Below, in pieces: positions 1 to 64,000 of a stretch of DNA of 64,000 nt. This DNA is from Streptomyces sp. ICBB 8177 (GTDB lineage: Bacteria; Actinomycetota; Actinomycetes; Streptomycetales; Streptomycetaceae): positions 2,075,541-2,139,540 of the forward strand of contig NZ_NSKH01000018.1 of NCBI RefSeq assembly GCF_003144095.1. Direction: 5' to 3'. Below the pieces are notes generated by a model. It was not told the origin of the DNA. It saw nothing but the letters and a program-made list of their open reading frames with translations, and did no database searches. Numbering within the stretch: the first letter of the stretch is position 1; every line of letters begins with the position of its first letter. Made by a program: the position numbers and the translations under genes.

Positions 1-7
1 GGGTCAC

Positions 8-760
8 GTGCCATTCGGTGAACAGCCCGCGTACCTCCGCGTCGCCGACGACCTGCGCGGCAAGATCCTCGCCGGCGAGCTGGCCCCGCACACCCGGCTG
101 CCCTCGCAGGCGAAGATCCGCCAGGAATACGGCGTCTCGGACACCGTCGCCCTGGAGGCGCGCAAGGTGCTGATGGCCGAGGGGTTCGTCGAGGGGCGCT
201 CCGGCTCCGGGACGTACGTGCGCGAGCGGCCCGAGCCCAAGCTGATCGCCCGCTCCGGCTACCGCCCCTCCTACGGGCCGACCCCGTTCCGGCAGGAGCA
301 GGCCGACGAGGGGTGCAAGGGCACCTGGGAGTCGGTGAGCGTCCAGGAGGTCGCGAGTCCCGCCGTCGCCGCCCGGCTGCGGATCCAGCCCGGCGACAAG
401 GTGATGTCGACCCGCTACCTGTTCCGCGCCGAGGGCGAGCCGATGATGCTCTCCACCTCCTGGGAGCCGCTGGCGCTCACCGGCCGCACGCCCGTGATGC
501 TCCCCGAGGAGGGGCCGCTCGGCGGGCGGGGCGTGGTGGAGCGGATGGCCGCGCTCGACCTGGTGGTCGACCACGTCGTCGAGGAGGTCGGCGCCCGCCC
601 CGGGCTGGCCGCCGAGACCGCCGAGTTGGGCGGCGTCCCCGGCCACATCGTGGTGGTGGTCCGCCGCACCTTCTTCACCGGCGACCGGCCGGTCGAGACC
701 GCCGATCTGGTCGTCCCCGCCGACCGCTACCAGGTTACGTATCACCTTCCGGTGAAATAG
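8..760 (+). CDS. GntR family transcriptional regulator with UTRA ligand domain
   Basis: Predicted DNA-binding one-component regulator of 250 aa. Residues about 5-75 form a GntR winged helix (leading helix AYLRVADDLRGKI, recognition region followed by the wing GSGTYVRER). Residues about 95-245 match a UTRA effector-binding domain with the typical ending ADLVVPADRYQVTYHLPV. The GTG start lies 8 bases from the window edge and fits the family N terminus, but its ribosome binding site is outside. It precedes an amino-acid permease on the same strand with 164 bases between, so control of that transporter is a reasonable inference, not shown. The effector cannot be predicted. Confidence 0.9.
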   Translation: MPFGEQPAYLRVADDLRGKILAGELAPHTRLPSQAKIRQEYGVSDTVALEARKVLMAEGFVEGRSGSGTYVRERPEPKLIARSGYRPSYGPTPFRQEQADEGCKGTWESVSVQEVASPAVAARLRIQPGDKVMSTRYLFRAEGEPMMLSTSWEPLALTGRTPVMLPEEGPLGGRGVVERMAALDLVVDHVVEEVGARPGLAAETAELGGVPGHIVVVVRRTFFTGDRPVETADLVVPADRYQVTYHLPVK

Positions 761-924
761 CGCCCTGAGCGGCCGCTTTGCCATCTGATCGAAGGCGCGC
801 GGTACGCTTGCGGTCTGTTGTGAAGGTCACATCTCGCCGATTATCGGAACCGGATCGCCCGACTCCCCTTTACGATGCGGAGGTTTGTGCAAGGCGACGG
901 GGAGAAGAAAGGGGAACCAACGTT

Positions 925-2559
925 TTGTCGGGTTCCAACTACCGCCGGTCCCTCGGCACGGTCTCACTGACGGCCGTCGGCCTCGGATCGATCATCGGCT
1001 CCGGCTGGCTCTTCGGCGCCGCCAAGGCGGCCCACCTGGCCGGTCCCGCGGCGATCCTCGCCTGGGTGATCGGTGCCGTGGTCGCCTTGACCATCGCGCT
1101 GACCTACACCGAGCTGGGCTCGATGTTCCCCAAGGCGGGCGGCATGGTCCGCTACGGCCAGTACTCGCACGGCTCGCTCGCCGGCTACCTGGCGGCCTGG
1201 GCGAACTGGATCGCCATCGTCTCGGTGATCCCCGGTGAGGCCACCGCCTCGGTGCAGTACATGGCCTCCTGGAAGTGGGCCTGGGCGAAGGGCCTGTACG
1301 ACGGCAAGGAGCTGACGCTCTCCGGCGTCGCGCTCGCCAGCGTGCTGCTGATCGTCTACTTCGTGCTGAACTGGTTCGCGATCTCGCTGTTCGCCAAGAC
1401 CAACACCGCGATCACCGTCTTCAAGATCGTCGTGCCCACGCTGACCGCGGTCACGCTGATGCTGTCGCACTTCGACACGCACAACCTGCACCGCGCGGGC
1501 GGCTTCGCCCCCAGCGGCTGGAGCGCGGTCTTCAACGCGGTCGCCGTCTCCGGCATCGTGTGGGCCTTCAACGGCTTCCAGTCGCCGCTGAACATGGCCG
1601 CCGAGGCCCGCAACCCCAGGAAGTCGCTGCCCAAGGCGGTCATCAGCTCCATCCTGATCGCCCTGGTCATCTACGTGGCCCTGCAGATCGCCTTCCTGAT
1701 GGCGGTCCCGGCGCACGACCTGAACTCCGGCGGCTGGGCGGGCCTGAACTTCGACTCGCCGCTCGCCGACCTCGCCATCGCCTGGGGCATCAACTGGCTC
1801 GCCGTCCTGCTCTACGCGGACGCGTTCATCTCCCCGTCCGGCACCGGCATGATCTACGCGGCGACCACCTCCCGCATGATCCACGGCGTCCAGGAGAACG
1901 GCCACCTGCCCAAGGTCTTCGGCCGCGTCGACCCGAAGACCGGCGTGCCGCGCCCGGCGCTCGTGCTCAACCTGGTCGTGGCCTTCGCCTTCCTCGCCGT
2001 CTTCCGCGGCTGGGGCTCGCTGGCCGCGATCGTCTCGGTCGCCACCGTCATCTCCTACATCACCGGTCCCGTGGCCGTGATGTCGCTGCGGCGGATCGCG
2101 CCCGACATGCCGCGGCCGGTGATGCTCAAGGCGATGCCGGTGATCGCGCCGATCGCCATGGTCTTCGGCTCGCTGGTGCTCTACTGGGCCAAGTGGCCGC
2201 TGACCGGCAAGGTCATCCTGCTCATGGCGATCGGGCTGCCGATCTGGGCCTGGTACGAGCTGCGCAAGCCGTGGGAGCAGCTCAAGCCGCACCTGAAGGC
2301 GGGCGTGTGGATGATCGCCTACCTCTTCGTGATGGCGGCGGTCTCCTACGCGGGCAGCAAGGACTACGGCGGCCGGGGATGGATCCCGGAGGGCGTCGAC
2401 CTCGGCGTCGTCGCCGTGATCGGCCTGGTCTTCTACGTCTGGGGTCTGCGCAGCGCCTGGCCGAACCCGTCGCTGGCCGAGGCGCTGCGGGAGGCGGAGG
2501 AGTCCGCCGGTGCCGCCGCGGGCGACGACGAGGGCGAACGCGTCGCGTCCACCGCCTGA
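925..2559 (+). CDS. APC superfamily amino-acid permease
   Basis: Integral membrane amino-acid/proton symporter of 544 aa with about 12 hydrophobic segments. The N-terminal signature GLGSIIGSGWLFGA is the APC-family TM1 motif; a WAFNGFQSPLNMAAEARNPR segment resembles the conserved TM6-loop region. The overall pattern recalls aspartate:proton symporters of the YveA type, but the substrate is uncertain. The frame stays open upstream to 778; I choose the TTG at 925 because a purine-rich GGAGAAGAAAGGGG lies just before it and the family N terminus starts there. The last 40 residues form an acidic Ala/Glu-rich cytoplasmic tail. A strong terminator hairpin follows the stop. Confidence 0.9.
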   Translation: MSGSNYRRSLGTVSLTAVGLGSIIGSGWLFGAAKAAHLAGPAAILAWVIGAVVALTIALTYTELGSMFPKAGGMVRYGQYSHGSLAGYLAAWANWIAIVSVIPGEATASVQYMASWKWAWAKGLYDGKELTLSGVALASVLLIVYFVLNWFAISLFAKTNTAITVFKIVVPTLTAVTLMLSHFDTHNLHRAGGFAPSGWSAVFNAVAVSGIVWAFNGFQSPLNMAAEARNPRKSLPKAVISSILIALVIYVALQIAFLMAVPAHDLNSGGWAGLNFDSPLADLAIAWGINWLAVLLYADAFISPSGTGMIYAATTSRMIHGVQENGHLPKVFGRVDPKTGVPRPALVLNLVVAFAFLAVFRGWGSLAAIVSVATVISYITGPVAVMSLRRIAPDMPRPVMLKAMPVIAPIAMVFGSLVLYWAKWPLTGKVILLMAIGLPIWAWYELRKPWEQLKPHLKAGVWMIAYLFVMAAVSYAGSKDYGGRGWIPEGVDLGVVAVIGLVFYVWGLRSAWPNPSLAEALREAEESAGAAAGDDEGERVASTA

Positions 2560-2576
2560 CCGCGCCCACCCGTCAC

Positions 2577-2620
2577 CCGAGGGCCCCCGCCCGGCGTACG
2601 CGCCGGACGGGGGCCCTCGG
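2577..2620 (+). terminator. Rho-independent-type hairpin after the permease
   Basis: A 20-bp stem (2577-2596 with 2601-2620, one mismatch) around a TACG tetraloop starts 18 bases after the permease stop. There is no T-run, which is usual for high-GC actinobacterial terminators. Confidence 0.8.
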
Positions 2621-2753
2621 CGTGCCGGTGCCACCGCCCGGGCGGCGGTGCCGCACGGAGCCGCCCGGCGAGGCCCGTCAACTCCTGGCCGGATCACGTC
2701 CGTTCGCGGCCGAAGCGGCCCATTCGACGGCGTACGGGCGTACGCTCTGGCAT

Positions 2754-3215
2754 ATGCGGATCGCCGTTTCCTCGGACATGGATGAGCCGGTCGCCCGGGT
2801 CCTCGTCTACGAGCTGCGTCAACGCGGGCACGAGGTGTCCGCGTTCGGCGCGCTGCGCTCCGGCGACCGGGACGGCGCGGGGCGCGCGGACTGGGCCTGG
2901 TCGGCCGAGGCCGCCGCGCGGGAGGTCGCCGAGGGCCGCGCGGAACAGGCCGTCGTGTGCTGCTGGACCGGCACCGGCGCCTCGATCGCGGCCAACAAGG
3001 TGCCGGGCGTGCGGGCCGCCTTGTGCACCGACGCGTACACCGCCGACGGCGCCCGCAAGTGGAACGACGCCAACGTTCTCGCGCTGGGCCTGCGGCTGAC
3101 CTCGGAGCCGCAGCTGAAGGAGATCCTGGACGCCTGGTTCGCGGGCGCGCCCAGCGGCGAGGACGAGGTCCGGGCCAACGTCGCACACGTCACCGAACTC
3201 GACGGAGGCGCCTGA
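2754..3215 (+). CDS. RpiB/LacA/LacB-family protein, divergent active site
   Basis: A 153-aa single-domain Rossmann-like protein of the ribose-5-phosphate isomerase B/LacAB family. Family hallmarks seen: an N-terminal MRIAVSSD strand, the phosphate-binding stretch TGTGASIAANK (about 72-82) and NDANVLALG (about 104-112). Departures: the Asp-His pair at the N terminus reads Asp8-Met9, and the His usually preceding N(D/N)AN is Trp103. Cys70 occupies the position of the catalytic cysteine. Ring opening by the usual histidine therefore looks compromised, so substrate or even catalysis may differ. The start ATG follows an AT-rich patch without a clear ribosome site. The stop overlaps the next start by one base. 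Confidence 0.8.
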   Translation: MRIAVSSDMDEPVARVLVYELRQRGHEVSAFGALRSGDRDGAGRADWAWSAEAAAREVAEGRAEQAVVCCWTGTGASIAANKVPGVRAALCTDAYTADGARKWNDANVLALGLRLTSEPQLKEILDAWFAGAPSGEDEVRANVAHVTELDGGA

Positions 3216-3385
3216 TGGAGGAACTCCTGTGGGCCGTCATACGCGAGGACGAGGGCGGCAACCGCTACCGCGTCGGCCGCTACGGCACCCGTGAGGAGGC
3301 CGAGCGGGTGGCCCGCCGCTTCGACGACGGCGCGGACGACCGCCGCTACGTGGTCGAACGCGTCGACCAGCGCCGGGCCTCCTGA
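3215..3385 (+). CDS. Small SPOR-like protein
   Basis: A 56-aa soluble protein starting at an ATG that shares one base with the previous stop (TGATG), with GGAGGCG just upstream, so it is translationally coupled to the RpiB-like gene. The sequence (WAVIREDEGGNRYRVGRYGT, then EEAERVARRFDD) has the strand-helix-strand pattern of a minimal SPOR-type repeat and similar short proteins are annotated that way in Streptomyces. No signal peptide or membrane segment is visible. The function is not known; the coupling suggests co-expression with its neighbour. Confidence 0.75.
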   Translation: MEELLWAVIREDEGGNRYRVGRYGTREEAERVARRFDDGADDRRYVVERVDQRRAS

Positions 3386-3444
3386 GGTCCCCTGAGGCGG
3401 CCGGGAGCGCCGGGGCCGCCGCCAAGCGCCCGTAGGGTGGGCGC

Positions 3445-3849
3445 ATGACGACGCGCGTGGTGGTGGGCGGTGCGGTGCTGCGCGGGGGCCGGCTGCTGGC
3501 CGCGCGCCGCAGCGCCCCCGCCGAGCTGGCCGGCCGCTGGGAACTGCCCGGCGGCAAGGTGGAACCGGGGGAGACCCCGCCGCAGGCGCTGGTGCGCGAA
3601 CTGCGCGAGGAACTCGGTGTGACCGCCGAGCCGGTCGAGCGCGTCCCCGGTGCCTGGCCGCTGCGCCCGGGCCTGGAACTGCACGTGTGGACGGCGCGGC
3701 TGACCGCCGGTGAGCCCGAGCCGCTCCAGGACCACGACGCGCTGCGCTGGCTGGCCCCGGACGAGGCGGACGAGGTCGACTGGCTCGACCAGGACCGCCC
3801 CGCGGTCGCCGAGGTGGTCAGGAGGCTGGCGGCCGTACCGGGCGTCTGA
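3445..3849 (+). CDS. NUDIX hydrolase, MutT-like
   Basis: A 134-aa NUDIX pyrophosphohydrolase. The full Nudix box is present: G at the start, then E after five residues, and REL-REEL-GV, fitting GX5EX7REUXEEXGU. The N-terminal strand TTRVVVGGAVLRGGRLLAARR and the short length fit (deoxy)nucleoside-triphosphate sanitising enzymes of the MutT group; the true substrate cannot be told. It stands alone, 59 bases after the SPOR-like gene. Confidence 0.9.
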   Translation: MTTRVVVGGAVLRGGRLLAARRSAPAELAGRWELPGGKVEPGETPPQALVRELREELGVTAEPVERVPGAWPLRPGLELHVWTARLTAGEPEPLQDHDALRWLAPDEADEVDWLDQDRPAVAEVVRRLAAVPGV

Positions 3850-3957
3850 ACGGGTCAGTCCCCGTGCTCGCGCGCGTATACTGCGCTGATCATGGGGGTA
3901 CGGGCAACTTGCCCTGTATGTCCGTTCCGGGTGTCCGTTCCTGGGGAGGTGCGCCGG

Positions 3958-6546
3958 ATGACCACCGGGCCCGACGCGCCCCCGCCGCACGACCCGCCCC
4001 TGCCCCCGCTGCCCGACGCGAGCGGTGAGCTGACGGGGGGCCTGCTGGACGCCCTGCGCGTCGGCATCGTCATGATGGACACCCGCGGTCGCGTGGTGCT
4101 GTGGTCGCCGCTGGCCGAGGAGATGCTGGGCTGGGCCGGCGAGCACATCGTCGGCCGCCGCATCGAGCACATCATCGAGCCGGGGCGGCCCGCCGCCGAC
4201 CCCGCTCCCGGCACCGCGAGCCGGTCCGCAGCCGACCCCGCTCCCCGGACCGCGAGCCGGTCCGCCGCGCCGGGCACCGAGCCGGGCCGCGACCTCGCCG
4301 ACCGGCTGCTCGCCGAGCTGATGCGGGCCGGCCGCTGGGGCGGCGTGCTGCCGATGCGCCACCGCGACGGGCACACCCTCCAGGTCGAGGTGCGCGCCTC
4401 GCTGCTGGTGGACGGGGACGGCAAGCCGTTCGTGCTGGCCTCGCTCGCCGACACCCGGCTGCTGCGCGACCTGGAGCACGACCTCGCCGTCGTCGACGCG
4501 GTCTTCGACACCGCCGCCCTCGGCATCGCCATCTTCGACACCGACCTGCGCTACGTCCGGGTCAACCAGGCGCTGGCGCGGATGAACAGGCTGCCGGTCG
4601 AGGGGCATCTCGGACGCACCGTCAAGGAGGTCAGGCCGGGACGTGCCGGCGAGGAGCTGACCATGGTGCAGCGCGAGGTGCTCACCACCGGCCGCACGGT
4701 GGTCGACCTGCTGGTCCCGGGCCCCGACGGCGACGGCTACCGCTCGACCTCGTACAGCAGGATCACCGACCACGCGGGGCGGGTGCTGGGCATCTCCTGC
4801 GTGGTCATGGACGTCACCGACCGCTTCATGGCCTCCGCCAAGGTCGAGCGCACCCGGCACCGGCTCGCCGTGCTCAGCGACGTCGGCGGCGTGCTGTCGG
4901 AGCTGATGGACGTCGACCGCAGGGCGCAGTCGCTGGCCGAGGCGCTGGTCCCCGGGTTCTGCGACTACGCGGGCGTGCTGGTGGTCCGGGACATCGCGGC
5001 GGGCGGGGAACTGCCCCGCGAGCCGCTGCGGGGCGGCACCCCGCTGGTGCTGCTGGGTGTCGCGACCGGTCCCGACCAGGCCGAGGTGGCCGCGTTGCTG
5101 CGCCCCGGCGGGCGGCTGAGCTTCCCCGAGGGCTCGCCGCTGTCGGACGTGCTTGCGGGCGGTCCGGCGTGGTTCGCCGAGACCCCGGCCGACCTGCGCG
5201 GCGGAGCGTTCTCGCCGCTCGGCGACCCGCGCATCAAGGCCGCACTCGACCTGGGCGTCGGCTCCCTGCTCGCGGTGCCGCTGCGGGCCAGGGACGTGGT
5301 GCTGGGGCTGCTGATCGTCGGCCGCGCGGTCTCCCGCGACCCGTTCGACGCCGACGACCTCGCGCTCGCCTACGAACTGGCCGACCGCGCGGGCGCCGCG
5401 CTGGACAACGCCCGGCTGTACGCCCGCGAGCGGGAGGGCGCGCTGATGATCCAGCGCAGCCTGCTGCCGCAGCGGGTGCCGCGGCTGCCCGGCGTGGAGG
5501 TCGCGTTCCGCTACGTGCCGGGCAGCACCGGCGCGGAGGCGGGCGGGGACTGGTTCGACGTGGTGCCGCTGGCCGGGGGGCGGGTGGCGCTGGTGGTCGG
5601 CGACGTGATGGGCCACGGGCTGCGGGCGGCGGCCACCATGGGCCGGCTGCGCACCGCGGTGCGCACCCTGGCGGGCCTGGACATGGCGCCGGACGAACTG
5701 CTGCGCAGGATCAACGACTTGTCGGAGGACTTCGCGCCCGGCCCCGACGAGCCGATGATGGCCACCTTCGTCTACGCCGTCTACGACCCCTCCACCCGCA
5801 CCTGCGTCGTCGCCACCGCCGGCCACCTGCCGCCGCTGCTGATCGACCCGGCGGCCCCGGGCGAGCACCGCGTGCGGCAGATCGAGGTGCCCCCCAACAC
5901 CCCGATCGGGGTCTTCGCCGTGGAGTTCGAGTCGGCCGAGGTGGAGGTGCCGGACGGCGCCGTCCTCGTGCTCTACACCGACGGCCTGGTCGAGCGGCGC
6001 GGCGAGGACATCACCGAGGGGGTCGACCGGCTGCGGGGGATCCTCGGCCGTCCGTACGACTTCCTGGAGGACCTCTGCGACGACGTGGTGGTCGGCATGG
6101 TCCCGCAGCGCGAGCCCGACGACGTGGCGCTGATGGCGGTGCGGCTCGGCGGGCTGCCGGAGGGCTCCACCATGGCCTGGACCTTTCCCGCCGAACCCAG
6201 CGCTGTGCGGCGGGCGAGGCGGCACGTGCGTACCACACTCGCCGGGTGGGACTTGAGCGCTCTGAGCGATGTGACCGTACTCCTCGTCAGCGAACTGGTG
6301 ACCAACTCGCTGCGGCACGCGCACGGGCCGATCGGGGTCCGCATGGTGCGCGGCGCCTCGCTGCTGGTCGAGGTCTCCGATCCGCTGCCGGACCCGCCCC
6401 GGGCGAGGGCGGCGGCGGACGACGACGAAGGAGGGCGTGGCATGCACCTGGTGGCCCGGGCCTCGCGACGCTGGGGGACCCGGCAGGGGCCGCTGGGCAA
6501 GACGGTGTGGTTCGAACTGGCGTTGCCGGGTAGCCGACCTGGCTGA
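3958..6546 (+). CDS. Multidomain SpoIIE-type PP2C phosphatase with PAS, GAF and HATPase domains
   Basis: Predicted cytoplasmic signalling phosphatase (862 aa) of the type that dephosphorylates anti-anti-sigma factors. Order: PAS (about 20-145, interrupted by a duplicated 12-residue linker at 80-103), second PAS (about 165-285), GAF (about 295-480), SpoIIE/RsbU PP2C (about 490-710) and an RsbW-like HATPase (about 735-860). Metal-binding motifs are intact: GGDWFDV, VVGDVMGHG, LYTDGLVE and PDDVALMAV. HATPase motifs include ELVTNSLRHAHG and DEGGRGMHLV. I chose the ATG at 3958, preceded by GGGGAGGTG, over an in-frame ATG 22 codons upstream. Having both phosphatase and kinase-like domains, it could switch a sigma-factor partner module both ways; no such partner gene is adjacent. 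Confidence 0.9.
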   Translation: MTTGPDAPPPHDPPLPPLPDASGELTGGLLDALRVGIVMMDTRGRVVLWSPLAEEMLGWAGEHIVGRRIEHIIEPGRPAADPAPGTASRSAADPAPRTASRSAAPGTEPGRDLADRLLAELMRAGRWGGVLPMRHRDGHTLQVEVRASLLVDGDGKPFVLASLADTRLLRDLEHDLAVVDAVFDTAALGIAIFDTDLRYVRVNQALARMNRLPVEGHLGRTVKEVRPGRAGEELTMVQREVLTTGRTVVDLLVPGPDGDGYRSTSYSRITDHAGRVLGISCVVMDVTDRFMASAKVERTRHRLAVLSDVGGVLSELMDVDRRAQSLAEALVPGFCDYAGVLVVRDIAAGGELPREPLRGGTPLVLLGVATGPDQAEVAALLRPGGRLSFPEGSPLSDVLAGGPAWFAETPADLRGGAFSPLGDPRIKAALDLGVGSLLAVPLRARDVVLGLLIVGRAVSRDPFDADDLALAYELADRAGAALDNARLYAREREGALMIQRSLLPQRVPRLPGVEVAFRYVPGSTGAEAGGDWFDVVPLAGGRVALVVGDVMGHGLRAAATMGRLRTAVRTLAGLDMAPDELLRRINDLSEDFAPGPDEPMMATFVYAVYDPSTRTCVVATAGHLPPLLIDPAAPGEHRVRQIEVPPNTPIGVFAVEFESAEVEVPDGAVLVLYTDGLVERRGEDITEGVDRLRGILGRPYDFLEDLCDDVVVGMVPQREPDDVALMAVRLGGLPEGSTMAWTFPAEPSAVRRARRHVRTTLAGWDLSALSDVTVLLVSELVTNSLRHAHGPIGVRMVRGASLLVEVSDPLPDPPRARAAADDDEGGRGMHLVARASRRWGTRQGPLGKTVWFELALPGSRPG
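4195..4266 (+). repeat. 36-bp tandem duplication inside a PAS linker
   Basis: Two adjacent 36-base units (4195-4230 and 4231-4266), nearly identical, encode two copies of a 12-residue stretch (ADPAPGTASRSA / ADPAPRTASRSA). The length is a multiple of three, so the frame is kept. It probably arose by replication slippage. Confidence 0.9.
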
Positions 6547-6780
6547 CGCCGCTGGTGAAGCCGAGATCATGCTGTGATCGGCTGGACCGTTTTTCCGACG
6601 ATGTCAGTGCCGAATACTGCGTTGGTACTGGATACTCGGAAGCGGCTGGTCCGGGTCCTGTGAAGCTCCGGGGGACCTCCCCGGGCCCCAGATACGGAGG
6701 GGTCGTGCGCTGCATACGCTCCGGTGGAGGCTGCTCCGCCGTACCGCGCGAAGTTGCCGTTGGCCGGGCGGGGGCGGTCC

Positions 6781-9054
6781 ATGCCTGACCTTCCGCGGCC
6801 CAGGGACACCGGCGCGGCTGACGAGGGCCGGCCGGATTCCGGCGCTCCGAGCAGTCCGGGCGGGCAGGGCGCGCCGCCGCGTCAAGTCTCCGTCCCCGCC
6901 TACGAGATCGCGACCTTCGAGGCGATTTTCAGCCAGTCGTCGATGGGGCTGTTCCTCGCCGACGCCGACCTGAGACTCTTCCGCGTCAACGAGCACTTCG
7001 CACGGGTCTACGGCCGCCCCGCGGAGGACTACGCGGGCCGCGCCCCGCACGACTTCCTGCCGCGTGTCGAGGCCGACCGGCTGACCGCCGCGCTGCGCCA
7101 GGTGCTCGACAGCGGTGAGCCGGTGCTCGACATGCAGGTCGTCGGCTCCAGCCCGGTGCACCGAGGCCGCCGCCGCTTCTCGGTGTCGCTGTACCGGCTG
7201 CACGACACCGACGGCGCGGTCATCGGGGTCGCCGGGGTGGCCACCGACGTGACGACCGCTCAGCGGGCGGAGCGGGAGGCCGCGCACACCCGGCGCGACC
7301 TGGCGCTGCTCAACGAGGCGGGCGCGCGCATCGGCAACTCGCTCGACCTGGAGACCACCGCCCGCCAGCTGCTCGACGTCGCCGTGCCGCACTTTTGCGA
7401 CCTGGCCGCCGTCGACCTGTACAAGGCGCTGGTGTCCGGCGACGAGGACCCGGTCGGCACCGGGGACGGCAGCGCGGAACTGCGGCGGGTCGCCGGCGCG
7501 TCGGCGGTCTCCGGCGGCCCGGAGGAACTCGGCGGCGACGAGGGCGACGGCGCGGTGCAGGTCGGCGCCGTGCACCGCTACCCGTTCGGCTCGGTGGCCG
7601 CCAAGGCGCTGCGCACCGGGCAGGTGCAGTCGGTCAGCACCCCCGACGGGGGCGACGAGCAGCCGGACATGGCGGACGGCTCGGCGGGCGGCGTGGTGCG
7701 CTCCACGCTGGTGGTCCCGATGGTCGGCCGGGACACCGTGCTCGGCGTCGTGCACTTCTCCCGTGCCAAGGGCAGCGAGCCCTTCGGCGAACGCGACGTC
7801 GCGCTCGCCGCGGAACTCACCGCCCGCGCCGCGGTCTGCATCGACAACGCCCGCCTCTACCGGCGCGAGCACGAACGCGCCCTGCTGCTCCAGCGCAGCC
7901 TGCTGCCGCCGGGCAATCCGGAGGCGGCCGGCCTGGACATCGCCTGCCGCTACCTGCCCGGCAACGCGGCGGCCGAGGTGGGCGGCGACTGGTTCGACGT
8001 CATCGACCTGCCCGGTCACCGCACCGCGCTGGTCGTCGGCGACGTGATGGGCCGCGGGCTGCGCGCCGCCGTGGCGATGGGCGAACTGCGCACCGCCGTG
8101 CGCACGCTGGCCCTGCTCGACCTCGAACCGGCCGAGGTGCTCAGCCAGTTGGACGAGATCGCCCGTGGGCTGTCCGACCCCTCGGTGGGCCGCAGCCGCC
8201 GGGCCAAGGACCGCGACGCCGACGACCTGGCCGAGGTCTACCTGGCCACGTGCGTCTACGCCGTCTACGACGCGGTCACCCGACGGGTGACCATCGCCAA
8301 CGCGGGCCATCTGCCGCCGGTCGTCCTCCAGCCCGGCGACCAGGCGCTGATGCTGGACGTGCCGCACGGCCTGCCGCTGGGCGTCGGCGGTGAACCCTTC
8401 GAGGAGGTCGACGTCGAACTCCCCGACGGCGCCCTGCTCGCCCTGTACACCGACGGCCTGGTGGAGTCCCGGCACCACGCGCTGGACGAGGGCCTGGAGG
8501 CCCTGCGCGACGCGCTGACCGGGGCCGCGCTGCCGCTGGAGGACGCCTGCGACCACGTGCTGGCCGAGCTGGACACCCAGCACGGCGAGGACGACGTGGC
8601 GCTGCTGATGGCCCGGGTACGGGGGCTGCCCGCCGACGCGGTGGGGGACTGGACGCTGCCGCCGCAGGGGCAGTCGGTCGCGCAGGCCCGCGAGCTGGCC
8701 CGTGCCCGCCTGGAGGGCTGGGGCCTGAGCGAACTCGTCGACACCACCGAGCTGTTGGTGAGCGAACTGGTCACCAACGCGCTGCGGCACGGCAAGGGCG
8801 ACATCCGGCTGCGGCTGCTGCTCGACCGCACGCTGGTGTGCGAGGTGTGGGACTCCGGTCTGGTGCAGCCGCGCCGCCGCCGGGCCCGCGACACCGACGA
8901 GGGCGGCCGGGGCCTGCAACTCGTCAGCCTGCTCAGCCGCAGCTGGGGCAGCCGGCGCACCCCGTACGGCAAGACCGTCTGGTTCGAACTCAACCTCCCG
9001 GACGGCCAGTCGAAGGCCCCGGACCTGGCCGAGGCCCTGCTGAGCATGTACTGA
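6781..9054 (+). CDS. SpoIIE-type PP2C phosphatase with PAS, GAF and HATPase domains
   Basis: Paralogue of the preceding gene, 757 aa, same strand, 234 bases downstream. Domains: PAS (about 30-155), GAF (about 170-365), PP2C (about 375-605) and HATPase (about 625-750). PP2C metal motifs GGDWFDVIDL, GDVMGRG, YTDGLVES and EDDVALLMA are present; the usual GDVxGHG histidine is Arg here, a tolerated variation. The HATPase has ELVTNALRHGKG and DEGGRGLQLV. The ATG at 6781 follows a G-rich GGGCGGGGGCGG; a GTG 19 codons upstream is possible but lacks a ribosome site. It probably acts on an STAS-type protein encoded elsewhere. Two in tandem suggests a shared pathway with different inputs. Confidence 0.88.
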   Translation: MPDLPRPRDTGAADEGRPDSGAPSSPGGQGAPPRQVSVPAYEIATFEAIFSQSSMGLFLADADLRLFRVNEHFARVYGRPAEDYAGRAPHDFLPRVEADRLTAALRQVLDSGEPVLDMQVVGSSPVHRGRRRFSVSLYRLHDTDGAVIGVAGVATDVTTAQRAEREAAHTRRDLALLNEAGARIGNSLDLETTARQLLDVAVPHFCDLAAVDLYKALVSGDEDPVGTGDGSAELRRVAGASAVSGGPEELGGDEGDGAVQVGAVHRYPFGSVAAKALRTGQVQSVSTPDGGDEQPDMADGSAGGVVRSTLVVPMVGRDTVLGVVHFSRAKGSEPFGERDVALAAELTARAAVCIDNARLYRREHERALLLQRSLLPPGNPEAAGLDIACRYLPGNAAAEVGGDWFDVIDLPGHRTALVVGDVMGRGLRAAVAMGELRTAVRTLALLDLEPAEVLSQLDEIARGLSDPSVGRSRRAKDRDADDLAEVYLATCVYAVYDAVTRRVTIANAGHLPPVVLQPGDQALMLDVPHGLPLGVGGEPFEEVDVELPDGALLALYTDGLVESRHHALDEGLEALRDALTGAALPLEDACDHVLAELDTQHGEDDVALLMARVRGLPADAVGDWTLPPQGQSVAQARELARARLEGWGLSELVDTTELLVSELVTNALRHGKGDIRLRLLLDRTLVCEVWDSGLVQPRRRRARDTDEGGRGLQLVSLLSRSWGSRRTPYGKTVWFELNLPDGQSKAPDLAEALLSMY

Positions 9055-9072
9055 CGGTCTCGGCGCTCGCCG

Positions 9073-9120
9073 CCCCGCCCGACGCGCCCGCACCCGCCGC
9101 GCGCCGGGCGCCGGGCGGGG
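9073..9120. terminator. Bidirectional terminator between the SpoIIE gene and sdhB
   Basis: The 69-base gap between two convergent stops contains a 13-bp GC-rich inverted repeat (9073-9085 with 9108-9120, one mismatch), suited to terminate both transcripts. Confidence 0.55.
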
Positions 9121-9123
9121 GCG

Positions 9124-9891
9124 TCAGCCGCCCCGGCGGAAGATGCGCTCCCCCAGCCACACCAGCGGGTCGTACTTGCGGTCGGCGGTGCGTTCCTTCA
9201 TGGGGATCAGCGCGTTGTCCGTGATGCGGATCTGCTCGGGGCAGACCTCCGTGCAGCACTTGGTGATGTTGCAGTAGCCCAGGCCGTGCACGTCCTGGGC
9301 GGTCCTCGCGCGGTCGAGGCCGGTCTCTGCCGCGGCGTCCAGGGGGTGCATGTCGAGTTCGGCGATGCGCATCAGGAAGCGGGGGCCCGCGAAGTCGGGT
9401 TTGTTCTCCTCGTGGTCGCGCACCACGTGGCAGGTGTTCTGGCACAGGAAGCACTCGATGCACTTGCGGAACTCCTGCGAGCGCCCGACGTCCTGCTGCG
9501 CCATCCGGTACTCGCCCGGCGCCAGCCCCGGCGGCGGGACGAACGAGGGGATCTCGCGCGCCTTCGCGTAGTTGAACGACACGTCCGTGACCAGGTCGCG
9601 CAGCACCGGGAAGGCGCGCATCGGGGTCACCGTGACCGTCTCGTCCTCGGTGAAGACCGACATGCGGGTCATGCACATCAGCCGCGGCCTGCCGTTGACC
9701 TCCGCGCTGCACGAACCGCACTTGCCCGCCTTGCAGTTCCACCGCACCGCGAGGTCGTGCGCCTGGGTGGCCTGGAGGCGGTGGATGATGTCGAGGACGA
9801 CCTCGCCCTCGTTCACCTCCACCTCGAAGTCCTTCAGCTCGCCGCCCTCCGCGTCGCCGCGCCAGACCCTGAAGTGCCCGGTGTAACTCAC
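9124..9891 (-). CDS. sdhB: Succinate dehydrogenase iron-sulfur subunit
   Basis: Electron-transfer subunit (255 aa) linking the flavoprotein to the membrane anchor. A ferredoxin-like N-terminal half carries the [2Fe-2S] cysteines (CKAGKCGSC with a later C in RLMC). The C-terminal half has CIECFLCQNTC and CNITKCCTEVCPE for the [4Fe-4S] and [3Fe-4S] clusters. The GTG start overlaps the sdhA stop by four bases (GTGA), giving translational coupling. Last gene of the sdhC-sdhA-sdhB operon. The sequence style is that of actinobacterial Sdh1, distinct from the E. coli-type enzyme. Confidence 0.93.
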   Translation of the reverse strand: MSYTGHFRVWRGDAEGGELKDFEVEVNEGEVVLDIIHRLQATQAHDLAVRWNCKAGKCGSCSAEVNGRPRLMCMTRMSVFTEDETVTVTPMRAFPVLRDLVTDVSFNYAKAREIPSFVPPPGLAPGEYRMAQQDVGRSQEFRKCIECFLCQNTCHVVRDHEENKPDFAGPRFLMRIAELDMHPLDAAAETGLDRARTAQDVHGLGYCNITKCCTEVCPEQIRITDNALIPMKERTADRKYDPLVWLGERIFRRGG

Positions 9892-11831
9892 TGGCCCAGC
9901 TCCTCGTCGGTGAGGTACTTGCGCAGTTCTTCCTTCTCGAACAGGCCCAGCAGGTCGGCGCGGATCGGCGGCATGTCCCGGCGCCGCAGTCTGATCTGCC
10001 CCATGGCCGGGTCCTGCGCCGCCAACTCGTTTGCCGGGGAGGCGAGTTCGCACACCAGGTTGGTCCCGCGCCAGCGGCGGTCCATCTGCGGGTGGTCGTC
10101 GCGGGTGTGGCCGCCCCGGCTCTCGGTACGCTCCAGCGCGGCGCGCGCCACGCACTCGCTGACCAGCAGCATGTTGCGCAGGTCGATCGCCAGGTGCCAG
10201 CCCGGGTTGAACTGGCGGTGGCCCTCCACCCCGGCCCGCCGCGACCGCGTGCGCAGGGCGGCCAGCCGGGTCAGCGCCTGCGCCATCTCCTCTTCCCTGC
10301 GGATGATGCCGACCAGGTCGTTCATCGTCTGCTGGAGCTCCTGGTGCAGGGCGTACGGGTTCTCGGGCGGGGTAACGGCACCCCCGGCGTCCGCCCGCTC
10401 CGCGCTGAACGGCCGCAGCGCCTCCGCCGCCGCCGCGTCCACCTGCGCGTCCGCCACCGCGGGCCGCTCCGCCGCGGGCAGCGCCTCGGCGTACCGGGCG
10501 GCGTGCAGCCCGGCCCTGCGGCCGAAGACCAGCAGGTCGGACAGGGAGTTGCCGCCGAGCCGATTGGAGCCGTGCATGCCGCCCGCCACCTCGCCCGCCG
10601 CGAACAGCCCCGGCACCCCGGTGGTCGCCGCCGTGTCCGGGTCGACGTCGACGCCGCCCATCACGTAGTGGCAGGTCGGTCCGACCTCCATCGGCTCCGC
10701 CGTGATGTCCACGTCCGCCAGCTCCAGGAACTGGTGGTGCATGGACGGCAGCCTGCGCCGGATCTCGTCGGCGGGCAGACGGCTCGCGATGTCCAGGAAG
10801 ACCCCGCCGTGCGGGGAGCCGCGGCCCGCCTTCACCTCGGAGTTGATGGCGCGGGCCACCTCGTCGCGGGGCAGCAGCTCGGGCGGGCGGCGGTGGGTGT
10901 CGGGGTCGGTGTACCAGCCGTCCGCCTCCTCCTCGGAGGTGGCGTACTTGTCCTTGAACACCTCGGGCACGTAGTCGAACATGAACCGCTTGCCGTCGCT
11001 GTTGCGCAGCACCCCGCCGTCACCGCGCACGCCCTCGGTGACCAGGATGCCCTTGACCGACGGCGGCCAGACCATGCCCGTCGGATGGAACTGCACGAAC
11101 TCCATGTTGACCAGCGGCGCCCCCGCCAGCAGGGCCAGCGCGTGCCCGTCGCCGGTGTACTCCCAGGAGTTGGAGGTCACCTTGAACGACTTGCCGATGC
11201 CGCCGGTGGCCAGCACGACGGCCGGCGCCTCGATGACGAAGAAGCGCCCCGACTCGCGCTCGTAGCCGAAGACCCCGGCGACCCGCTCGCCGTCCTTGAG
11301 GACCCGGGTGACCGTGCACTCCTGGAAGACCCGCAGCCGTGCCTCGAAGTCGCCCGCGTCGGCGAAGTCCTCCTGCTGGAGCGCGACGATCCGCTGCTGG
11401 AGGGTGCGGATCAGTTCGAGACCGGTGCGGTCGCCGACGTGGGCCAGCCGCGCGTACTCGTGGCCGCCGAAGTTGCGCTGCGCGATGCGCCCGTCCTTCG
11501 TACGGTCGAACAGCGCGCCCCAGGACTCCAGTTCCCACACCCGCTCGGGCGCCTCCTGGGCGTGCAGCTCCGCCATCCGCCAGTGGTTGAGGAACTTGCC
11601 GCCGCGCAGGGTGTCGCGGAAATGGACCTGCCAGTTGTCGTGCGGGTTGGAGTTGCCCATGCTGGCCGCGATGCCGCCCTCGGCCATCACCGTGTGCGCC
11701 TTGCCGAACAGGGACTTGCAGATGACCGCCGTGCGCAGGCCCTGGCCGCGCGCCTCGATGGCGGCCCGCAGCCCCGCGCCGCCCGCGCCCACCACGACCA
11801 CGTCGTAGCTGTGCCGTTCGACTGCCGTCAT
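9888..11831 (-). CDS. sdhA: Succinate dehydrogenase/fumarate reductase flavoprotein subunit
   Basis: Catalytic subunit (647 aa) oxidising succinate to fumarate with covalently bound FAD. Visible: dinucleotide-binding VVVGAGGAGLRAAIEA (about 12-27), the His46 context GKAHTVMAEGG that usually carries the flavin, the active-site region VQFHPTGM, the capping region ending GPTCHYVMGGV, and GSNRLGGNSLSDLLVFG near residue 440. The ATG is preceded by GGAGGGG. It sits between the membrane anchor and iron-sulfur genes, same strand, coupled to sdhB by a four-base overlap. Confidence 0.95.
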   Translation of the reverse strand: MTAVERHSYDVVVVGAGGAGLRAAIEARGQGLRTAVICKSLFGKAHTVMAEGGIAASMGNSNPHDNWQVHFRDTLRGGKFLNHWRMAELHAQEAPERVWELESWGALFDRTKDGRIAQRNFGGHEYARLAHVGDRTGLELIRTLQQRIVALQQEDFADAGDFEARLRVFQECTVTRVLKDGERVAGVFGYERESGRFFVIEAPAVVLATGGIGKSFKVTSNSWEYTGDGHALALLAGAPLVNMEFVQFHPTGMVWPPSVKGILVTEGVRGDGGVLRNSDGKRFMFDYVPEVFKDKYATSEEEADGWYTDPDTHRRPPELLPRDEVARAINSEVKAGRGSPHGGVFLDIASRLPADEIRRRLPSMHHQFLELADVDITAEPMEVGPTCHYVMGGVDVDPDTAATTGVPGLFAAGEVAGGMHGSNRLGGNSLSDLLVFGRRAGLHAARYAEALPAAERPAVADAQVDAAAAEALRPFSAERADAGGAVTPPENPYALHQELQQTMNDLVGIIRREEEMAQALTRLAALRTRSRRAGVEGHRQFNPGWHLAIDLRNMLLVSECVARAALERTESRGGHTRDDHPQMDRRWRGTNLVCELASPANELAAQDPAMGQIRLRRRDMPPIRADLLGLFEKEELRKYLTDEELGQ

Positions 11832-11846
11832 CGCGTCGTGCCCCTC

Positions 11847-12665
11847 CTAGAAGAACCGCGGGTCGGCGAACGCGCCGCTCGCGACCAGGTAGACGTACAG
11901 GTCGGCGATCGCCACACCGGCCAGCGACGCCCACGCCAGCGCCATGTGGTGGGCGTTGAGCCTGCTCACCCAGGTCCACATCCGGTAGCGCACCGGGTGC
12001 CGGGAGAAGTGCCTGAGCCGGCCGCCCACGATGTGCCGGCACGAGTGGCAGGAGAGGGTGTACGCCCAGATCAGCGCGATGTTGGCGAGCAGCACCAGGG
12101 TGCCGAGGCCCATGTGGCCCCAGTGGCCTGCCGGGTCGCGGAAGCCCAGGGCGGCGTCGTAGCTGAGGATCACCGCGAAGGCGAGCGCGAAGTAGAAGAA
12201 GTAGCGGTGGACGTTCTGCAGCACCAGCGGCAGCCGGGTCTCGCCGGTGTACTTGGCGTGCGGCTCGGCGACCGCGCACGCCGGGGGAGCGCTCCAGAAG
12301 CCCCGGTAGTACGCCTTGCGGTAGTAGTAGCAGGTCAGCCGGAAGCCCAGCGGGAAGATCAGCACGATGATCGCCGGCGAGATCCCCCACCAGGGCCCGA
12401 AGACCGCCAGGTCCGCGCCGCCGCGCACCGGCACGCAGTCGCTCGCGAGGCAGGGCGAGTAGAACGGTGAGACGTAGGGCGCCGCGTAGTAGTCGGCGCC
12501 TGCGAACGCCCGCCACGTCGAGTAGACGACGAACGCGGTCAGCACCACGACGGTGACCGTGGGCGCGAGCCACCAGCGGTCGGTGCGAAGATGCCGCGCC
12601 GGGATCGCGGCGCGACCGGGGGTGTGCACGCCCGCGGGCGGACGCGGGCGCTCGATGCTGGCCAA
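11847..12665 (-). CDS. sdhC: Sdh1-type membrane anchor subunit of succinate dehydrogenase
   Basis: Membrane subunit of 272 aa with five hydrophobic segments (about 33-55, 95-115, 155-175, 185-205, 235-258). It belongs to the actinobacterial Sdh1 anchor family, unlike the short SdhC/SdhD pair of E. coli. A CHSCRH motif (Cys206, His207, Cys209, His211) closes TM4; further Cys at 72, 77, 112 and 130. The mycobacterial Sdh1 structure is reported to hold a membrane-embedded Rieske-type cluster, for which this motif is a natural ligand candidate here. The TTG start follows GGGAG at six bases spacing. First structural gene of the operon. Confidence 0.85.
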   Translation of the reverse strand: MASIERPRPPAGVHTPGRAAIPARHLRTDRWWLAPTVTVVVLTAFVVYSTWRAFAGADYYAAPYVSPFYSPCLASDCVPVRGGADLAVFGPWWGISPAIIVLIFPLGFRLTCYYYRKAYYRGFWSAPPACAVAEPHAKYTGETRLPLVLQNVHRYFFYFALAFAVILSYDAALGFRDPAGHWGHMGLGTLVLLANIALIWAYTLSCHSCRHIVGGRLRHFSRHPVRYRMWTWVSRLNAHHMALAWASLAGVAIADLYVYLVASGAFADPRFF

Positions 12666-12733
12666 ATCGGACTCCCGGAGCGTAGGAGCGGTCGCCGCCG
12701 CGCGGGCGGCGGAGGGGCGCCGTCAGGACCCGT

Positions 12734-13021
12734 TCACGGGGCGTGGCGGTCGCGCGCGCCGAGCCCTTCCTCCTCCGCGTCACTCCACAGGCTCCGGTCG
12801 TAGGGCGCGTCCGGGACCTGCACGATGTCCTGCCGCCCGCTCCCGGCCGCGCCGCGCGTCGTCTCGCGCAGCAGCGCCAGGCTCTCGCGCAGGTGGTCGG
12901 CGTCGGTACGCACCCTGCGCATGTCCAGGGTGTGGCCGACCTGCGGTTCGACCGAGGCGAGACCGCGGACCAGATCGTCGAGGTTCCGTTGGATTGCCGA
13001 CAGATCATCCTGAAGAGGCAT
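12734..13021 (-). CDS. Conserved small protein upstream of sdhC
   Basis: A 95-aa acidic, mostly helical protein (MPLQDDLSAIQRNLDDLVRG, then a second heptad-rich helix ADHLRESLALLRET) with a polar tail; no membrane segment or cofactor motif. The two helices look like a small coiled coil. It ends 68 bases before sdhC on the same strand, so it may be the first gene of the sdh operon. The ATG has AAGGTG upstream. I do not recognise a function; an accessory role for the dehydrogenase is only inference from position. Confidence 0.65.
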   Translation of the reverse strand: MPLQDDLSAIQRNLDDLVRGLASVEPQVGHTLDMRRVRTDADHLRESLALLRETTRGAAGSGRQDIVQVPDAPYDRSLWSDAEEEGLGARDRHAP

Positions 13022-13312
13022 GGTTCGCACCTTATCGAGGGCCTCGTCGGAGACGGGCCAGGCCGAGGGTCGCGTGCGAGAAGTGTCGCGCGTCACACGG
13101 GGGCTGTGAAGGGGGCGTGTCGCCGGGGCGGCCCGGGAGGCGGCGGGGACGGGTCGCCCGGGCGGCCGGGCCGGGCCGCCGCGGCGGCGCGGGATGGGCC
13201 GCCCGGGTGGTGTGGGCCGCAGGGCGGCGCGTGTCGCCCCGCGTGCCCCCGGACGCCTCGCTACCAGTAGATGCGATAAGCGACAAATATCGTCATCAGC
13301 GGAGGTACGACC
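13022..13312. promoter_or_regulatory. Divergent promoter region, sdh operon / solute-binding lipoprotein
   Basis: A 291-base gap between divergent genes with no convincing gene. Near the lipoprotein start it becomes AT-rich (13262-13300: GCGATAAGCGACAAATATCG, with CGATA facing TATCG), the likely promoter area of the rightward gene. CGGAGG just before 13313 is its ribosome site. No confident -35/-10 pair could be assigned for either direction. Confidence 0.4.
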
Positions 13313-15235
13313 ATGCACCGCACCCCTCGCGCCAGGCGGCGCGCCGCCGGAGCCGCTGCCGCCGCGGGCGTGCTCGCGGCGGCCGCCCTGGCCGGATGCT
13401 CCCCGTCCTCCGACGCCGACCACGTACCCGCCGCCGTCGACGTCGCCTCGGCCTCCCGGGGCGCCGTCAAGGACGGCGGCACGCTGCGCTGGGCGGTCGA
13501 CGACATCCCCGGCACCCTGAACACCTTCCAGGCCGCCGCCGACCAGGAGACCTCCCAGATCGCGGCCGCCACGCTCCCGTCGCTGTTCACCGTGGACGGC
13601 GAGGGCAGGCCGCAGCGCGACGGCGACTTCCTCCAGTCGGCGAAGGTGACCTCCACCAAGCCGCAGACGGTGGTCTACCAGCTGAACCCCAAGGCGGTCT
13701 GGAGCAACGGGCGCCCGCTGTCGGCCGCCGACTTCACCGCCCAGTGGAAGGCGCTCAGCGGTGCGAACGCCGCGTTCTGGAGCGCCCACAACGCGGGCTA
13801 CGACCGGATCGCCTCGGTCCGCCAGGGCAAGGACGCCCACGAGGTCGAGGTCACCTTCAAGGAGCCGATGGCGGCCTGGCAGTCGCTGTTCACGCCGCTG
13901 TACCCGAAGGAGGTCACCGGCACCCCGGACGCCTTCAACGACAGCGCCCGCGACAGCCTGAAGGTCTCGGCGGGCCCGTTCGCGGTGCAGTCGGTCGACA
14001 CCTCCGCCGGGACCGCGACGCTGGCGCGCAACCCGAAGTGGTGGGGGGACCGGGCCAAGCTGAGCCATCTGGTCTTCAAGGCCGTCCCCACCGCCAGGCG
14101 CGCCGCCGCGCTCGCCGACGGCACCGTCGACGTCGCCAGGATCGACACCTCCGCGCAGGCCCGCGTCGAGGGCGAACGCGGCATCCGCGTCCACCGCACG
14201 CTCGACCCGTCGTACGCCCAGCTCACTTTGAACGGCGCCTCGGGACCGCTCGCCGACCAGCGGGTGCGGCAGGCGGTGGCCCGGGCCATCGACCGGCAGG
14301 CGATCGCCACCTACGTGCTCAAGCCCGCCGGGCTGCCCGCCAGCACCCTCGGCAACCACCTGGTGCTCGGCTCGCAGTACGGCTACCGCGACGACAGCTC
14401 CGCGGTCGGCGGCACCGACGTGAAGTCCGCGCAGGCGCTGCTGGCGGACGCGGGCTGGCAGCAGGGCCACGCGGCGCAGGCCACGCCGGGCGCGAAGGCC
14501 GCGGGCCCGCAGCCGGGCAAGCCGGCGCCGTCCGGCTCGGCGAGCGCGAGCGGCTCGGCTTCTCCTTCGGCCTCCGCCTCCGCCTCGGCCTCGCCCTCCG
14601 GCTCCGGTGCGGCCGACGGCGACGGCACCGAGGCCGCCGACGCCACCCAGTCGGCGGGCGCCGCCCAGGCCGCCGACCAGCAGGCGATCGTGCAGCCCGC
14701 GGCGGTGCGGACGAACAAGGCCGGGCACCCGCTCGCGCTGCGCTTCGTCCTGCCGCAGGACTCGCCCACCCTGGACGCGGTCGGCGACCGCATCGCCCAC
14801 ATGCTCGCGGCCGTCGGCGTGCGCACCGAGATCGACAAGGTCAGCGACGACAGCTTCTTCCACGACCACATCGCCTCCGGCGACTTCGACCTGGCCCTGT
14901 ACGACTGGCCGGGCAGCGCCTACCCGGCCTACGACGCCCGGCCGGTCTACGGCAAGCCGGTGCCGGCCGCCGACGGCTCGCTGACCGTGCGGGAGAACTA
15001 CTCGCGCGTCGGCACCGACCGCATCGACCAGCTGCTGGACCAGGCCGGCGACGAGCTGGACCAGGGCAGGGCGCAGGACCTGACCGCGCAGGCGGACGAG
15101 CGGATCTGGGCGGAGGCCGGCTCCGTGCCGCTCTACCAGCCGCCGCAGCTGGTGGCCACCCGCACCTCGGTCGCCAACGCCGGGGCGTTCGGCTTCCTCA
15201 CCCCGCGCTACCAGGACATCGGCTTCCGCAAGTAG
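13313..15235 (+). CDS. Orphan family-5 solute-binding lipoprotein with low-complexity insert
   Basis: Extracytoplasmic peptide-type binding protein (SBP_bac_5, 640 aa). Twin-arginine-like basic start, hydrophobic stretch and lipobox LAGC (Cys29) predict a lipoprotein. The domain start DGGTLRWAVDDIPGTLNTFQ and the region LADQRVRQAVARAIDRQAI are family hallmarks. Between about 385 and 465 it carries an Ala/Ser/Pro-rich insert with (SA)n/(SG)n runs around 406-433, in the middle of the fold, which explains its length above the usual 540-600. No permease or ATPase genes follow directly; typA does. It may deliver to one of the nearby importers or act as a sensor. Confidence 0.85.
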   Translation: MHRTPRARRRAAGAAAAAGVLAAAALAGCSPSSDADHVPAAVDVASASRGAVKDGGTLRWAVDDIPGTLNTFQAAADQETSQIAAATLPSLFTVDGEGRPQRDGDFLQSAKVTSTKPQTVVYQLNPKAVWSNGRPLSAADFTAQWKALSGANAAFWSAHNAGYDRIASVRQGKDAHEVEVTFKEPMAAWQSLFTPLYPKEVTGTPDAFNDSARDSLKVSAGPFAVQSVDTSAGTATLARNPKWWGDRAKLSHLVFKAVPTARRAAALADGTVDVARIDTSAQARVEGERGIRVHRTLDPSYAQLTLNGASGPLADQRVRQAVARAIDRQAIATYVLKPAGLPASTLGNHLVLGSQYGYRDDSSAVGGTDVKSAQALLADAGWQQGHAAQATPGAKAAGPQPGKPAPSGSASASGSASPSASASASASPSGSGAADGDGTEAADATQSAGAAQAADQQAIVQPAAVRTNKAGHPLALRFVLPQDSPTLDAVGDRIAHMLAAVGVRTEIDKVSDDSFFHDHIASGDFDLALYDWPGSAYPAYDARPVYGKPVPAADGSLTVRENYSRVGTDRIDQLLDQAGDELDQGRAQDLTAQADERIWAEAGSVPLYQPPQLVATRTSVANAGAFGFLTPRYQDIGFRK

Positions 15236-15294
15236 CCGTACGACCCGCGCACCCGCAGGGCCGCGACGGACCTGCGTGACCGGGTACGCACCCC

Positions 15295-15320
15295 GCCGGG
15301 GCGGCCGATGCCGCCCCGGC
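15295..15320 (+). terminator. Hairpin after the orphan binding-protein gene
   Basis: A perfect 11-bp inverted repeat (15295-15305 with 15310-15320) around a four-base CGAT loop lies 60 bases after the lipoprotein stop and before the typA leader. Confidence 0.7.
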
Positions 15321-15423
15321 CCCGTACCATGGGGTCAGGCCGTGGCGTGACGTTGCCCGGCGGGCGCGGCCACCGGACCACGGCACGCGCCGTCATCCAC
15401 GAATCCGGGAGAAGCGCCGCAGT

Positions 15424-17289
<1,866 letters not shown>

Positions 17290-17302
17290 CGCTTCTCCCG
17301 CC

Positions 17303-17335
17303 GAGGGGGCGCATCCTGCAAGGGTGCGCCCCCTC
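17303..17335 (+). terminator. typA terminator
   Basis: Hairpin of GAGGGGGCGCA (17303 onward) with its complement ending at 17335, small loop TGCAA, 13 bases after the typA stop. Confidence 0.85.
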
Positions 17336-17533
17336 GGTATGTCCGGGGGCGGTCGACCCGGGCCCTCGACTCGACTCACGGCGGTCTCCGTGACGCCCGT
17401 ACTGCAAGCGGGCGGATATTCCGACATGAATGGGATTTTCTGACCGTATGTGAGCTGTTATGGGCCGCTCGGGGTGTGAGCTGGGTTCCTGCGTGAGACG
17501 GATCCGAGCTCCACTGTCCCGAGGGAGGCGCCG

Positions 17534-19159
17534 ATGCCTGGAGCCACGCGCGTGAAGTGGGCGGTGTGTGCCGCGGCGGTGGCGGTCGCGGCGACCGCCT
17601 GCGGGGGAGGCGGCGGGGGCGGGGGCGGGGTCGACGGGATCGTGCGGGCCTCCTGGGGGGACCCGCAGAACCCGCTGGAGCCGGCCAACACCAACGAGGT
17701 GCAGGGCGGCAAGGTGCTGGACATGATCTTCCGCGGCCTGAAGAAGTACGACCCGCGCACCGGTGTCGCCGAGAACTGGCTTGCGAAGTCCATCACCACC
17801 ACCGACCAGCGGGACTTCACCATCACCCTGAAGCCCGGCTGGAAGTTCTCCAACGGCGAGCCGGTCACCGCCCACTCCTTCGTCGACGCCTGGAACTACG
17901 GCGCGGCGCTGAAGAACAAGCAGGTCAACGCGAGCTTCTTCGCGTACATCGACGGCTACGACCAGGTGCACCCCAACTCCGGCAACCCGACCGCCACCAC
18001 CATGTCGGGGCTGAGGGTCAAGGACGACGACACCTTCACCGTGCGGCTCACGCAGAAGTTCTCGACCTGGCCTGACACCCTCGGCTACTCGGCGTTCTAC
18101 CCGCTGCCCCGGTCGTTCTTCACCGACCACGCGGGCTGGCTCAGGAAGCCGGTCGGCGACGGCCCGTACGAGGTCTCCTCGTACACCAAGGGCTCGCTCA
18201 TGGCGCTGCGCACCTGGCACGGCTACCAGGGCCCGGACAAGGCCCGCAACGGCGGCGTGGACCTGCGGGTCTACACCGACAACAACACCGCCTACACCGA
18301 CCTCCAGGCGGGCAACCTCGACCTGGTGGACGACATCCCGGCCACCCAGCTGAAGAACGTCAAGCGCGACCTCGGCTCGCGCTACATCAACCAGCCGGCC
18401 GGCATCATCCAGACCATCTCGTTCCCGATGTACGACCCGAAGTGGACCGGGGCCGACTCCGACAAGCTGCGCCAGGGCATCTCGATGGCCATCGACCGGG
18501 CCTCCATCACCAAGCGCATCTTCGACGGCACCCGCACCCCCGCCTCCGACTGGACCTCACCCGTGCTCGGCGCCAAGGGCGGCTTCAAGCAGGGGCTGTG
18601 CGGCGGCGTCTGCGACTTCGACCCGGCGCGGGCCAGGCAGCTGATCAAGGAGGGCGGCGGGCTGCCCGGCGGTCGTATGCAGATCGCGTACAACGCGGAC
18701 ACCGGCTCCCACAAGGAGTGGATCGACGCCGTCTGCAACAGCGTCAACAACGTGCTGGGCAACGACAAGGCCTGCGTGGGCGCACCGGTCGGCACCTTCG
18801 CCGACTTCCGCAACCAGATCACCGCCAAGTCCGAGACCCAGCCGTTCCGCGCGGGCTGGCAGATGGACTACCCGCTCATCCAGGACTTCCTCCAGCCGCT
18901 GTACTACACCGGCGGCTCCTCCAACGACTCGCACTGGAGCGACAAGGACTTCGACGCGCTGGTCGACCAGGCCAACGCGCAGTCCGACAGCGCGCAGGCG
19001 GTCATCGCCTTCCAGAACGCCGAGCGCGTCCTCGCCGCCCAGGTCCCCGCCATCCCGCTGTGGTACCAGAACGGCAACGCGGGCTACGCCTCGAACCTCT
19101 CCAACGTGACGCTCAACCAGTTCAGCGTGCCGGTCTACAACGAGATCACCGTGCACTGA
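17534..19159 (+). CDS. Oligopeptide-binding lipoprotein, operon 1
   Basis: Substrate receptor of a peptide ABC importer (SBP_bac_5/OppA type, 541 aa). Lipoprotein signal with lipobox ATAC (Cys23) followed by a Gly-rich spacer. Domain features: SWGDPQNPLEPANTNEVQGG, LKPGWKFSNGEPVTAHSFVDAW, and a C-terminal VPAIPLWYQNGNAGY. Four internal Cys (CGGVC near 356-360 and two around 400-415) may form disulfides. GAGGGAGG precedes the ATG. First gene of a five-gene operon with both permeases and both ATPases. The likely ligand is an oligopeptide; its identity is unknown. Confidence 0.92.
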   Translation: MPGATRVKWAVCAAAVAVAATACGGGGGGGGGVDGIVRASWGDPQNPLEPANTNEVQGGKVLDMIFRGLKKYDPRTGVAENWLAKSITTTDQRDFTITLKPGWKFSNGEPVTAHSFVDAWNYGAALKNKQVNASFFAYIDGYDQVHPNSGNPTATTMSGLRVKDDDTFTVRLTQKFSTWPDTLGYSAFYPLPRSFFTDHAGWLRKPVGDGPYEVSSYTKGSLMALRTWHGYQGPDKARNGGVDLRVYTDNNTAYTDLQAGNLDLVDDIPATQLKNVKRDLGSRYINQPAGIIQTISFPMYDPKWTGADSDKLRQGISMAIDRASITKRIFDGTRTPASDWTSPVLGAKGGFKQGLCGGVCDFDPARARQLIKEGGGLPGGRMQIAYNADTGSHKEWIDAVCNSVNNVLGNDKACVGAPVGTFADFRNQITAKSETQPFRAGWQMDYPLIQDFLQPLYYTGGSSNDSHWSDKDFDALVDQANAQSDSAQAVIAFQNAERVLAAQVPAIPLWYQNGNAGYASNLSNVTLNQFSVPVYNEITVH

Positions 19160-19179
19160 CCGCCGCCGGCGCGCGGCGG
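19160..19179 (+). terminator. Post-SBP hairpin, operon 1
   Basis: CCGCCGC (19160-19166) pairs with GCGGCGG (19173-19179) immediately after the lipoprotein stop and 66 bases before the permease start. Within an operon such a hairpin usually protects the 3' end or partly terminates, raising SBP over permease expression. Stem is short. Confidence 0.5.
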
Positions 19180-19245
19180 CAGGCGAAGTCCACCGCGCGC
19201 CGGACCCCTGCTGAAACGATCCTCCAACCCCCGCGGGGAGGCCCC

Positions 19246-20169
19246 ATGGGACGGTACGTGATCCGGCGGCTGCTCCAGATGGTCCCGGTCTTCATCGGCA
19301 GCACGCTGCTGATCTTCGTGATGGTGTACGCGCTCGGCGACCCCGTGGCGGCCCTGTTCGGCGACCGCGCCCCCGACCCGGCCACCGCCGCCCAGATCCG
19401 CAAGGACCTCTACCTCGACCACCCGCTGTGGCAGCAGTACGTGCACTACATGGCGCAGATCTTCCAGGGGAACTTCGGCACCGCCTTCGACGGGCAGCCG
19501 GTGCTCACCCTGATGTCGACTGCCTGGCCGCTGACCATCCGCCTCACCATCGTCGCCGTCGTCGTGGAGGCCCTGATCGGTGTGGCGCTGGGCCTGTTCA
19601 GCGGGCTGCGCCGGGGGCGGACGGTGGACTCCGGCGTGCTGGTGCTCACCCTCGTCGTGGTGTCCGTGCCGACCTTCGTCAGCGGCTACGTGCTCCAGTA
19701 CCTGTTCGGCGTCGAGTGGAACTTCGTGAACCCCTCGGTCTCGCCCGCCGCACCGTTCAACGAGCTGCTGCTGCCCGGCATCGTGCTGGCCCTGGTCTCG
19801 CTCGCCTACGTGACCCGGCTGACCCGCACCTCCGTCGTCGAGAACCACCGCGCCGACTACGTGCGCACCGCGATCGCCAAGGGCCTGCCGCGCCACCGGG
19901 TGGTCCTGCGCCACCTGCTGCGCAACTCCCTCATCCCGGTCGTCACCTTCATCGGCACGGACATCGGGGCCCTGATGGGCGGCGCCATCGTCACCGAGCG
20001 CATCTTCAACATCCACGGCGTCGGCTACCAGCTCTACCAGGGCATCCTGCGCCAGAACTCGCCGACCGTCGTCGGCTTCGTCACCATCCTGGTGATCGTC
20101 TTCCTGATCGCGAACCTGCTCGTCGACCTGCTCTACGCGGTCCTGGACCCGAGGATCCGGTATGCCTGA
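19246..20169 (+). CDS. Peptide ABC permease, DppB/OppB type, operon 1
   Basis: Inner-membrane channel subunit, 307 aa, about six TM helices, beginning MGRYVIRRLLQMVPVFIGS as is typical for OppB/DppB. The EAA-type coupling motif is seen at DYVRTAIAKGLPRHRVVLRH, and the end LLYAVLDPRIRY is the family C terminus. GGGGAGG lies just before the ATG. Its stop overlaps the next start by eight bases. Confidence 0.93.
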   Translation: MGRYVIRRLLQMVPVFIGSTLLIFVMVYALGDPVAALFGDRAPDPATAAQIRKDLYLDHPLWQQYVHYMAQIFQGNFGTAFDGQPVLTLMSTAWPLTIRLTIVAVVVEALIGVALGLFSGLRRGRTVDSGVLVLTLVVVSVPTFVSGYVLQYLFGVEWNFVNPSVSPAAPFNELLLPGIVLALVSLAYVTRLTRTSVVENHRADYVRTAIAKGLPRHRVVLRHLLRNSLIPVVTFIGTDIGALMGGAIVTERIFNIHGVGYQLYQGILRQNSPTVVGFVTILVIVFLIANLLVDLLYAVLDPRIRYA

Positions 20170-21157
20170 ACCCTCCAGCGCCCAGGACCCGGCCGAGTCC
20201 GTCGGCAACGCCGGGGCGGGCGGCACCATGGACTTCGCCGCGGAACAGGCCGGCTCTCTCACCGCGCCGCCGCCAGGACAGGAGGACCCGCAACCACAGG
20301 ACACGACGGGACGGCCGCGCAGCCTGTGGTCGGACGCCTGGCACGACCTGCGGCGCAACCCGGTCTTCGTCATCTCCGCACTCGTCATCGTCTTCCTCGT
20401 GCTGATCTCCATCTGGCCCAGGCTGATCGCCTCCGGCAACCCGCTCGCCTGCGACATCAACAGGTCGCAGGACGGCCCGGCCCCCGGCCACCCCTTCGGC
20501 TTCGACCTCCAGGGCTGCGACGTCTACACCCGCACCGTCTACGGCGCCCGCGCCTCGGTCACCGTCGGGGTGTGCGCGACGGCGGGGGCGGCCGTACTCG
20601 GCAGCGTGCTGGGCGGGCTCGCCGGGTACTTCGGCGGCTGGTGGGACGCGCTGCTCTCCCGTGTCAGCGACGTCTTCTTCGGCATCCCCATCGTGCTGGG
20701 CGGCCTGGTCTTCCTGTCCGTCGTCACCAACACCACGGTCTGGCCGGTGATCGGCTTCATCGTGCTGCTGGGCTGGCCGCAGATCGCCCGCATCGCGCGC
20801 GGCGCGGTCATCACCGCCAAACAGCACGACTACGTGCAGGCCGCCCGGGCCCTCGGCGCGAGCGACTCGCGCATCCTGCTGCGCCACATCGCGCCCAACG
20901 CCGTCGCCCCCGTCATCGTCGTCGCCACCATCGCGCTGGGCACCTACATCGCGCTGGAGGCCACGTTGTCCTTCCTGGGCGTCGGCCTGAAGCCGCCCAC
21001 CGTCTCCTGGGGCATCGACATCTCCACCGCCTCCACCGAGATCCGCGACGCCCCGCACATGCTGCTGTGGCCGGCCGGGGCGCTCAGCCTCACGGTGCTG
21101 GCGTTCATCATGCTCGGCGACGCGGTGCGCGACGCCCTCGACCCCAAGTTGCGCTGA
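20162..21157 (+). CDS. Peptide ABC permease, DppC/OppC type, operon 1
   Basis: Second channel subunit, 331 aa. A polar N-terminal extension of about 60 residues precedes the OppC_N segment (SLWSDAWHDLRRNPVFVISA) and five or six TM helices. Coupling motif HDYVQAARALGASDSRILLRH; C terminus LGDAVRDALDPKLR is classic. Overlaps the upstream permease by eight bases, ensuring coupled translation of both channel halves. Confidence 0.93.
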   Translation: MPEPSSAQDPAESVGNAGAGGTMDFAAEQAGSLTAPPPGQEDPQPQDTTGRPRSLWSDAWHDLRRNPVFVISALVIVFLVLISIWPRLIASGNPLACDINRSQDGPAPGHPFGFDLQGCDVYTRTVYGARASVTVGVCATAGAAVLGSVLGGLAGYFGGWWDALLSRVSDVFFGIPIVLGGLVFLSVVTNTTVWPVIGFIVLLGWPQIARIARGAVITAKQHDYVQAARALGASDSRILLRHIAPNAVAPVIVVATIALGTYIALEATLSFLGVGLKPPTVSWGIDISTASTEIRDAPHMLLWPAGALSLTVLAFIMLGDAVRDALDPKLR

Positions 21158-21168
21158 GGAGGCGGCAG

Positions 21169-22177
21169 ATGGACACCCTGACCGAGTCCCCCCTGCTCCC
21201 ACGGACCGACACCCTGCTCGACGTGCGCGACCTGCACGTGGAGTTCCGCACCCGGGACGGGGTCGCCAAGGCCGTCAACGGGGTCAGCTACACGGTGGCC
21301 CGGGGCGAGACGCTCGCCGTGCTGGGCGAGTCCGGGTCGGGCAAGTCGGTGACCGCGCAGGCGGTGATGGGCATCCTCGACTCCCCACCCGGCTTCGTCA
21401 CCAGGGGCGAGATCCTCTTCCGCGGCGAGAACCTGCTGACGATGCCCGCCGACCGGCGGCGCAGGGTGCGCGGCGCGAAGATGGCGATGATCTTCCAGGA
21501 CGCGCTGTCCGCCCTCAACCCGGTGCTCACCGTGGGCTACCAGCTCGGCGAGATGTTCGTGGTGCACCGGGGGATGTCGCGCAAGGACGCGCGGGCGATG
21601 GCGGTCGAGCTGATGGACCGGGTCCGCATCCCGGCCGCGCGGCAACGGGTGGGCGACTACCCGCACCAGTTCTCCGGCGGCATGCGGCAGCGCATCATGA
21701 TCGCGATGGCGATGGCCCTGGAGCCCGACCTGATCATCGCCGACGAGCCGACGACCGCCCTCGACGTGACCGTGCAGGCCCAGGTGATGGACCTGCTGGC
21801 CGAGTTGCGGCAGGAGATGGGGATGGGCCTGATCCTCATCACCCACGACCTCGGGGTGGTCGCCGACGTCGCCGACCGCATCGCCGTGATGTACGCGGGC
21901 CGCATCGTGGAGACCGCGCCCGTGCACGACGTCTACCGCGCCCCGGCGCACCCGTACACCAAGGGCCTGCTGGAGTCGATCCCGCGGCTGGACCGCAAGG
22001 GCAAGGAGCTGTACGCGATCCGGGGCCTGCCGCCGAGCCTCACCGACGTGCCCCCGGGCTGCGCCTTCAACCCGCGCTGCCCGATGGCCCGGGAGCGCTG
22101 CCGTACCGAGGTGCCGCCGCTGTACCGCGTCACGGCGGAACGCGGCAGCGCCTGCCACTACTGGGAGGAGTGCGTCG

Positions 22178-22188
<11 letters not shown>
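21169..22188 (+). CDS. Peptide ABC ATPase, DppD/OppD type, operon 1
   Basis: Nucleotide-binding subunit (339 aa) powering the importer. Walker A GESGSGKS, signature FSGGMRQR, Walker [13 protein letters not shown], switch His in ITHDL, and the C-terminal oligopeptide-transporter domain with Cys-rich GCAFNPRCPMARERC. In this family these cysteines are a characteristic, sometimes [4Fe-4S]-binding, motif. GAGGAGG precedes the ATG. Its end overlaps the partner ATPase by 11 bases. Confidence 0.94.
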
Positions 22189-23242
<1,054 letters not shown>

Positions 23243-23384
23243 AGTCCCTCTGCGAACGGACACCTCCGCCGAGCCTGGGGGGGGCTCAGGGCCCGTGCCG
23301 GCGGCGGGGGTGCCGATCCGCCCGACCCGCCACGGCTTCACGAAGAACACCCCGCTGAGGAAACGTCAGTTGACACATCGTCGG

Positions 23385-24524
23385 TCATGGCTGCGAGGCG
23401 AGGTTGCGTCCGATGATGAGCCGCATGATCTCGTTGGTCCCTTCCAGAATCTGGTGGACCCGCAAATCCCGTACGATCTTCTCCAGACCGTAGTCGGACA
23501 GGTAGCCGTAGCCTCCGTGCAACTGCAGCGCCTGGTTGGCGACCGAGAAGGCCGCGTCGGTGCAGTAGCGCTTGGCCATGGCGCACAGGTCGACGGCGTT
23601 CGCGGCGCCCTCGTCCAGTGCAACAGCGGCTCGCTGGAGGAGCGCCTGGGCCGCCGCAAGCTCCGTCGCCATGTCGGCCAGTTGGAACTGGATCGTGGAC
23701 TGGTCCATCAGCCGGCGGCCGAACGCCACGCGGTCCCGCAGATAGCGGACGGTGCGTTCGAACGCGCTGCGTGCGCCGCCCAGGGAGCAGGCGGCGATGC
23801 TGAGGCGCCCGCCGTTGAGAGCGTTCATCGCGATGCGGAAGCCGGTGCCTTCGGTGGCCAGGCGGTTGCGCACGGGCACCCGCACGCCGTCCAGGACGAC
23901 CTGGCGCGTGGGCTGCGCTCTCCATCCCATCTTGCGTTCCTCGGGGCCGAAGGAGAGCCCCTCCATGTCCTTCTCCACGACGAAGGCGGAGATGCCTCGA
24001 GGCCCCGGCTCCCCGGTCCTGGCCATGACCAGGTACACCTGGGAGGTGCCCGCGCCGGAAATGAACTGCTTGGTGCCGGTGAGCACGTACGCATCGCCGT
24101 CGCGGACCGCCCGGGTGCGAAGAGCAGCGGCGTCCGAGCCGGCGCCAGGCTCTGTCAGGCAGTAACTGGCAAGATCGTCCGTCCGGCAGAGCCTGCCGAC
24201 CCAGCGATCGCGCTGCGCCTGGTCGCCTTCGGTGTCAATCACCGTTGCGACCATGTTGTGGATGGACAGATAGGCGGCGATCGAAGGGCATCCTCCGGCC
24301 AGTGCCTCGAACACCAAAATCGCGTCGGTCCGGGAGAGCCCGGAGCCGCCGGACTCCTCGGAGACGGTGACGCCGGCCATGCCCAGGTCGGCCGCCTTGC
24401 GCAGAATGTCGACCGGAAAGTACCGGTCGAGGTCCCAGTCCACGGCATTCGGTGCGAGATACTCCGCGGCGAAATCCAGCACCGTTCTGTAGATGTCTTC
24501 CTGTTCGCCTGTCATGGAGAACAC
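23385..24524 (-). CDS. Acyl-CoA dehydrogenase family protein of the PABA/N-oxygenase operon
   Basis: FAD enzyme (379 aa) that introduces an alpha,beta double bond into acyl-CoA or carrier-bound acyl chains. Signature 1 (YCLTEPGAGSDAAAL) and signature 2 (QILEGTNEIMR) are present; Glu361 in EGTNEI is the expected catalytic base, so it should be active. Closest in pattern to isobutyryl/short-branched-chain dehydrogenases (ACAD8 type), but substrate is not predictable. I chose the GTG at 24524, eight bases after GGGGAGG; an ATG three codons later has poor spacing. It starts five bases after the N-oxygenase stop and is the last gene of a six-gene operon. Confidence 0.9.
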   Translation of the reverse strand: MFSMTGEQEDIYRTVLDFAAEYLAPNAVDWDLDRYFPVDILRKAADLGMAGVTVSEESGGSGLSRTDAILVFEALAGGCPSIAAYLSIHNMVATVIDTEGDQAQRDRWVGRLCRTDDLASYCLTEPGAGSDAAALRTRAVRDGDAYVLTGTKQFISGAGTSQVYLVMARTGEPGPRGISAFVVEKDMEGLSFGPEERKMGWRAQPTRQVVLDGVRVPVRNRLATEGTGFRIAMNALNGGRLSIAACSLGGARSAFERTVRYLRDRVAFGRRLMDQSTIQFQLADMATELAAAQALLQRAAVALDEGAANAVDLCAMAKRYCTDAAFSVANQALQLHGGYGYLSDYGLEKIVRDLRVHQILEGTNEIMRLIIGRNLASQP

Positions 24525-24529
24525 GGCGA

Positions 24530-25489
24530 TTACCTCCCCGAGCCTGCGATGGTGGACAAAACGCCCTCTGCCTCGCCCTGGTTGAGTCCGAGGTCGTCGA
24601 GCAGGATCTGTAAGGGACCCGTGTCCCTGCCGGGGCCAGGAGAGCGGCGACCGGCTCCACCGAGCTCTTCCGAAGTCACCCGCACCTCCCCTTCTGCGGC
24701 GACCGCCACCCATGGCGCGAGGTCCGGTGCGCCGAAGGCCCTTAGGCCGGCAGCCAGCGCCTCCCGGAAGAAGTCACGCTCGACCGGAGCCAGTTGCCGG
24801 TAGAGCTCGACCGTCAGCTCACGGAAGATGACGGCGTGCCCGCTCTCGTCACGGCGGTGCATGTCGACCGTGATCCGGTTCATGGGCTGAATGCCGGAGT
24901 CCGATGACAGCCCGGAAAGGAAGCCGTTGATGGTGGTCTCGGCCGCGAGAGCGAAGGCGATGTCCGACAGGTCGCGGCGCAGACCGGTGAGCCCGGCGAG
25001 GTACTCCTCGCGCAGGTTCACCACCGACCAGTCACACGGGTCGAAGTGGAGCGAAGCGAGGTCGCGGCGGCGTCGGGTCACACCGACGGCGTTGTGGCAC
25101 ATCAGGATGTGGTAGTGCTCGTCGATGATGGTCTGGTGTATCGCCGAGACGGCTGCCTCGTCATGCCGTACCGGCAGATGCTCATCCAGCATCAGCCGGC
25201 AGGCGGGGAGGATGATCTCGTTCTCGATAGCCGTGGTCTTCAGGTTGTAGGCGATCCAGGCCGCCGACAGGATCCTCTGCCTGGCATCCACGTCGGCCTC
25301 GGCGAAGGCGTCGATATCGCGGAAGGGCACCAGGCGCTCCGGAAAGTCGGGGCGATCCGGGTCGAAGTGACCGTCGAGATCGAGTTCGTCCTTCTTGACC
25401 GCGACGCGCTTTCCCCACCGGCGCGACAGCTGGACAAGGAGATCTCGTTCGAAGGCGGGCTTCTTTGAGGTGCTGCTGGTCTCGGGCAT
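24530..25489 (-). CDS. AurF-like diiron arylamine N-oxygenase
   Basis: Ferritin-like diiron monooxygenase (319 aa). AurF oxidises p-aminobenzoate to p-nitrobenzoate in aureothin biosynthesis; CmlI and AzoC are relatives. All seven iron ligands are present: Glu89, Glu124, His127 (EHYH), Glu184, His211, Glu215 and His218 (HRRDESGH). Each is exactly 12 residues before the AurF ligand (101, 136, 139, 196, 223, 227, 230), so the core aligns without gaps. The ATG follows GAAGGAAA. The neighbouring genes supply p-aminobenzoate, the known AurF substrate. Whether the product is hydroxylamine, nitroso, nitro or an azoxy coupling product cannot be told. Confidence 0.9.
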   Translation of the reverse strand: MPETSSTSKKPAFERDLLVQLSRRWGKRVAVKKDELDLDGHFDPDRPDFPERLVPFRDIDAFAEADVDARQRILSAAWIAYNLKTTAIENEIILPACRLMLDEHLPVRHDEAAVSAIHQTIIDEHYHILMCHNAVGVTRRRRDLASLHFDPCDWSVVNLREEYLAGLTGLRRDLSDIAFALAAETTINGFLSGLSSDSGIQPMNRITVDMHRRDESGHAVIFRELTVELYRQLAPVERDFFREALAAGLRAFGAPDLAPWVAVAAEGEVRVTSEELGGAGRRSPGPGRDTGPLQILLDDLGLNQGEAEGVLSTIAGSGR

Positions 25490-25504
25490 GGGTTTCCTTC
25501 GTCA

Positions 25505-26308
25505 TCAGTACAGGGGCGACGCGCTGAGGAGGTCCAGGTGCGCCCTCCAGAAGGGCGCCTTGACGGCTTCGCCCGCCGTCATCGCCCCACCGACCCAGCC
25601 CACCACCGGGCGGATGCCGTGCAGGGCGTTCACCGCCCACACCTCCAGGCCGTCCAGCTGCCGCAGCTCGGGCGCGGGCGACTCCAGTACCGTCCCGATG
25701 CCGGCCCGGGCCGCCTCGTCCAGCAGGATCCGCCGGGTGACCCCGGGCAGGATGGATGGGCTCAGCCCCGGAGCGCAGAGGACATCACCTCGCCACCACA
25801 GGAGGCTGGTCGTCGTCCCCTCCAGAACCCTGCCCTGGTCGTCCAGGAGCAGCGCCTCGTCCGCTCCGGCGGCAACGGCCTCGGCTCGCAGCGTTGCCAG
25901 TAGGTCCAGGTCCGGTCCCTTGCGCGTGGGGTGAAGCCTCCGGTCCGGGTGGGGGCTGGCCCACATCCGCAGGGCTGAGCCGGGTTCCGGGGCCGGCCGC
26001 AGCCACAGGCGCAAGCTGAACGAGCCCCGGGCGGGCTCCACCAGCTCGACCCGGGGGAACCAGCGGCCCTGCTCGGGAACGGCAGCGACCGCGGCTTCGA
26101 AGAAGCGGGCCACGTCGGACTGGGCTGGGCCCGGTCCGTCGACAACCGCGCGCAGGAACCGTTCGGCGTGCCACTCGATCCCGCGGACGCGGCCGGCATC
26201 CGCGAGCCAGGAGTCGGCCACCCGGAGGGGTGCGGCAACCGACTCACGCGCGGGGAGCGGCTCGAGCTGCTTGTCCCGTGACGACCAGCGCAGACGCTCG
26301 GCGATCAC
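25505..26308 (-). CDS. pabC: Aminotransferase class IV, probable 4-amino-4-deoxychorismate lyase
   Basis: PLP enzyme of 267 aa expected to convert aminodeoxychorismate to p-aminobenzoate plus pyruvate. Class IV features: the HAERFLRAV helix, Lys in TRKGPDLDLLATLRAEA (the likely PLP lysine), GADEALLLDDQGRVLEGTTTSL and the closing SPSILPGVTRRILLDEA. The GTG start overlaps the pabAB stop by four bases (GTGA), so it is translationally coupled to the enzyme making its substrate. Branched-chain or D-amino-acid aminotransferases share the fold, but the coupling to a PabAB makes the lyase the best call. Confidence 0.85.
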   Translation of the reverse strand: MIAERLRWSSRDKQLEPLPARESVAAPLRVADSWLADAGRVRGIEWHAERFLRAVVDGPGPAQSDVARFFEAAVAAVPEQGRWFPRVELVEPARGSFSLRLWLRPAPEPGSALRMWASPHPDRRLHPTRKGPDLDLLATLRAEAVAAGADEALLLDDQGRVLEGTTTSLLWWRGDVLCAPGLSPSILPGVTRRILLDEAARAGIGTVLESPAPELRQLDGLEVWAVNALHGIRPVVGWVGGAMTAGEAVKAPFWRAHLDLLSASPLY

Positions 26309-28398
26309 GCGGTCGGACTCCAGGCGCGCAGTGGCGCGGCGGCCTTCAACAGCATTTCCTGGTACTCCTCTTCGCGGTCGGAGTCCAGGACGATCGCGCC
26401 GCCGGCTCCGATGCTGAGCCGGTCTCCGTGCCGGACAGCGGTCCGGATGACGATGTTGAGGTCCGCGCCGCCGGAAAGCCCGAAGTAACCGAGTGAACCC
26501 GAGTAGATGCCTCGGGCCTCTGTCTCCAGGCGGTCGATGATTTCCATCGTCCGCTTCTTGGGCGCCCCCGTCATCGATCCGCCGGGGAAGCAGTGGCGGA
26601 CCGCTGCGACCGGGGTGCATCTGGGGCTCAACCTGCCGCGGATGGTGGAAACGAGTTGATGGACGGTGGCGTAGGACTCCACGGCCATGAAGCGATCCAC
26701 CGTCACCGTGCCGATCTCGCACACCTGACCCAGGTCGTTGCGCAGGAGGTCGACAATCATCAGGTTCTCGGCCCGCGTCTTGTCGTTCGAGGACAGCTCG
26801 GCCGCGAGCGCGGCATCACGCTCCGGGTCGCTGTCCCGGGGCGCGGTGCCCTTGATCGGCTTGCTCTCCGCCCAGTTGTCGCGGTCGATGCGCAGAAACC
26901 GCTCGGGCGAGGAGCAGAAGACTGCGGTTGGCCCATTGCGGAACAGTGCCGCGTACGGCGCCGGGTTCACCTCGCGCAGACGCAGGTAGAAGGCGAGGTC
27001 ATCGTCGTCGAACGGCAGATGTGCCTTGTTGGTGAGGCATATCTCGTAGCTTTCGCCGCGAACCAACTGCCGCTGGCATTCGTCGACGCTCTCCCGGTAT
27101 CCGGCCGCGTCGCGCACGAAATAGGGCTCGGCACTGTGCGCCGGCGGCTGTACACCCTCGGCTGTCGTCCGTGGCCGCGCCGACTCCTCCTGGACGGCCA
27201 GCAACTGGGTGGTGAGCGTCCCAAGCCACTCCTTGGCGTGGAGTGCGCTGTTCTCGTCGTCCTGGTGCACGGCTAGGACGTAGGTCTTGCTCTCTTGGTG
27301 GTCGACCGCTATCAGCCGGTCAGCGAAGGTCCACATCGCGTCGGCGGTCTCCGCCCGGTGGGCCTGCTGCGCACCGCAGTCAGCCTTGATCTCGTATCCG
27401 AAATACCCGACGTAGCCCCCGGTGAAGTCGAAAGGCAGATCCGGTGCGTCGACACGGCGTTCGGCCAGGCGACGGTCCAGCACCTCGAAGATGTCGCCGC
27501 TTTCCACCCGCACACCGCCGGTGTCGCGCACTGTGACGACCTTTGAGCCGGCTCGGTAGGTGAGCGTCTCGCTGAGGGGCCCGTCGGCGTCCCCCATGAA
27601 CGAGAAGCGGGAGAGTCCCTCCTCGACCCGGCTGCTGTCGAGCCAGAACGAGGTGGACGAAGAGGCGAAGAGCCGGCTGTAGGCGGCGTCGGTGGGTACC
27701 GCGAACGGCAGGACGGTGGTCTGCAGGCAGTACGCCGGCCATTCCTCGTCGTTCGACTGCGGCGGACGGAGGGCACGCGCGCCTGCCGAAGTCGACGGGA
27801 CCGCCGCGGCGTTGGTTCCGGTTTCGCGGGTGAGGTCACGGAAGTTGGCAACGAGCAGGCGGCCGTGCTCGGACGCGATCGACTCGGGGTGGAACTGAAC
27901 CCCCCACCGCGGAAGTTCGCGATGGCGAAGGCCCATGATCACGCCGTCCTCTGCCCAGGCTGTGGCCTCGAGCTCCGGCGGGAGTGGTTCCTCGGCGCAC
28001 AGGGAGTGGTAGCGCACGGCGGTGAACTCCTGAGGGACTCCGGCGAAGAGTTCCGTGCCGTCGTGCGTGATCCGCGACAGGTAGCCGTGCCGGGCCTGCG
28101 GCGCGAGTCCGACACGCGCTCCGGCCAGGTGCGCTATGGCTTGATGGCCGAGGCAGACTCCCAGGACAGGAAGATGCGTGCGGGCCAGGACGTCGGGGAC
28201 GTGGCCGAGGTCTTCCCGCTTCTGCGGGCGGCCCGGCCCCGGAGAGATGACGATGTTGTCGAAGCCGCCGAAGTAGGACGAGGTGAGCACGGCGTCGTTG
28301 TTCTTGACCACTACTGGTTCAACCCCGTTCACCTCTGCGATCAGCTGGAAGAGGTTGAACGTATAGGAGTCGTGGTTGTCTATCAGCAAGGTCCGCAT
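26305..28398 (-). CDS. pabAB: Aminodeoxychorismate synthase, fused PabA-PabB
   Basis: 697-aa fusion making 4-amino-4-deoxychorismate from chorismate and glutamine. Residues 1-190 form a class I glutamine amidotransferase (ISPGPGRP, Cys82 in GVCLGHQ, His170 and Glu172 in VQFHPES). Residues about 220-690 form the chorismate-binding domain, with PIKGTAPR (Lys516) and FPGGSMTGAPKKRTMEII. The lysine in PIKGT is diagnostic for PabB; anthranilate synthases have PIAGT. AGGGGGAA precedes the ATG. Such fusions are frequent in candicidin, chloramphenicol and aureothin-type gene clusters, in addition to folate genes elsewhere. Confidence 0.93.
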   Translation of the reverse strand: MRTLLIDNHDSYTFNLFQLIAEVNGVEPVVVKNNDAVLTSSYFGGFDNIVISPGPGRPQKREDLGHVPDVLARTHLPVLGVCLGHQAIAHLAGARVGLAPQARHGYLSRITHDGTELFAGVPQEFTAVRYHSLCAEEPLPPELEATAWAEDGVIMGLRHRELPRWGVQFHPESIASEHGRLLVANFRDLTRETGTNAAAVPSTSAGARALRPPQSNDEEWPAYCLQTTVLPFAVPTDAAYSRLFASSSTSFWLDSSRVEEGLSRFSFMGDADGPLSETLTYRAGSKVVTVRDTGGVRVESGDIFEVLDRRLAERRVDAPDLPFDFTGGYVGYFGYEIKADCGAQQAHRAETADAMWTFADRLIAVDHQESKTYVLAVHQDDENSALHAKEWLGTLTTQLLAVQEESARPRTTAEGVQPPAHSAEPYFVRDAAGYRESVDECQRQLVRGESYEICLTNKAHLPFDDDDLAFYLRLREVNPAPYAALFRNGPTAVFCSSPERFLRIDRDNWAESKPIKGTAPRDSDPERDAALAAELSSNDKTRAENLMIVDLLRNDLGQVCEIGTVTVDRFMAVESYATVHQLVSTIRGRLSPRCTPVAAVRHCFPGGSMTGAPKKRTMEIIDRLETEARGIYSGSLGYFGLSGGADLNIVIRTAVRHGDRLSIGAGGAIVLDSDREEEYQEMLLKAAAPLRAWSPTA

Positions 28399-28428
28399 TG
28401 CAATTCCCCCTGGTGTGTCGGAACCGAG

Positions 28429-28863
28429 TTACCTGAGGCGCACCACGACGCGCACGGCCGCGAGTTCTGCGCCTTCTTGCGACGTCACCGACATGGTGAT
28501 CACCACCTGCTTTTCCGCGAGTTTCTCGATGACAGACCCCGAGATATGGAATCGGGCGCCGATGTCGTCGTCCGGCAGCAGTACCGGTGACAGAAATCGT
28601 GCCTGTTGCTCCACGACAGCCGCCGGATCGCCCGTCCACGCGTTGACGACAGAGAGCGCCTTTGCCTCGGTCAGTGGGCCGTGCGCGACGACATGCGGCA
28701 TCCCGACGCTTCGGGCCACCCGCTCGTTCCAATGGACACCGACAAAATCCAGCCCAGCCCCGCAGTACCGGATCTCGTCGACAAGCCGGACCTGGAAATC
28801 ACGGCCGGGAATGGCCGTGCCGACCTCAACCTCCGCGTAGGAGGGCGTAACTGACGCTGTCAT
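28429..28863 (-). CDS. HadB-like MaoC hotdog dehydratase subunit
   Basis: 144-aa hotdog-fold protein resembling the catalytic HadB subunit of the actinobacterial (3R)-hydroxyacyl-ACP dehydratase. The catalytic pair is kept as Asp39 and His44 (LDFVGVHWNE, spacing of five as in HadB), but the usual Asn-Pro between them is Gly-Val. Downstream VVAHGPLTEAKALSVVNAWTGDP matches the conserved AHGMLTMG...W.GDP pattern. The ATG overlaps the HadA-like stop by four bases (ATGA), which supports a heterodimer. Substrate is probably carrier- or CoA-bound. Confidence 0.82.
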   Translation of the reverse strand: MTASVTPSYAEVEVGTAIPGRDFQVRLVDEIRYCGAGLDFVGVHWNERVARSVGMPHVVAHGPLTEAKALSVVNAWTGDPAAVVEQQARFLSPVLLPDDDIGARFHISGSVIEKLAEKQVVITMSVTSQEGAELAAVRVVVRLR

Positions 28864-29327
28864 CGGGCCGTCGCCCCTGCCGCCGTCCCGCGCGAGATCA
28901 TCTTGTCGTTGATCGTGGTGACCGGTTCACCGGATTCCGCCTCGATGCGGTGCTCCATGTGCAGCAGTTCGTGGCGCCCGATGTCACGGATCTCCTTCAC
29001 CGTGGTGCTGAACCAGAGCCGGTCGCCCACGTAGATCGGGCGGTGGTGCAGGACCCGCTGATCCCCGAGAAGACACACCGGCTTCTTCGCCTTGCCCAGT
29101 GCAGGATCGGACAGCGGCCAGGTCCCCATGCGGAACCACAGAGTGGTGGCGAAGGTCGACGGCGCGTACGGGGCGGGATGCCCGAGATCCGCGGCGGCCT
29201 CCTCATCGAGGTAGGCGGGATGCATCTCGCCGATAGCCACCGCATATTCACGGATCTTCTCTCGGCTGACCTCATAGACATGGTCAGCCTTCCATGAACA
29301 GCCGATAAATTCTCGATTTAATGGCAT
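28860..29327 (-). CDS. HadA-like MaoC N-terminal-type dehydratase subunit
   Basis: 155-aa hotdog protein of the MaoC-dehydratase N-terminal family, the non-catalytic partner in HadAB-type enzymes. The start region GCSWKADHVYEVSREKIREYAVAIG closely follows the HadA pattern, and HHRPIYVGDRLWFSTTV is the usual central strand region. I chose the ATG at 29327 because AAGGAAAAGGAAA precedes it; the frame is open 28 codons further. First gene of the six-gene operon, coupled to the HadB-like gene. Confidence 0.82.
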   Translation of the reverse strand: MPLNREFIGCSWKADHVYEVSREKIREYAVAIGEMHPAYLDEEAAADLGHPAPYAPSTFATTLWFRMGTWPLSDPALGKAKKPVCLLGDQRVLHHRPIYVGDRLWFSTTVKEIRDIGRHELLHMEHRIEAESGEPVTTINDKMISRGTAAGATAR

Positions 29328-29872
29328 TCTCGTGTTTCCTTTTCCTTTTCGCGGCCGGACAGCGGTAGCAGTGAGCTGCTTCGAGTGGCCACCGAATCGG
29401 GTGGTGGTCATGTGATGCGTGACCCCTGACTTCGTGGGCCAGGAAATGGTCGACGACCTTCCTCAGCTCACCCGAGCAGGCTGCGGCTGAAGGAGCTCAG
29501 TGCGTCGTTACACACGTGCATCAGGAAAGGAGTGACTCAAGCGGCGCGCCGTGCATGCAGCGTAATGGGCATGTCATGCAGGCAGCGCAATGAATGGTGG
29601 GAGTTTCGACAGGCTGGACGCGACGTGACGATGTCGACCAAAAATCCAGCCGGAGCTCCCGCCATGGAACCCCCGTGTAGTTCCCCCCGTGTAGATCCCC
29701 CGTGAACATCTGGCGCGGTAATCGTGATTCCGTGCGGCCTCAACGAAACCGTGGGGCCGGAGAACCCGTCAAGGATATGTGTTCCAGATCACATGCCTGA
29801 CGTGTCGACGTCGCGGCGGCACCGAGCCCTGTTTTGGCGGAAGTTGCAGCTCAGCAGCAATCTGATGGCGAG
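29328..29872. promoter_or_regulatory. Upstream region of the hadA-to-acyl-CoA dehydrogenase operon
   Basis: 545 bases with no convincing gene, of lower GC than its surroundings. It should hold the operon promoter reading leftwards. It contains two groups of short direct repeats: three 13-14-base units at 29668-29707, and two copies of a GCAGCG(T/C)AATG motif at 29557-29567 and 29582-29592 each preceded by CATGCA. No confident -10/-35 pair was assigned. Confidence 0.5.
29668..29707 (-). repeat. Three tandem 13-14-base direct repeats, possible operator
   Basis: On the minus strand the units read around a common CACGGGGG core (29695-29707, 29681-29694, 29668-29680). They are spaced near one and a third helix turns, about 340 bases upstream of the HadA-like gene. 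This could be a regulator binding array. A short open frame runs through them but has no ribosome site. Confidence 0.45.
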
Positions 29873-30730
29873 TCAGGCTCCCTTGGTGGCCGGAAGGATG
29901 TCCGGAAGCTGGGCGGCCAGTCGGGGGAGCTTGCGGGTGGTCGCGTCGTCTGCCGCCAGTGCGGTGAAGAGCTTGGTACTGGGCGCGTCCACCACGGCGA
30001 GCTTCACGTAGTCCACGGTGAGCAGACCCAGCCGAGGGTGCATGAACTGCCGCCGCGCGGCCCGGAAGTCGCGGATGTCATGGCTGTCCCACCAGGAGCG
30101 GAATTCGGCGCTCGCCTCGCGCAGCGCCGCGGTGAGGCGGTCGAAGCGCGGGTCTCCGATGTTGCGTTCGGCGTCGGCACGGTACTGGGCCAGCAGACTC
30201 CGCGCCTGCGCGGGCCAGTCGACCAGCAGCTCTCGCAGCTTGGGCTCGGTGAAGACCAGCCAGATGATGTTGCGCTCATCGTCGTCGCGTGCCGACGGGT
30301 CGCCGATCAAACCCGCTTCGGAACGGTTCCAGGCCAGCAGGTCCCACGTGGCGTTCAAAACGTAGGCAGGGTTGGGGTCGAGCGCGTCCACCAAGCGCTG
30401 CAAGGCAGGGCTGACGCCTACGGGCGGTTCCGGCTCGGTCGGCGGCTGTTCGCCACCGAGCCACAGCAGGTGCCGGCGCTCGGCCCGGTCCAGCTTCAGC
30501 GTGCTGGCAAGACTCTCCAGCACCTGACGACTGACGGTGATGTCCCGAGCCTGCTCAAGCCACGTGTACCAGGTCACGCTCACCCCGGAGAGCTGCGCCA
30601 CTTCCTCGCGCCTCAGCCCTGGAGCCCTGCGCCGGGACCCGGCGACGATGCCGACGTCGGACGGGGTCAACCTGTTCCGGCGCGACCGGAGGAACTGTGC
30701 GAGCGCGCGGCGACGGTCCTCGTGCGCCAT
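29873..30730 (-). CDS. MmyB-like XRE transcriptional regulator
   Basis: 285-aa regulator with an N-terminal helix-turn-helix (about 10-80, EEVAQLSGVSVTWYTWLEQ as the DNA-binding part) and a PAS-like MmyB ligand-binding domain (about 110-275, NPAYVLNATWDLLAWNRSEA). This family includes MmyB of the methylenomycin cluster and often binds fatty-acid-like ligands. GGAGG lies six bases before the ATG. It is divergent from an MFS exporter with 98 bases between, the usual arrangement for a local repressor of an efflux pump. It may also control the PABA/N-oxygenase operon; this is not shown. Confidence 0.9.
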   Translation of the reverse strand: MAHEDRRRALAQFLRSRRNRLTPSDVGIVAGSRRRAPGLRREEVAQLSGVSVTWYTWLEQARDITVSRQVLESLASTLKLDRAERRHLLWLGGEQPPTEPEPPVGVSPALQRLVDALDPNPAYVLNATWDLLAWNRSEAGLIGDPSARDDDERNIIWLVFTEPKLRELLVDWPAQARSLLAQYRADAERNIGDPRFDRLTAALREASAEFRSWWDSHDIRDFRAARRQFMHPRLGLLTVDYVKLAVVDAPSTKLFTALAADDATTRKLPRLAAQLPDILPATKGA

Positions 30731-30828
30731 CTGCTTCCTCCGCGTCCGCCCAACGCTCCGGGTGGTGGTCAGGACACCAGCATAATCGCTGTCTGTTCCC
30801 TGACGAGGGGCCGGGTGAAACTCGGCCC

Positions 30829-32310
30829 ATGACTCAGACTCAGCCCCCGGACTCTCCTGCCCGTGCCCTTGACGACGCGCGGTCGGCATCCTCCGGGGCG
30901 GATGAGCCGGCATCACCGTGGCGCGCACTGTCCGTTGTACTGATCGGCGCCTTCATGGCGATCCTCGACACGTTCATCGTGCTGGTGGCGGCCCCCGCGA
31001 TCCAGTCAGGCCTGCATGCCAGTGATGCCGACATCCAGCTGGTCATGGCGGGCTACCAGCTCACCTATGCCGTGGCCCTCATCACCGGCGCCCGCCTCGG
31101 TGACCTCTTCGGCCGCCGACGGCTGTTCGCGATCGGCATGAGTCTGTTCACGCTCTCCTCCGTGGCCTGCGCCGCAGCACCCAACGCCGACATGCTGATC
31201 GCGGCACGCCTGGTGCAGGGGCTGAGCGCGGCAGCGATGTTCCCGCAGGTGTTCGCGATGATCCAGGTCCTGGTCCCTGCGCAGCAGCGACCCAAGGCCT
31301 TCTCCGCCCTGGGGGCCGTGATCGGCTCATCCACCATCATCGGCCAACTCCTGGGCGGTGCGCTGATCCAAGCGAACCTCTTCGGCTCCTCCTGGCGCCC
31401 GGTGTTCTGGGTCAACGTCCCGGTCGGGTTGGTCACGCTGCTCCTGGTCGCGCGCTGGGTTCCTGAGTCCCGAGCCGCTGAGGCCCGGGGACTCGACCTT
31501 CGCGGCGCCTTCGCGCTGACCGTCGCCCTCGTCCTGCTGGTCGTCCCCCTGATCGAGGGGCGGCAGGCGGGTTGGCCGCTGTGGACCTGGCTGAGCCTGG
31601 CAGGCAGTCTCCTGCTCTTCGTGGTCTTCGCCGCGGTGGAGCGTGGTGTCGACGGACGGGGCGGTTCCCCGCTGCTGCAATTGCGCCTGCTCAAGCAGCG
31701 CCCGTTCGCGGTCGGCATGACCCTGGTCGTCATTGCCTATGCCGGCATCAACTCCTTCTTCCTCGTGCTCTCGTTGACGCTCCAGGACGGGCTCGGTCAA
31801 AGCGCGCTCGGGGCGGGCCTCGTGTACACGCCGCTGGCAGTCGCCTTCTTCGCCGCCAGCATCTCCGCCGGCCGGCTGGCCCGATACGGCCGGACGGTGC
31901 TCCAGGCCGGCGCCCTGACGAGCGGCGTCGGCTACGTCGTCACGATCTGCATCGCACTGCTTGCCGGCCACTCGCTGAGCGCCTGGGCTCTCACCCCCGG
32001 GCTGCTGCTGATCGGCGCCGGCAACGGCCTGCTGGTCACCCCGCTGCTGAACGCCGTCCTCTCCCGGATCGGCCCGGCCGAGGTCGGCATGGCATCAGGG
32101 GTGCTGTCCACCGGGCAGCAGGTGGGTGGCGCACTCGGCGTAGCAGCGATCGGAGTCATTTACTACAACTGCCTGGGGGCCGCGGCCCATCCGTCGGTGG
32201 CGGAGTTCGGTCATGCCTTCGCCATGGCCGCGCTCTTCAACGTGGGCCTCGCCGTGGCGATCTCCGCCCTGCTGCCGGTACTGCCACGGGCCAAGAGGCC
32301 GGCTTCCTGA
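30829..32310 (+). CDS. MFS drug/metabolite exporter, DHA2 14-TM type
   Basis: 493-aa proton-driven exporter with about 14 TM helices. TM1 region LIGAFMAILDTFIVLVAAPA matches motif D1 of the DHA2 family (LDxTxxNVALP type), GARLGDLFGRRRLF is motif A, and ARLVQGLSAAAMFPQ is motif B. The ATG was chosen to begin the polar N-terminal tail; the ribosome site is weak. Divergent from the MmyB-like regulator. It may export the product of the neighbouring operon, or simply give resistance. Confidence 0.9.
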   Translation: MTQTQPPDSPARALDDARSASSGADEPASPWRALSVVLIGAFMAILDTFIVLVAAPAIQSGLHASDADIQLVMAGYQLTYAVALITGARLGDLFGRRRLFAIGMSLFTLSSVACAAAPNADMLIAARLVQGLSAAAMFPQVFAMIQVLVPAQQRPKAFSALGAVIGSSTIIGQLLGGALIQANLFGSSWRPVFWVNVPVGLVTLLLVARWVPESRAAEARGLDLRGAFALTVALVLLVVPLIEGRQAGWPLWTWLSLAGSLLLFVVFAAVERGVDGRGGSPLLQLRLLKQRPFAVGMTLVVIAYAGINSFFLVLSLTLQDGLGQSALGAGLVYTPLAVAFFAASISAGRLARYGRTVLQAGALTSGVGYVVTICIALLAGHSLSAWALTPGLLLIGAGNGLLVTPLLNAVLSRIGPAEVGMASGVLSTGQQVGGALGVAAIGVIYYNCLGAAAHPSVAEFGHAFAMAALFNVGLAVAISALLPVLPRAKRPAS

Positions 32311-32446
32311 CGCAGGCCGGGCCAGACGCCTCGTCGGCGTTCGGCGGCGCCCCGACCGTTGCGTCGGAGCGCCGCGGACCGGGGGCGGTGGCCGCGAGGC
32401 TCGTGCTGTCCGATGAGGGCCCGGCGTCGTACGAACTGCCGTGGGG

Positions 32447-33541
32447 CTACGTCCCCCCTTCCTGCGGCGTCCCCCCTTCCAGGGCTGCCAGCGCCGGGTC
32501 CAGGACGACCGCTCGGTCGCGTACGACGGTCGGCTCCTCCGGGAAGTGGCACGCCGTCAAATGACCTTCCGCGTTGCCCTCGATCCTCACCAGCGGGGGC
32601 TCCTCCGTCGCGCACTTGTCCCGGGCCTTCCAGCAGCGGGTGCGGAAGCGGCAGCCGGAGGGCGGGTCGACGGGGGAGGGGACGTCTCCGGCGAGACGGA
32701 TGCGTTCGCGCCCCTCCGCGTCCGGGTCGGGCTCGGGGGCCGCCGACAGCAGGGCGTGGGTGTACGGGTGGCGGGGGCGCTGGTAGAGGGCGTCGCGGTC
32801 GCCGGTCTCCACGATCCGGCCCAGGTACATCACCGCCACCCGCTGCGAGAAGTGCCGGACGACGGCCAGGTCGTGGGCGATGAACAGGAACGCGATGCCC
32901 CTCTCGCGCCGCAGCTCCCGCAGCAGGTTGACCACCTGCGCCTGAATGGACACGTCCAGCGCGGAGACCGGTTCGTCGGCCACGATCAGCTTCGGGGACA
33001 GCGCCAACGCCCGTGCGATGCCGATGCGTTGGCGTTGGCCGCCGGAGAACTCGTGCGGGAAGCGGTTGTAGTGCTCGGGGTTGAGCCCCACCGTCTCCAG
33101 CAGCTCGCGCACCCGCTTCTCCCGGCCGCCGGGCGGGTCGATCCCGTTGATCTCCATGGGTCCGGAGACGATCGCGCCCACCGTCTGGCGCGGGTTGAGG
33201 GACGCGTACGGGTCCTGGAAGATCATCTGGATCTCGCTGCGCACCGGGGCGAGCTGCTTGCGGGTGGCGTGCGTGATGTCCCGGCCCCGGTAGGCGATCC
33301 GGCCCGCGGTGGGCTCAAGCAACCGGGTCACCAGCCGCCCGGTGGTGGACTTCCCGCAGCCCGACTCGCCGACCAGCCCCAGTGCCTCGCCCTCGCGCAC
33401 CGTGAGGTCCACGCCGTCCACCGCCCGCACCGCGCCCACCTGCCGCTTGAGCAGGAAGCCGTGGAGCACGGGGAAGTGCTTGACCAGGCCGGTCACCTCC
33501 AGCAGCGGCACGCCCGCGGGCGAGGCCTCGCCCCCGCTCAC
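32447..33541 (-). CDS. Peptide ABC ATPase, BldKE-like, operon 2
   Basis: OppF-type nucleotide-binding subunit, 364 aa. Walker A GESGCGKST, signature FSGGQRQR, Walker B LIVADEPVSALD, H-loop IAHDLAVVRH, C-terminal SGCRFRTRCWKARDKC. The GTG overlaps the previous ATPase stop by four bases. Last gene of a permease-SBP-permease-ATPase-ATPase operon. Highly similar to the equivalent ATPase of operon 3, including the C-terminal LTACHFPEEP...LDPALAALE stretch, so the two are recent paralogues. Confidence 0.93.
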   Translation of the reverse strand: MSGGEASPAGVPLLEVTGLVKHFPVLHGFLLKRQVGAVRAVDGVDLTVREGEALGLVGESGCGKSTTGRLVTRLLEPTAGRIAYRGRDITHATRKQLAPVRSEIQMIFQDPYASLNPRQTVGAIVSGPMEINGIDPPGGREKRVRELLETVGLNPEHYNRFPHEFSGGQRQRIGIARALALSPKLIVADEPVSALDVSIQAQVVNLLRELRRERGIAFLFIAHDLAVVRHFSQRVAVMYLGRIVETGDRDALYQRPRHPYTHALLSAAPEPDPDAEGRERIRLAGDVPSPVDPPSGCRFRTRCWKARDKCATEEPPLVRIEGNAEGHLTACHFPEEPTVVRDRAVVLDPALAALEGGTPQEGGT

Positions 33542-34605
33542 CGGACCGCTCCCGGCATCAGCTCCCGCACCCGCTCGTCCGGCAGATGGCAGGCCGAGGC
33601 CCGGCCGCCGCCGTCCGGGGCCAGCGGGGGCCGTTCGGTGCGGCAGCGGTCGTCCGGCACCTGGGCGCGGTACGGGCAGCGCGGGTGGAACGGGCAGCCC
33701 GGCGGCGGCGTCAGCAGGCTCGGCGGCGTACCGGGGATCGGCCGCAGTGGCTCGTCCGCGTCGTCCGTCATCCGCGGCAGCGACCCCAGCAGTCCCCAGG
33801 TGTAGGGATGACGCGGCGACTTGAGGATCTCGCGGACGCTCCCGCGTTCCACGCACCGCCCCGCGTACATCACCAGCACGTCGTCGCAGACCCCCGCGAC
33901 CACCCCGAGGTCGTGGGTGACGAAGACGATCGCGGTGCCGCGTTCGCGTTGCAGGTCGGCCAGCAGGTCCAGGATCTGCGCCTGCACGGTCACGTCGAGG
34001 GCGGTCGTCGGCTCGTCGGCGATGAGCAGTTCGGGGTCGCAGACCAGGGCCAGTGCGATCATCGCCCGCTGCCGCATGCCGCCGGAGAAGTGGTGCGGGT
34101 AGTCGTCGACCCGGCGTTCGGGGCGCGGGATGCCGACCCGGCCCAGCATCTCGACCGCCCGCCGCCGGGCCCGCGCGCGGCTCGCGCCGGTGTGCTTGCG
34201 GTACGGCTCGGCGATCTGGCGGCCCACGGTGTGGTACGGGGACAGGGCGGTCAGCGAGTCCTGGAAGATCATCGACATGGTGTTCCCGCGCAGCCGCTCC
34301 AGGGTGCGCCGGGACGCGGAGGTCAACTCCCGTCCACCGAGCCGGATCTCGCCGCTGACCGTGGCCGTGCGCGGGTCGTGCAGGCCGAGGACGGCGAGGT
34401 TGGTCACCGACTTGCCCGATCCGGACTCGCCGACGATGCCCAGGGTGCGGCCGCGCGGCAGGTCGAAGGAGAGCCCGTCGACCGCCTTGACGACGCCGTC
34501 CTCGGTGGCGAACCGCACCCGCAGGTCGCGAACGGACAGGAACGGCTCGGCCCCGGGCGCCCCCTCGGGCGGTCCGGCGGCCCGGTCCTCGGTCGCGGTG
34601 GTCAC
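33538..34605 (-). CDS. Peptide ABC ATPase, BldKD-like, operon 2
   Basis: OppD-type nucleotide-binding subunit, 355 aa. Walker A GESGSGKS, signature FSGGMRQR, Walker [14 protein letters not shown]-loop VTHDLGVV, Cys motif [19 protein letters not shown]. Two in-frame GTG codons lie six bases apart; I chose the second (34605), which has GGAGG at six bases. It follows the permease stop after 11 bases. Confidence 0.93.
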
Positions 34606-34616
34606 ACGCACCCTCC

Positions 34617-35594
34617 TCACAGCAGCCGGACACGGGGGTCGATGAAGGCGTAACTGGCGTCGATGACCACGTTGAACAGCACGATCGCGCACGAGCTGAA
34701 GAGCATCACGCCCATCTCCAGCGGCAGGTCGGTCTGGGTCACGGCGGCCACCGCGAGCTGGCCGAGGCCGTGCAGCCCGAACGTGGTCTCGGTGATGATC
34801 GCGCCGCCGAAGACCGAGCCGAGGTCGATGCCGAAGAGCGTGACGATCGGGCCCATCGCGCCGCGCAGCGCGTAGCGGAAGAAGACGTAACCGCGGCCCA
34901 TGCCCTTGGCGCGGGCGGTGCGCACGTGCTCCTCCGCCAGCTGCTCGATCATCAACGACCGGGTCTGGCGGCTGTAGTTGGACCAGAAGATCACCGACAT
35001 CACCAGGCACGGCAGCACCAGCCCGCCCACCGCGCCCGCCGGGTCGTGCGACCAGTCCGGGTCCGCCCCGGGATCGAGCCAGCCGAGGCGGTCGACGAGC
35101 AGGTAGATGGCGAGCGGCCCGATGAAGTAGATCTGCACCGACTGGCCCATCAGCGACACCGAACTGGCCAGCCGGTCGAACAGCGAGCCGCGCGTCCACG
35201 CCGACACCAGCCCGAGCCCGACCCCCACGGTGAGGAAGACCGCGGCGCCCCCGAGGGCCAGCGACAGCGTGGTGGGGTAGCGGCTGGACAGGATGGTCCA
35301 CACCGGGGCGTCGTTGGCGAACGACAGCCCGAAGCAGGGCGCCGGGCAGTTGCCCAGCGGCAGCCTGCGGCCGGTGAAGATCCCCGCCATGTACTGCGCG
35401 TACTGCACCGGAACCGGCTTGTCGAGGCCGAGGTTGTGATGGATCAGGGCCACGTTGGCCGGGGTGCAGTTCTTGCCGCACGACAGCAGCGCCGGGTCGC
35501 TGGGCAACGTGAAGAACAGCAGGTAGGTCAGGGCGCTGATGAGGACGAGGATGACGACCGCGCCGAGGAGGCGGCGCACCAGGAATCGCAGCAT
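34617..35594 (-). CDS. Peptide ABC permease, BldKC-like, operon 2
   Basis: OppB-type channel subunit, 325 aa, six TM helices, beginning MLRFLVRRLLGAVVILVLIS. Unlike operon 1, the first periplasmic loop carries Cys pairs (CGKNC near 39-43 and CPAPC near 82-86), shared with the operon 3 homologue, suggesting disulfides. Coupling motif HVRTARAKGMGRGYVFFRYA; C terminus ASYAFIDPRVRLL. Confidence 0.93.
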   Translation of the reverse strand: MLRFLVRRLLGAVVILVLISALTYLLFFTLPSDPALLSCGKNCTPANVALIHHNLGLDKPVPVQYAQYMAGIFTGRRLPLGNCPAPCFGLSFANDAPVWTILSSRYPTTLSLALGGAAVFLTVGVGLGLVSAWTRGSLFDRLASSVSLMGQSVQIYFIGPLAIYLLVDRLGWLDPGADPDWSHDPAGAVGGLVLPCLVMSVIFWSNYSRQTRSLMIEQLAEEHVRTARAKGMGRGYVFFRYALRGAMGPIVTLFGIDLGSVFGGAIITETTFGLHGLGQLAVAAVTQTDLPLEMGVMLFSSCAIVLFNVVIDASYAFIDPRVRLL

Positions 35595-35614
35595 GCGTCG
35601 GGCTCTTCCGTGAG

Positions 35615-35651
35615 GCGGCCGGTCCCGCGAGGGGCGGCGGGGGCCGGCCGC
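35615..35651 (-). terminator. Post-SBP hairpin, operon 2
   Basis: Imperfect stem (35615-35628 with 35637-35651; GCGGCCGG perfectly paired) 10 bases after the lipoprotein stop and before the permease gene. Probably a partial terminator or 3'-end stabiliser, parallel to the hairpins in operons 1 and 3. Confidence 0.5.
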
Positions 35652-35661
35652 GGGCCGCGGG

Positions 35662-37464
35662 TCACTTCACGTAGACGGTGTTCGGATTGATCGCGCCCAG
35701 CGGGCTGTTGTACGTGACGCCGCCGAGCCCGTCGCCGTGCACGTTGAAGTACTTGTCGTACTCGTAAGGGATCACCGGGGTGTCGTTCTTGAGGATGTAC
35801 TGCGCCAACTGCTGCCACTGGACGGCCTGTTGGCTCAGGTCGGTGATCTTCTCGATGCGGTCGATCGCGGCGTTCACGCGGGGGTCGTCCAGGTGCGCGT
35901 AGTCGGTGTCGCCGTCGGCGATGAGGCGGCCGTCCATGGTGGGCGGGATGACGGTGGACGCCGAAGGCCAGTCGGCGCCCCAGCCGGTGCGGTACAGGTC
36001 ATAGGGGTTGTCCACCTTGGCGACCAGCGTGTAGTACGAGGTCGAGTCGATCGCGGTGGTCTGAAGCTCGATGCCGGCCTTGGCGAAGGCGCTCTGGAGG
36101 GTGCGGGCCACGGTCTGCCAGCGCGGCTGGTCGGCGTAGGCGTAGGTGAGCTTCAGGTGCGTGACCCCGGCCTGCTTGAGCAGCTCCTTCGCCCTGGCCG
36201 GGTCGCCGTTCGGCTCGGCGAGCTTGCCGAACGGGTCGGCGGCCTGGAAGCCCGCCACGGTGGGCCCGATCAGGTCGGTGGCCAGGTCGCCCTGCGGGGC
36301 GCCGCCGAGCGCGGTCTGCACCTGCCTCATCGGGAACGCGTACATCAGCGCCTGCCGCACGCGTTCGTCCTTGACCCGCGAGGTGTTGATGTCGAAGACG
36401 TCCACGAACGGCTGGTACTGGCTGACCAGCCGGGAGGCGTACTGGGCGCCGGTGGCGATCAGCGGGGTCTGGGTCGGGTCGGCCGGGGCGACCAGCGCGA
36501 GCGCGTCCTTGTCGTGCCCCGCCTGCTGCATCAGGCGCTCCGTCAACCCGGGCTGCGCGATGCCCAGTTCGACGTCCCACTCGTCCGGATAGGCGTCGCG
36601 CACCGGGTCCGTGCGCGGATCCCAGTGCGGGTTGCGCCGCAGCAGCAACTGCTTGCCCGGCTGGTAGTCGGCGATCTCGTACGGGCCGTCGGAGAACGGC
36701 GCGCTGTCGTACTTGGCACGGGTGTCCTTCGCGGGCAGCACGGGCCCGGAGCCGGACAGCGCCATCGCGTACGGGGTGTCGGGGTGCGGGGCGAGGAAGT
36801 GGAAGACGATCGTGCGGCTGTCCGGAGTGGCGATCAGCGAGTCGGGCAGCGACCTGCCGGAGTACGGGCCCTGGTACGCCTTGCGGAAGTCCTGGCCCGA
36901 CAGCCAGGTCTGCACGTACTGCGGGCCCGCCGTCTCGAAGCCCGCGTACAGCCGCTCGAAGCCGTACTTGACCTGCGCGCTGGTGATCGGCGTGCCGTCC
37001 TGCCAGGTCAGCCCGGTCTTCAGGTGGTACGTCCAGGTGCGGCCGCCGTCGGAGGACTCGCCGGTGTCGGTGGCCAGGTCGCCCACCAGCGTGGTCCTGC
37101 CGGTCTTCGGGTCGATGCGGTAGTTGGTCAGCTGGCGGCTGAAGAGCTGCCCGATGATCTGCTCCTGGTTGATGTACGCCTGCGCCGGGTCCAGGTGGTT
37201 GATGCCGTCCGCCTCCAGGTCGTAGGCGGTGCCGCCCCTGCGGGCGCCCGCGACCGGTGTGGCCGGGCCCACCGAGTCGGCCGCGGTGCCCAGCGTCACC
37301 GTCTCCACGGCGGCCTTGGCACCGTCCGCCCCGCCGCCGCCCGCGCCTCCTCCTCCCGTGCCGCCGCCCGCGCTGCACGCGGACAACGTCAGCGCGGTCG
37401 CCGCCAGGATCGCGGCGCCGCACCGGGCGCGCGCCGAGCGGGCTGTGGAGTTGCGCAGTCTCAT
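35662..37464 (-). CDS. Oligopeptide-binding lipoprotein, BldKB-like, operon 2
   Basis: Substrate-binding lipoprotein of 600 aa; lipobox LSAC (Cys30) followed by a Gly-rich linker of about 20 residues. Family signatures: LEADGINHLDPAQAYINQEQ, LKTGLTWQDGTPITSAQVKYGF, RVKDERVRQALMYAFPMRQ. Longer than the first operon's receptor. In Streptomyces coelicolor BldKB is the lipoprotein of an importer for a signal oligopeptide needed for aerial growth; gene order here is the same, but which of the two operons is the true bldK orthologue I cannot decide. Confidence 0.9.
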   Translation of the reverse strand: MRLRNSTARSARARCGAAILAATALTLSACSAGGGTGGGGAGGGGADGAKAAVETVTLGTAADSVGPATPVAGARRGGTAYDLEADGINHLDPAQAYINQEQIIGQLFSRQLTNYRIDPKTGRTTLVGDLATDTGESSDGGRTWTYHLKTGLTWQDGTPITSAQVKYGFERLYAGFETAGPQYVQTWLSGQDFRKAYQGPYSGRSLPDSLIATPDSRTIVFHFLAPHPDTPYAMALSGSGPVLPAKDTRAKYDSAPFSDGPYEIADYQPGKQLLLRRNPHWDPRTDPVRDAYPDEWDVELGIAQPGLTERLMQQAGHDKDALALVAPADPTQTPLIATGAQYASRLVSQYQPFVDVFDINTSRVKDERVRQALMYAFPMRQVQTALGGAPQGDLATDLIGPTVAGFQAADPFGKLAEPNGDPARAKELLKQAGVTHLKLTYAYADQPRWQTVARTLQSAFAKAGIELQTTAIDSTSYYTLVAKVDNPYDLYRTGWGADWPSASTVIPPTMDGRLIADGDTDYAHLDDPRVNAAIDRIEKITDLSQQAVQWQQLAQYILKNDTPVIPYEYDKYFNVHGDGLGGVTYNSPLGAINPNTVYVK

Positions 37465-37480
37465 GGAAACCTCACCGGTG

Positions 37481-38494
37481 TCAGCGGACGGTCTTCGGAT
37501 CGAGTGCGTCCCGGACGGAGTCCCCGAGCAGGTTGAAGGCGACGACGAAGACCACCATCGCGACGCCGGGGAAGAACATGTAGGTGATGTCCGACTGGTA
37601 GTACTGCGCCGCGTCCTGGAACATCAGGCCCCAGTCGGGCGTCGGCGTCTGCATCCCGACGCCGAGGTAGGAGAGCCCGGCCTCCGCCGTCACGTTGACC
37701 GGCAGCAGCAGCGTGGACTGCACCAGGACCGTGCTCCAGATGTTGGGCAGCAGCTCCCTGCGCACGATCCGCGCGGTCGAGGCGCCGCTGAGCCGGGCGG
37801 CCTCGACGTACTCCCGCTCGCGCAGGCTGAGCACCTGCGCCCGCACCAGCCTCCCCAGCGCCATCCAGCCCAGCGCGAACTGCACGATGACCAGCGCCGC
37901 GAACCGTATCCAGGTCGGCTCCGCGTTCCCGGGCCGTACGAACATCGCCACGATGACCGGGGTGAAGGCGATGAAGAACAACTGCTGCGGGAACGACATC
38001 ATCAGGTCGGAGAAGCGCCCCACCACGTAGTCCGTGCGGCCGCCCAGGTAGCCCTGGAAGAGCCCCACGGCCACGCCGGCGACCACCGAGAGCACCGTCA
38101 CGCACAGAGCGATGCCCAGCGAGGTGCGGATGCCGTAGACCAGCAGGGCCAGCACGTCCCGGCCGAGCCCCGGCTCGACGCCGAACCAGTGGGCGCCGTC
38201 GATGCCGCCGTTCGGCCTGATCGGCAGGCCGTAGGAGTTGAGCAGGCCGTCGTCCTGCCCGTAGAGGGTGTACGGGTTCTTCCCGTAGACCTTCGTGATC
38301 AGCGGCGCGGCCAGCGCGATCAGGACGAAGCAGGCGACGATCACGGCGCACACCACGCCGGTCCGGTCGCGCCGGAAGCGGATCCAGGCCAGCTGACGGG
38401 GGGAGCGGCCGACGGGTACCGCGCCGAGCGGACCTGATAAAGCGTCAGGATCCTTGTTCGGCCCGGTGGTTGTCGTCTCACGGGCACTGGTCAT
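37481..38494 (-). CDS. Peptide ABC permease, BldKA-like, operon 2
   Basis: OppC-type channel subunit, 337 aa; polar N terminus (about 38 residues), OppC_N segment, then about six TM helices. Coupling motif REYVEAARLSGASTARIVRRE; C terminus LLGDSVRDALDPKTVR. First gene of operon 2; its start lies 16 bases upstream of the lipoprotein gene's side, giving the order permease-SBP-permease-ATPase-ATPase. Confidence 0.92.
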   Translation of the reverse strand: MTSARETTTTGPNKDPDALSGPLGAVPVGRSPRQLAWIRFRRDRTGVVCAVIVACFVLIALAAPLITKVYGKNPYTLYGQDDGLLNSYGLPIRPNGGIDGAHWFGVEPGLGRDVLALLVYGIRTSLGIALCVTVLSVVAGVAVGLFQGYLGGRTDYVVGRFSDLMMSFPQQLFFIAFTPVIVAMFVRPGNAEPTWIRFAALVIVQFALGWMALGRLVRAQVLSLREREYVEAARLSGASTARIVRRELLPNIWSTVLVQSTLLLPVNVTAEAGLSYLGVGMQTPTPDWGLMFQDAAQYYQSDITYMFFPGVAMVVFVVAFNLLGDSVRDALDPKTVR

Positions 38495-38834
38495 GACCGC
38501 CGTCCCCCCGCACCGAGTGGGTGGAGGCGGAGCCCGTCGCCGGGCTCCGCGGGATGAGCGGAGGGTCGCAACCCGGGTCGACGCGCGTCAAGAGGTCGTA
38601 CGGGAGATTGACGAGCGGTCAGCCGGGACCGGGCGGTCGGGCAGGGGCCCCGTAGGTGGCCGGCCGAACTGCTTAACGCACCGGTAACTTGGCGGAAGCG
38701 CCGACGATATGCGGACGCCGGATCATGAATGCCGTACGGCCGTGCGGGTGCCGTTGACCGGCCGGGGCGGGAGTCCTCTCACGCCCCGGCCGGTCGTCAT
38801 GCCCCGACCCCCCACGCTCGGCGCGCACATGACG
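38495..38834. promoter_or_regulatory. Leader and promoter region of operon 2
   Basis: 340 bases upstream of the operon 2 permease and downstream of operon 3. No gene is supported. It contains a patch of lower GC (38655-38735: GTTAACG-like sequence CTTAACGCACCGGTAACTT and ATCATGAATGCCGTA) that is the likely promoter area for leftward transcription. No specific boxes were assigned. Confidence 0.35.
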
Positions 38835-38865
38835 AAGGCCCGCGTCCGGTGCGGACGCGGGCCTT
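38835..38865 (-). terminator. Terminator of operon 3
   Basis: Perfect 13-bp stem (38835-38847 with 38853-38865, loop GGTGC) 45 bases after the last stop of operon 3, separating it from operon 2. Confidence 0.85.
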
Positions 38866-38910
38866 TCGCGCGGTCGGCCGGGAGCCGCGGGCTCCCGGCC
38901 GACCGTCAGA

Positions 38911-40167
38911 TCACTTGCTGTCCTTGCCGGCCTCGTCGGCCTTGGCGTCGGCCTTCGGCACCTCGGCCTTGGCCTCCGCCTTCGAAGCCTCCGCCTTCGG
39001 GGCGTCGGCCTTCGCGTCCGCCTTCGGGGCCTCCGTCTTCGAAGCCTCCGCAGCCGTCGCCGCCTTCTCCAGGGCCGCCAGCGCCGGGTCCAGGACGATG
39101 GCCTCCTCGCGGGCCGTGATGCTCGGCTCCTCGGGGAAGTGGCAGGCGGTCAGGTGGCCCTCGCCGTTGCCCTCGATGCGCACCAGCGGCGGCTCCTCCG
39201 TCGCGCACTTGTCCTGCGCCTTCCAGCAGCGGGTGCGGAAGCGGCAGCCGGACGGCGGGTCGATCGGCGAGGGGACGTCACCGGCGAGCCGGATGCGCTC
39301 GCGGGCGTCGGCGGCCGGGTTGATCTCCGGCACCGACGACAGCAGGGCGTGGGTGTACGGGTGACGCGGGCGCTCGTAGATCGCCCTGCGGTCGCCGACC
39401 TCGACGATCTTGCCCAGGTACATCACCGCGACGCGCTCGGAGAAGTGGCGGACCACCGCGAGGTCGTGGGCGATGAACAGGAAGGCGATGCCCATCTCCT
39501 TCTGGAGGTCCTGGAGCAGGTTGACCACCTGCGCCTGGATGGACACGTCCAGCGCCGAGACCGGCTCGTCGGCCACGATCAGCTTCGGCTTGAGCGCCAG
39601 CGCGCGGGCGATGCCGATGCGCTGCCGCTGACCGCCGGAGAACTCGTTGGGGTAGCGGTTGTAGTGCTCGGGGTTGAGACCGACGATCTCCAGCAGCTCC
39701 TGGGCCCGTTTCTTGTGGCCCTGCGGCGGGTTGATCCCGTTGAGCTTCATCGGGGTCTCGATGATCGTGCCGACCGTGTGCCGCGGGTTCAGCGACGAGT
39801 ACGGGTCCTGGAAGATCATCTGGAGGTTCTGCCGGGCCTCGCGCATCTTGGCGACCGGCTTGTGGGTGATGTCCTCACCGTCGAAGACGATCTTGCCGCC
39901 GGTCGGCTCCAGCAGCCGGGTGGCCAGCCGGCCGGTGGTCGACTTGCCGCAGCCGGACTCGCCGACCAGGCCGAGGGACTCGCCCGCCTTCACGGCGAAG
40001 TCCACCCCGTCGACGGCCTTCACGGCGCCGACCTGGCGCTGGAAGATGATGCCCTGCCGGATCGGGAAGTGCATCTGGAGGCCGCTGACCTCCAGCAGGT
40101 TCTCGCCGGACGACGACTCGGCGTCCGGCGCCGGGCGCTGCTCGGCGATGGACTTGGTGGTGCTCAC
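38911..40167 (-). CDS. Peptide ABC ATPase with Ala/Lys/Glu-rich tail, operon 3
   Basis: OppF-type ATPase, 418 aa. Walker A GESGCGKST, signature FSGGQRQR, Walker B LIVADEPVSALD, H-loop IAHDLAVVRH, Cys motif SGCRFRTRCWKAQDKC. After about residue 367 it carries a 50-residue low-complexity tail of degenerate KADAKA/KAEAPK repeats absent from the operon 2 paralogue. I chose the GTG at 40167, six bases after AGGAG; a GTG overlapping the preceding stop has no ribosome site. Last gene of operon 3. Confidence 0.92.
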   Translation of the reverse strand: MSTTKSIAEQRPAPDAESSSGENLLEVSGLQMHFPIRQGIIFQRQVGAVKAVDGVDFAVKAGESLGLVGESGCGKSTTGRLATRLLEPTGGKIVFDGEDITHKPVAKMREARQNLQMIFQDPYSSLNPRHTVGTIIETPMKLNGINPPQGHKKRAQELLEIVGLNPEHYNRYPNEFSGGQRQRIGIARALALKPKLIVADEPVSALDVSIQAQVVNLLQDLQKEMGIAFLFIAHDLAVVRHFSERVAVMYLGKIVEVGDRRAIYERPRHPYTHALLSSVPEINPAADARERIRLAGDVPSPIDPPSGCRFRTRCWKAQDKCATEEPPLVRIEGNGEGHLTACHFPEEPSITAREEAIVLDPALAALEKAATAAEASKTEAPKADAKADAPKAEASKAEAKAEVPKADAKADEAGKDSK

Positions 40168-40193
40168 GACATGCTCCTGTTCGTCCGCCGCCG

Positions 40194-41264
40194 TCACTTC
40201 GCGGCCCGTTCCACCGTGCCCTGGATCCCAGCCTTGATGTCGTCGCTGAGATGGCAGGCGGCGATGTGCTGGTCGGTGCCGAGCACGGGCAGCAGCTCGG
40301 GCCGCTCGGTCAGGCAACGGCCGTCCGGCACCTGGTCCTTGAAGGTGCAGCGCGGGTTGAACGCGCACCCGGCAGGCAGGTTGATCAGGCTCGGCGGGGA
40401 GCCCTTGATCGGGTTGAGGCGCTGGTCCACGTCGCCGGACAGATGCGGCATGGACTGCAGCAGGCCACCGGTGTACGGGTGGCCGGGCTCCTTGAGGACG
40501 TCGTCCACGGTGCCGTACTCGATGCGGCGGCCGCCGTACATCACCAGGATGTCGTCGGCGACCTCGGCCACCACGCCCAGGTCGTGCGTGATGATGATGA
40601 CCGCGGAGCCGAACTCCTCCTGGAGGTCGGAGATCAGGTCCAGGATCTGGGCCTGCACGGTCACGTCGAGCGCGGTGGTCGGCTCGTCGGCGATCAGCAG
40701 CTCGGGGTCGCACACCAGCGACATGGCGATCATCGCGCGCTGGCGCATACCGCCGGAGAACTGGTGCGGGTAGTCGCTGAAGCGGCGGTCGGGCTGCGGG
40801 ATGCCGACCCGCTTGAGCATCTCGATCGAGCGCTCCTTGGCCTCCTTCTTGGAGACCTTGTGGTGCACCCGGTACGCCTCGGAGATCTGCGCGCCGACGG
40901 TGAAGAAGGGGTGCAGGGCGGACAGCGGGTCCTGGAAGATCATCGAGACCTTGCTGCCGCGCAGGGCCCGCATCTCCTGCTCCGGCAGGCCGACCAGCTC
41001 GTTGCCGTCCAGCCACACCTCACCGGAGACCTTGGCGCGCGACCCCTTGTGGAGGCCGAGCAGCGCGAGGCTGGTGACGGACTTACCGGAGCCGGACTCG
41101 CCGACGATGCCGAGCGTCCTGCCCTTCTCCAGGGTGAAGGAGACCCCGTCCACCGACTTGACGAGGCCGTCTTCGGTGGGGAAGTGCACACGCAGGTCTC
41201 GAACGTCCAGGAAGGCGGACGAGGGGCTGCTGTCCGCGGGTTGCGGCGTGATTTCGTTGGCCAC
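40194..41264 (-). CDS. Peptide ABC ATPase, BldKD-like, operon 3
   Basis: OppD-type ATPase, 356 aa. Walker A GESGSGKS, signature FSGGMRQR, Walker [14 protein letters not shown]-loop ITHDLGVV, Cys motif GCAFNPRCTFKDQVPDGRC. GTG start with AAGGAA upstream. Close paralogue of the operon 2 gene. Confidence 0.93.
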   Translation of the reverse strand: MANEITPQPADSSPSSAFLDVRDLRVHFPTEDGLVKSVDGVSFTLEKGRTLGIVGESGSGKSVTSLALLGLHKGSRAKVSGEVWLDGNELVGLPEQEMRALRGSKVSMIFQDPLSALHPFFTVGAQISEAYRVHHKVSKKEAKERSIEMLKRVGIPQPDRRFSDYPHQFSGGMRQRAMIAMSLVCDPELLIADEPTTALDVTVQAQILDLISDLQEEFGSAVIIITHDLGVVAEVADDILVMYGGRRIEYGTVDDVLKEPGHPYTGGLLQSMPHLSGDVDQRLNPIKGSPPSLINLPAGCAFNPRCTFKDQVPDGRCLTERPELLPVLGTDQHIAACHLSDDIKAGIQGTVERAAK

Positions 41265-41292
41265 TGGTATTCCTTGGCTTCCGGCGTGTAAC

Positions 41293-42285
<993 letters not shown>

Positions 42286-42376
42286 GTGGTGCTGGGACCT
42301 GGCTCGAGAGCCCGGTCCTCCTCCCTCTCGCTGGATAAGCCTGCGGGGTGCGACCTGGGGCGTTGGTTGGGGGAGT

Positions 42377-42409
42377 GCCCCGCCGGCGGCGATCGGCCGC
42401 CGGCGGGGC
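42377..42409 (-). terminator. Post-SBP hairpin, operon 3
   Basis: Perfect 14-bp stem (42377-42390 with 42396-42409, loop GATCG) in the 166-base gap between the lipoprotein stop and the permease start. Strong enough to terminate, it would make much more lipoprotein mRNA than permease/ATPase mRNA. Confidence 0.75.
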
Positions 42410-42451
42410 GTCAGGTGCTGCGTCGGTCCGTCAGGACCCGACCTCGCGGGG

Positions 42452-44113
42452 TCAGGACTTGATGAAGACCTTCATCAGGTTGGGCTCGCCCAGGATCGGG
42501 TCCTGCTTGAGGCCACCGACCTTGGAGCCGAACATCTCGGGGAAGTTCATGTACATCAGCGGGACCACGTTGGCCTGCTGCATGATCTCCTTGTCCAGCG
42601 CGCCGTAGGCGGCGTTCCGCTGGTTGATGTCCGACATCTTGGACGCGGCGTCGAGCGCGGCCTCGATCTTCGGGTCGTTCAGGTACGACACGTCCTGGTT
42701 CGCCTGCGGGAGCTTGGCGATCTGGCGGCCGTCGAAGAGCACCGGCAGGACGGTCGAGGCGTTCGGCCAGTCAGCGATCCAGTCGACCCACGACATGTCG
42801 TACTGGTTCTTGGTGTTCTGGATGGTGCTGAAGTAGCTGCCCGCGTCGATCGGCGTGACGTTGACCGTGATGCCGATCTGGGACAGGGCGTTCTTCACCG
42901 CGTCGCCGAAGTGCTCCTGCGTGGTGGTGTTCTCCACGGTCAGCGAGAGCGTCATCTTCGGGTTGCCGGCCTGCTTCATCAGCGCCTTGGCCTTGGTGAG
43001 GTCACCGGCCGGGTTGGTGCTGTAGAGGTTGAACGGCTGGTAGCCGCCCATGCCCGGGTTCAGCATGGTGCTGGCGTAGTCGCCGTAGCCCGAGCCGCCG
43101 AACGCGCCGCGCACGGTCTGCTTGTTGATCGCGTACTCGATGGCCTGACGCACCCGGATGTCCTTCACACGGGTGGTGTTGATGGCCATGTAGTTGATGC
43201 CGGGCGCCTTGGAGGAGACGATCCGGTCCTTCAGAGTCGGGTCGTTGAGGACGCCCGACAGGTCGGAACCGGAGATCGGCCACTGCTGCATCGAGGTCTG
43301 CGCGTCGCCCGAGTCGGACTTCAGCAGCTGGTCGATGGCGCCCTCGTCCATGCCCATCTTGAGGTCGACCTCGTTGACGTTCTGCTGACGCAGCGGGTCG
43401 GTCGAGGCGCTCCAGTTGGGGTTGCGGACGAGGACGGCCTCCTTGTTCGGCACGTACGACTTGAGCTCGTACGGGCCGTCCGACCACACGTGGTGGTCGT
43501 AGGTGGAGGCCGTGTCGTGCGCCTTCGGCACCGCGGCCCAGGTCGGCATCGCGGTGGCCTCGTTGAAGTCCGCGACCGGCTGGTTGAGGTGGAAGACGAT
43601 CGTGTACTTGTCCGGCGTCTGGATGGAGTCCAGCGACTGGCCCTTGTAGGGGCCCTTGTAGGTCGAGCCGCCGACCAGCCACTGCGAGGCGTACGGCGGG
43701 CCGCCGTTGATGTCCGGCGAGAAGACGCGCTCGACGCCGTACTTGACGTCCTGCGAGGTGACCTCGGAGCCGTCCTGCCACTTGACGCCCTGACGCAGGT
43801 GGAAGGTCCACACCTGGTCGTTGTCGCTCGGGGTGCCGGTGTTGGTGGCCAGGTCGCCCACCAGCTTCGGCGAGCTGCCGGAGACGTCCCAGTTGGTCAG
43901 CGAGCGCACCAGCAGCTCGTCCGTGCTGTCCGCCTCGGTGGTGTAGGCGCGCTGCGGGTCCAGGTGGTCGAAGTCGGCCTTTTCCAGGATGGTCAGCGTT
44001 CCGCCCTTGACCGGCTTCCCGTTGGCGCTGTTGGAACCACCGCACGCGGTGGCCCCCAAGGCCAGCGAGATCGCGGTCGCCGTTATGGCGACCATGCGCG
44101 ATTTGCGCATCAT
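42452..44113 (-). CDS. Oligopeptide-binding lipoprotein, operon 3
   Basis: Substrate-binding lipoprotein, 553 aa; lipobox ATAC (Cys24). Signatures: GGTLTILEKADFDHLDPQRA, LRQGVKWQDGSEVTSQDVKYG, TTRVKDIRVRQAIEYAINKQ. Two consecutive ATG codons; the first (44113) follows AAAGGAG at eight bases. Codon use has slightly more Lys/Asn/Thr than the operon 2 receptor, and the two share the binding-domain architecture. The ligand is probably an oligopeptide, unknown. Confidence 0.92.
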   Translation of the reverse strand: MMRKSRMVAITATAISLALGATACGGSNSANGKPVKGGTLTILEKADFDHLDPQRAYTTEADSTDELLVRSLTNWDVSGSSPKLVGDLATNTGTPSDNDQVWTFHLRQGVKWQDGSEVTSQDVKYGVERVFSPDINGGPPYASQWLVGGSTYKGPYKGQSLDSIQTPDKYTIVFHLNQPVADFNEATAMPTWAAVPKAHDTASTYDHHVWSDGPYELKSYVPNKEAVLVRNPNWSASTDPLRQQNVNEVDLKMGMDEGAIDQLLKSDSGDAQTSMQQWPISGSDLSGVLNDPTLKDRIVSSKAPGINYMAINTTRVKDIRVRQAIEYAINKQTVRGAFGGSGYGDYASTMLNPGMGGYQPFNLYSTNPAGDLTKAKALMKQAGNPKMTLSLTVENTTTQEHFGDAVKNALSQIGITVNVTPIDAGSYFSTIQNTKNQYDMSWVDWIADWPNASTVLPVLFDGRQIAKLPQANQDVSYLNDPKIEAALDAASKMSDINQRNAAYGALDKEIMQQANVVPLMYMNFPEMFGSKVGGLKQDPILGEPNLMKVFIKS

Positions 44114-44193
44114 CAGGAGTGCTCCTTTGCTGTCGGCTCGGTCATCCGCGCGGCCCCGGCGGGGCGTTGCGGTGACCGACTCTTGGGGGTGCG

Positions 44194-45237
44194 TTAGCTG
44201 CGGTTGGCCCGCGGGTCGAGGGCGTCCCGGACGCCGTCGCCGAGAAGGTTCAGCGACAGGACCAGGACCAGCAGAAGGACACCGGGGATGAAGAGGTAGG
44301 CCGGGTCCTGCAGGAAGAACTGGGAGGCGTCGGTGAGCATCGAGCCCCAGTCCGGGTTGGGCGGGACCACGCCGACGCCCAGGTAGGAGAGCGCGGCCTC
44401 GGTCGTGATGTTCTGCGGGACCGCCAGCGCGAAGGAGATCAGGATCGGCGCCCACAGGTTGGGCAGCAGCTGGCGGAAGAGGATGTGCGGCCAGCCGGCG
44501 CCCATGATGCGGGCGGCGTCGACGAACTCCCGTCCGCGCAGGGAGAGCACCTGACCACGCACCAGACGCGCGGTGTACGCCCAGGCGAACGCCGAGATGC
44601 ACAGCACCAGGATGAGCAGGCGCAGGTTCTCGTTGGTACCGCCGTGGATGTTGGTCTGGAGCGCGTTCTGCAGCACCGGGGTCAGAGCGATGATGAACAG
44701 CAGCTGGGGGAAGGCCAGCATCAGGTCCATGATCCGCGACAGCAGGTTGTCGATCCAGCCGCCGAAGTAGCCGGCGGCCAGGCCGACCACGGTGCCGACC
44801 ACCATGGACAGGACCGCCGAGGCGAAGCCGACCAGCAGGGAGGTGCGCAGGCCGTAGACGATCCGGGCGAACAGGTCGTAACCGGTGCCCGGCTCCACAC
44901 CCAGCAGGTGGCGCATGCTGATGCCACCGAGGGAGCCGTACGGGTAGTTGCCCGTGTCGGGGTCGATCGCCTTGTTGTCCGGGGTGATGGGTCCCCAGCC
45001 ACCGGCGTGCGCGATCAGCGGAGCGAATATCGCCACCAGGATGAACACGACCGAGATGATCAGGGCGACCATCGAGGTCTTGTCGCGCCGCAGGCGCTCC
45101 CAGGCGGCGCGCCCCGGGGAGCGGCCGGTGATGGCAGGGCCGCCTTCGGCCGGCGTGCCCTGTGGTGTTTCGGCCGATGGGTCCTCCATGAGCGATGTTT
45201 CGCCTGTGGTGCCGGTCGGCTGGGGTTGCATGGTCAT
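44194..45237 (-). CDS. Peptide ABC permease, BldKA-like, operon 3
   Basis: OppC-type channel subunit, 347 aa; Thr/Pro/Glu-rich cytoplasmic N terminus of about 45 residues, then six TM helices. Coupling motif REFVDAARIMGAGWPHILFRQ; C terminus LLGDGVRDALDPRANRS. First gene of operon 3. The start ATG has only a weak ribosome site; an ATG two codons later is an alternative. Confidence 0.91.
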   Translation of the reverse strand: MTMQPQPTGTTGETSLMEDPSAETPQGTPAEGGPAITGRSPGRAAWERLRRDKTSMVALIISVVFILVAIFAPLIAHAGGWGPITPDNKAIDPDTGNYPYGSLGGISMRHLLGVEPGTGYDLFARIVYGLRTSLLVGFASAVLSMVVGTVVGLAAGYFGGWIDNLLSRIMDLMLAFPQLLFIIALTPVLQNALQTNIHGGTNENLRLLILVLCISAFAWAYTARLVRGQVLSLRGREFVDAARIMGAGWPHILFRQLLPNLWAPILISFALAVPQNITTEAALSYLGVGVVPPNPDWGSMLTDASQFFLQDPAYLFIPGVLLLVLVLSLNLLGDGVRDALDPRANRS

Positions 45238-45702
45238 CGTGCGGAATCCCCGGATTCAGTTCAGGAAGTTCTCGGCGCTGCGCGGTGAGGGGACTCTACG
45301 CAAGTAGGTTTTCGCCGCTCAAGAGTGGGAAGCAGGCTGAGACCAGAATGAGATCATGCGAGATTAGTCGTTGGCCGCAATTGAGGCCTTCGTCCCCTTT
45401 TGCCGGCTGACATCCCTGGGTGACCGAGCGGTAACTCTGTCCGATACGCCCCGATTAGGGTGCATAAATACCTGCCACCCCGAAGAGTGGTGTCTTTACC
45501 AGCTGTTTACGTTTCGGGGTGGAAGTGTGTGACGGTTGTGTTGCGCGAGTGTGGGTCGACAGGCCGTCAGGTCACCGTGAATAACTCTATACGGAGTTGA
45601 AAGACTGCGCTGAGTTACCGGCTTACCGCGTTTTCCATATCGCCGATTGCCGCGGTTATAGAGGTGGCCGCAACACGGTGGCCCGACGGGTCGGGTCCCT
45701 CG
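45238..45702. promoter_or_regulatory. AT-richer leader of operon 3 with inverted repeats
   Basis: 465 bases without a gene, clearly lower in GC than the flanks, upstream of the operon 3 permease and downstream of the peptidase. It contains a perfect 10-bp inverted repeat (45475-45484 with 45513-45522) and a small palindrome AACTC/GAGTT (45583-45598) around TATACG. It is the likely promoter and regulatory leader for operon 3; the binding protein is not identifiable by eye. Confidence 0.5.
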
Positions 45703-47889
45703 CTACGCCACCGACAATGCCCGTTTCAGGAAATCGACCTGGAGCAGCAGCAGGTTCTCCGCCACCTGTTCCTGCGGGGTCATGTGGGTCACCCCGGACA
45801 GCGGCAGGACCTGGTGCGGGCGGCCCGCTGCCAGCAGGGCGGACGACAACCGCAGCGTGTGGGCGGCGACCACGTTGTCGTCGGCCAGCCCGTGGACCAC
45901 CATCAGCGGCCGCACCGGACCGCCTCGTGCCCAACCCGCCGGGTCGGTCAGGGAGTTGGCCGCATAGACCTCCGGTGCCGTGGCAGGGTCGCCCAAATAG
46001 CGTTCCGTGTAATGCGTGTCGTACAGCCGCCAGTCGGTCACCGGCGCCCCGGAGACCGCGGCGTGGAATACGTCGGGGCGGCGCAGCACCGCGAGCGCGG
46101 CGAGATAGCCGCCGTACGACCAGCCGCGGATCGCGACGCGCTCCAGATCCAGTGGGTACGACGCGGCCAGTGCCCGCAGCGCGTGCACCTGGTCGTCCAG
46201 GGTGACCCCGGCGAAGTCGCCCGCGACCGCCTTCTCCCATTCCGGCGAGGTGCCCGGGGTGCCCCGGCCGTCCGCCACCACCACCGCGAAGCCCTGCTCG
46301 GCGAACCACTGCGAGGTCAGGTGCGCGTCGTGCGAGGCGACGACCCGCTGGCCGTGCGGCCCGCCGTAGGGGTCCATCAGCACCGGCAGCGGCCCGTCGC
46401 CCTCGCGGTACCCGGACGGCAGCAGCACCGCCGCAGGGATGCCCCGCTCACCGGCGCGGGTCAGCATCGGGCGCGCGGTGAGCACCGGGCGCTCGGCGTA
46501 CGAGGCGACGCGGGCGACCTCCCTCAGGGCCGACGGCACGCCCGCCTCACCGCGCAGCACCCGGACCTGCGCGCCCGGGCGGTCCGGTGCCGTCCCGCTC
46601 ACCACGGTCGACGGCCCGCCGCGCACCGCCGCGTGCGTGCCCGCCCCGCTCGTCAGCCGGGTCACGCCCGCCGCGCCCGCGTGGTGCACGTGGATCTCGC
46701 CGACCCCGGGGTCCTGCGCGTCCCGGCCCGCCGAGGCGGTGAACAGCACGCCGTCCGCCGCGACATCGAGCACCGCCCGTACGTGCAGCCGCGCGTCCGT
46801 CACCGCCTCCTCGCCGACCACCAGCACCCGGGCGTCCTCGCGGTCCTCGATCCGCACCATGCGCCCGTCCGGCGTCCAGGCCGGCACGCCGGTGGACAAC
46901 TCCAGCCAGACAGGGTCCTGTTCGGTGTGCGCGACCGCGGTGCGGCCGGTCGTGACGTCCACCGTCAGGTACGCCTGATCGCGCTGGTCGCGCGACTGCA
47001 CCAGCAGCAGCGGCGGGCCGCCGGCCGACCAGTGCGCGCGGGCGAGGTACGGGTGGCGCTCGCGGTCCCAGGTCACCTCGGTACGCGAGCCGTCCAGGCC
47101 GCACACGGTGAGCGTCACCTCGGCGTTGGGCGTACCGGCGGCCGGGTAGGCGACCTCTGCCGGAGCGTCGCGCGGATTGGCGGGGTCGGCGATCCACCAG
47201 CGCCGCACGGGGGAGTCGTCGACGCGGGCGGCCAGCAGGCGATCGCCGTCCGGGGACCACCAGTAGCCGCGCGAGCGGTCCATCTCCTCGGCCGCGACGA
47301 ACTCCGCCAGCCCCCAGGTGACGTGCGCCTCGCCGTCGTCCGGCCCGGCCACCACGCGGTCCCCGGAGCCGTCCGCCGCCACCACCCGCAGCGCGCCACC
47401 GCTGACGTACGCGACGTGGCGGCCGTCGGGCGAGGGACGCGGGTCGATCACCGGCGCGGCGACGGGCAGTTCGCGCACGCGGGACCCCTCGCGGGACGCG
47501 CCGCCGGCCGTGTCCGCCGTCAGGTCCGCCGTGAACAGCCGCCCCGACAGCGCGAAGGCCGCCGTGCGCACCGCGCCGTCCACCGCGTACGCCACGATCC
47601 CCGCCGAGCCCTCCCGGCTGCGTTCGCGCCGCGCGCGCTCCTCGGCCGTCAGCTCCTCCCGCGCGCCGTCCAGCAGGGCGCCGGGGTCGGCGACGAGGCG
47701 CTCGGCGGCCCCGCCCTCCCGCTCGGGCACGTCCAGCACCCACAGCCGGTTCGCCCGGTCCGTGCCGGAGCCCGAGCGCAGGAAGGCCACGCGCTCGCCG
47801 TCCGGCGAGACGGTGAGGGAGCGCGGGGCGCCCAGGGTGAAGCGCTGGGTCCTCGCGTGCTGCCTGGGGAAGGAGAGGTGATCACTCAT
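45703..47889 (-). CDS. S9 prolyl oligopeptidase, dipeptidyl-peptidase IV type
   Basis: 728-aa serine peptidase that should release N-terminal dipeptides with Pro or Ala in second position. N-terminal beta-propeller (about 20-490) and C-terminal alpha/beta hydrolase. Catalytic triad: Ser591 in GWSYGG, Asp about 671 in GLADDN and His702 in GVTHM. The propeller has the Glu-Glu motif [20 protein letters not shown], which anchors the peptide N terminus in DPP-IV enzymes. No signal peptide is visible. It lies directly upstream of the operon 3 importer on the same strand, suggesting a link with peptide uptake. An in-frame upstream extension of 29 residues is possible but looks non-coding. Confidence 0.9.
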
Positions 47890-48161
47890 GCGGCGAAGCG
47901 TAGGCGCCGGGCCGGGAGGGGCGCCCTCGTCCGCGTGCGGCGCTCGCCCCGGCTCGTGCGGAGCGTGGTCGTTCATCCGAACGGCGGAATGGCGCAGGCC
48001 CCGCGCAGCGAGCCCGGCGACCCCGCTGACCAGCGGAACCGTGCCCGTACGTGCGCCCCCGCGTGCTCCCGTGCCCCGAGGTGTGCGGGCTCACGGAAAG
48101 TTAGGATCGGTAGCTGTAGGTATGGGCCACGACCCGCTCCGCGACCTGGAGGTGAGCCGCT

Positions 48162-48356
48162 GTGGCGCTCTCGATCTCAGCGGTCCTGCTGCTGCTGGTC
48201 ATCGTGCTTCTGCTGGTGAGGAAGTCCGGGTTGAAGGGCGGACACGCGGTCGTCTGCATGCTCCTCGGCTTCTACCTCGCCAGTTCCACGTTCGCCCCGA
48301 CCATCCACCAGCTGACCACCAGCGTCGCCAGCATGATCGGCAACCTGAAGTTCTGA
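48162..48356 (+). CDS. Conserved small membrane protein
   Basis: 64 aa with two hydrophobic segments (about 3-19 and 26-45) and a short hydrophilic C terminus ([13 protein letters not shown]). GTG start preceded by GGAGGTGAGC. It lies between the peptidase and mshB. Small proteins of this type are conserved in Streptomyces; I know of no function. Confidence 0.7.
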
Positions 48357-48409
48357 GCGCGGCCCCCGGGTGGCGGGCGGCGGACACCCCGGGTAATACG
48401 CTGCCGGGT

Positions 48410-49327
48410 ATGACCGAGCTTCCCGCCCGGCGCCTGCTGCTCGTCCACGCGCACCCCGACGACGAGTCGATCAACAACGGCGCGACCATGGCCAAGTACG
48501 CCGCAGAAGGCGCCCACGTCACCCTGGTGACCTGCACCCTCGGCGAGGAGGGCGAGATCGTCCCGCCGCGGCTGGCGCACCTGGCCGCCGACCGGGACGA
48601 CACCCTCGGCGCCTACCGGGCCGGCGAACTGGCGGCGGCCATGCGGGAGCTGGGCGTCACCGACCACCGCTTCCTCGGCGGCCCCGGCCGCTACCGCGAC
48701 TCCGGGATGATGGGCGTCGCCCAGAACGAGCGCCCCGGGTGCTTCTGGCGGGCCGACCTGGACGAGGCCGCGGGACATCTGGTCGCCGTCGTCCGCGAGG
48801 TCCGGCCGCAGGTGCTCGTCGCGTACGACCCCGACGGGGGCTACGGCCACCCCGACCACATCCAGGCGCACCGCGTCGCCATGCGCGCCGCCGGACTGGC
48901 TGCGGACCCCGCCTTCCGCGCCGACCTCGGCCCGGCGCACGCGATCGACCGGGTGTACTGGAACTGCGTGCCGCGCCCGGTCGTGGAGGAGGGCTTCGCC
49001 CGGCTGCGCGCGGCGAGCCGCGAGACCGCGTTCGGGGGTGTCGCGTCGGTGGACGACGTGCCCGGCGTGGTGGACGACGCCGACGTGGCGGTCGCGGTGG
49101 ACGGCACCGCGTACGCCGGTCGCAAGGCGGCGGCGATGCGCGCGCACGCCACCCAGATCACCGTGGACGGCCCCTTCTTCGCCCTCTCCAACGACCTGGG
49201 CCAGCCGCTCTTGCCGGTCGAGCACTACCGCTTGGCGCACGGGGCGGCGCCCGAGGCTCAAGGGGGGCGCGCGGACGACCTGTTCGCGGGCATTTTCACC
49301 GATTCGGTTACGGGTGGGGAGGTTTGA
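48410..49327 (+). CDS. mshB: N-acetyl-GlcN-Ins deacetylase of mycothiol biosynthesis
   Basis: 305-aa zinc deacetylase (PIG-L/LmbE fold) that removes the acetyl group from 1-D-myo-inositol-2-acetamido-2-deoxy-glucopyranoside. The AHPDDE motif (His15, catalytic Asp17, zinc ligand Asp18) and [12 protein letters not shown] (third zinc ligand) are intact. The longer insert typical of MshB, compared with the mycothiol-conjugate amidase Mca, fits the length and the start [21 protein letters not shown] start in a short gap after the small membrane protein. Confidence 0.92.
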
Positions 49328-49332
49328 GAGCG

Positions 49333-49692
49333 ATGCGCGTACTGGCTTTCGCCGGTCTCGGCGTCCTCGGGGTGGTCGTCGCCTGCGCGGGCGCGCTGGT
49401 CCAGGACGGCTGGTTCCCCGGCGGGCTGCTGCTCGCCCTCGCGGGTGCCGTCGCCCTCTTCCACGGCGGCGCCGTGGCCACCCGCAGCCGCCTGGGCGCG
49501 GCGGTGCCGGTCATCCTGTGGTTCGTCACCGTGATGTACCTGAGCGTCTCGCGGCCCGAGGGCGACTTCCTGTTCGCCGCCGGGATCGGCCCCTACGTCT
49601 ATCTGCTCGGCGGGATGGTGGCCGGCGTGATCTGTGCCACGCTGCCCCGCCGTTCTCCGGGGGACACGCCCGGTGCCCGACTTGGTCGGTGA
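49333..49692 (+). CDS. Small integral membrane protein after mshB
   Basis: 119 aa, about four hydrophobic segments with short loops, ending in a basic tail. Resembles the DUF6113-type proteins next to mshB in Streptomyces. ATG at 49333 follows GGGGAGG by ten bases; a TTG at 49324 overlapping the mshB stop is an alternative. Function unknown; position suggests co-transcription with mshB. Confidence 0.75.
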   Translation: MRVLAFAGLGVLGVVVACAGALVQDGWFPGGLLLALAGAVALFHGGAVATRSRLGAAVPVILWFVTVMYLSVSRPEGDFLFAAGIGPYVYLLGGMVAGVICATLPRRSPGDTPGARLGR

Positions 49693-49834
49693 TGGGCGCT
49701 GTATGACGGTCTGACAGTTCGCCGTAACGGCGGGCGCCATTCCGGTCCACGCGTCGGCCAGTATGGTGGTGCGCGCCGGCGAGCCCCCAGCGGATGGCCG
49801 CGACGGGTGGCGTAGCTAACCGGGAGAACCTGCC

Positions 49835-52081
49835 TTGAGCCGTGAAACTGACAGTTCGTCCTCAGGACCCCAGGGTCGCGGCGGTGCCGCGTACCCGTCC
49901 GGGACACCGCCGTACGGAACCCGCCAGTATCCCTCCGCGCACCCGCAGGAGGAGCCGCCGGGCGGTTCCGCCGGGGCACCGGGGCCGGGCGGCGCGCAGG
50001 GTGACGGCAGCGCCGACGCGGCCCCGGACGAGCCCAGGACCGAGACCACGCTGACCACCAGGATCCGGATCAACATCCCCGGGTCCCGGCCCATCCCGCC
50101 CGTCGTCGTCCGCAAGCCGGTCGGCGAGGGCGACGCGGACGGGGACGGACCGGGCGACGGGTCCGGCGGCCCGGGGAGCGCGGGCAACGAGGCCACCCAG
50201 GCGGTGCCGCGCTGGACCCCGCCGGGCGCCCCGGGCGCCGACGCCGCGCCCGCCGACGCGACGGGCGGCGGCGACAAGGAGAAGGCGGCCAGCGACTGGT
50301 TCGCCCCGCGCAAGCCCCCGACGCCCACGCCGCCCGGCGGCACGCCGGTCCCCGGCGCGGCCTCCGGTGCGGGGGCGGCGCCCGCGCCGGCCCCGGCGCC
50401 CTCGGGACCGGCCGCGCCCGGCTCCGGCCGGCCCGCGCCCGGCCAGCCCGCGATCCCCTATCTCAACGACCCTCCGGCCGCCTCCGCGCCGCGCGGTCGC
50501 GCCTTCCCCGACGACCACTGGCCGGACGGCCCCGAGGGCGACGCCGCGACGGTCAACTCGCCGCTGCCCGGCGCCGGTCCGCTCGGCGCGGGCCCCGGCG
50601 GCGACCCCTTCGCCTCCGGCGGCGACCCGTTCGCCCCCGGCAACGACCCGTTCGCGCCCCAGGCGGGCCCCGGCGCCCCCGGCCGTGGACGCGGCGGCGA
50701 ATCGTTCGGCCCGGGCAGCCAGGGCCGCGGCACCCCGTTCACCCCGCCCGCGGGACCGGCGGCCGGACAGCCCGAGGGACCCGCCGGTGGACCGCCGCCC
50801 GGCAGCGTGCCGTTCCCCGGCTTCCACGCCCCGGACGCCTCGGGCCGTCCCCCCGGCGCCGACGCGGGTCCTCCCGCGCCGCCCGCCGGGCCCACCACGG
50901 GTCCGGCCACCGGGGCCATGCGGATGCCCGGCGCCGACTCGCGCGAGGGCCGCTCCGGCTACCGTCCGGCGAGCGGCGGCACCGGCGCCGACCACGTGTC
51001 CGGCGAGACGCTGGTCAGCGGCGTGCCCGCGGGCCCGGCCGGCACGCCGACCATCAAGCCGCCCTCCCCGCCCGCCGACTCCGGCGCGCCCGCGCCCAAG
51101 GCGTCCTCCAGCGCGCCCGCCGCCAAGCGCAAGGGCCGCTCCAAGCCGATGATGGCCGTCATGGGCCTGGTCGGCGTCGCCGCCGTGCTCTACGCGGCTG
51201 GCCTGGTGATGAACCACGCCGACGTGCCCAACGGCACCACCGTCCTCGGCGTCGATATCGGCGGCAAGAGCCGGGACGAGGCGGTCAAGGCGCTGGACGC
51301 CGCGGTGGGCGACCGAGGCACCGCGCCGCTGAAGCTGAGCGTCGGCGGCCGGACGGTGGAGCTCAAGCCCGCGCTCGCCGGGCTGTCCATCGACACCCAG
51401 CAGACCGTCGCGCAGGTCGCCCACCGCGACTACGACCCGGTCTCGGTGATCAGCTCGCTCTTCGGCGGCAAGACGGTCGTCAAGCCGGTCATCCCGGTCG
51501 ACCAGGAGAAGCTGGACAGCCAGCTGGACACCCTGGTGCCGGGCGGCTCGGGCACGGCCACCGACGGCATGGTCAAGTTCGTCGACGGCACCCCCGTCGC
51601 GGTGGCGGGCAAGCCGTACCAGGCGGTGGACGCCGCGCTGTCGGACGCCAAGGTCACCAACGCCTACGTCCAGCGCGCCGAGACCGGCCAGGACCAGACC
51701 GTCACGCTGCCGGTCACCACCCACCAGCCGATGGTCACCCAGGCCGACCTCACGCAGGCCATCAAGACCATCGGCGACCCGGCGATGTCCGGCCGCATCA
51801 CGGTGGTGGCGGGCGGCAGGTCGGTCCCGTTCAGCCCGCAGAAGTCGCTGAGCAAGATCCTCACGATCGTGGCGGTCCCCGGCACCGACAAGATGACGCT
51901 GCACATCGACCTGAACGTGTTGCAGCAGCTGTACGGGAACGCGTTCGACGGCGTGCTGCTGGAGCGCGGCAACGGCACCAAGACCGCCGTCACGCCGCAG
52001 GACGTGGCCTCCGCGATGCTGCCCGAGCTGGGCAAGACGGCCGCGGAGAAGACGGCGACCATCTCGAACGTGGCCCAGTAG
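49835..52081 (+). CDS. Proline-rich membrane protein with peptidoglycan-binding-like domains
   Basis: 748 aa. A disordered Pro/Gly/Ala-rich cytoplasmic half (1-435) contains small repeats such as GGDPFASGGDPFAPGNDPF. One TM helix follows (about 440-462, MMAVMGLVGVAAVLYAAGLV). The extracytoplasmic part (about 465-748) looks like two copies of the YoaR-like putative peptidoglycan-binding domain (PG_binding_4): TTVLGVDIGGKSRDEAVKAL is a typical start. No VanW domain follows. TTG start preceded by GGGAGAA. A cell-wall-associated role is likely; neighbours mshB and the small membrane protein give no pathway. Confidence 0.82.
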   Translation: MSRETDSSSSGPQGRGGAAYPSGTPPYGTRQYPSAHPQEEPPGGSAGAPGPGGAQGDGSADAAPDEPRTETTLTTRIRINIPGSRPIPPVVVRKPVGEGDADGDGPGDGSGGPGSAGNEATQAVPRWTPPGAPGADAAPADATGGGDKEKAASDWFAPRKPPTPTPPGGTPVPGAASGAGAAPAPAPAPSGPAAPGSGRPAPGQPAIPYLNDPPAASAPRGRAFPDDHWPDGPEGDAATVNSPLPGAGPLGAGPGGDPFASGGDPFAPGNDPFAPQAGPGAPGRGRGGESFGPGSQGRGTPFTPPAGPAAGQPEGPAGGPPPGSVPFPGFHAPDASGRPPGADAGPPAPPAGPTTGPATGAMRMPGADSREGRSGYRPASGGTGADHVSGETLVSGVPAGPAGTPTIKPPSPPADSGAPAPKASSSAPAAKRKGRSKPMMAVMGLVGVAAVLYAAGLVMNHADVPNGTTVLGVDIGGKSRDEAVKALDAAVGDRGTAPLKLSVGGRTVELKPALAGLSIDTQQTVAQVAHRDYDPVSVISSLFGGKTVVKPVIPVDQEKLDSQLDTLVPGGSGTATDGMVKFVDGTPVAVAGKPYQAVDAALSDAKVTNAYVQRAETGQDQTVTLPVTTHQPMVTQADLTQAIKTIGDPAMSGRITVVAGGRSVPFSPQKSLSKILTIVAVPGTDKMTLHIDLNVLQQLYGNAFDGVLLERGNGTKTAVTPQDVASAMLPELGKTAAEKTATISNVAQ

Positions 52082-52104
52082 CCGCCCGTACGGGACGAGA
52101 CGAG

Positions 52105-52141
52105 GCGGCCGGGCCCTCACGGAACCGCGAGGGCCGGCCGC
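52105..52141 (+). terminator. Hairpin after the proline-rich protein gene
   Basis: GCGGCCGGGCCCTC (52105-52118) pairs with GAGGGCCGGCCGC (52129-52141), one bulge, 24 bases after the stop. Confidence 0.75.
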
Positions 52142-52255
52142 TTCGCCGCGCCGGTGGCGCAAGCCCCCCCCATGAAATCCATATGACATCTGTCATCCCC
52201 AGGACACGACCCCCGGCACTGCCGTCCACCCGCCCGGTGCCGGAAGCTGTATGCC

Positions 52256-53209
52256 ATGAGCGCTACAGGGGGCACCACGAGGCCCACGGAACCACGAAGC
52301 GGGGCCGGACCGGTCGTCGCCTTCTCCGGGGTGAGCAAGACCTTCGGCCAGGTCAAGGCCGTCAACGAGCTGAATCTGACGCTGCACGCCGGTGAGACGG
52401 TCGCGTTGCTCGGGCCGAACGGCGCCGGCAAGTCGACCACCCTCGACCTGCTGCTGGGTCTGCGCAACCCCGACGCGGGCACCGTCGAGGTCTTCGGCGC
52501 GACACCCGCCCGCGCCATCGCCGGGGGCCAGGTCGGTGCGATGCTGCAAAGCGGCGGGCTGATGGAGGAGGTGAAGGTCAAGGAGCTGGTCAAGCTCGCC
52601 TGCGACCTGCACCCCCGGGCGTACCCGGTGAGCGAGGTGCTGGAGAGCGCCGGGATCACCGACATCGCCGACCGCCTGGTCAACAAGCTGTCCGGCGGCC
52701 AGGAGCAGCGGGTCCGCTTCGCGCTGGCCACCGCGGGCGCCAACGACCTGATCATCCTGGACGAGCCGACCACCGGCATGGACGTCACCGTCCGCCAGGC
52801 GTTCTGGGCCGCCATGCGCCGCCAGGCCGACTCCGGCCGCACGGTGCTGTTCGCCACCCACTACCTGGAGGAGGCCGACGCGATCGCCGACCGGGTGATC
52901 GTGTTGCACCGCGGCCGGATACTGGCCGACGGCTCGGCCGCCGAGATCAAGGCCAAGGCCGGTGCCCGCCGCGTCGTCTTCGACCTCCAGGGCCCGATCG
53001 ACGAGGCCGCGCTGCGCGGGCTGCCGTTCCTCACCGCGCTGGACGTCTCGGGGCACACCGTCCGCATTCAGTCCACCGACGCCGACGCCACCGTGCACGC
53101 GCTGTACGGCCTCGGCGTCTACCCGCGCAACCTGGAGGTCTCCGGGCTCGGCCTGGAGCAGGCCTTCATCGCCATCACCGACGCCGCGTCCGCCGAGGAG
53201 GCGGTCTGA
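52256..53209 (+). CDS. ABC-2 exporter ATP-binding protein
   Basis: 317-aa ATPase of the DrrA/NodI group. Walker A GPNGAGKST, signature KLSGGQEQR, Walker B LIILDEPTTGMD, H-loop FATHYLEE, and the C-terminal regulatory part. Pairs with the downstream permease (stop and start overlap). In Streptomyces such pairs next to a histidine kinase often handle antibiotics or lipids; substrate unknown. Confidence 0.92.
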   Translation: MSATGGTTRPTEPRSGAGPVVAFSGVSKTFGQVKAVNELNLTLHAGETVALLGPNGAGKSTTLDLLLGLRNPDAGTVEVFGATPARAIAGGQVGAMLQSGGLMEEVKVKELVKLACDLHPRAYPVSEVLESAGITDIADRLVNKLSGGQEQRVRFALATAGANDLIILDEPTTGMDVTVRQAFWAAMRRQADSGRTVLFATHYLEEADAIADRVIVLHRGRILADGSAAEIKAKAGARRVVFDLQGPIDEAALRGLPFLTALDVSGHTVRIQSTDADATVHALYGLGVYPRNLEVSGLGLEQAFIAITDAASAEEAV

Positions 53210-54024
53210 TGTCCACCACGACACCCACCACGACGCCCGCCCAGCCCGCCAGGACGTCCTCCGCGATGTCCGCCACGTTCGCGTCCAGCTCGCTGATCAA
53301 GCTGGAGATCGTCCGCACCCTGCGCAACAAGCGCTTCATGTTCTTCTCGGTGATCTACCCGAGCGTGCTGTTCCTGATCATCTCGGGTCCGGCGAGCAAG
53401 ACCGCGAAGGTCCCGCACACCGACCTGACGATGCAGCTGTACTACCTGGTCGCCATGGCCTCGTTCGGCGCGCTCACCGCGGTGCTGATGGGCAACAGCG
53501 AGCGGATCGCCAAGGAACGCGAGAAGGGCTGGACCCGGCAGCTGCGGCTGACCGCGCTGCCCGGGCACGGCTACGTGATCGCCAAGATCGCCTCCGCCGC
53601 GACCGTCACGCTGCCCACCATCGTGGTGGTCGAGGTGGTCGCCGCCGCCGTCAAGGACGTTCGCATGCAGGCGTGGCAGTGGGTGGCGCTGACCGTCGCG
53701 ATCTGGGCGGGCAGCCTGGTCTTCGCCGCGCTCGGCGTCGCCATCGGCTACCTGGCCTCCGGCGACGCGGTCCGCCCGCTGACGATGATCATCTACTTCG
53801 CGCTGTCGATCCTCGGCGGCCTGTGGATGCCGTCCACGATCTTCCCCACCTGGCTTCAGAACATCGCCAAGTGGCTGCCCACCCACCCCTACGCGGCGCT
53901 CGGCCAGGCCATCGAGGTCGGCCACGCGCCGCACCTGCGGGACGTGCTGGTGCTCGCCGGCTACCTCGTGGTCTTCGCGGGCGGTGCGGCCTGGCTGTAC
54001 CGCAAGGACACCCGGAAGGCCTGA
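53209..54024 (+). CDS. ABC-2 type exporter permease
   Basis: 271 aa with six TM helices; polar Thr/Pro N terminus, then LEIVRTLRNKRFMFFSVIYPS and the ABC-2 signature region ALGVAIGYLASGDAVRPL. The ATG shares a base with the ATPase stop (TGATG), so the two subunits are translationally coupled. Ends six bases before the histidine kinase. Confidence 0.9.
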   Translation: MSTTTPTTTPAQPARTSSAMSATFASSSLIKLEIVRTLRNKRFMFFSVIYPSVLFLIISGPASKTAKVPHTDLTMQLYYLVAMASFGALTAVLMGNSERIAKEREKGWTRQLRLTALPGHGYVIAKIASAATVTLPTIVVVEVVAAAVKDVRMQAWQWVALTVAIWAGSLVFAALGVAIGYLASGDAVRPLTMIIYFALSILGGLWMPSTIFPTWLQNIAKWLPTHPYAALGQAIEVGHAPHLRDVLVLAGYLVVFAGGAAWLYRKDTRKA

Positions 54025-54030
54025 GCGACG

Positions 54031-55290
54031 ATGGGACGCGACGACCGCGTGGGCGGCGGGTCGGGAACGGAGCCGGAGGTCCGGGACATCGGCATGGGCA
54101 TGGCCCCGGAGACCCGGCGCCAGCAGATCGTGAAGCTGTGCTGGACGCTCGTCTACCTGCTCTACATGGCCTACGCGGTCGGCGACCTCGTCTCGGGCGA
54201 CCACACGGTCTGGGCGACCGTGCTGGGGTGGCTGGGCCTCGTCGCGTTCCTCGTCCCGTATCTGTACATGGTCCTCAGCCGCCGCCCGCGCGGTGAGCAC
54301 CTGGCGGCGTGGCAGTGGGCGGTGCTGGGCTGGCTGTACGCCCTGGCGGTGACGCTGTCGCTGACGCTGGGCCAGGCGTGGCTGATGTTCTTCGTCTACG
54401 TGACGATCGGCTCCGGCGTGCTGCTGCCGTTCCGGCTGGCCGCGCGTGCGGTGGTCGCGGTGTCGATGAGCCTGCTGGGCGTGGGGCTGCTGCTGCACGC
54501 CAACGGCTGGCTGCTGACCGGGCTGGTGCTGCCCTCGCTGCTCGGCGGCGGGGCCATGATGGGCGTGTCGCAAATGGGCCGCACCATGCGGGAGTTGCGG
54601 GCCGCACGGGAGACGGTGGCGCATCTGGCGGCCAACGAGGAACGACTGCGGCTGGCCCGCGACCTGCACGACCTGCTCGGCCACTCGCTGTCGTTGATCA
54701 CGCTCAAGAGCGAACTGGCCGGGCGCATGCTGCCGGACAACCCCGAGGAGGCCGCCCGCCAGGTCGCCGACATCGAACGGGTGAGCCGCCAGGCGCTCGT
54801 TGACGTCCGCGAGGCGGTCAGCGGCTTCCGCAGGCCCACGCTCGCGGTCGAACTGGCCGGTGTCCGCACCGCTTTGCACACCGCGGGCGTCGAGGCGCGG
54901 ATCGCCCCCACCCTCCAGCAGCCCGTCGCCGTCGCCCACCCCGGCCTCGGCGCCGAGCAGGAGGGCGCGCTGGCCTGGGCGCTGCGCGAGGCGGCCACCA
55001 ACGTCGTACGGCACAGCGGCGCGAGCGCGTGCGACCTGTCCCTGGACGAGGTGTGGGAGGCGGACGAGACCCGCTACCTGTGCCTGGAGGTCGCCGACGA
55101 CGGCCGGGGCCCGGGCCGCGGTCACCACGCGGGCAACGGCCTGAGCGGCCTGGAGGAGCGCCTCGTGCTGTCCGGCGGCCGACTGGAGACCGGCGCGTCG
55201 CGCCGGGGCGGCTTCACGGTACGGGCGTACGTGCCGTTGCGCGCGGTCCAGGACCGCGAGGGGCCGGAACCCTCCCGCCCGCGGCCTTGA
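54031..55290 (+). CDS. NarL/DesK-type sensor histidine kinase
   Basis: 419-aa membrane kinase. About five TM helices (35-190), a HisKA_3 dimerisation domain with the phospho-acceptor His213 in ARDLHDLLGHSLS, and an HATPase with N-box ALREAATNVVRHSG and G-box GNGLSGLEERL. It follows the ABC-2 exporter closely, a module that normally ends with a LuxR-type response regulator. Here no response regulator follows; the next 600 bases are repeats. It may use a partner encoded elsewhere. Confidence 0.9.
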   Translation: MGRDDRVGGGSGTEPEVRDIGMGMAPETRRQQIVKLCWTLVYLLYMAYAVGDLVSGDHTVWATVLGWLGLVAFLVPYLYMVLSRRPRGEHLAAWQWAVLGWLYALAVTLSLTLGQAWLMFFVYVTIGSGVLLPFRLAARAVVAVSMSLLGVGLLLHANGWLLTGLVLPSLLGGGAMMGVSQMGRTMRELRAARETVAHLAANEERLRLARDLHDLLGHSLSLITLKSELAGRMLPDNPEEAARQVADIERVSRQALVDVREAVSGFRRPTLAVELAGVRTALHTAGVEARIAPTLQQPVAVAHPGLGAEQEGALAWALREAATNVVRHSGASACDLSLDEVWEADETRYLCLEVADDGRGPGRGHHAGNGLSGLEERLVLSGGRLETGASRRGGFTVRAYVPLRAVQDREGPEPSRPRP

Positions 55291-55332
55291 GCGGCAGGCG
55301 CCACGGGCTCAGTGTCCGCTCAGCACGGGCCC

Positions 55333-55734
55333 CGTTCGGGCGGAGTGCCGCGTCTGCGCCGCTGCGTGGCTTGAGGGGCAGGAGGGCGGCGGGGGGCGCT
55401 GTGCGCCCGGCCTGACCGGGGTCGCGGGTTCCTGGTCTGCCGATTAGTTGTCACGCCGTTGTCAGTGACAAGGGTTTCCGTCAACTGTGCCTGCCGAAAA
55501 GCTTGTTACCGGCAACGGGGTGACAACTAATCCGCAGAACACCTGCCGGGCGCGCAGCGCACGGCCCTCAGCGCGGCGCGCAGCGCGGGAGCCACCGCCC
55601 TCCTGCCCCTCAAGCCGCGCAGCGGCGCAGACGTGATACTCCGCAAAAACGAGCAGCCGCGCGGCGGCGCAGCCCTCACACTCCGCCCAAACGGCCGCCG
55701 CGCAGCGGCGCAGACGCGGCACTCCGCCCAGACA
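55333..55734. repeat. Repeat cluster with long inverted and tandem copies
   Basis: A 60-base arm (55333-55392) recurs inverted at 55592-55651 with 52 matches. The right arm is followed by two more degenerate direct copies of its 35-base part (55658-55692, 55698-55734), all sharing GCGGCGCAG and ACTCCGC. No protein is supported in either strand. It resembles the dispersed intergenic repeats of Streptomyces. Confidence 0.75.
55436..55538. repeat. Inner inverted repeat, MITE-like
   Basis: Arms 55443-55472 and 55502-55531 match at 26 of 30 positions when inverted (ATTAGTTGTCAC at the outer ends) and can be extended to 37 bases each. The spacer is 29 bases. Nested within the larger inverted repeat. 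Could be a miniature transposable element, a recombination site or a strong RNA hairpin. Confidence 0.6.
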
Positions 55735-55903
55735 GGCCGGCACCCGCGCCAGGCGGCCCGTCGAACGAACCCCCTCCGGAGCGAAGTAGCCTCCAGATCA
55801 GGGGAGTTGGGCTTACGCTCAAGGCAGTCGACGAGCCGGGAAGTGCGCGTCCCCATGTCCCGGCCCAGCGCGACCATGCCCCGCGTCGAAAGGGGAAGAG
55901 GCC

Positions 55904-55936
55904 ATGCGAAACGACGCCGGACCAGGAATCCGCTGA
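55904..55936 (+). CDS. Possible leader peptide MRNDAGPGIR
   Basis: A 10-codon frame with a good ribosome site (GGGGAAGAGG) whose TGA overlaps the ATG of the next gene (TGATG). The downstream gene has only a weak site of its own, so the leader may serve translational coupling. Could be chance. Confidence 0.3.
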   Translation: MRNDAGPGIR

Positions 55937-56160
55937 TGTCGGGCCTAGCCTTTCTCGGCATCGTTGCCGTCGTGCTCCTCATCTCTCTGCTGCCGATGCT
56001 GATCATCAGCACGCCGAAGACCTGGTGCCGGACCTGCAAGCACCAGCGCTCCGAGCACGACGGCGGCGTCGGACGGTGCCAGGGGGACGATTTCGACGAG
56101 TGCGAACTCACGCCGACCGGACGCCGCTGCCGTTGCGCGTCCTATGTCGCCAACCGGTGA
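55936..56160 (+). CDS. Small membrane-anchored zinc-ribbon-like protein
   Basis: 74 aa: one N-terminal TM helix (MSGLAFLGIVAVVLLISLLP) and a Cys-rich tail (CRTCKHQRSEH, GRCQGDDFDEC, RRCRC) that could bind a metal through CxxC, His and further Cys. The frame is open further upstream through the repeat region, but that part is unlikely to be coded. Unknown function. Confidence 0.55.
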   Translation: MSGLAFLGIVAVVLLISLLPMLIISTPKTWCRTCKHQRSEHDGGVGRCQGDDFDECELTPTGRRCRCASYVANR

Positions 56161-56270
56161 GCAGGACACGCAGAAGATCGCGTGCCGTTCCGGGAGGCGC
56201 TCCACCCGCGTCCACGAGCGTGATCGCCGCTGCTTCGCGGGCCCTCGGGGGCCGGCGGCCGCCCGTGGCG

Positions 56271-56669
56271 TCAGCGTGCGAACTTCGCGATGGCCTCCGG
56301 GGTGACGGGGGTGAAGAAGTTGACGAGGTTGCCGTCGGGATCACGGAGCAGCAGCGACCGGTTGCCCCACGGCATCGTGGTGGGCCCGGCGACGAAGTCG
56401 GTGACGAAGCCGGTCAGGTCCTGGTGGACGCGGTCCACGTCGTCGACGAGGAACTCGGTGATCACGCTGTGGTTGTCCGCCGGGCGGGCGGAGCCCGGGG
56501 CGAACAGCGGGACGGTGCCGGTGCCGGCGATCGCGAGGGTGGCGCCCGCGGTGGCGAGTTCGGCGAACTCCTCGGTGGCCCACGTCGCCCGCGCGCCCGT
56601 GGCCCGCTCGTAGAACGCGACGAGGCGCGCCACGTCACCGGTGATGATGCGGATCGAGACGAACTCCAT
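56271..56669 (-). CDS. VOC (glyoxalase/bleomycin-resistance fold) protein
   Basis: 132-aa vicinal-oxygen-chelate protein. Starts MEFVSIRIITGDVARLVAFYERAT and ends with LLLRDPDGNLVNFFTPV, containing the usual Asp-Pro-Asp-Gly-Asn metal-side strand. AAGGAG precedes the ATG. Divergent from a WYL regulator, which may control it. Substrate unknown. Confidence 0.9.
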   Translation of the reverse strand: MEFVSIRIITGDVARLVAFYERATGARATWATEEFAELATAGATLAIAGTGTVPLFAPGSARPADNHSVITEFLVDDVDRVHQDLTGFVTDFVAGPTTMPWGNRSLLLRDPDGNLVNFFTPVTPEAIAKFAR

Positions 56670-56771
56670 GGGGATCACTCCTTGGCTGTGCTGAAGGCCT
56701 GCGACGTCGGCCTGTGCCTCGCAGCCTAGGAGGAATAGGGGACAGAACCCGCCCTGTATTCGCGTAGGCTT

Positions 56772-57773
56772 GTGCACGTGCCCCGACCCACCGCCCGCGT
56801 GCTGACTCTGCTGGAACTGCTCCAGTCCGGTGGCACCCGGACGGTGGCCGAACTGGCCGACCGGCTCGGCGTCGACGGGCGCACCGTGCGCCGGTACGTG
56901 GACCAGCTGCTCGACCTGGACGTGCCGGTGGAATCGGTGCGTGGCCGCTACGGCGGGTACCGGCTCGCCCCCGGGTACCGCCTGCCGCCGCTCATGCTCA
57001 GCGACGACGAGGCACTGGCCGTGCTGCTCGGCCTGGTCGCCGGCCGCCGGGCAGGGCTGACGACGGCGCAGCACACGGCGAACGAGACGGCGTCGGCGAA
57101 GATCCGGCGGGTACTGCCCAAGCACACGGCCCACCGGCTCGACACCCTCCTGGAGTCCCTGGCCTTCACCGAACGGCCCGGGCGGTCCGACACCCCGGAC
57201 GCGGGGGTCCTGCTCACCGTCGCCGACGCGGTGCGCCACCGCCGACCGGTCTCGATCCGCTACACCGACCGCGACGGACGCCGCAGCGAACGCACGCTGC
57301 ACGCGTACGGGATCGTCGCGCACGCGGGCCGGTGGTACGTCACGGGCGAGGACCCCCGGATCGGCGAGGACCGGACCTTCCGGCTCGACCGCGTCGCGGA
57401 CGCGCGGACGCTGCCCGGCTCGTTCGAAGCGCCGCCGGTGGACACCGATCCGGCACAGCGCGTGGTGTCGGGGTTCGCCACGGCCGAGTACCGGCACGAG
57501 GTGACCTTGCGGGTCCACGGGACGGTCGAGCGGATCCGCGCCCATCTCCCGCCGAGCATCGGGGAGTTGGAGGACCTCGATCCCGCGGCGGGCCAGGACG
57601 ACCCGGCGGCCGAGCGCTGGTGGCGCGTCGAGCTGCGGGCGGAACGGCTCGACTGGCTGCCTCCGCTGCTCGCCGCACTCGACCGGCCGTTCGTCATCGA
57701 GCGCCCCGACGAACTCCGCGCCCTCGTCACGGCCCTCGCCGACCGCCTCGCCTCGCACGCCCGCCGGACCTGA
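56772..57773 (+). CDS. WYL-domain transcriptional regulator
   Basis: 333 aa: DeoR-like winged helix (about 5-60, RTVAELADRLGVDGRTVRRYV) followed by a WYL domain (about 145-215; here GRWYVTGEDPRIGEDRTFRLDR) and the WCX C-terminal part. The start codon (GTG at 56772, or 56778) lies only a few bases after TAGGCT, so the mRNA is perhaps leaderless. Divergent from the VOC gene over about 100 bases; probably regulates it. Confidence 0.9.
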   Translation: MHVPRPTARVLTLLELLQSGGTRTVAELADRLGVDGRTVRRYVDQLLDLDVPVESVRGRYGGYRLAPGYRLPPLMLSDDEALAVLLGLVAGRRAGLTTAQHTANETASAKIRRVLPKHTAHRLDTLLESLAFTERPGRSDTPDAGVLLTVADAVRHRRPVSIRYTDRDGRRSERTLHAYGIVAHAGRWYVTGEDPRIGEDRTFRLDRVADARTLPGSFEAPPVDTDPAQRVVSGFATAEYRHEVTLRVHGTVERIRAHLPPSIGELEDLDPAAGQDDPAAERWWRVELRAERLDWLPPLLAALDRPFVIERPDELRALVTALADRLASHARRT

Positions 57774-57867
57774 CCGCGAGGAGCCCCACGCAGAGGGACA
57801 TCCGCCCGGTTCCGCCGGCGGCGAACCCAGGCCCGACCGGGCTCGTCGATCCCTAGAGTCCCGTCTC

Positions 57868-58608
57868 ATGAGGACGATCACCACGCGCACGGTCGCGTAC
57901 CCGGCCGACGGTCTGACGATGATCGGGCACCTCGCACTCCCCGCCGGTGCCGACCGCCGCCCCGCGGTGCTGCTCGGGCCGGAGGGCATGGGGCCCAGCG
58001 ACGTCGAGCGCCGCCGGGCCGACGCTCTCGCCGAACTGGGATACGTGGCGCTGGCCTTCGACCTTCACGGCGGGCGGTATCTGGATGACCCCGAGGAGAT
58101 GCTGGCCCGTTGCATGCCGCTGCTCGCCGATCCCGAACGGATGCGGGACATCGGTCATGCGGCGCTCGACGTGTTGCGTGCCGAACCGCGGACCGACCCC
58201 GACCGGATCGCCGCCGTCGGCTACGGCACCGGGGGCGCCGTCGGTCTGGAACTCGGGCGCGACGGCGCCGACCTGCGCGCGATCGCGACAATCAACGCGC
58301 TGACCACGGGCCGACCGGGCGAGGCGGCGCGCATTCGCTGTCCGGTGTGGGCCGGGGTCGGGTCGCAGGACCCGATCATGCCGCCGGCGCAACGGGACGC
58401 GTTCACCGCCGAGATGCAGGCCGCGGGCGTCGACTGGCGCCTCGTGGTCTACGGCGGCGCCTTGCACGCCTTCCACCACCCGACGGTCGACCACGCCGTG
58501 CGCCCCGGCGTCGGCTACCACCCACGGCAGGCGCGGCGAGCCTGGCGCGACGTCGTCGACCTGCTCGCCGAGTGCCTGCCCGTGACGGGGGAACCGGTCA
58601 GTCCATGA
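57868..58608 (+). CDS. Dienelactone-hydrolase-like protein lacking the nucleophile
   Basis: 246-aa alpha/beta-hydrolase of the DLH family. The nucleophile elbow, normally G-x-C/S-x-G-G, reads GYGTGG with Gly120 at the nucleophile position. Asp168 (GSQDPIMPP) and His200 (GALHAFHHP) are in place. It is therefore either inactive as a hydrolase or uses another mechanism. ATG without a strong ribosome site; 94 bases after the WYL regulator, so possibly co-transcribed. Confidence 0.85.
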   Translation: MRTITTRTVAYPADGLTMIGHLALPAGADRRPAVLLGPEGMGPSDVERRRADALAELGYVALAFDLHGGRYLDDPEEMLARCMPLLADPERMRDIGHAALDVLRAEPRTDPDRIAAVGYGTGGAVGLELGRDGADLRAIATINALTTGRPGEAARIRCPVWAGVGSQDPIMPPAQRDAFTAEMQAAGVDWRLVVYGGALHAFHHPTVDHAVRPGVGYHPRQARRAWRDVVDLLAECLPVTGEPVSP

Positions 58609-59180
58609 CGAGGGGCGCCGCCCCACTGGGCGGAGTTCGGGAACGTCGCAAACCCGCAGACGCGCCGCCGCCACGGTCAGTTCGACGACGGAAGGCAGCC
58701 TCGGTCCGCCGACGGGCCGGACACCGGCGTTTCACGGTGGTCGCTCACGCCCCCGGCCTCCACCTGCGCCGCCCCGGCGGACGGAGGGCAGGGCGCGATC
58801 CAGTACCGCACCGCCCGCTCGCCAAGGCCCTGAGCGTGCCGACCCCCGGCCGCACGCAAGCCGGGCTCGGCGTGGACCGAACCGCCCCGGCCCCCGCACC
58901 CCGACGCCGAACCGGTCGGACACGTCCGCCTCAGTTGCGCCCCGCGCCTCGGCCACCCGGCAATCCTGCGGCTGGAGGCCGCCGCTCTGAAGCCCGAGCA
59001 CAAGCGGCTCGGCACGGAAGAACTGAAGGGCTCACACGACCCGTCCAGCAGGGAGCGCGAGTACGTCCGCGACCGCACCCCCGAAGGCCACGAGTCCGCG
59101 TCGCCAAGCGCCTCGTCATCACCGCCGGCGCGAAGAGGGCCTGTCGGCGGCAACGACGCATTGGCCGCCGTTGCCGCCGG
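58609..59180. pseudogene. Gene-poor stretch with degenerate coding remnant
   Basis: 572 bases with no intact gene. Around 58930-59100 one plus-strand frame has coding-like third positions and reads LEAAALKPEHKRLGTEELKG and REREYVRDRTPEGHESA, but it lacks a proper start and runs on into the antisense of the DUF397 gene. Probably the remnant of a lost gene; its family was not recognised. A 158-codon minus-strand frame here looks like a shadow. Confidence 0.35.
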
Positions 59181-59381
59181 TCATCGCAGCTCCCCGGTCT
59201 TGACGCTGTTCACGAACGCGGCGAAGGCGGCCACGGGGAAGGTGAGGACCGGTCCCTCCGGGTCCTTGGAGTCACGTACGGGCACGATGCCGTGGGCGGC
59301 AAGCAGGTCGGTGGCTACCTCGATGCACGCGCCGCCGTTGTCGCTGTACGTGGACTTGGACCAGCGAAGGGACTCGGTCAT
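59181..59381 (-). CDS. DUF397 protein, second copy
   Basis: 66-aa DUF397 protein (LRWSKSTYSDNGGACIEVAT, then PVRDSKDPEGPVLTFPVAAF). In Streptomyces these small proteins sit next to WhiJ-like XRE regulators and are thought to counteract them, as with AbaA/WhiJ pairs. ATG after AAAGGA. About 60% identical to the preceding copy, so a recent tandem duplicate. Confidence 0.88.
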   Translation of the reverse strand: MTESLRWSKSTYSDNGGACIEVATDLLAAHGIVPVRDSKDPEGPVLTFPVAAFAAFVNSVKTGELR

Positions 59382-59395
59382 CGCGGGGGGTCCTT

Positions 59396-59605
59396 TCACA
59401 CGGCGCCGAACTCTCCGGCCTTGACGCCTTCCACGAAAGCGGAGAAGGCGTCGGCCGGGAAGGAGAGAACCGGCCCGTTCGGGTCCTTGGAGTCACGGAC
59501 AGGAACGATGCCGTGCGCTCCGCTGAGGTTGGCGGCCACCTCGACACACTGGCCGCCGTTGCCGCTGTACGAGGACTTGAACCAGCGGAGGGATTCGGTC
59601 GTCAC
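59396..59605 (-). CDS. DUF397 protein, first copy
   Basis: 69-aa DUF397 protein (LRWFKSSYSGNGGQCVEVAA, PVRDSKDPNGPVLSFPADAF). GTG start overlaps the XRE stop by four bases, ensuring coupled synthesis with its probable partner regulator. Followed 14 bases later by the second copy. Confidence 0.9.
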   Translation of the reverse strand: MTTESLRWFKSSYSGNGGQCVEVAANLSGAHGIVPVRDSKDPNGPVLSFPADAFSAFVEGVKAGEFGAV

Positions 59606-60429
59606 GGGGTGCCCTTTCGCAACTGGTTGATCATGGCGACAGATTCCGCTTGCGAGAGCGCCTCTGCCTGTAGCTGATGGTAGGCCGCCAGGAGGTGCAC
59701 CACGAACGTACTTTCCCGCTCCAGATGGCCACGATGGGTGGACTCGGCGTACGACATGAGCGATCGGTCCGGCATCGTGAGGATCGTGATGGGCAAGCTG
59801 AACGGTCTGCGCGCCCCCATAGAGAACGGCGCTACCTGGAGCACGGTGTTCGGCATCTCCGCGAAATCGAGCAGTCGGGCGAACTGGGCGTCCATAACGG
59901 CAGAGGTGCCCATCGACCGTCGGATGCACCCTTCGTCAAGCACCGTGAGGATCAGAGGTGAGGGTGATCGCAGAAGGCTGGCCTGTCGTTGTGCCGCCAG
60001 CTCGACTCGCTCCTCGGCCTGCTCGGGTGTGATCGCCTCCCTTCGCACTGCGTCCGCCTCCAACGCGGCGGCGTACTCCGCAGTTTGGAGCAATCCAGGT
60101 ATGACGCCCACTTCGTACAGACGGACCTCTGCCGCCCTTGCCTCATGGGCCACGTACTCCGGGAACCCTTCGATGAGCGCCGTGTGCCGCGCCGCCCGAC
60201 TCTGACGCTCGAACCTGTCGCCTGTCCCGAATGCCTTGTCAACGCTTGCTGCAAAACGACGAGTTGGTGGGCGGCGACCAGTTTCCACAGCCGAAACATG
60301 GGTGCCAGTACATCCGATACGAGCAGCCAGCTCCTCCTGCGTCCAGCCGCGCTCGTCCCGTAACGTGCGAAGACGCTGCCCGAATCGTGCACTCGGCGAT
60401 TGCTCTGGATCCAGCTCTTTGCGGTTCAA
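59602..60429 (-). CDS. XRE regulator with DUF5753 domain, WhiJ-like
   Basis: 275 aa: N-terminal helix-turn-helix (about 15-70, WTQEELAARIGCTGTHVSAVE) and a DUF5753 domain (about 90-270, containing VIPGLLQTAEYA and FSMGARRPFSLPITIL). I chose the TTG at 60429 (NRKELDPEQSPSARFG, the usual family N terminus, with AGGTG upstream); a GTG 17 codons earlier is the alternative. Divergent from two small genes. Such regulators belong to developmental and antibiotic-control families. Confidence 0.88.
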   Translation of the reverse strand: MNRKELDPEQSPSARFGQRLRTLRDERGWTQEELAARIGCTGTHVSAVETGRRPPTRRFAASVDKAFGTGDRFERQSRAARHTALIEGFPEYVAHEARAAEVRLYEVGVIPGLLQTAEYAAALEADAVRREAITPEQAEERVELAAQRQASLLRSPSPLILTVLDEGCIRRSMGTSAVMDAQFARLLDFAEMPNTVLQVAPFSMGARRPFSLPITILTMPDRSLMSYAESTHRGHLERESTFVVHLLAAYHQLQAEALSQAESVAMINQLRKGTP

Positions 60430-60534
60430 GGCACCTGACCAACTCTCTGAACAAATACCGCAAGTTGAAGACGTTCCCACTCTAGGTCACGCTGAACTCG
60501 CTTGGTAGTGGAATGGCTACGGAGAGGAGTGGTC

Positions 60535-60792
60535 GTGTGTGACCAGGGTGTTCCGGTGGAGCCGATCGAACTCCCGTGTCCGCCTGAGCCGGGGGCGGTC
60601 GTGGTGGACGTGGCGCGGGACCGGGTGGGGGAGTTTCGTGGGGAGTGGTGCGGGCGGTGGTTCCTGCGGCCGGTGACCGGTGGGCGGGAGTGGGCCGCCA
60701 GGCCCGAGGACGTGCGGGCGGCCAGCCCGCAGCAGCGGTTACGCGCTCGGACGGCGAGGGCGAACGCCCGCAGTCGCGGCGAGGTGTTGTGA
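60535..60792 (+). CDS. Small conserved hypothetical protein
   Basis: 85 aa; GTG start six bases after GGAGAGGA. The sequence (VVDVARDRVGEFRGEWCGRW, GGREWAARPEDVR) resembles short proteins found beside WhiJ/DUF397 loci in Streptomyces. No catalytic motif. Its stop overlaps the next start (GTGA). Confidence 0.65.
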   Translation: MCDQGVPVEPIELPCPPEPGAVVVDVARDRVGEFRGEWCGRWFLRPVTGGREWAARPEDVRAASPQQRLRARTARANARSRGEVL

Positions 60793-61055
60793 GCGGGCGG
60801 CGTCGGGTGTTCCGGTTCGTGGAGTGGACGTTGCGGCCCGACAAAGACGAGGACGCTCCTGCGGTGACGTACGCCTTGCGCTGTCTGACCCTTCGGGACG
60901 ACGACAGTGAGTGCGGGGCGCGGTCGCGGGCGAGTACGGATCCGTGCGTGCCGCAGGAGTGGGCGTTCGGGCATCTGCGGGCGAACCCGGAACACACCAG
61001 CTATGCCGAGGTGATCGAACGCCCCTGGGTGATGTGGCGAGGCGGCCCGGCGTGA
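60789..61055 (+). CDS. Small hypothetical protein, DUF7848-like
   Basis: 88 aa beginning VSGRRRVFRFVEWTLRPDKD with ALRCLTLRDDDSECGARS and a later WAFGHLRANPEHTSYAEV. The RxRxV..T....P......Y...C pattern followed by HTG-like ending recalls DUF7848 proteins. Coupled by a GTGA overlap to the preceding gene. Confidence 0.6.
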   Translation: MSGRRRVFRFVEWTLRPDKDEDAPAVTYALRCLTLRDDDSECGARSRASTDPCVPQEWAFGHLRANPEHTSYAEVIERPWVMWRGGPA

Positions 61056-61076
61056 ACGGGGGGGTACCGCTGCGAA

Positions 61077-61658
61077 GTGGTGGCCGACGGGCCGGTGTTC
61101 GCCACGGGGGAGCGCGTCACGTACGTGCCGGCCTCGTGGCAGACGATCTCGCCGAAGCTCGCCCTGCGGTGGCTGACGGCCCAGGCCGAACACCTCGCGC
61201 AGCGCCTGGACCCGGACCCCGCCCGGGCACCATGGACCCGCCCGGCACACACACCCCACGCAGGCGGCCTCACCGCCCTACGGCACGCCCAACAACCCGC
61301 ACAACGCGAACTACTCAAGACCGGCGCCCCGTTGACCCTCGTCGTACGCGACACCGACTGCCACTGGACCCTCTCCGTGCGGCCGTTGCCCGCCCGGCCG
61401 CTGGGCGTTCGGGCTCGTGGACATGGGGCCGCGCCTCGTGAACTCCGCGACGGTGAGCGGGGGTTCGCTTCCATCAGTCGGCACGGCGTCGGGCCCGACG
61501 CCGACGGTCACCGCGCGGTGCGCGCGCTCGCCCGCCACCCTCGGCCTCCCCGCCCCTGGGGGCGGCTCGGGGACCGAGTGGGTGATATAGCGCGTAAATC
61601 GCTGAAAACGGTGATAGAACGACTGCTGTGCGTGGATCATCCCGCAGACCGCGGTTGA
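61077..61658 (+). CDS. Uncertain hypothetical gene, probably decayed at the 3' end
   Basis: 193 codons from a GTG. The first 105 residues look coded (GERVTYVPASWQTISPKLAL and LTLVVRDTDCHWTLSVRPL), the remainder is basic and proline-rich and overlaps the start of the next gene by 31 bases. A frameshift near 61390 may have replaced the original end. Unknown function. Confidence 0.35.
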   Translation: MVADGPVFATGERVTYVPASWQTISPKLALRWLTAQAEHLAQRLDPDPARAPWTRPAHTPHAGGLTALRHAQQPAQRELLKTGAPLTLVVRDTDCHWTLSVRPLPARPLGVRARGHGAAPRELRDGERGFASISRHGVGPDADGHRAVRALARHPRPPRPWGRLGDRVGDIARKSLKTVIERLLCVDHPADRG

Positions 61659-64000
61659 AGAGCGTCGCGGCGCAGATCTTCGTGTTGCAGTGGGCGATCG
61701 TCGTCCTGCTGGTGGCGACGGGTGACACGCTGCTCGTACTCCAGGCGCGTCACGCCGACGTCCAGGGCGCGCGGGACCGTTCCCTCGCCGTCGCCTCCGG
61801 CTTCGCGAAAGCGCCGGGCACGGCAGCCGCCCTGCGCACATCGCATCCGACGGCCGTGCTGGAGCCGCAGGCGCTGAGCGCTCAGCGGATCGCGGGGGTC
61901 GACTTCCTCACGGTGCTCGACCGCGACGGCGTCCGCGTCACCGATCCCCGCCGGAACCTGATCGGCACGCACGCGGCCGGCGACTTGCGCAGGGGGCTTT
62001 CCGGGCAGTCGTACACCGAGCACTTCCAGGGGCCGCCCAGCAACGCGGTCCGTGCCGTGGTGCCGGTCGTCGCGCCGGACGGCACGGTCGTCGGCCTGGT
62101 CACCGCGGGCCTGGAGACCACTACCGTGGCCGGCGCCTTCAACCGGGGGCTTCCCGTGCTGATCGCGGGCGCGGTCGGGGCGCTGGCACTCGCCACGCTG
62201 GGCGCGGCCCTGGTCAGCCGGCGCCTGAGCCGCCAGACACACGGCCTGGGCCCCGCCGAGGTCACTCGGATGTACGAGCACCACGCGGCGGTGCTCCACT
62301 CGGTCCGCGAGGGCGTGCTCGTCTTCGACGGCGACCGGCGGCTCGTGCTCGCCAACGACGAGGGCAGGCGGCTGCTCGACCTGCCGCCGGACGTCGAGTC
62401 CCGGCCGGTGCGGGACCTCGGCCTGCCCCCGGAGACCGAGGGACTGCTGGCCGGGGGACGGGAGACGAGCGACCAGGTGGTCCGCGTCGGCGACCGCATG
62501 CTCGCGGTGAACGTCCGTCCCACCGGCCGCGACGGCGGTCCGCCGGGAAGCGTCGCGACGCTGCGCGACACCACCGAACTGCGCGCCCTCACCGGCCGGG
62601 CCGAGGCCGCGCGCCGACGCCTTGAGCTGCTGTACGACGCGGGGGTGCGGATCGGCAGCACCCTGGACGTGGTCCGCACCACCGAGGAACTCGCCGACCT
62701 GGCCGTCCCCCGTTTCGCCGACGCCGTCACCGTGGACCTGCGCGAGGCGGTGCTCAGCGGTCAGGAACCCCAGGCCGACCCCCGGCCGGCGATGCGGCGG
62801 GTGACGGCCCGGGACGCGGTGGCGGGTCACGACCCGGAGCCGGTCGGCGGCGTGGTGGCCCACCCGCCCGGCACGCCGCAGGCCCGCGCCCTGGCGGAGG
62901 GTCACGCGGTGCTGGCGACCGGGGACGGGGAGCCGGGCGGATCGCTGATCTGCGTTCCGTTGCGGGCGCGCGGAGTGGTGCTGGGCCTGACGACCTTCCT
63001 GCGCCGCAGGCAGAGCCCGTTCACCGACGAGGACCTCTCCCCGGCCGAGGAACTGGCCGCCCGCGCGGCGGTGTGCGTGGACAACGCCCGCCGTTACACC
63101 CGCGAGCACACCATGGCGGTGCTCCTCCAGCGCAGCCTGCTCCCGCACGGCCTGCCCGAGCAGCACGCCCTGGACGTCGCCCACCACTACGTGCCCGCGC
63201 GGACCGGGGCCGGAGGCGACTGGTTCGACGTCATCGCGCTGCCGGGCGAGCGCGTCGCCCTGGTCGTGGGCGACGTCGTGGGGCACGGGGTGCACGCCGT
63301 CGCGACGATGGGCCGACTGCGCACCGCCGCGCGCAACTTCTGCGCGCTCGACCTGCCCCCCGACGACCTCCTGGCCCACCTCGACGACCTGGTGACGGCG
63401 ATCGACCAGGAGAACACCCTGGCCGGCGGGCAGGAGGAGACCATCTCCGGGGCCACCGTCCTGTACGCGGTCTACGACCCGGTGACGGGCGGCTGCGCCC
63501 TGGCCGGCGCCGGGCATCCGCCGCCCGCGCTGGTGGCCCCCGACGGCACCGTGAGCCTCCTCGACGTGCCCGCGAACCCACCGCTGGGCCTGGGCGCCGC
63601 CACCGTCGAGATGTGCGAGCTGACGCTGGAGGAGGGCAGCCGCCTGGTGCTGTACACCGACGGCCTGCTCAGGGGCGACGGCCGGGACACCGGCCGGGGC
63701 CTGGAGCTGCTGTGCGCGACCCTCGGCCGCGCGGGCCCCGGGTGCGCGGCGACGCGCGACGCGGTGTCGGCCGCCATGATCCCGGCGAGCCCGCGCGACG
63801 ACGCCGTGCTGCTGGTCGCCGGTACGCGGCGGCTCGGGGCGGACCGGGTGGCGCAGTGGGAGGTGCCGCAGGACCCGGCCGCCGTCGCGCCGGCCCGGGC
63901 GGCGTGCATGCGGCAACTGGCCGCCTGGGGGCTGGACGACGCGGCGTTCGCGGCGGAACTCATCCTCAGCGAGCTGATCACCAACGCCGTCCGCTACGGT
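61628..64000 (+). CDS. Membrane SpoIIE-type phosphatase with CitA/DcuS-like sensor, incomplete
   Basis: At least 791 aa, cut by the window end. TM1 (about 15-38), extracytoplasmic single-Cache sensor (about 40-172, with FLTVLDRDGVRVTDPRRNLIG as in CitA/DcuS), TM2 (about 174-196), PAS (about 215-325), GAF (about 335-500), PP2C (about 510-700; GGDWFDVIALPG, VVGDVVGHG, YTDGLLRGD, RDDAVLLVAG) and the start of an HATPase (ELITNAVRYG). GTG start with a weak ribosome site. Likely couples an external carboxylate-like ligand to sigma-factor control. The minus-strand frame opposite is a shadow. Confidence 0.88.
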   Translation, partial: MRGSSRRPRLKSVAAQIFVLQWAIVVLLVATGDTLLVLQARHADVQGARDRSLAVASGFAKAPGTAAALRTSHPTAVLEPQALSAQRIAGVDFLTVLDRDGVRVTDPRRNLIGTHAAGDLRRGLSGQSYTEHFQGPPSNAVRAVVPVVAPDGTVVGLVTAGLETTTVAGAFNRGLPVLIAGAVGALALATLGAALVSRRLSRQTHGLGPAEVTRMYEHHAAVLHSVREGVLVFDGDRRLVLANDEGRRLLDLPPDVESRPVRDLGLPPETEGLLAGGRETSDQVVRVGDRMLAVNVRPTGRDGGPPGSVATLRDTTELRALTGRAEAARRRLELLYDAGVRIGSTLDVVRTTEELADLAVPRFADAVTVDLREAVLSGQEPQADPRPAMRRVTARDAVAGHDPEPVGGVVAHPPGTPQARALAEGHAVLATGDGEPGGSLICVPLRARGVVLGLTTFLRRRQSPFTDEDLSPAEELAARAAVCVDNARRYTREHTMAVLLQRSLLPHGLPEQHALDVAHHYVPARTGAGGDWFDVIALPGERVALVVGDVVGHGVHAVATMGRLRTAARNFCALDLPPDDLLAHLDDLVTAIDQENTLAGGQEETISGATVLYAVYDPVTGGCALAGAGHPPPALVAPDGTVSLLDVPANPPLGLGAATVEMCELTLEEGSRLVLYTDGLLRGDGRDTGRGLELLCATLGRAGPGCAATRDAVSAAMIPASPRDDAVLLVAGTRRLGADRVAQWEVPQDPAAVAPARAACMRQLAAWGLDDAAFAAELILSELITNAVRYG

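Follow-up and report, generated by a model that had tools for sequence, protein, structure and literature searches.

The window, i.e. the whole stretch of 64,000 nucleotides that was analysed (G000:C11:2075541-2139540), belongs to the 6.3-Mb draft genome (27 contigs) of Streptomyces sp. ICBB 8177 (G000), which shares its genus with Streptantibioticus parmotrematis Ptm05 (G001, referred to as the congener; L-numbers denote individual loci). A nested palindrome is located at positions 55331-55736, between the end of a histidine-kinase gene (55290; HisKA_3) and a small downstream reading frame. The kinase gene (54031-55290, assigned by domain search) follows apparent ABC transporter genes, as judged by eye; no response-regulator gene was seen by eye directly after it, nor in the congener stretch.

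Architecture of the nested palindrome

The inner palindrome (core module; 55433-55541), which occurs elsewhere also on its own, was recognized both as an inverted repeat and by the covariance model R1 of the core. According to the repeat search, its arms comprise 46 nt each (55433-55478 and 55496-55541) and are 83% complementary; the R1 match spans G000:C11:2130978-2131074 (E 2.5e-23; this copy is among the 23 from which R1 was built). On the plus strand, the left outer arm (55333-55411) pairs with the right outer arm (55573-55651) as an inverted repeat of 79 nt with 80% complementarity. In addition, the outer arm's leftmost unit (GGGCGGAGTG..CGTCTGCGCCGCTGCG; 55331-55370, plus strand) is the inverted partner of 55697-55736 (40 nt, 90% complementary), and this second outer pairing places the right end of the element at the third member of a tandem family of plus-strand units: unit 1, with the mini-hairpin GCCGC-GCA-GCGGC (55614-55654; one mismatch to the unit pattern), the degenerate unit 2 (55656-55695; three mismatches), and unit 3, the best partner of the left end (55697-55736; two mismatches). 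The unit starts at 55614, 55656 and 55697 are spaced by 42 and 41 nt, and the second and third units are 68% and 76% identical to the first. The 60-base inverted arm described by the sequence-only reading is thus real and contained in the 79-nt outer arm; its inner inverted repeat and its degenerate right-hand copies, which belong to this tandem family, were likewise recovered.

The palindrome reached a score of 38 by gapless extension versus 17 for the best inverted repeat in positions 1-55199 of the window (the part after 55900 was left out of the scoring) and for no inverted repeat did the score rise above 17 when the entire window was resampled 20 times with a first-order Markov model.

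Copies in two species and their surroundings

With R1, applied to both strands, the core was detected 14 times in G000 and 16 times in G001, always at E <= 3e-9 (next match E 0.019); 60 of the 64 listed matches correspond to these 30 places, the remaining four being weak. The outer-unit pattern was present at 17 places in G000 and 25 in G001 (<=3 mismatches) and the half-site pattern gave 30 and 35 matches, respectively, with none for the reversed-pattern control of either. The earlier proposal of a dispersed repeat family is supported by the core and outer-unit counts, single-copy arms are excluded since arms and core are multi-copy in both genomes, and the regulatory role suggested alongside is plausible. 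At least one outer arm accompanies the core in 18 of the 30 places (8 in G000, 10 in G001), whereas 12 cores (6 and 6) are armless; some arm-bearing copies are incomplete (L028 keeps one arm). As the outer-arm arrangement is constant among these 18 copies, the composite either spread by copying as a single unit or arose once as such, and a successive insertion of small mobile elements at the window site finds no support in the form proposed. The occurrence of the inner module alone at 12 of 30 places, including the congener's matching site, demonstrates that the modules are separable. The composite is a dispersed unit and does not represent insertions nested at this site alone.

In a search of 41 genomes (16 candidates scored per genome), G000 had 35 matches and G001 had 38; those in the other genomes were weak (best E 1.4e-5), and a match at E <= 0.001 occurred in 22 of the 41 genomes. 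Among 394 genomes of the taxonomic family (10 candidates scored per genome), three contained the core: the two congeners and G022, a member of another genus, at two places. The latter (L078, L080) are diverged cores, one of which sits between convergent genes resembling, by eye, glycosyltransferase and acyl-CoA synthetase genes. The exact dyad pattern retrieved six stretches from a genome contig collection of 84,980 species, all from Streptantibioticus parmotrematis Ptm05, in a scan that requires the exact pattern and a collection that may omit the window's own genome. Only two of the genomes searched carry the family in number. A phage origin was rejected for lack of dyad and outer-unit matches in viral contigs (the half-site pattern alone gave 10 matches there), and a plasmid origin for lack of any match of the element in 72,556 plasmid records. 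The spread of copies within G000 is uneven: C11 has a stretch from about 0.32 to 1.73 Mb in which no copy was detected, and on C17 (1.3 Mb) only one place, at 25 kb, has a copy.

Based on flanking DNA, 11 locus pairs are orthologous between G000 and G001 (L085/L090 by one side only): five composite, three solo, one half-copy (L030/L045) and two in which G000 keeps one unit only and G001 the full copy (L031/L035, L032/L041). A core is present at the matching G001 position for nine of the 14 G000 cores; for L023, L024, L046, L047 and L083 none was found at the matching place. The family has positions shared by both species; it probably spread before their split. At the site corresponding to the window element, the kinase gene recurs in the congener with an armless core after it (R1 match G001:C12:435247-435343), and the right flank differs. 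A chromosomal inversion breakpoint at the element, considered because of the split congener flanks, was dropped: a 1.5-kb block is inverted elsewhere and the left flank keeps its orientation. This block, which lies right of the element (window 56256-57785; L042:1305-2833; L046:1-958), is inverted in the congener at about 120 kb from the kinase gene, with cores or DUF397-like genes near several of its junctions. The reading frames at window positions 59181-60480 seem to encode DUF397 proteins as well as an XRE-type regulator; DNA like that of this region is also present near the cores L043 and L046 and, by eye, L036.

The copies are situated between tandem, divergent and convergent genes alike (genes predicted by codon-position GC). 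The genes near them are unrelated to each other and include those for the kinase, an FtsX permease, a UvrB-domain protein, arabinofuranosidase, a beta-lactamase fold protein, an MFS protein, MurB, Ppx/GppA, enoyl-CoA hydratase, a GGDEF protein, a LuxR protein and aldo-keto reductase. At three places, both species have retained half copies. In L103/L104 (L103:2803, L104:3128), a half core with an identical 56-nt run in both species lies near the start of a MarR-GNAT gene; over the 74 nt compared, the two loci are less alike outside this run, and the reading-frame starts differ between the two genomes. The half or mini copies L103, L105, L107 and L108 neighbour MarR-GNAT, LacI, oxidoreductase, amidohydrolase and sigma-factor genes as well as STAS, Rsm22, ribosomal S14, methyltransferase and ABC genes. 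The assumption of an operator for its own regulator was rejected, as these four loci have no common partner gene.

A unit of about 41 nt (GCGGAGTGTNACGTCTGCGCCGCTGCGCGGC plus a short link), together with further short hairpins, makes up the outer arms. CGTC stands beside the GC hairpin in 35 of 42 units, the search pattern itself having contained CGTC. In 17 element spans, 121 perfect triloop hairpins were counted, and the loop is of the GNA type in 84 of them (GCA 69, GAA 10, GGA 4, GTA 1), with several different stems; in window positions 1-54000, GCA closes nine and GGA 14 of 349 triloops, with GAA and GTA absent from the 20 classes listed. Because the copies are related, the loop counts are not independent and serve as a description rather than a test. 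The abundance of such loops, together with the GCA loops described for Streptomyces telomeres in the passages drawn on here (PMC4513846, PMC7205883), would suit an element of DNA structure, the arms of which form single-stranded GNA-loop hairpins for replication, recombination or chromosome organization in the fashion of telomere palindromes. This reading is highly improbable in our estimation, considering that the copies are internal and intergenic, that 12 of the 30 cores are armless, that the loop counts come from related copies, and that the plasmid records contain no match.

Putative core half-sites, inversion and sequence sharing between copies

Each arm of the core follows the consensus A-N4-TTGTCAC-NN-C-N-TTG(T/C)C-NNN-G(A/G)CAA. 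In the window, the left array (55448-55471, plus strand) consists of TTG at 55448-55450, TTG 11 nt further on at 55459-55461 and CAA at 55469-55471, and matches TTGTCACNNCNTTGYCNNNGRCAA exactly (G000:C11:2130988-2131011). The mirrored right array (55503-55526, minus strand; one mismatch to the pattern, G000:C11:2131043-2131066) reads on the plus strand TTG at 55503-55505, CAA at 55513-55515 and CAA at 55524-55526. The 11-nt distance of the TTG starts is mirrored in both arms, and the TTG/CAA columns are near-invariant while the rest of the core varies.

Across the tree of 30 copies, 18 of the 60 stem columns were unchanged, compared with a mean of 4.1 and a maximum of 11 in 5000 uniform placements; the change counts at mirrored stem columns correlate at 0.88. 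The alignment of the 30 cores, its pair count and the change-count tree hold L087 in the wrong orientation; for the flip and held-out tests, the orientation of the L084/L087 comparison was corrected. A first, circular version of the column test yielded 2/144 versus 50/333 substitutions. To escape this circularity, the held-out version used columns without variation among 14 copies that do not belong to the tested pairs, and scored them in eight ortholog pairs: substitutions amounted to 8/200 at these columns versus 44/277 at the other stem columns (Fisher p 2.2e-5). This test is not fully independent, as close relatives of the tested rows are among the training rows, and differences at variable columns may be exaggerated by conversion from variable donors; in our opinion, relatedness and gene conversion weaken the conclusion of a column constraint but do not remove it.

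The slow columns at fixed positions bear directly on the interpretation of the family as a decaying non-autonomous transposon of MITE-like type, in which the half-sites would be transposase-binding terminal repeats, conserved owing to the descent of all copies from recently active sources, and would have no host function. The terminal-inverted-repeat form, the dispersed intergenic copies beside unrelated genes, the existence of both solo and composite versions and a near-identical pair at unrelated places (L023/L024) would all agree with such an origin. However, the held-out result is at variance with it, as is the core shared with the matching congener position by nine of the 14 G000 cores. 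Furthermore, a Y1/RAYT (IS200-like) transposase (PF01797) was absent from both family-carrying genomes, with five of 14 control genomes positive, and no transposase was detected among the 30 proteins near copies in a Pfam scan in which 28 had a match (the half-site pattern having been sought in the two draft genomes). A full-length transposon, a clean empty site and a target-site duplication, sought at the copies and nearby genes in pursuit of the mobile-element idea, were not found there: the near-empty site L088/L091 (only L088 matched, among nine loci) differs over a longer stretch, is not clean and has no duplication. In sum, a MITE-like origin is unlikely, though it is the alternative to be taken most seriously.

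Base pairing was assessed in the same 30 aligned cores, in which 87.4% of 890 stem cells were paired; shuffles gave 82.6%, with none of 500 reaching the observed value, and slid controls 32-56%. Three of five measures, namely the percentage paired, the covariation score and the number of cells with changes on both sides, exceeded all 500 shuffles; the numbers of covarying pairs (13 versus 11.8 in shuffles, 135/500 as high) and of pair types (34 versus 33.9, 290/500 as high) did not, and covariation is consequently weak evidence here. Double changes in the seven correctly oriented ortholog pairs kept pairing in five cases and broke it in two; single changes broke a stem pair in 20 cases and kept it in 16, from which it follows that base pairing as such is not under strong protection. 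A transcribed hairpin that serves as a terminator, an mRNA stabilizer or a processing site could account for the very stable predicted single-strand fold (z = -12.7 on the plus and -11.6 on the minus strand), the percentage of paired stem cells and the position of several copies just downstream of genes. We consider it improbable: the copies lie between tandem, divergent and convergent predicted genes alike, the counts of covarying pairs and pair types stay within the shuffles, the two terminator-like sites of the window copy lie on the minus strand (shuffled mean 0.6, sd 0.9), and what is conserved is a set of specific bases in a half-site arrangement rather than pairing alone. No Rfam family was recognized either: the window had no match above the gathering cut-off and a further search gave one match at chance level (E 0.31), and a known Rfam RNA was rejected.

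The TTG/CAA triplets are read as half-sites for a putative protein because they hardly change while the rest of the core does. With moderate confidence, the element is regarded as a member of a composite palindromic intergenic repeat family of the Streptantibioticus lineage, the core half-sites of which are the putative target of a dimeric DNA-binding protein. The core of about 95 nt is a dyad with three putative TTGTC-type half-sites in each arm: two direct ones, with TTG starts separated by about one DNA turn, and an inverted one, with which the second direct half-site also forms TTGTC-N3-GRCAA. A putative dimeric protein would most likely recognize these half-sites, and selection would maintain the binding; the half copies at matching places in both species, above all L103/L104, fit such a half-site array. 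In the 18 arm-bearing copies, this core is accompanied by arms that consist of 41-nt units and of short GC hairpins whose triloops are of the GNA type. Any function of the element is here inferred.

Inversion of the core was observed once: in L028/L037, the core is flipped relative to its flanks, with 79/90 positions identical in the flipped versus 70/96 in the flank-consistent orientation, while the remaining seven of the eight ortholog pairs are unflipped. Sequence sharing between copies was demonstrated for one G000 pair and is not family-wide. L026 and L027, both from G000, form a supported branch (100/99), and the clades L026/L038 and L027/L039 expected from their positions were rejected (p-AU 4.5e-5 and 3.9e-7); the flanking DNA of these loci is 95.5 and 97.6% identical between the species. 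Counted with gaps, identity amounts to 89.0% for L026/L027, 73.6% for L026/L038 and 73.4% for L027/L039; when gaps are ignored, the three values lie close together (91.2%, 89.8% and 89.3%). Of the other ortholog pairs, the clade L022/L034 was rejected at p 0.023, L025/L033 was not rejected (p 0.067) and L028/L037 do group. Genome labels were unclustered on the tree, with five changes compared with 6.1-6.2 on average after shuffling; 133 and 119 of 500 shuffles gave an equally low count. L023:1358-1769 and L024:1550-1960 are 92.8% identical over 414 nt at unrelated places, with similarity extending beyond the unit ends and extra units in L024; this near-identity could reflect recent mobility. 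In yeast data, arm homogenization and spacer inversion are described as results of template switching between imperfect inverted repeats (PMC8604942). The core flip and the remnants may have been caused by such switching and by deletion within the palindrome, and the sequence sharing by gene conversion between copies.

Small intergenic repeats are usually classed as transposon debris. Here, the same positions are traceable in two species, and the mirrored, helically spaced triplets are spared from change; this suggests that protein binding is maintained at many unrelated genes. A far-reaching extension, doubtful and clearly more speculative than the binding itself, would be a lineage-specific system for chromosome organization or global regulation. 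Each genome would then contain about 15 dyads, every one of them offering six half-sites to the same putative protein and kept by selection beside unrelated genes, the larger copies having arms foldable into telomere-type GNA hairpins, with cores that flip and copies that exchange sequence. If a binding protein were found, it would define a hitherto unrecognized regulon or chromosome-organizing system of this lineage. Apart from this, the family is a natural collection of palindromes in a high-GC actinomycete, from which the inversion of cores, the loss of parts and the exchange between dispersed copies can be read directly.

Comparison with known repeat systems

The family resembles MITE, ERIC and BOX-type repeats in being dispersed, intergenic, palindromic, non-coding and modular, and shares with MITEs the terminal inverted repeats; it differs from them in the constraint on mirrored half-sites. 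No target-site duplication was found at the near-empty site compared, and no autonomous partner among the 30 nearby proteins scanned. According to the portions of the pneumococcal survey cited, BOX, RUP and SPRITE elements are nearly confined to one species and its near relatives, as is the case here (PMC3049150).

With the palindromes of Streptomyces telomeres, for which GCA loops with sheared G:A pairs are described in the parts of the reports consulted (PMC4513846, PMC7205883), the family has tandem GC hairpins and GCA-type triloops in common, a likeness based on the published description and not on telomere sequence. In contrast to telomeres, the copies are internal, intergenic and multi-copy with a central dyad; they lie inside contigs between genes, at positions matching in two species, and not at replicon ends.

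Intergenic inverted doublets of a short palindromic unit, remnant-like singlets and a mosaic arrangement, as given for REP/REPIN/BIME in the cited excerpts (PMC3116915; PMC2817692), recur in the family, the outer units of which flank the core in inverted orientation. Three of the four REP/REPIN features tested are nevertheless missing: copy number is usually >100 in REP/REPIN versus 17 and 25 units here, the conserved end tag GTAG occurs in 3/42 units and inside the unit, and mobilization by a RAYT/IS200 enzyme is ruled out by the empty PF01797 search with its working controls. Moreover, the long central dyad with its own conserved half-sites and the composite length of about 400 nt set the family apart. 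CGTC-tagged repeats correspond in the CGTC beside a GC hairpin and, like the family, have no dedicated transposase known; their stem of 8-9 bp and loop of 4-5 nt differ from the 5-6 bp and 3 nt found here, and that study names five phyla for CGTC repeats and nowhere uses the word Actinobacteria (PMC3733652). No description of this palindrome family was recognized in the portions of the open-licence literature covered, from which its absence from print does not follow. Given the REPIN-like plan with three of four features deviating, and a correspondence to the CGTC repeats in the tag only, these elements are best placed among small palindromic intergenic repeats outside these named families.
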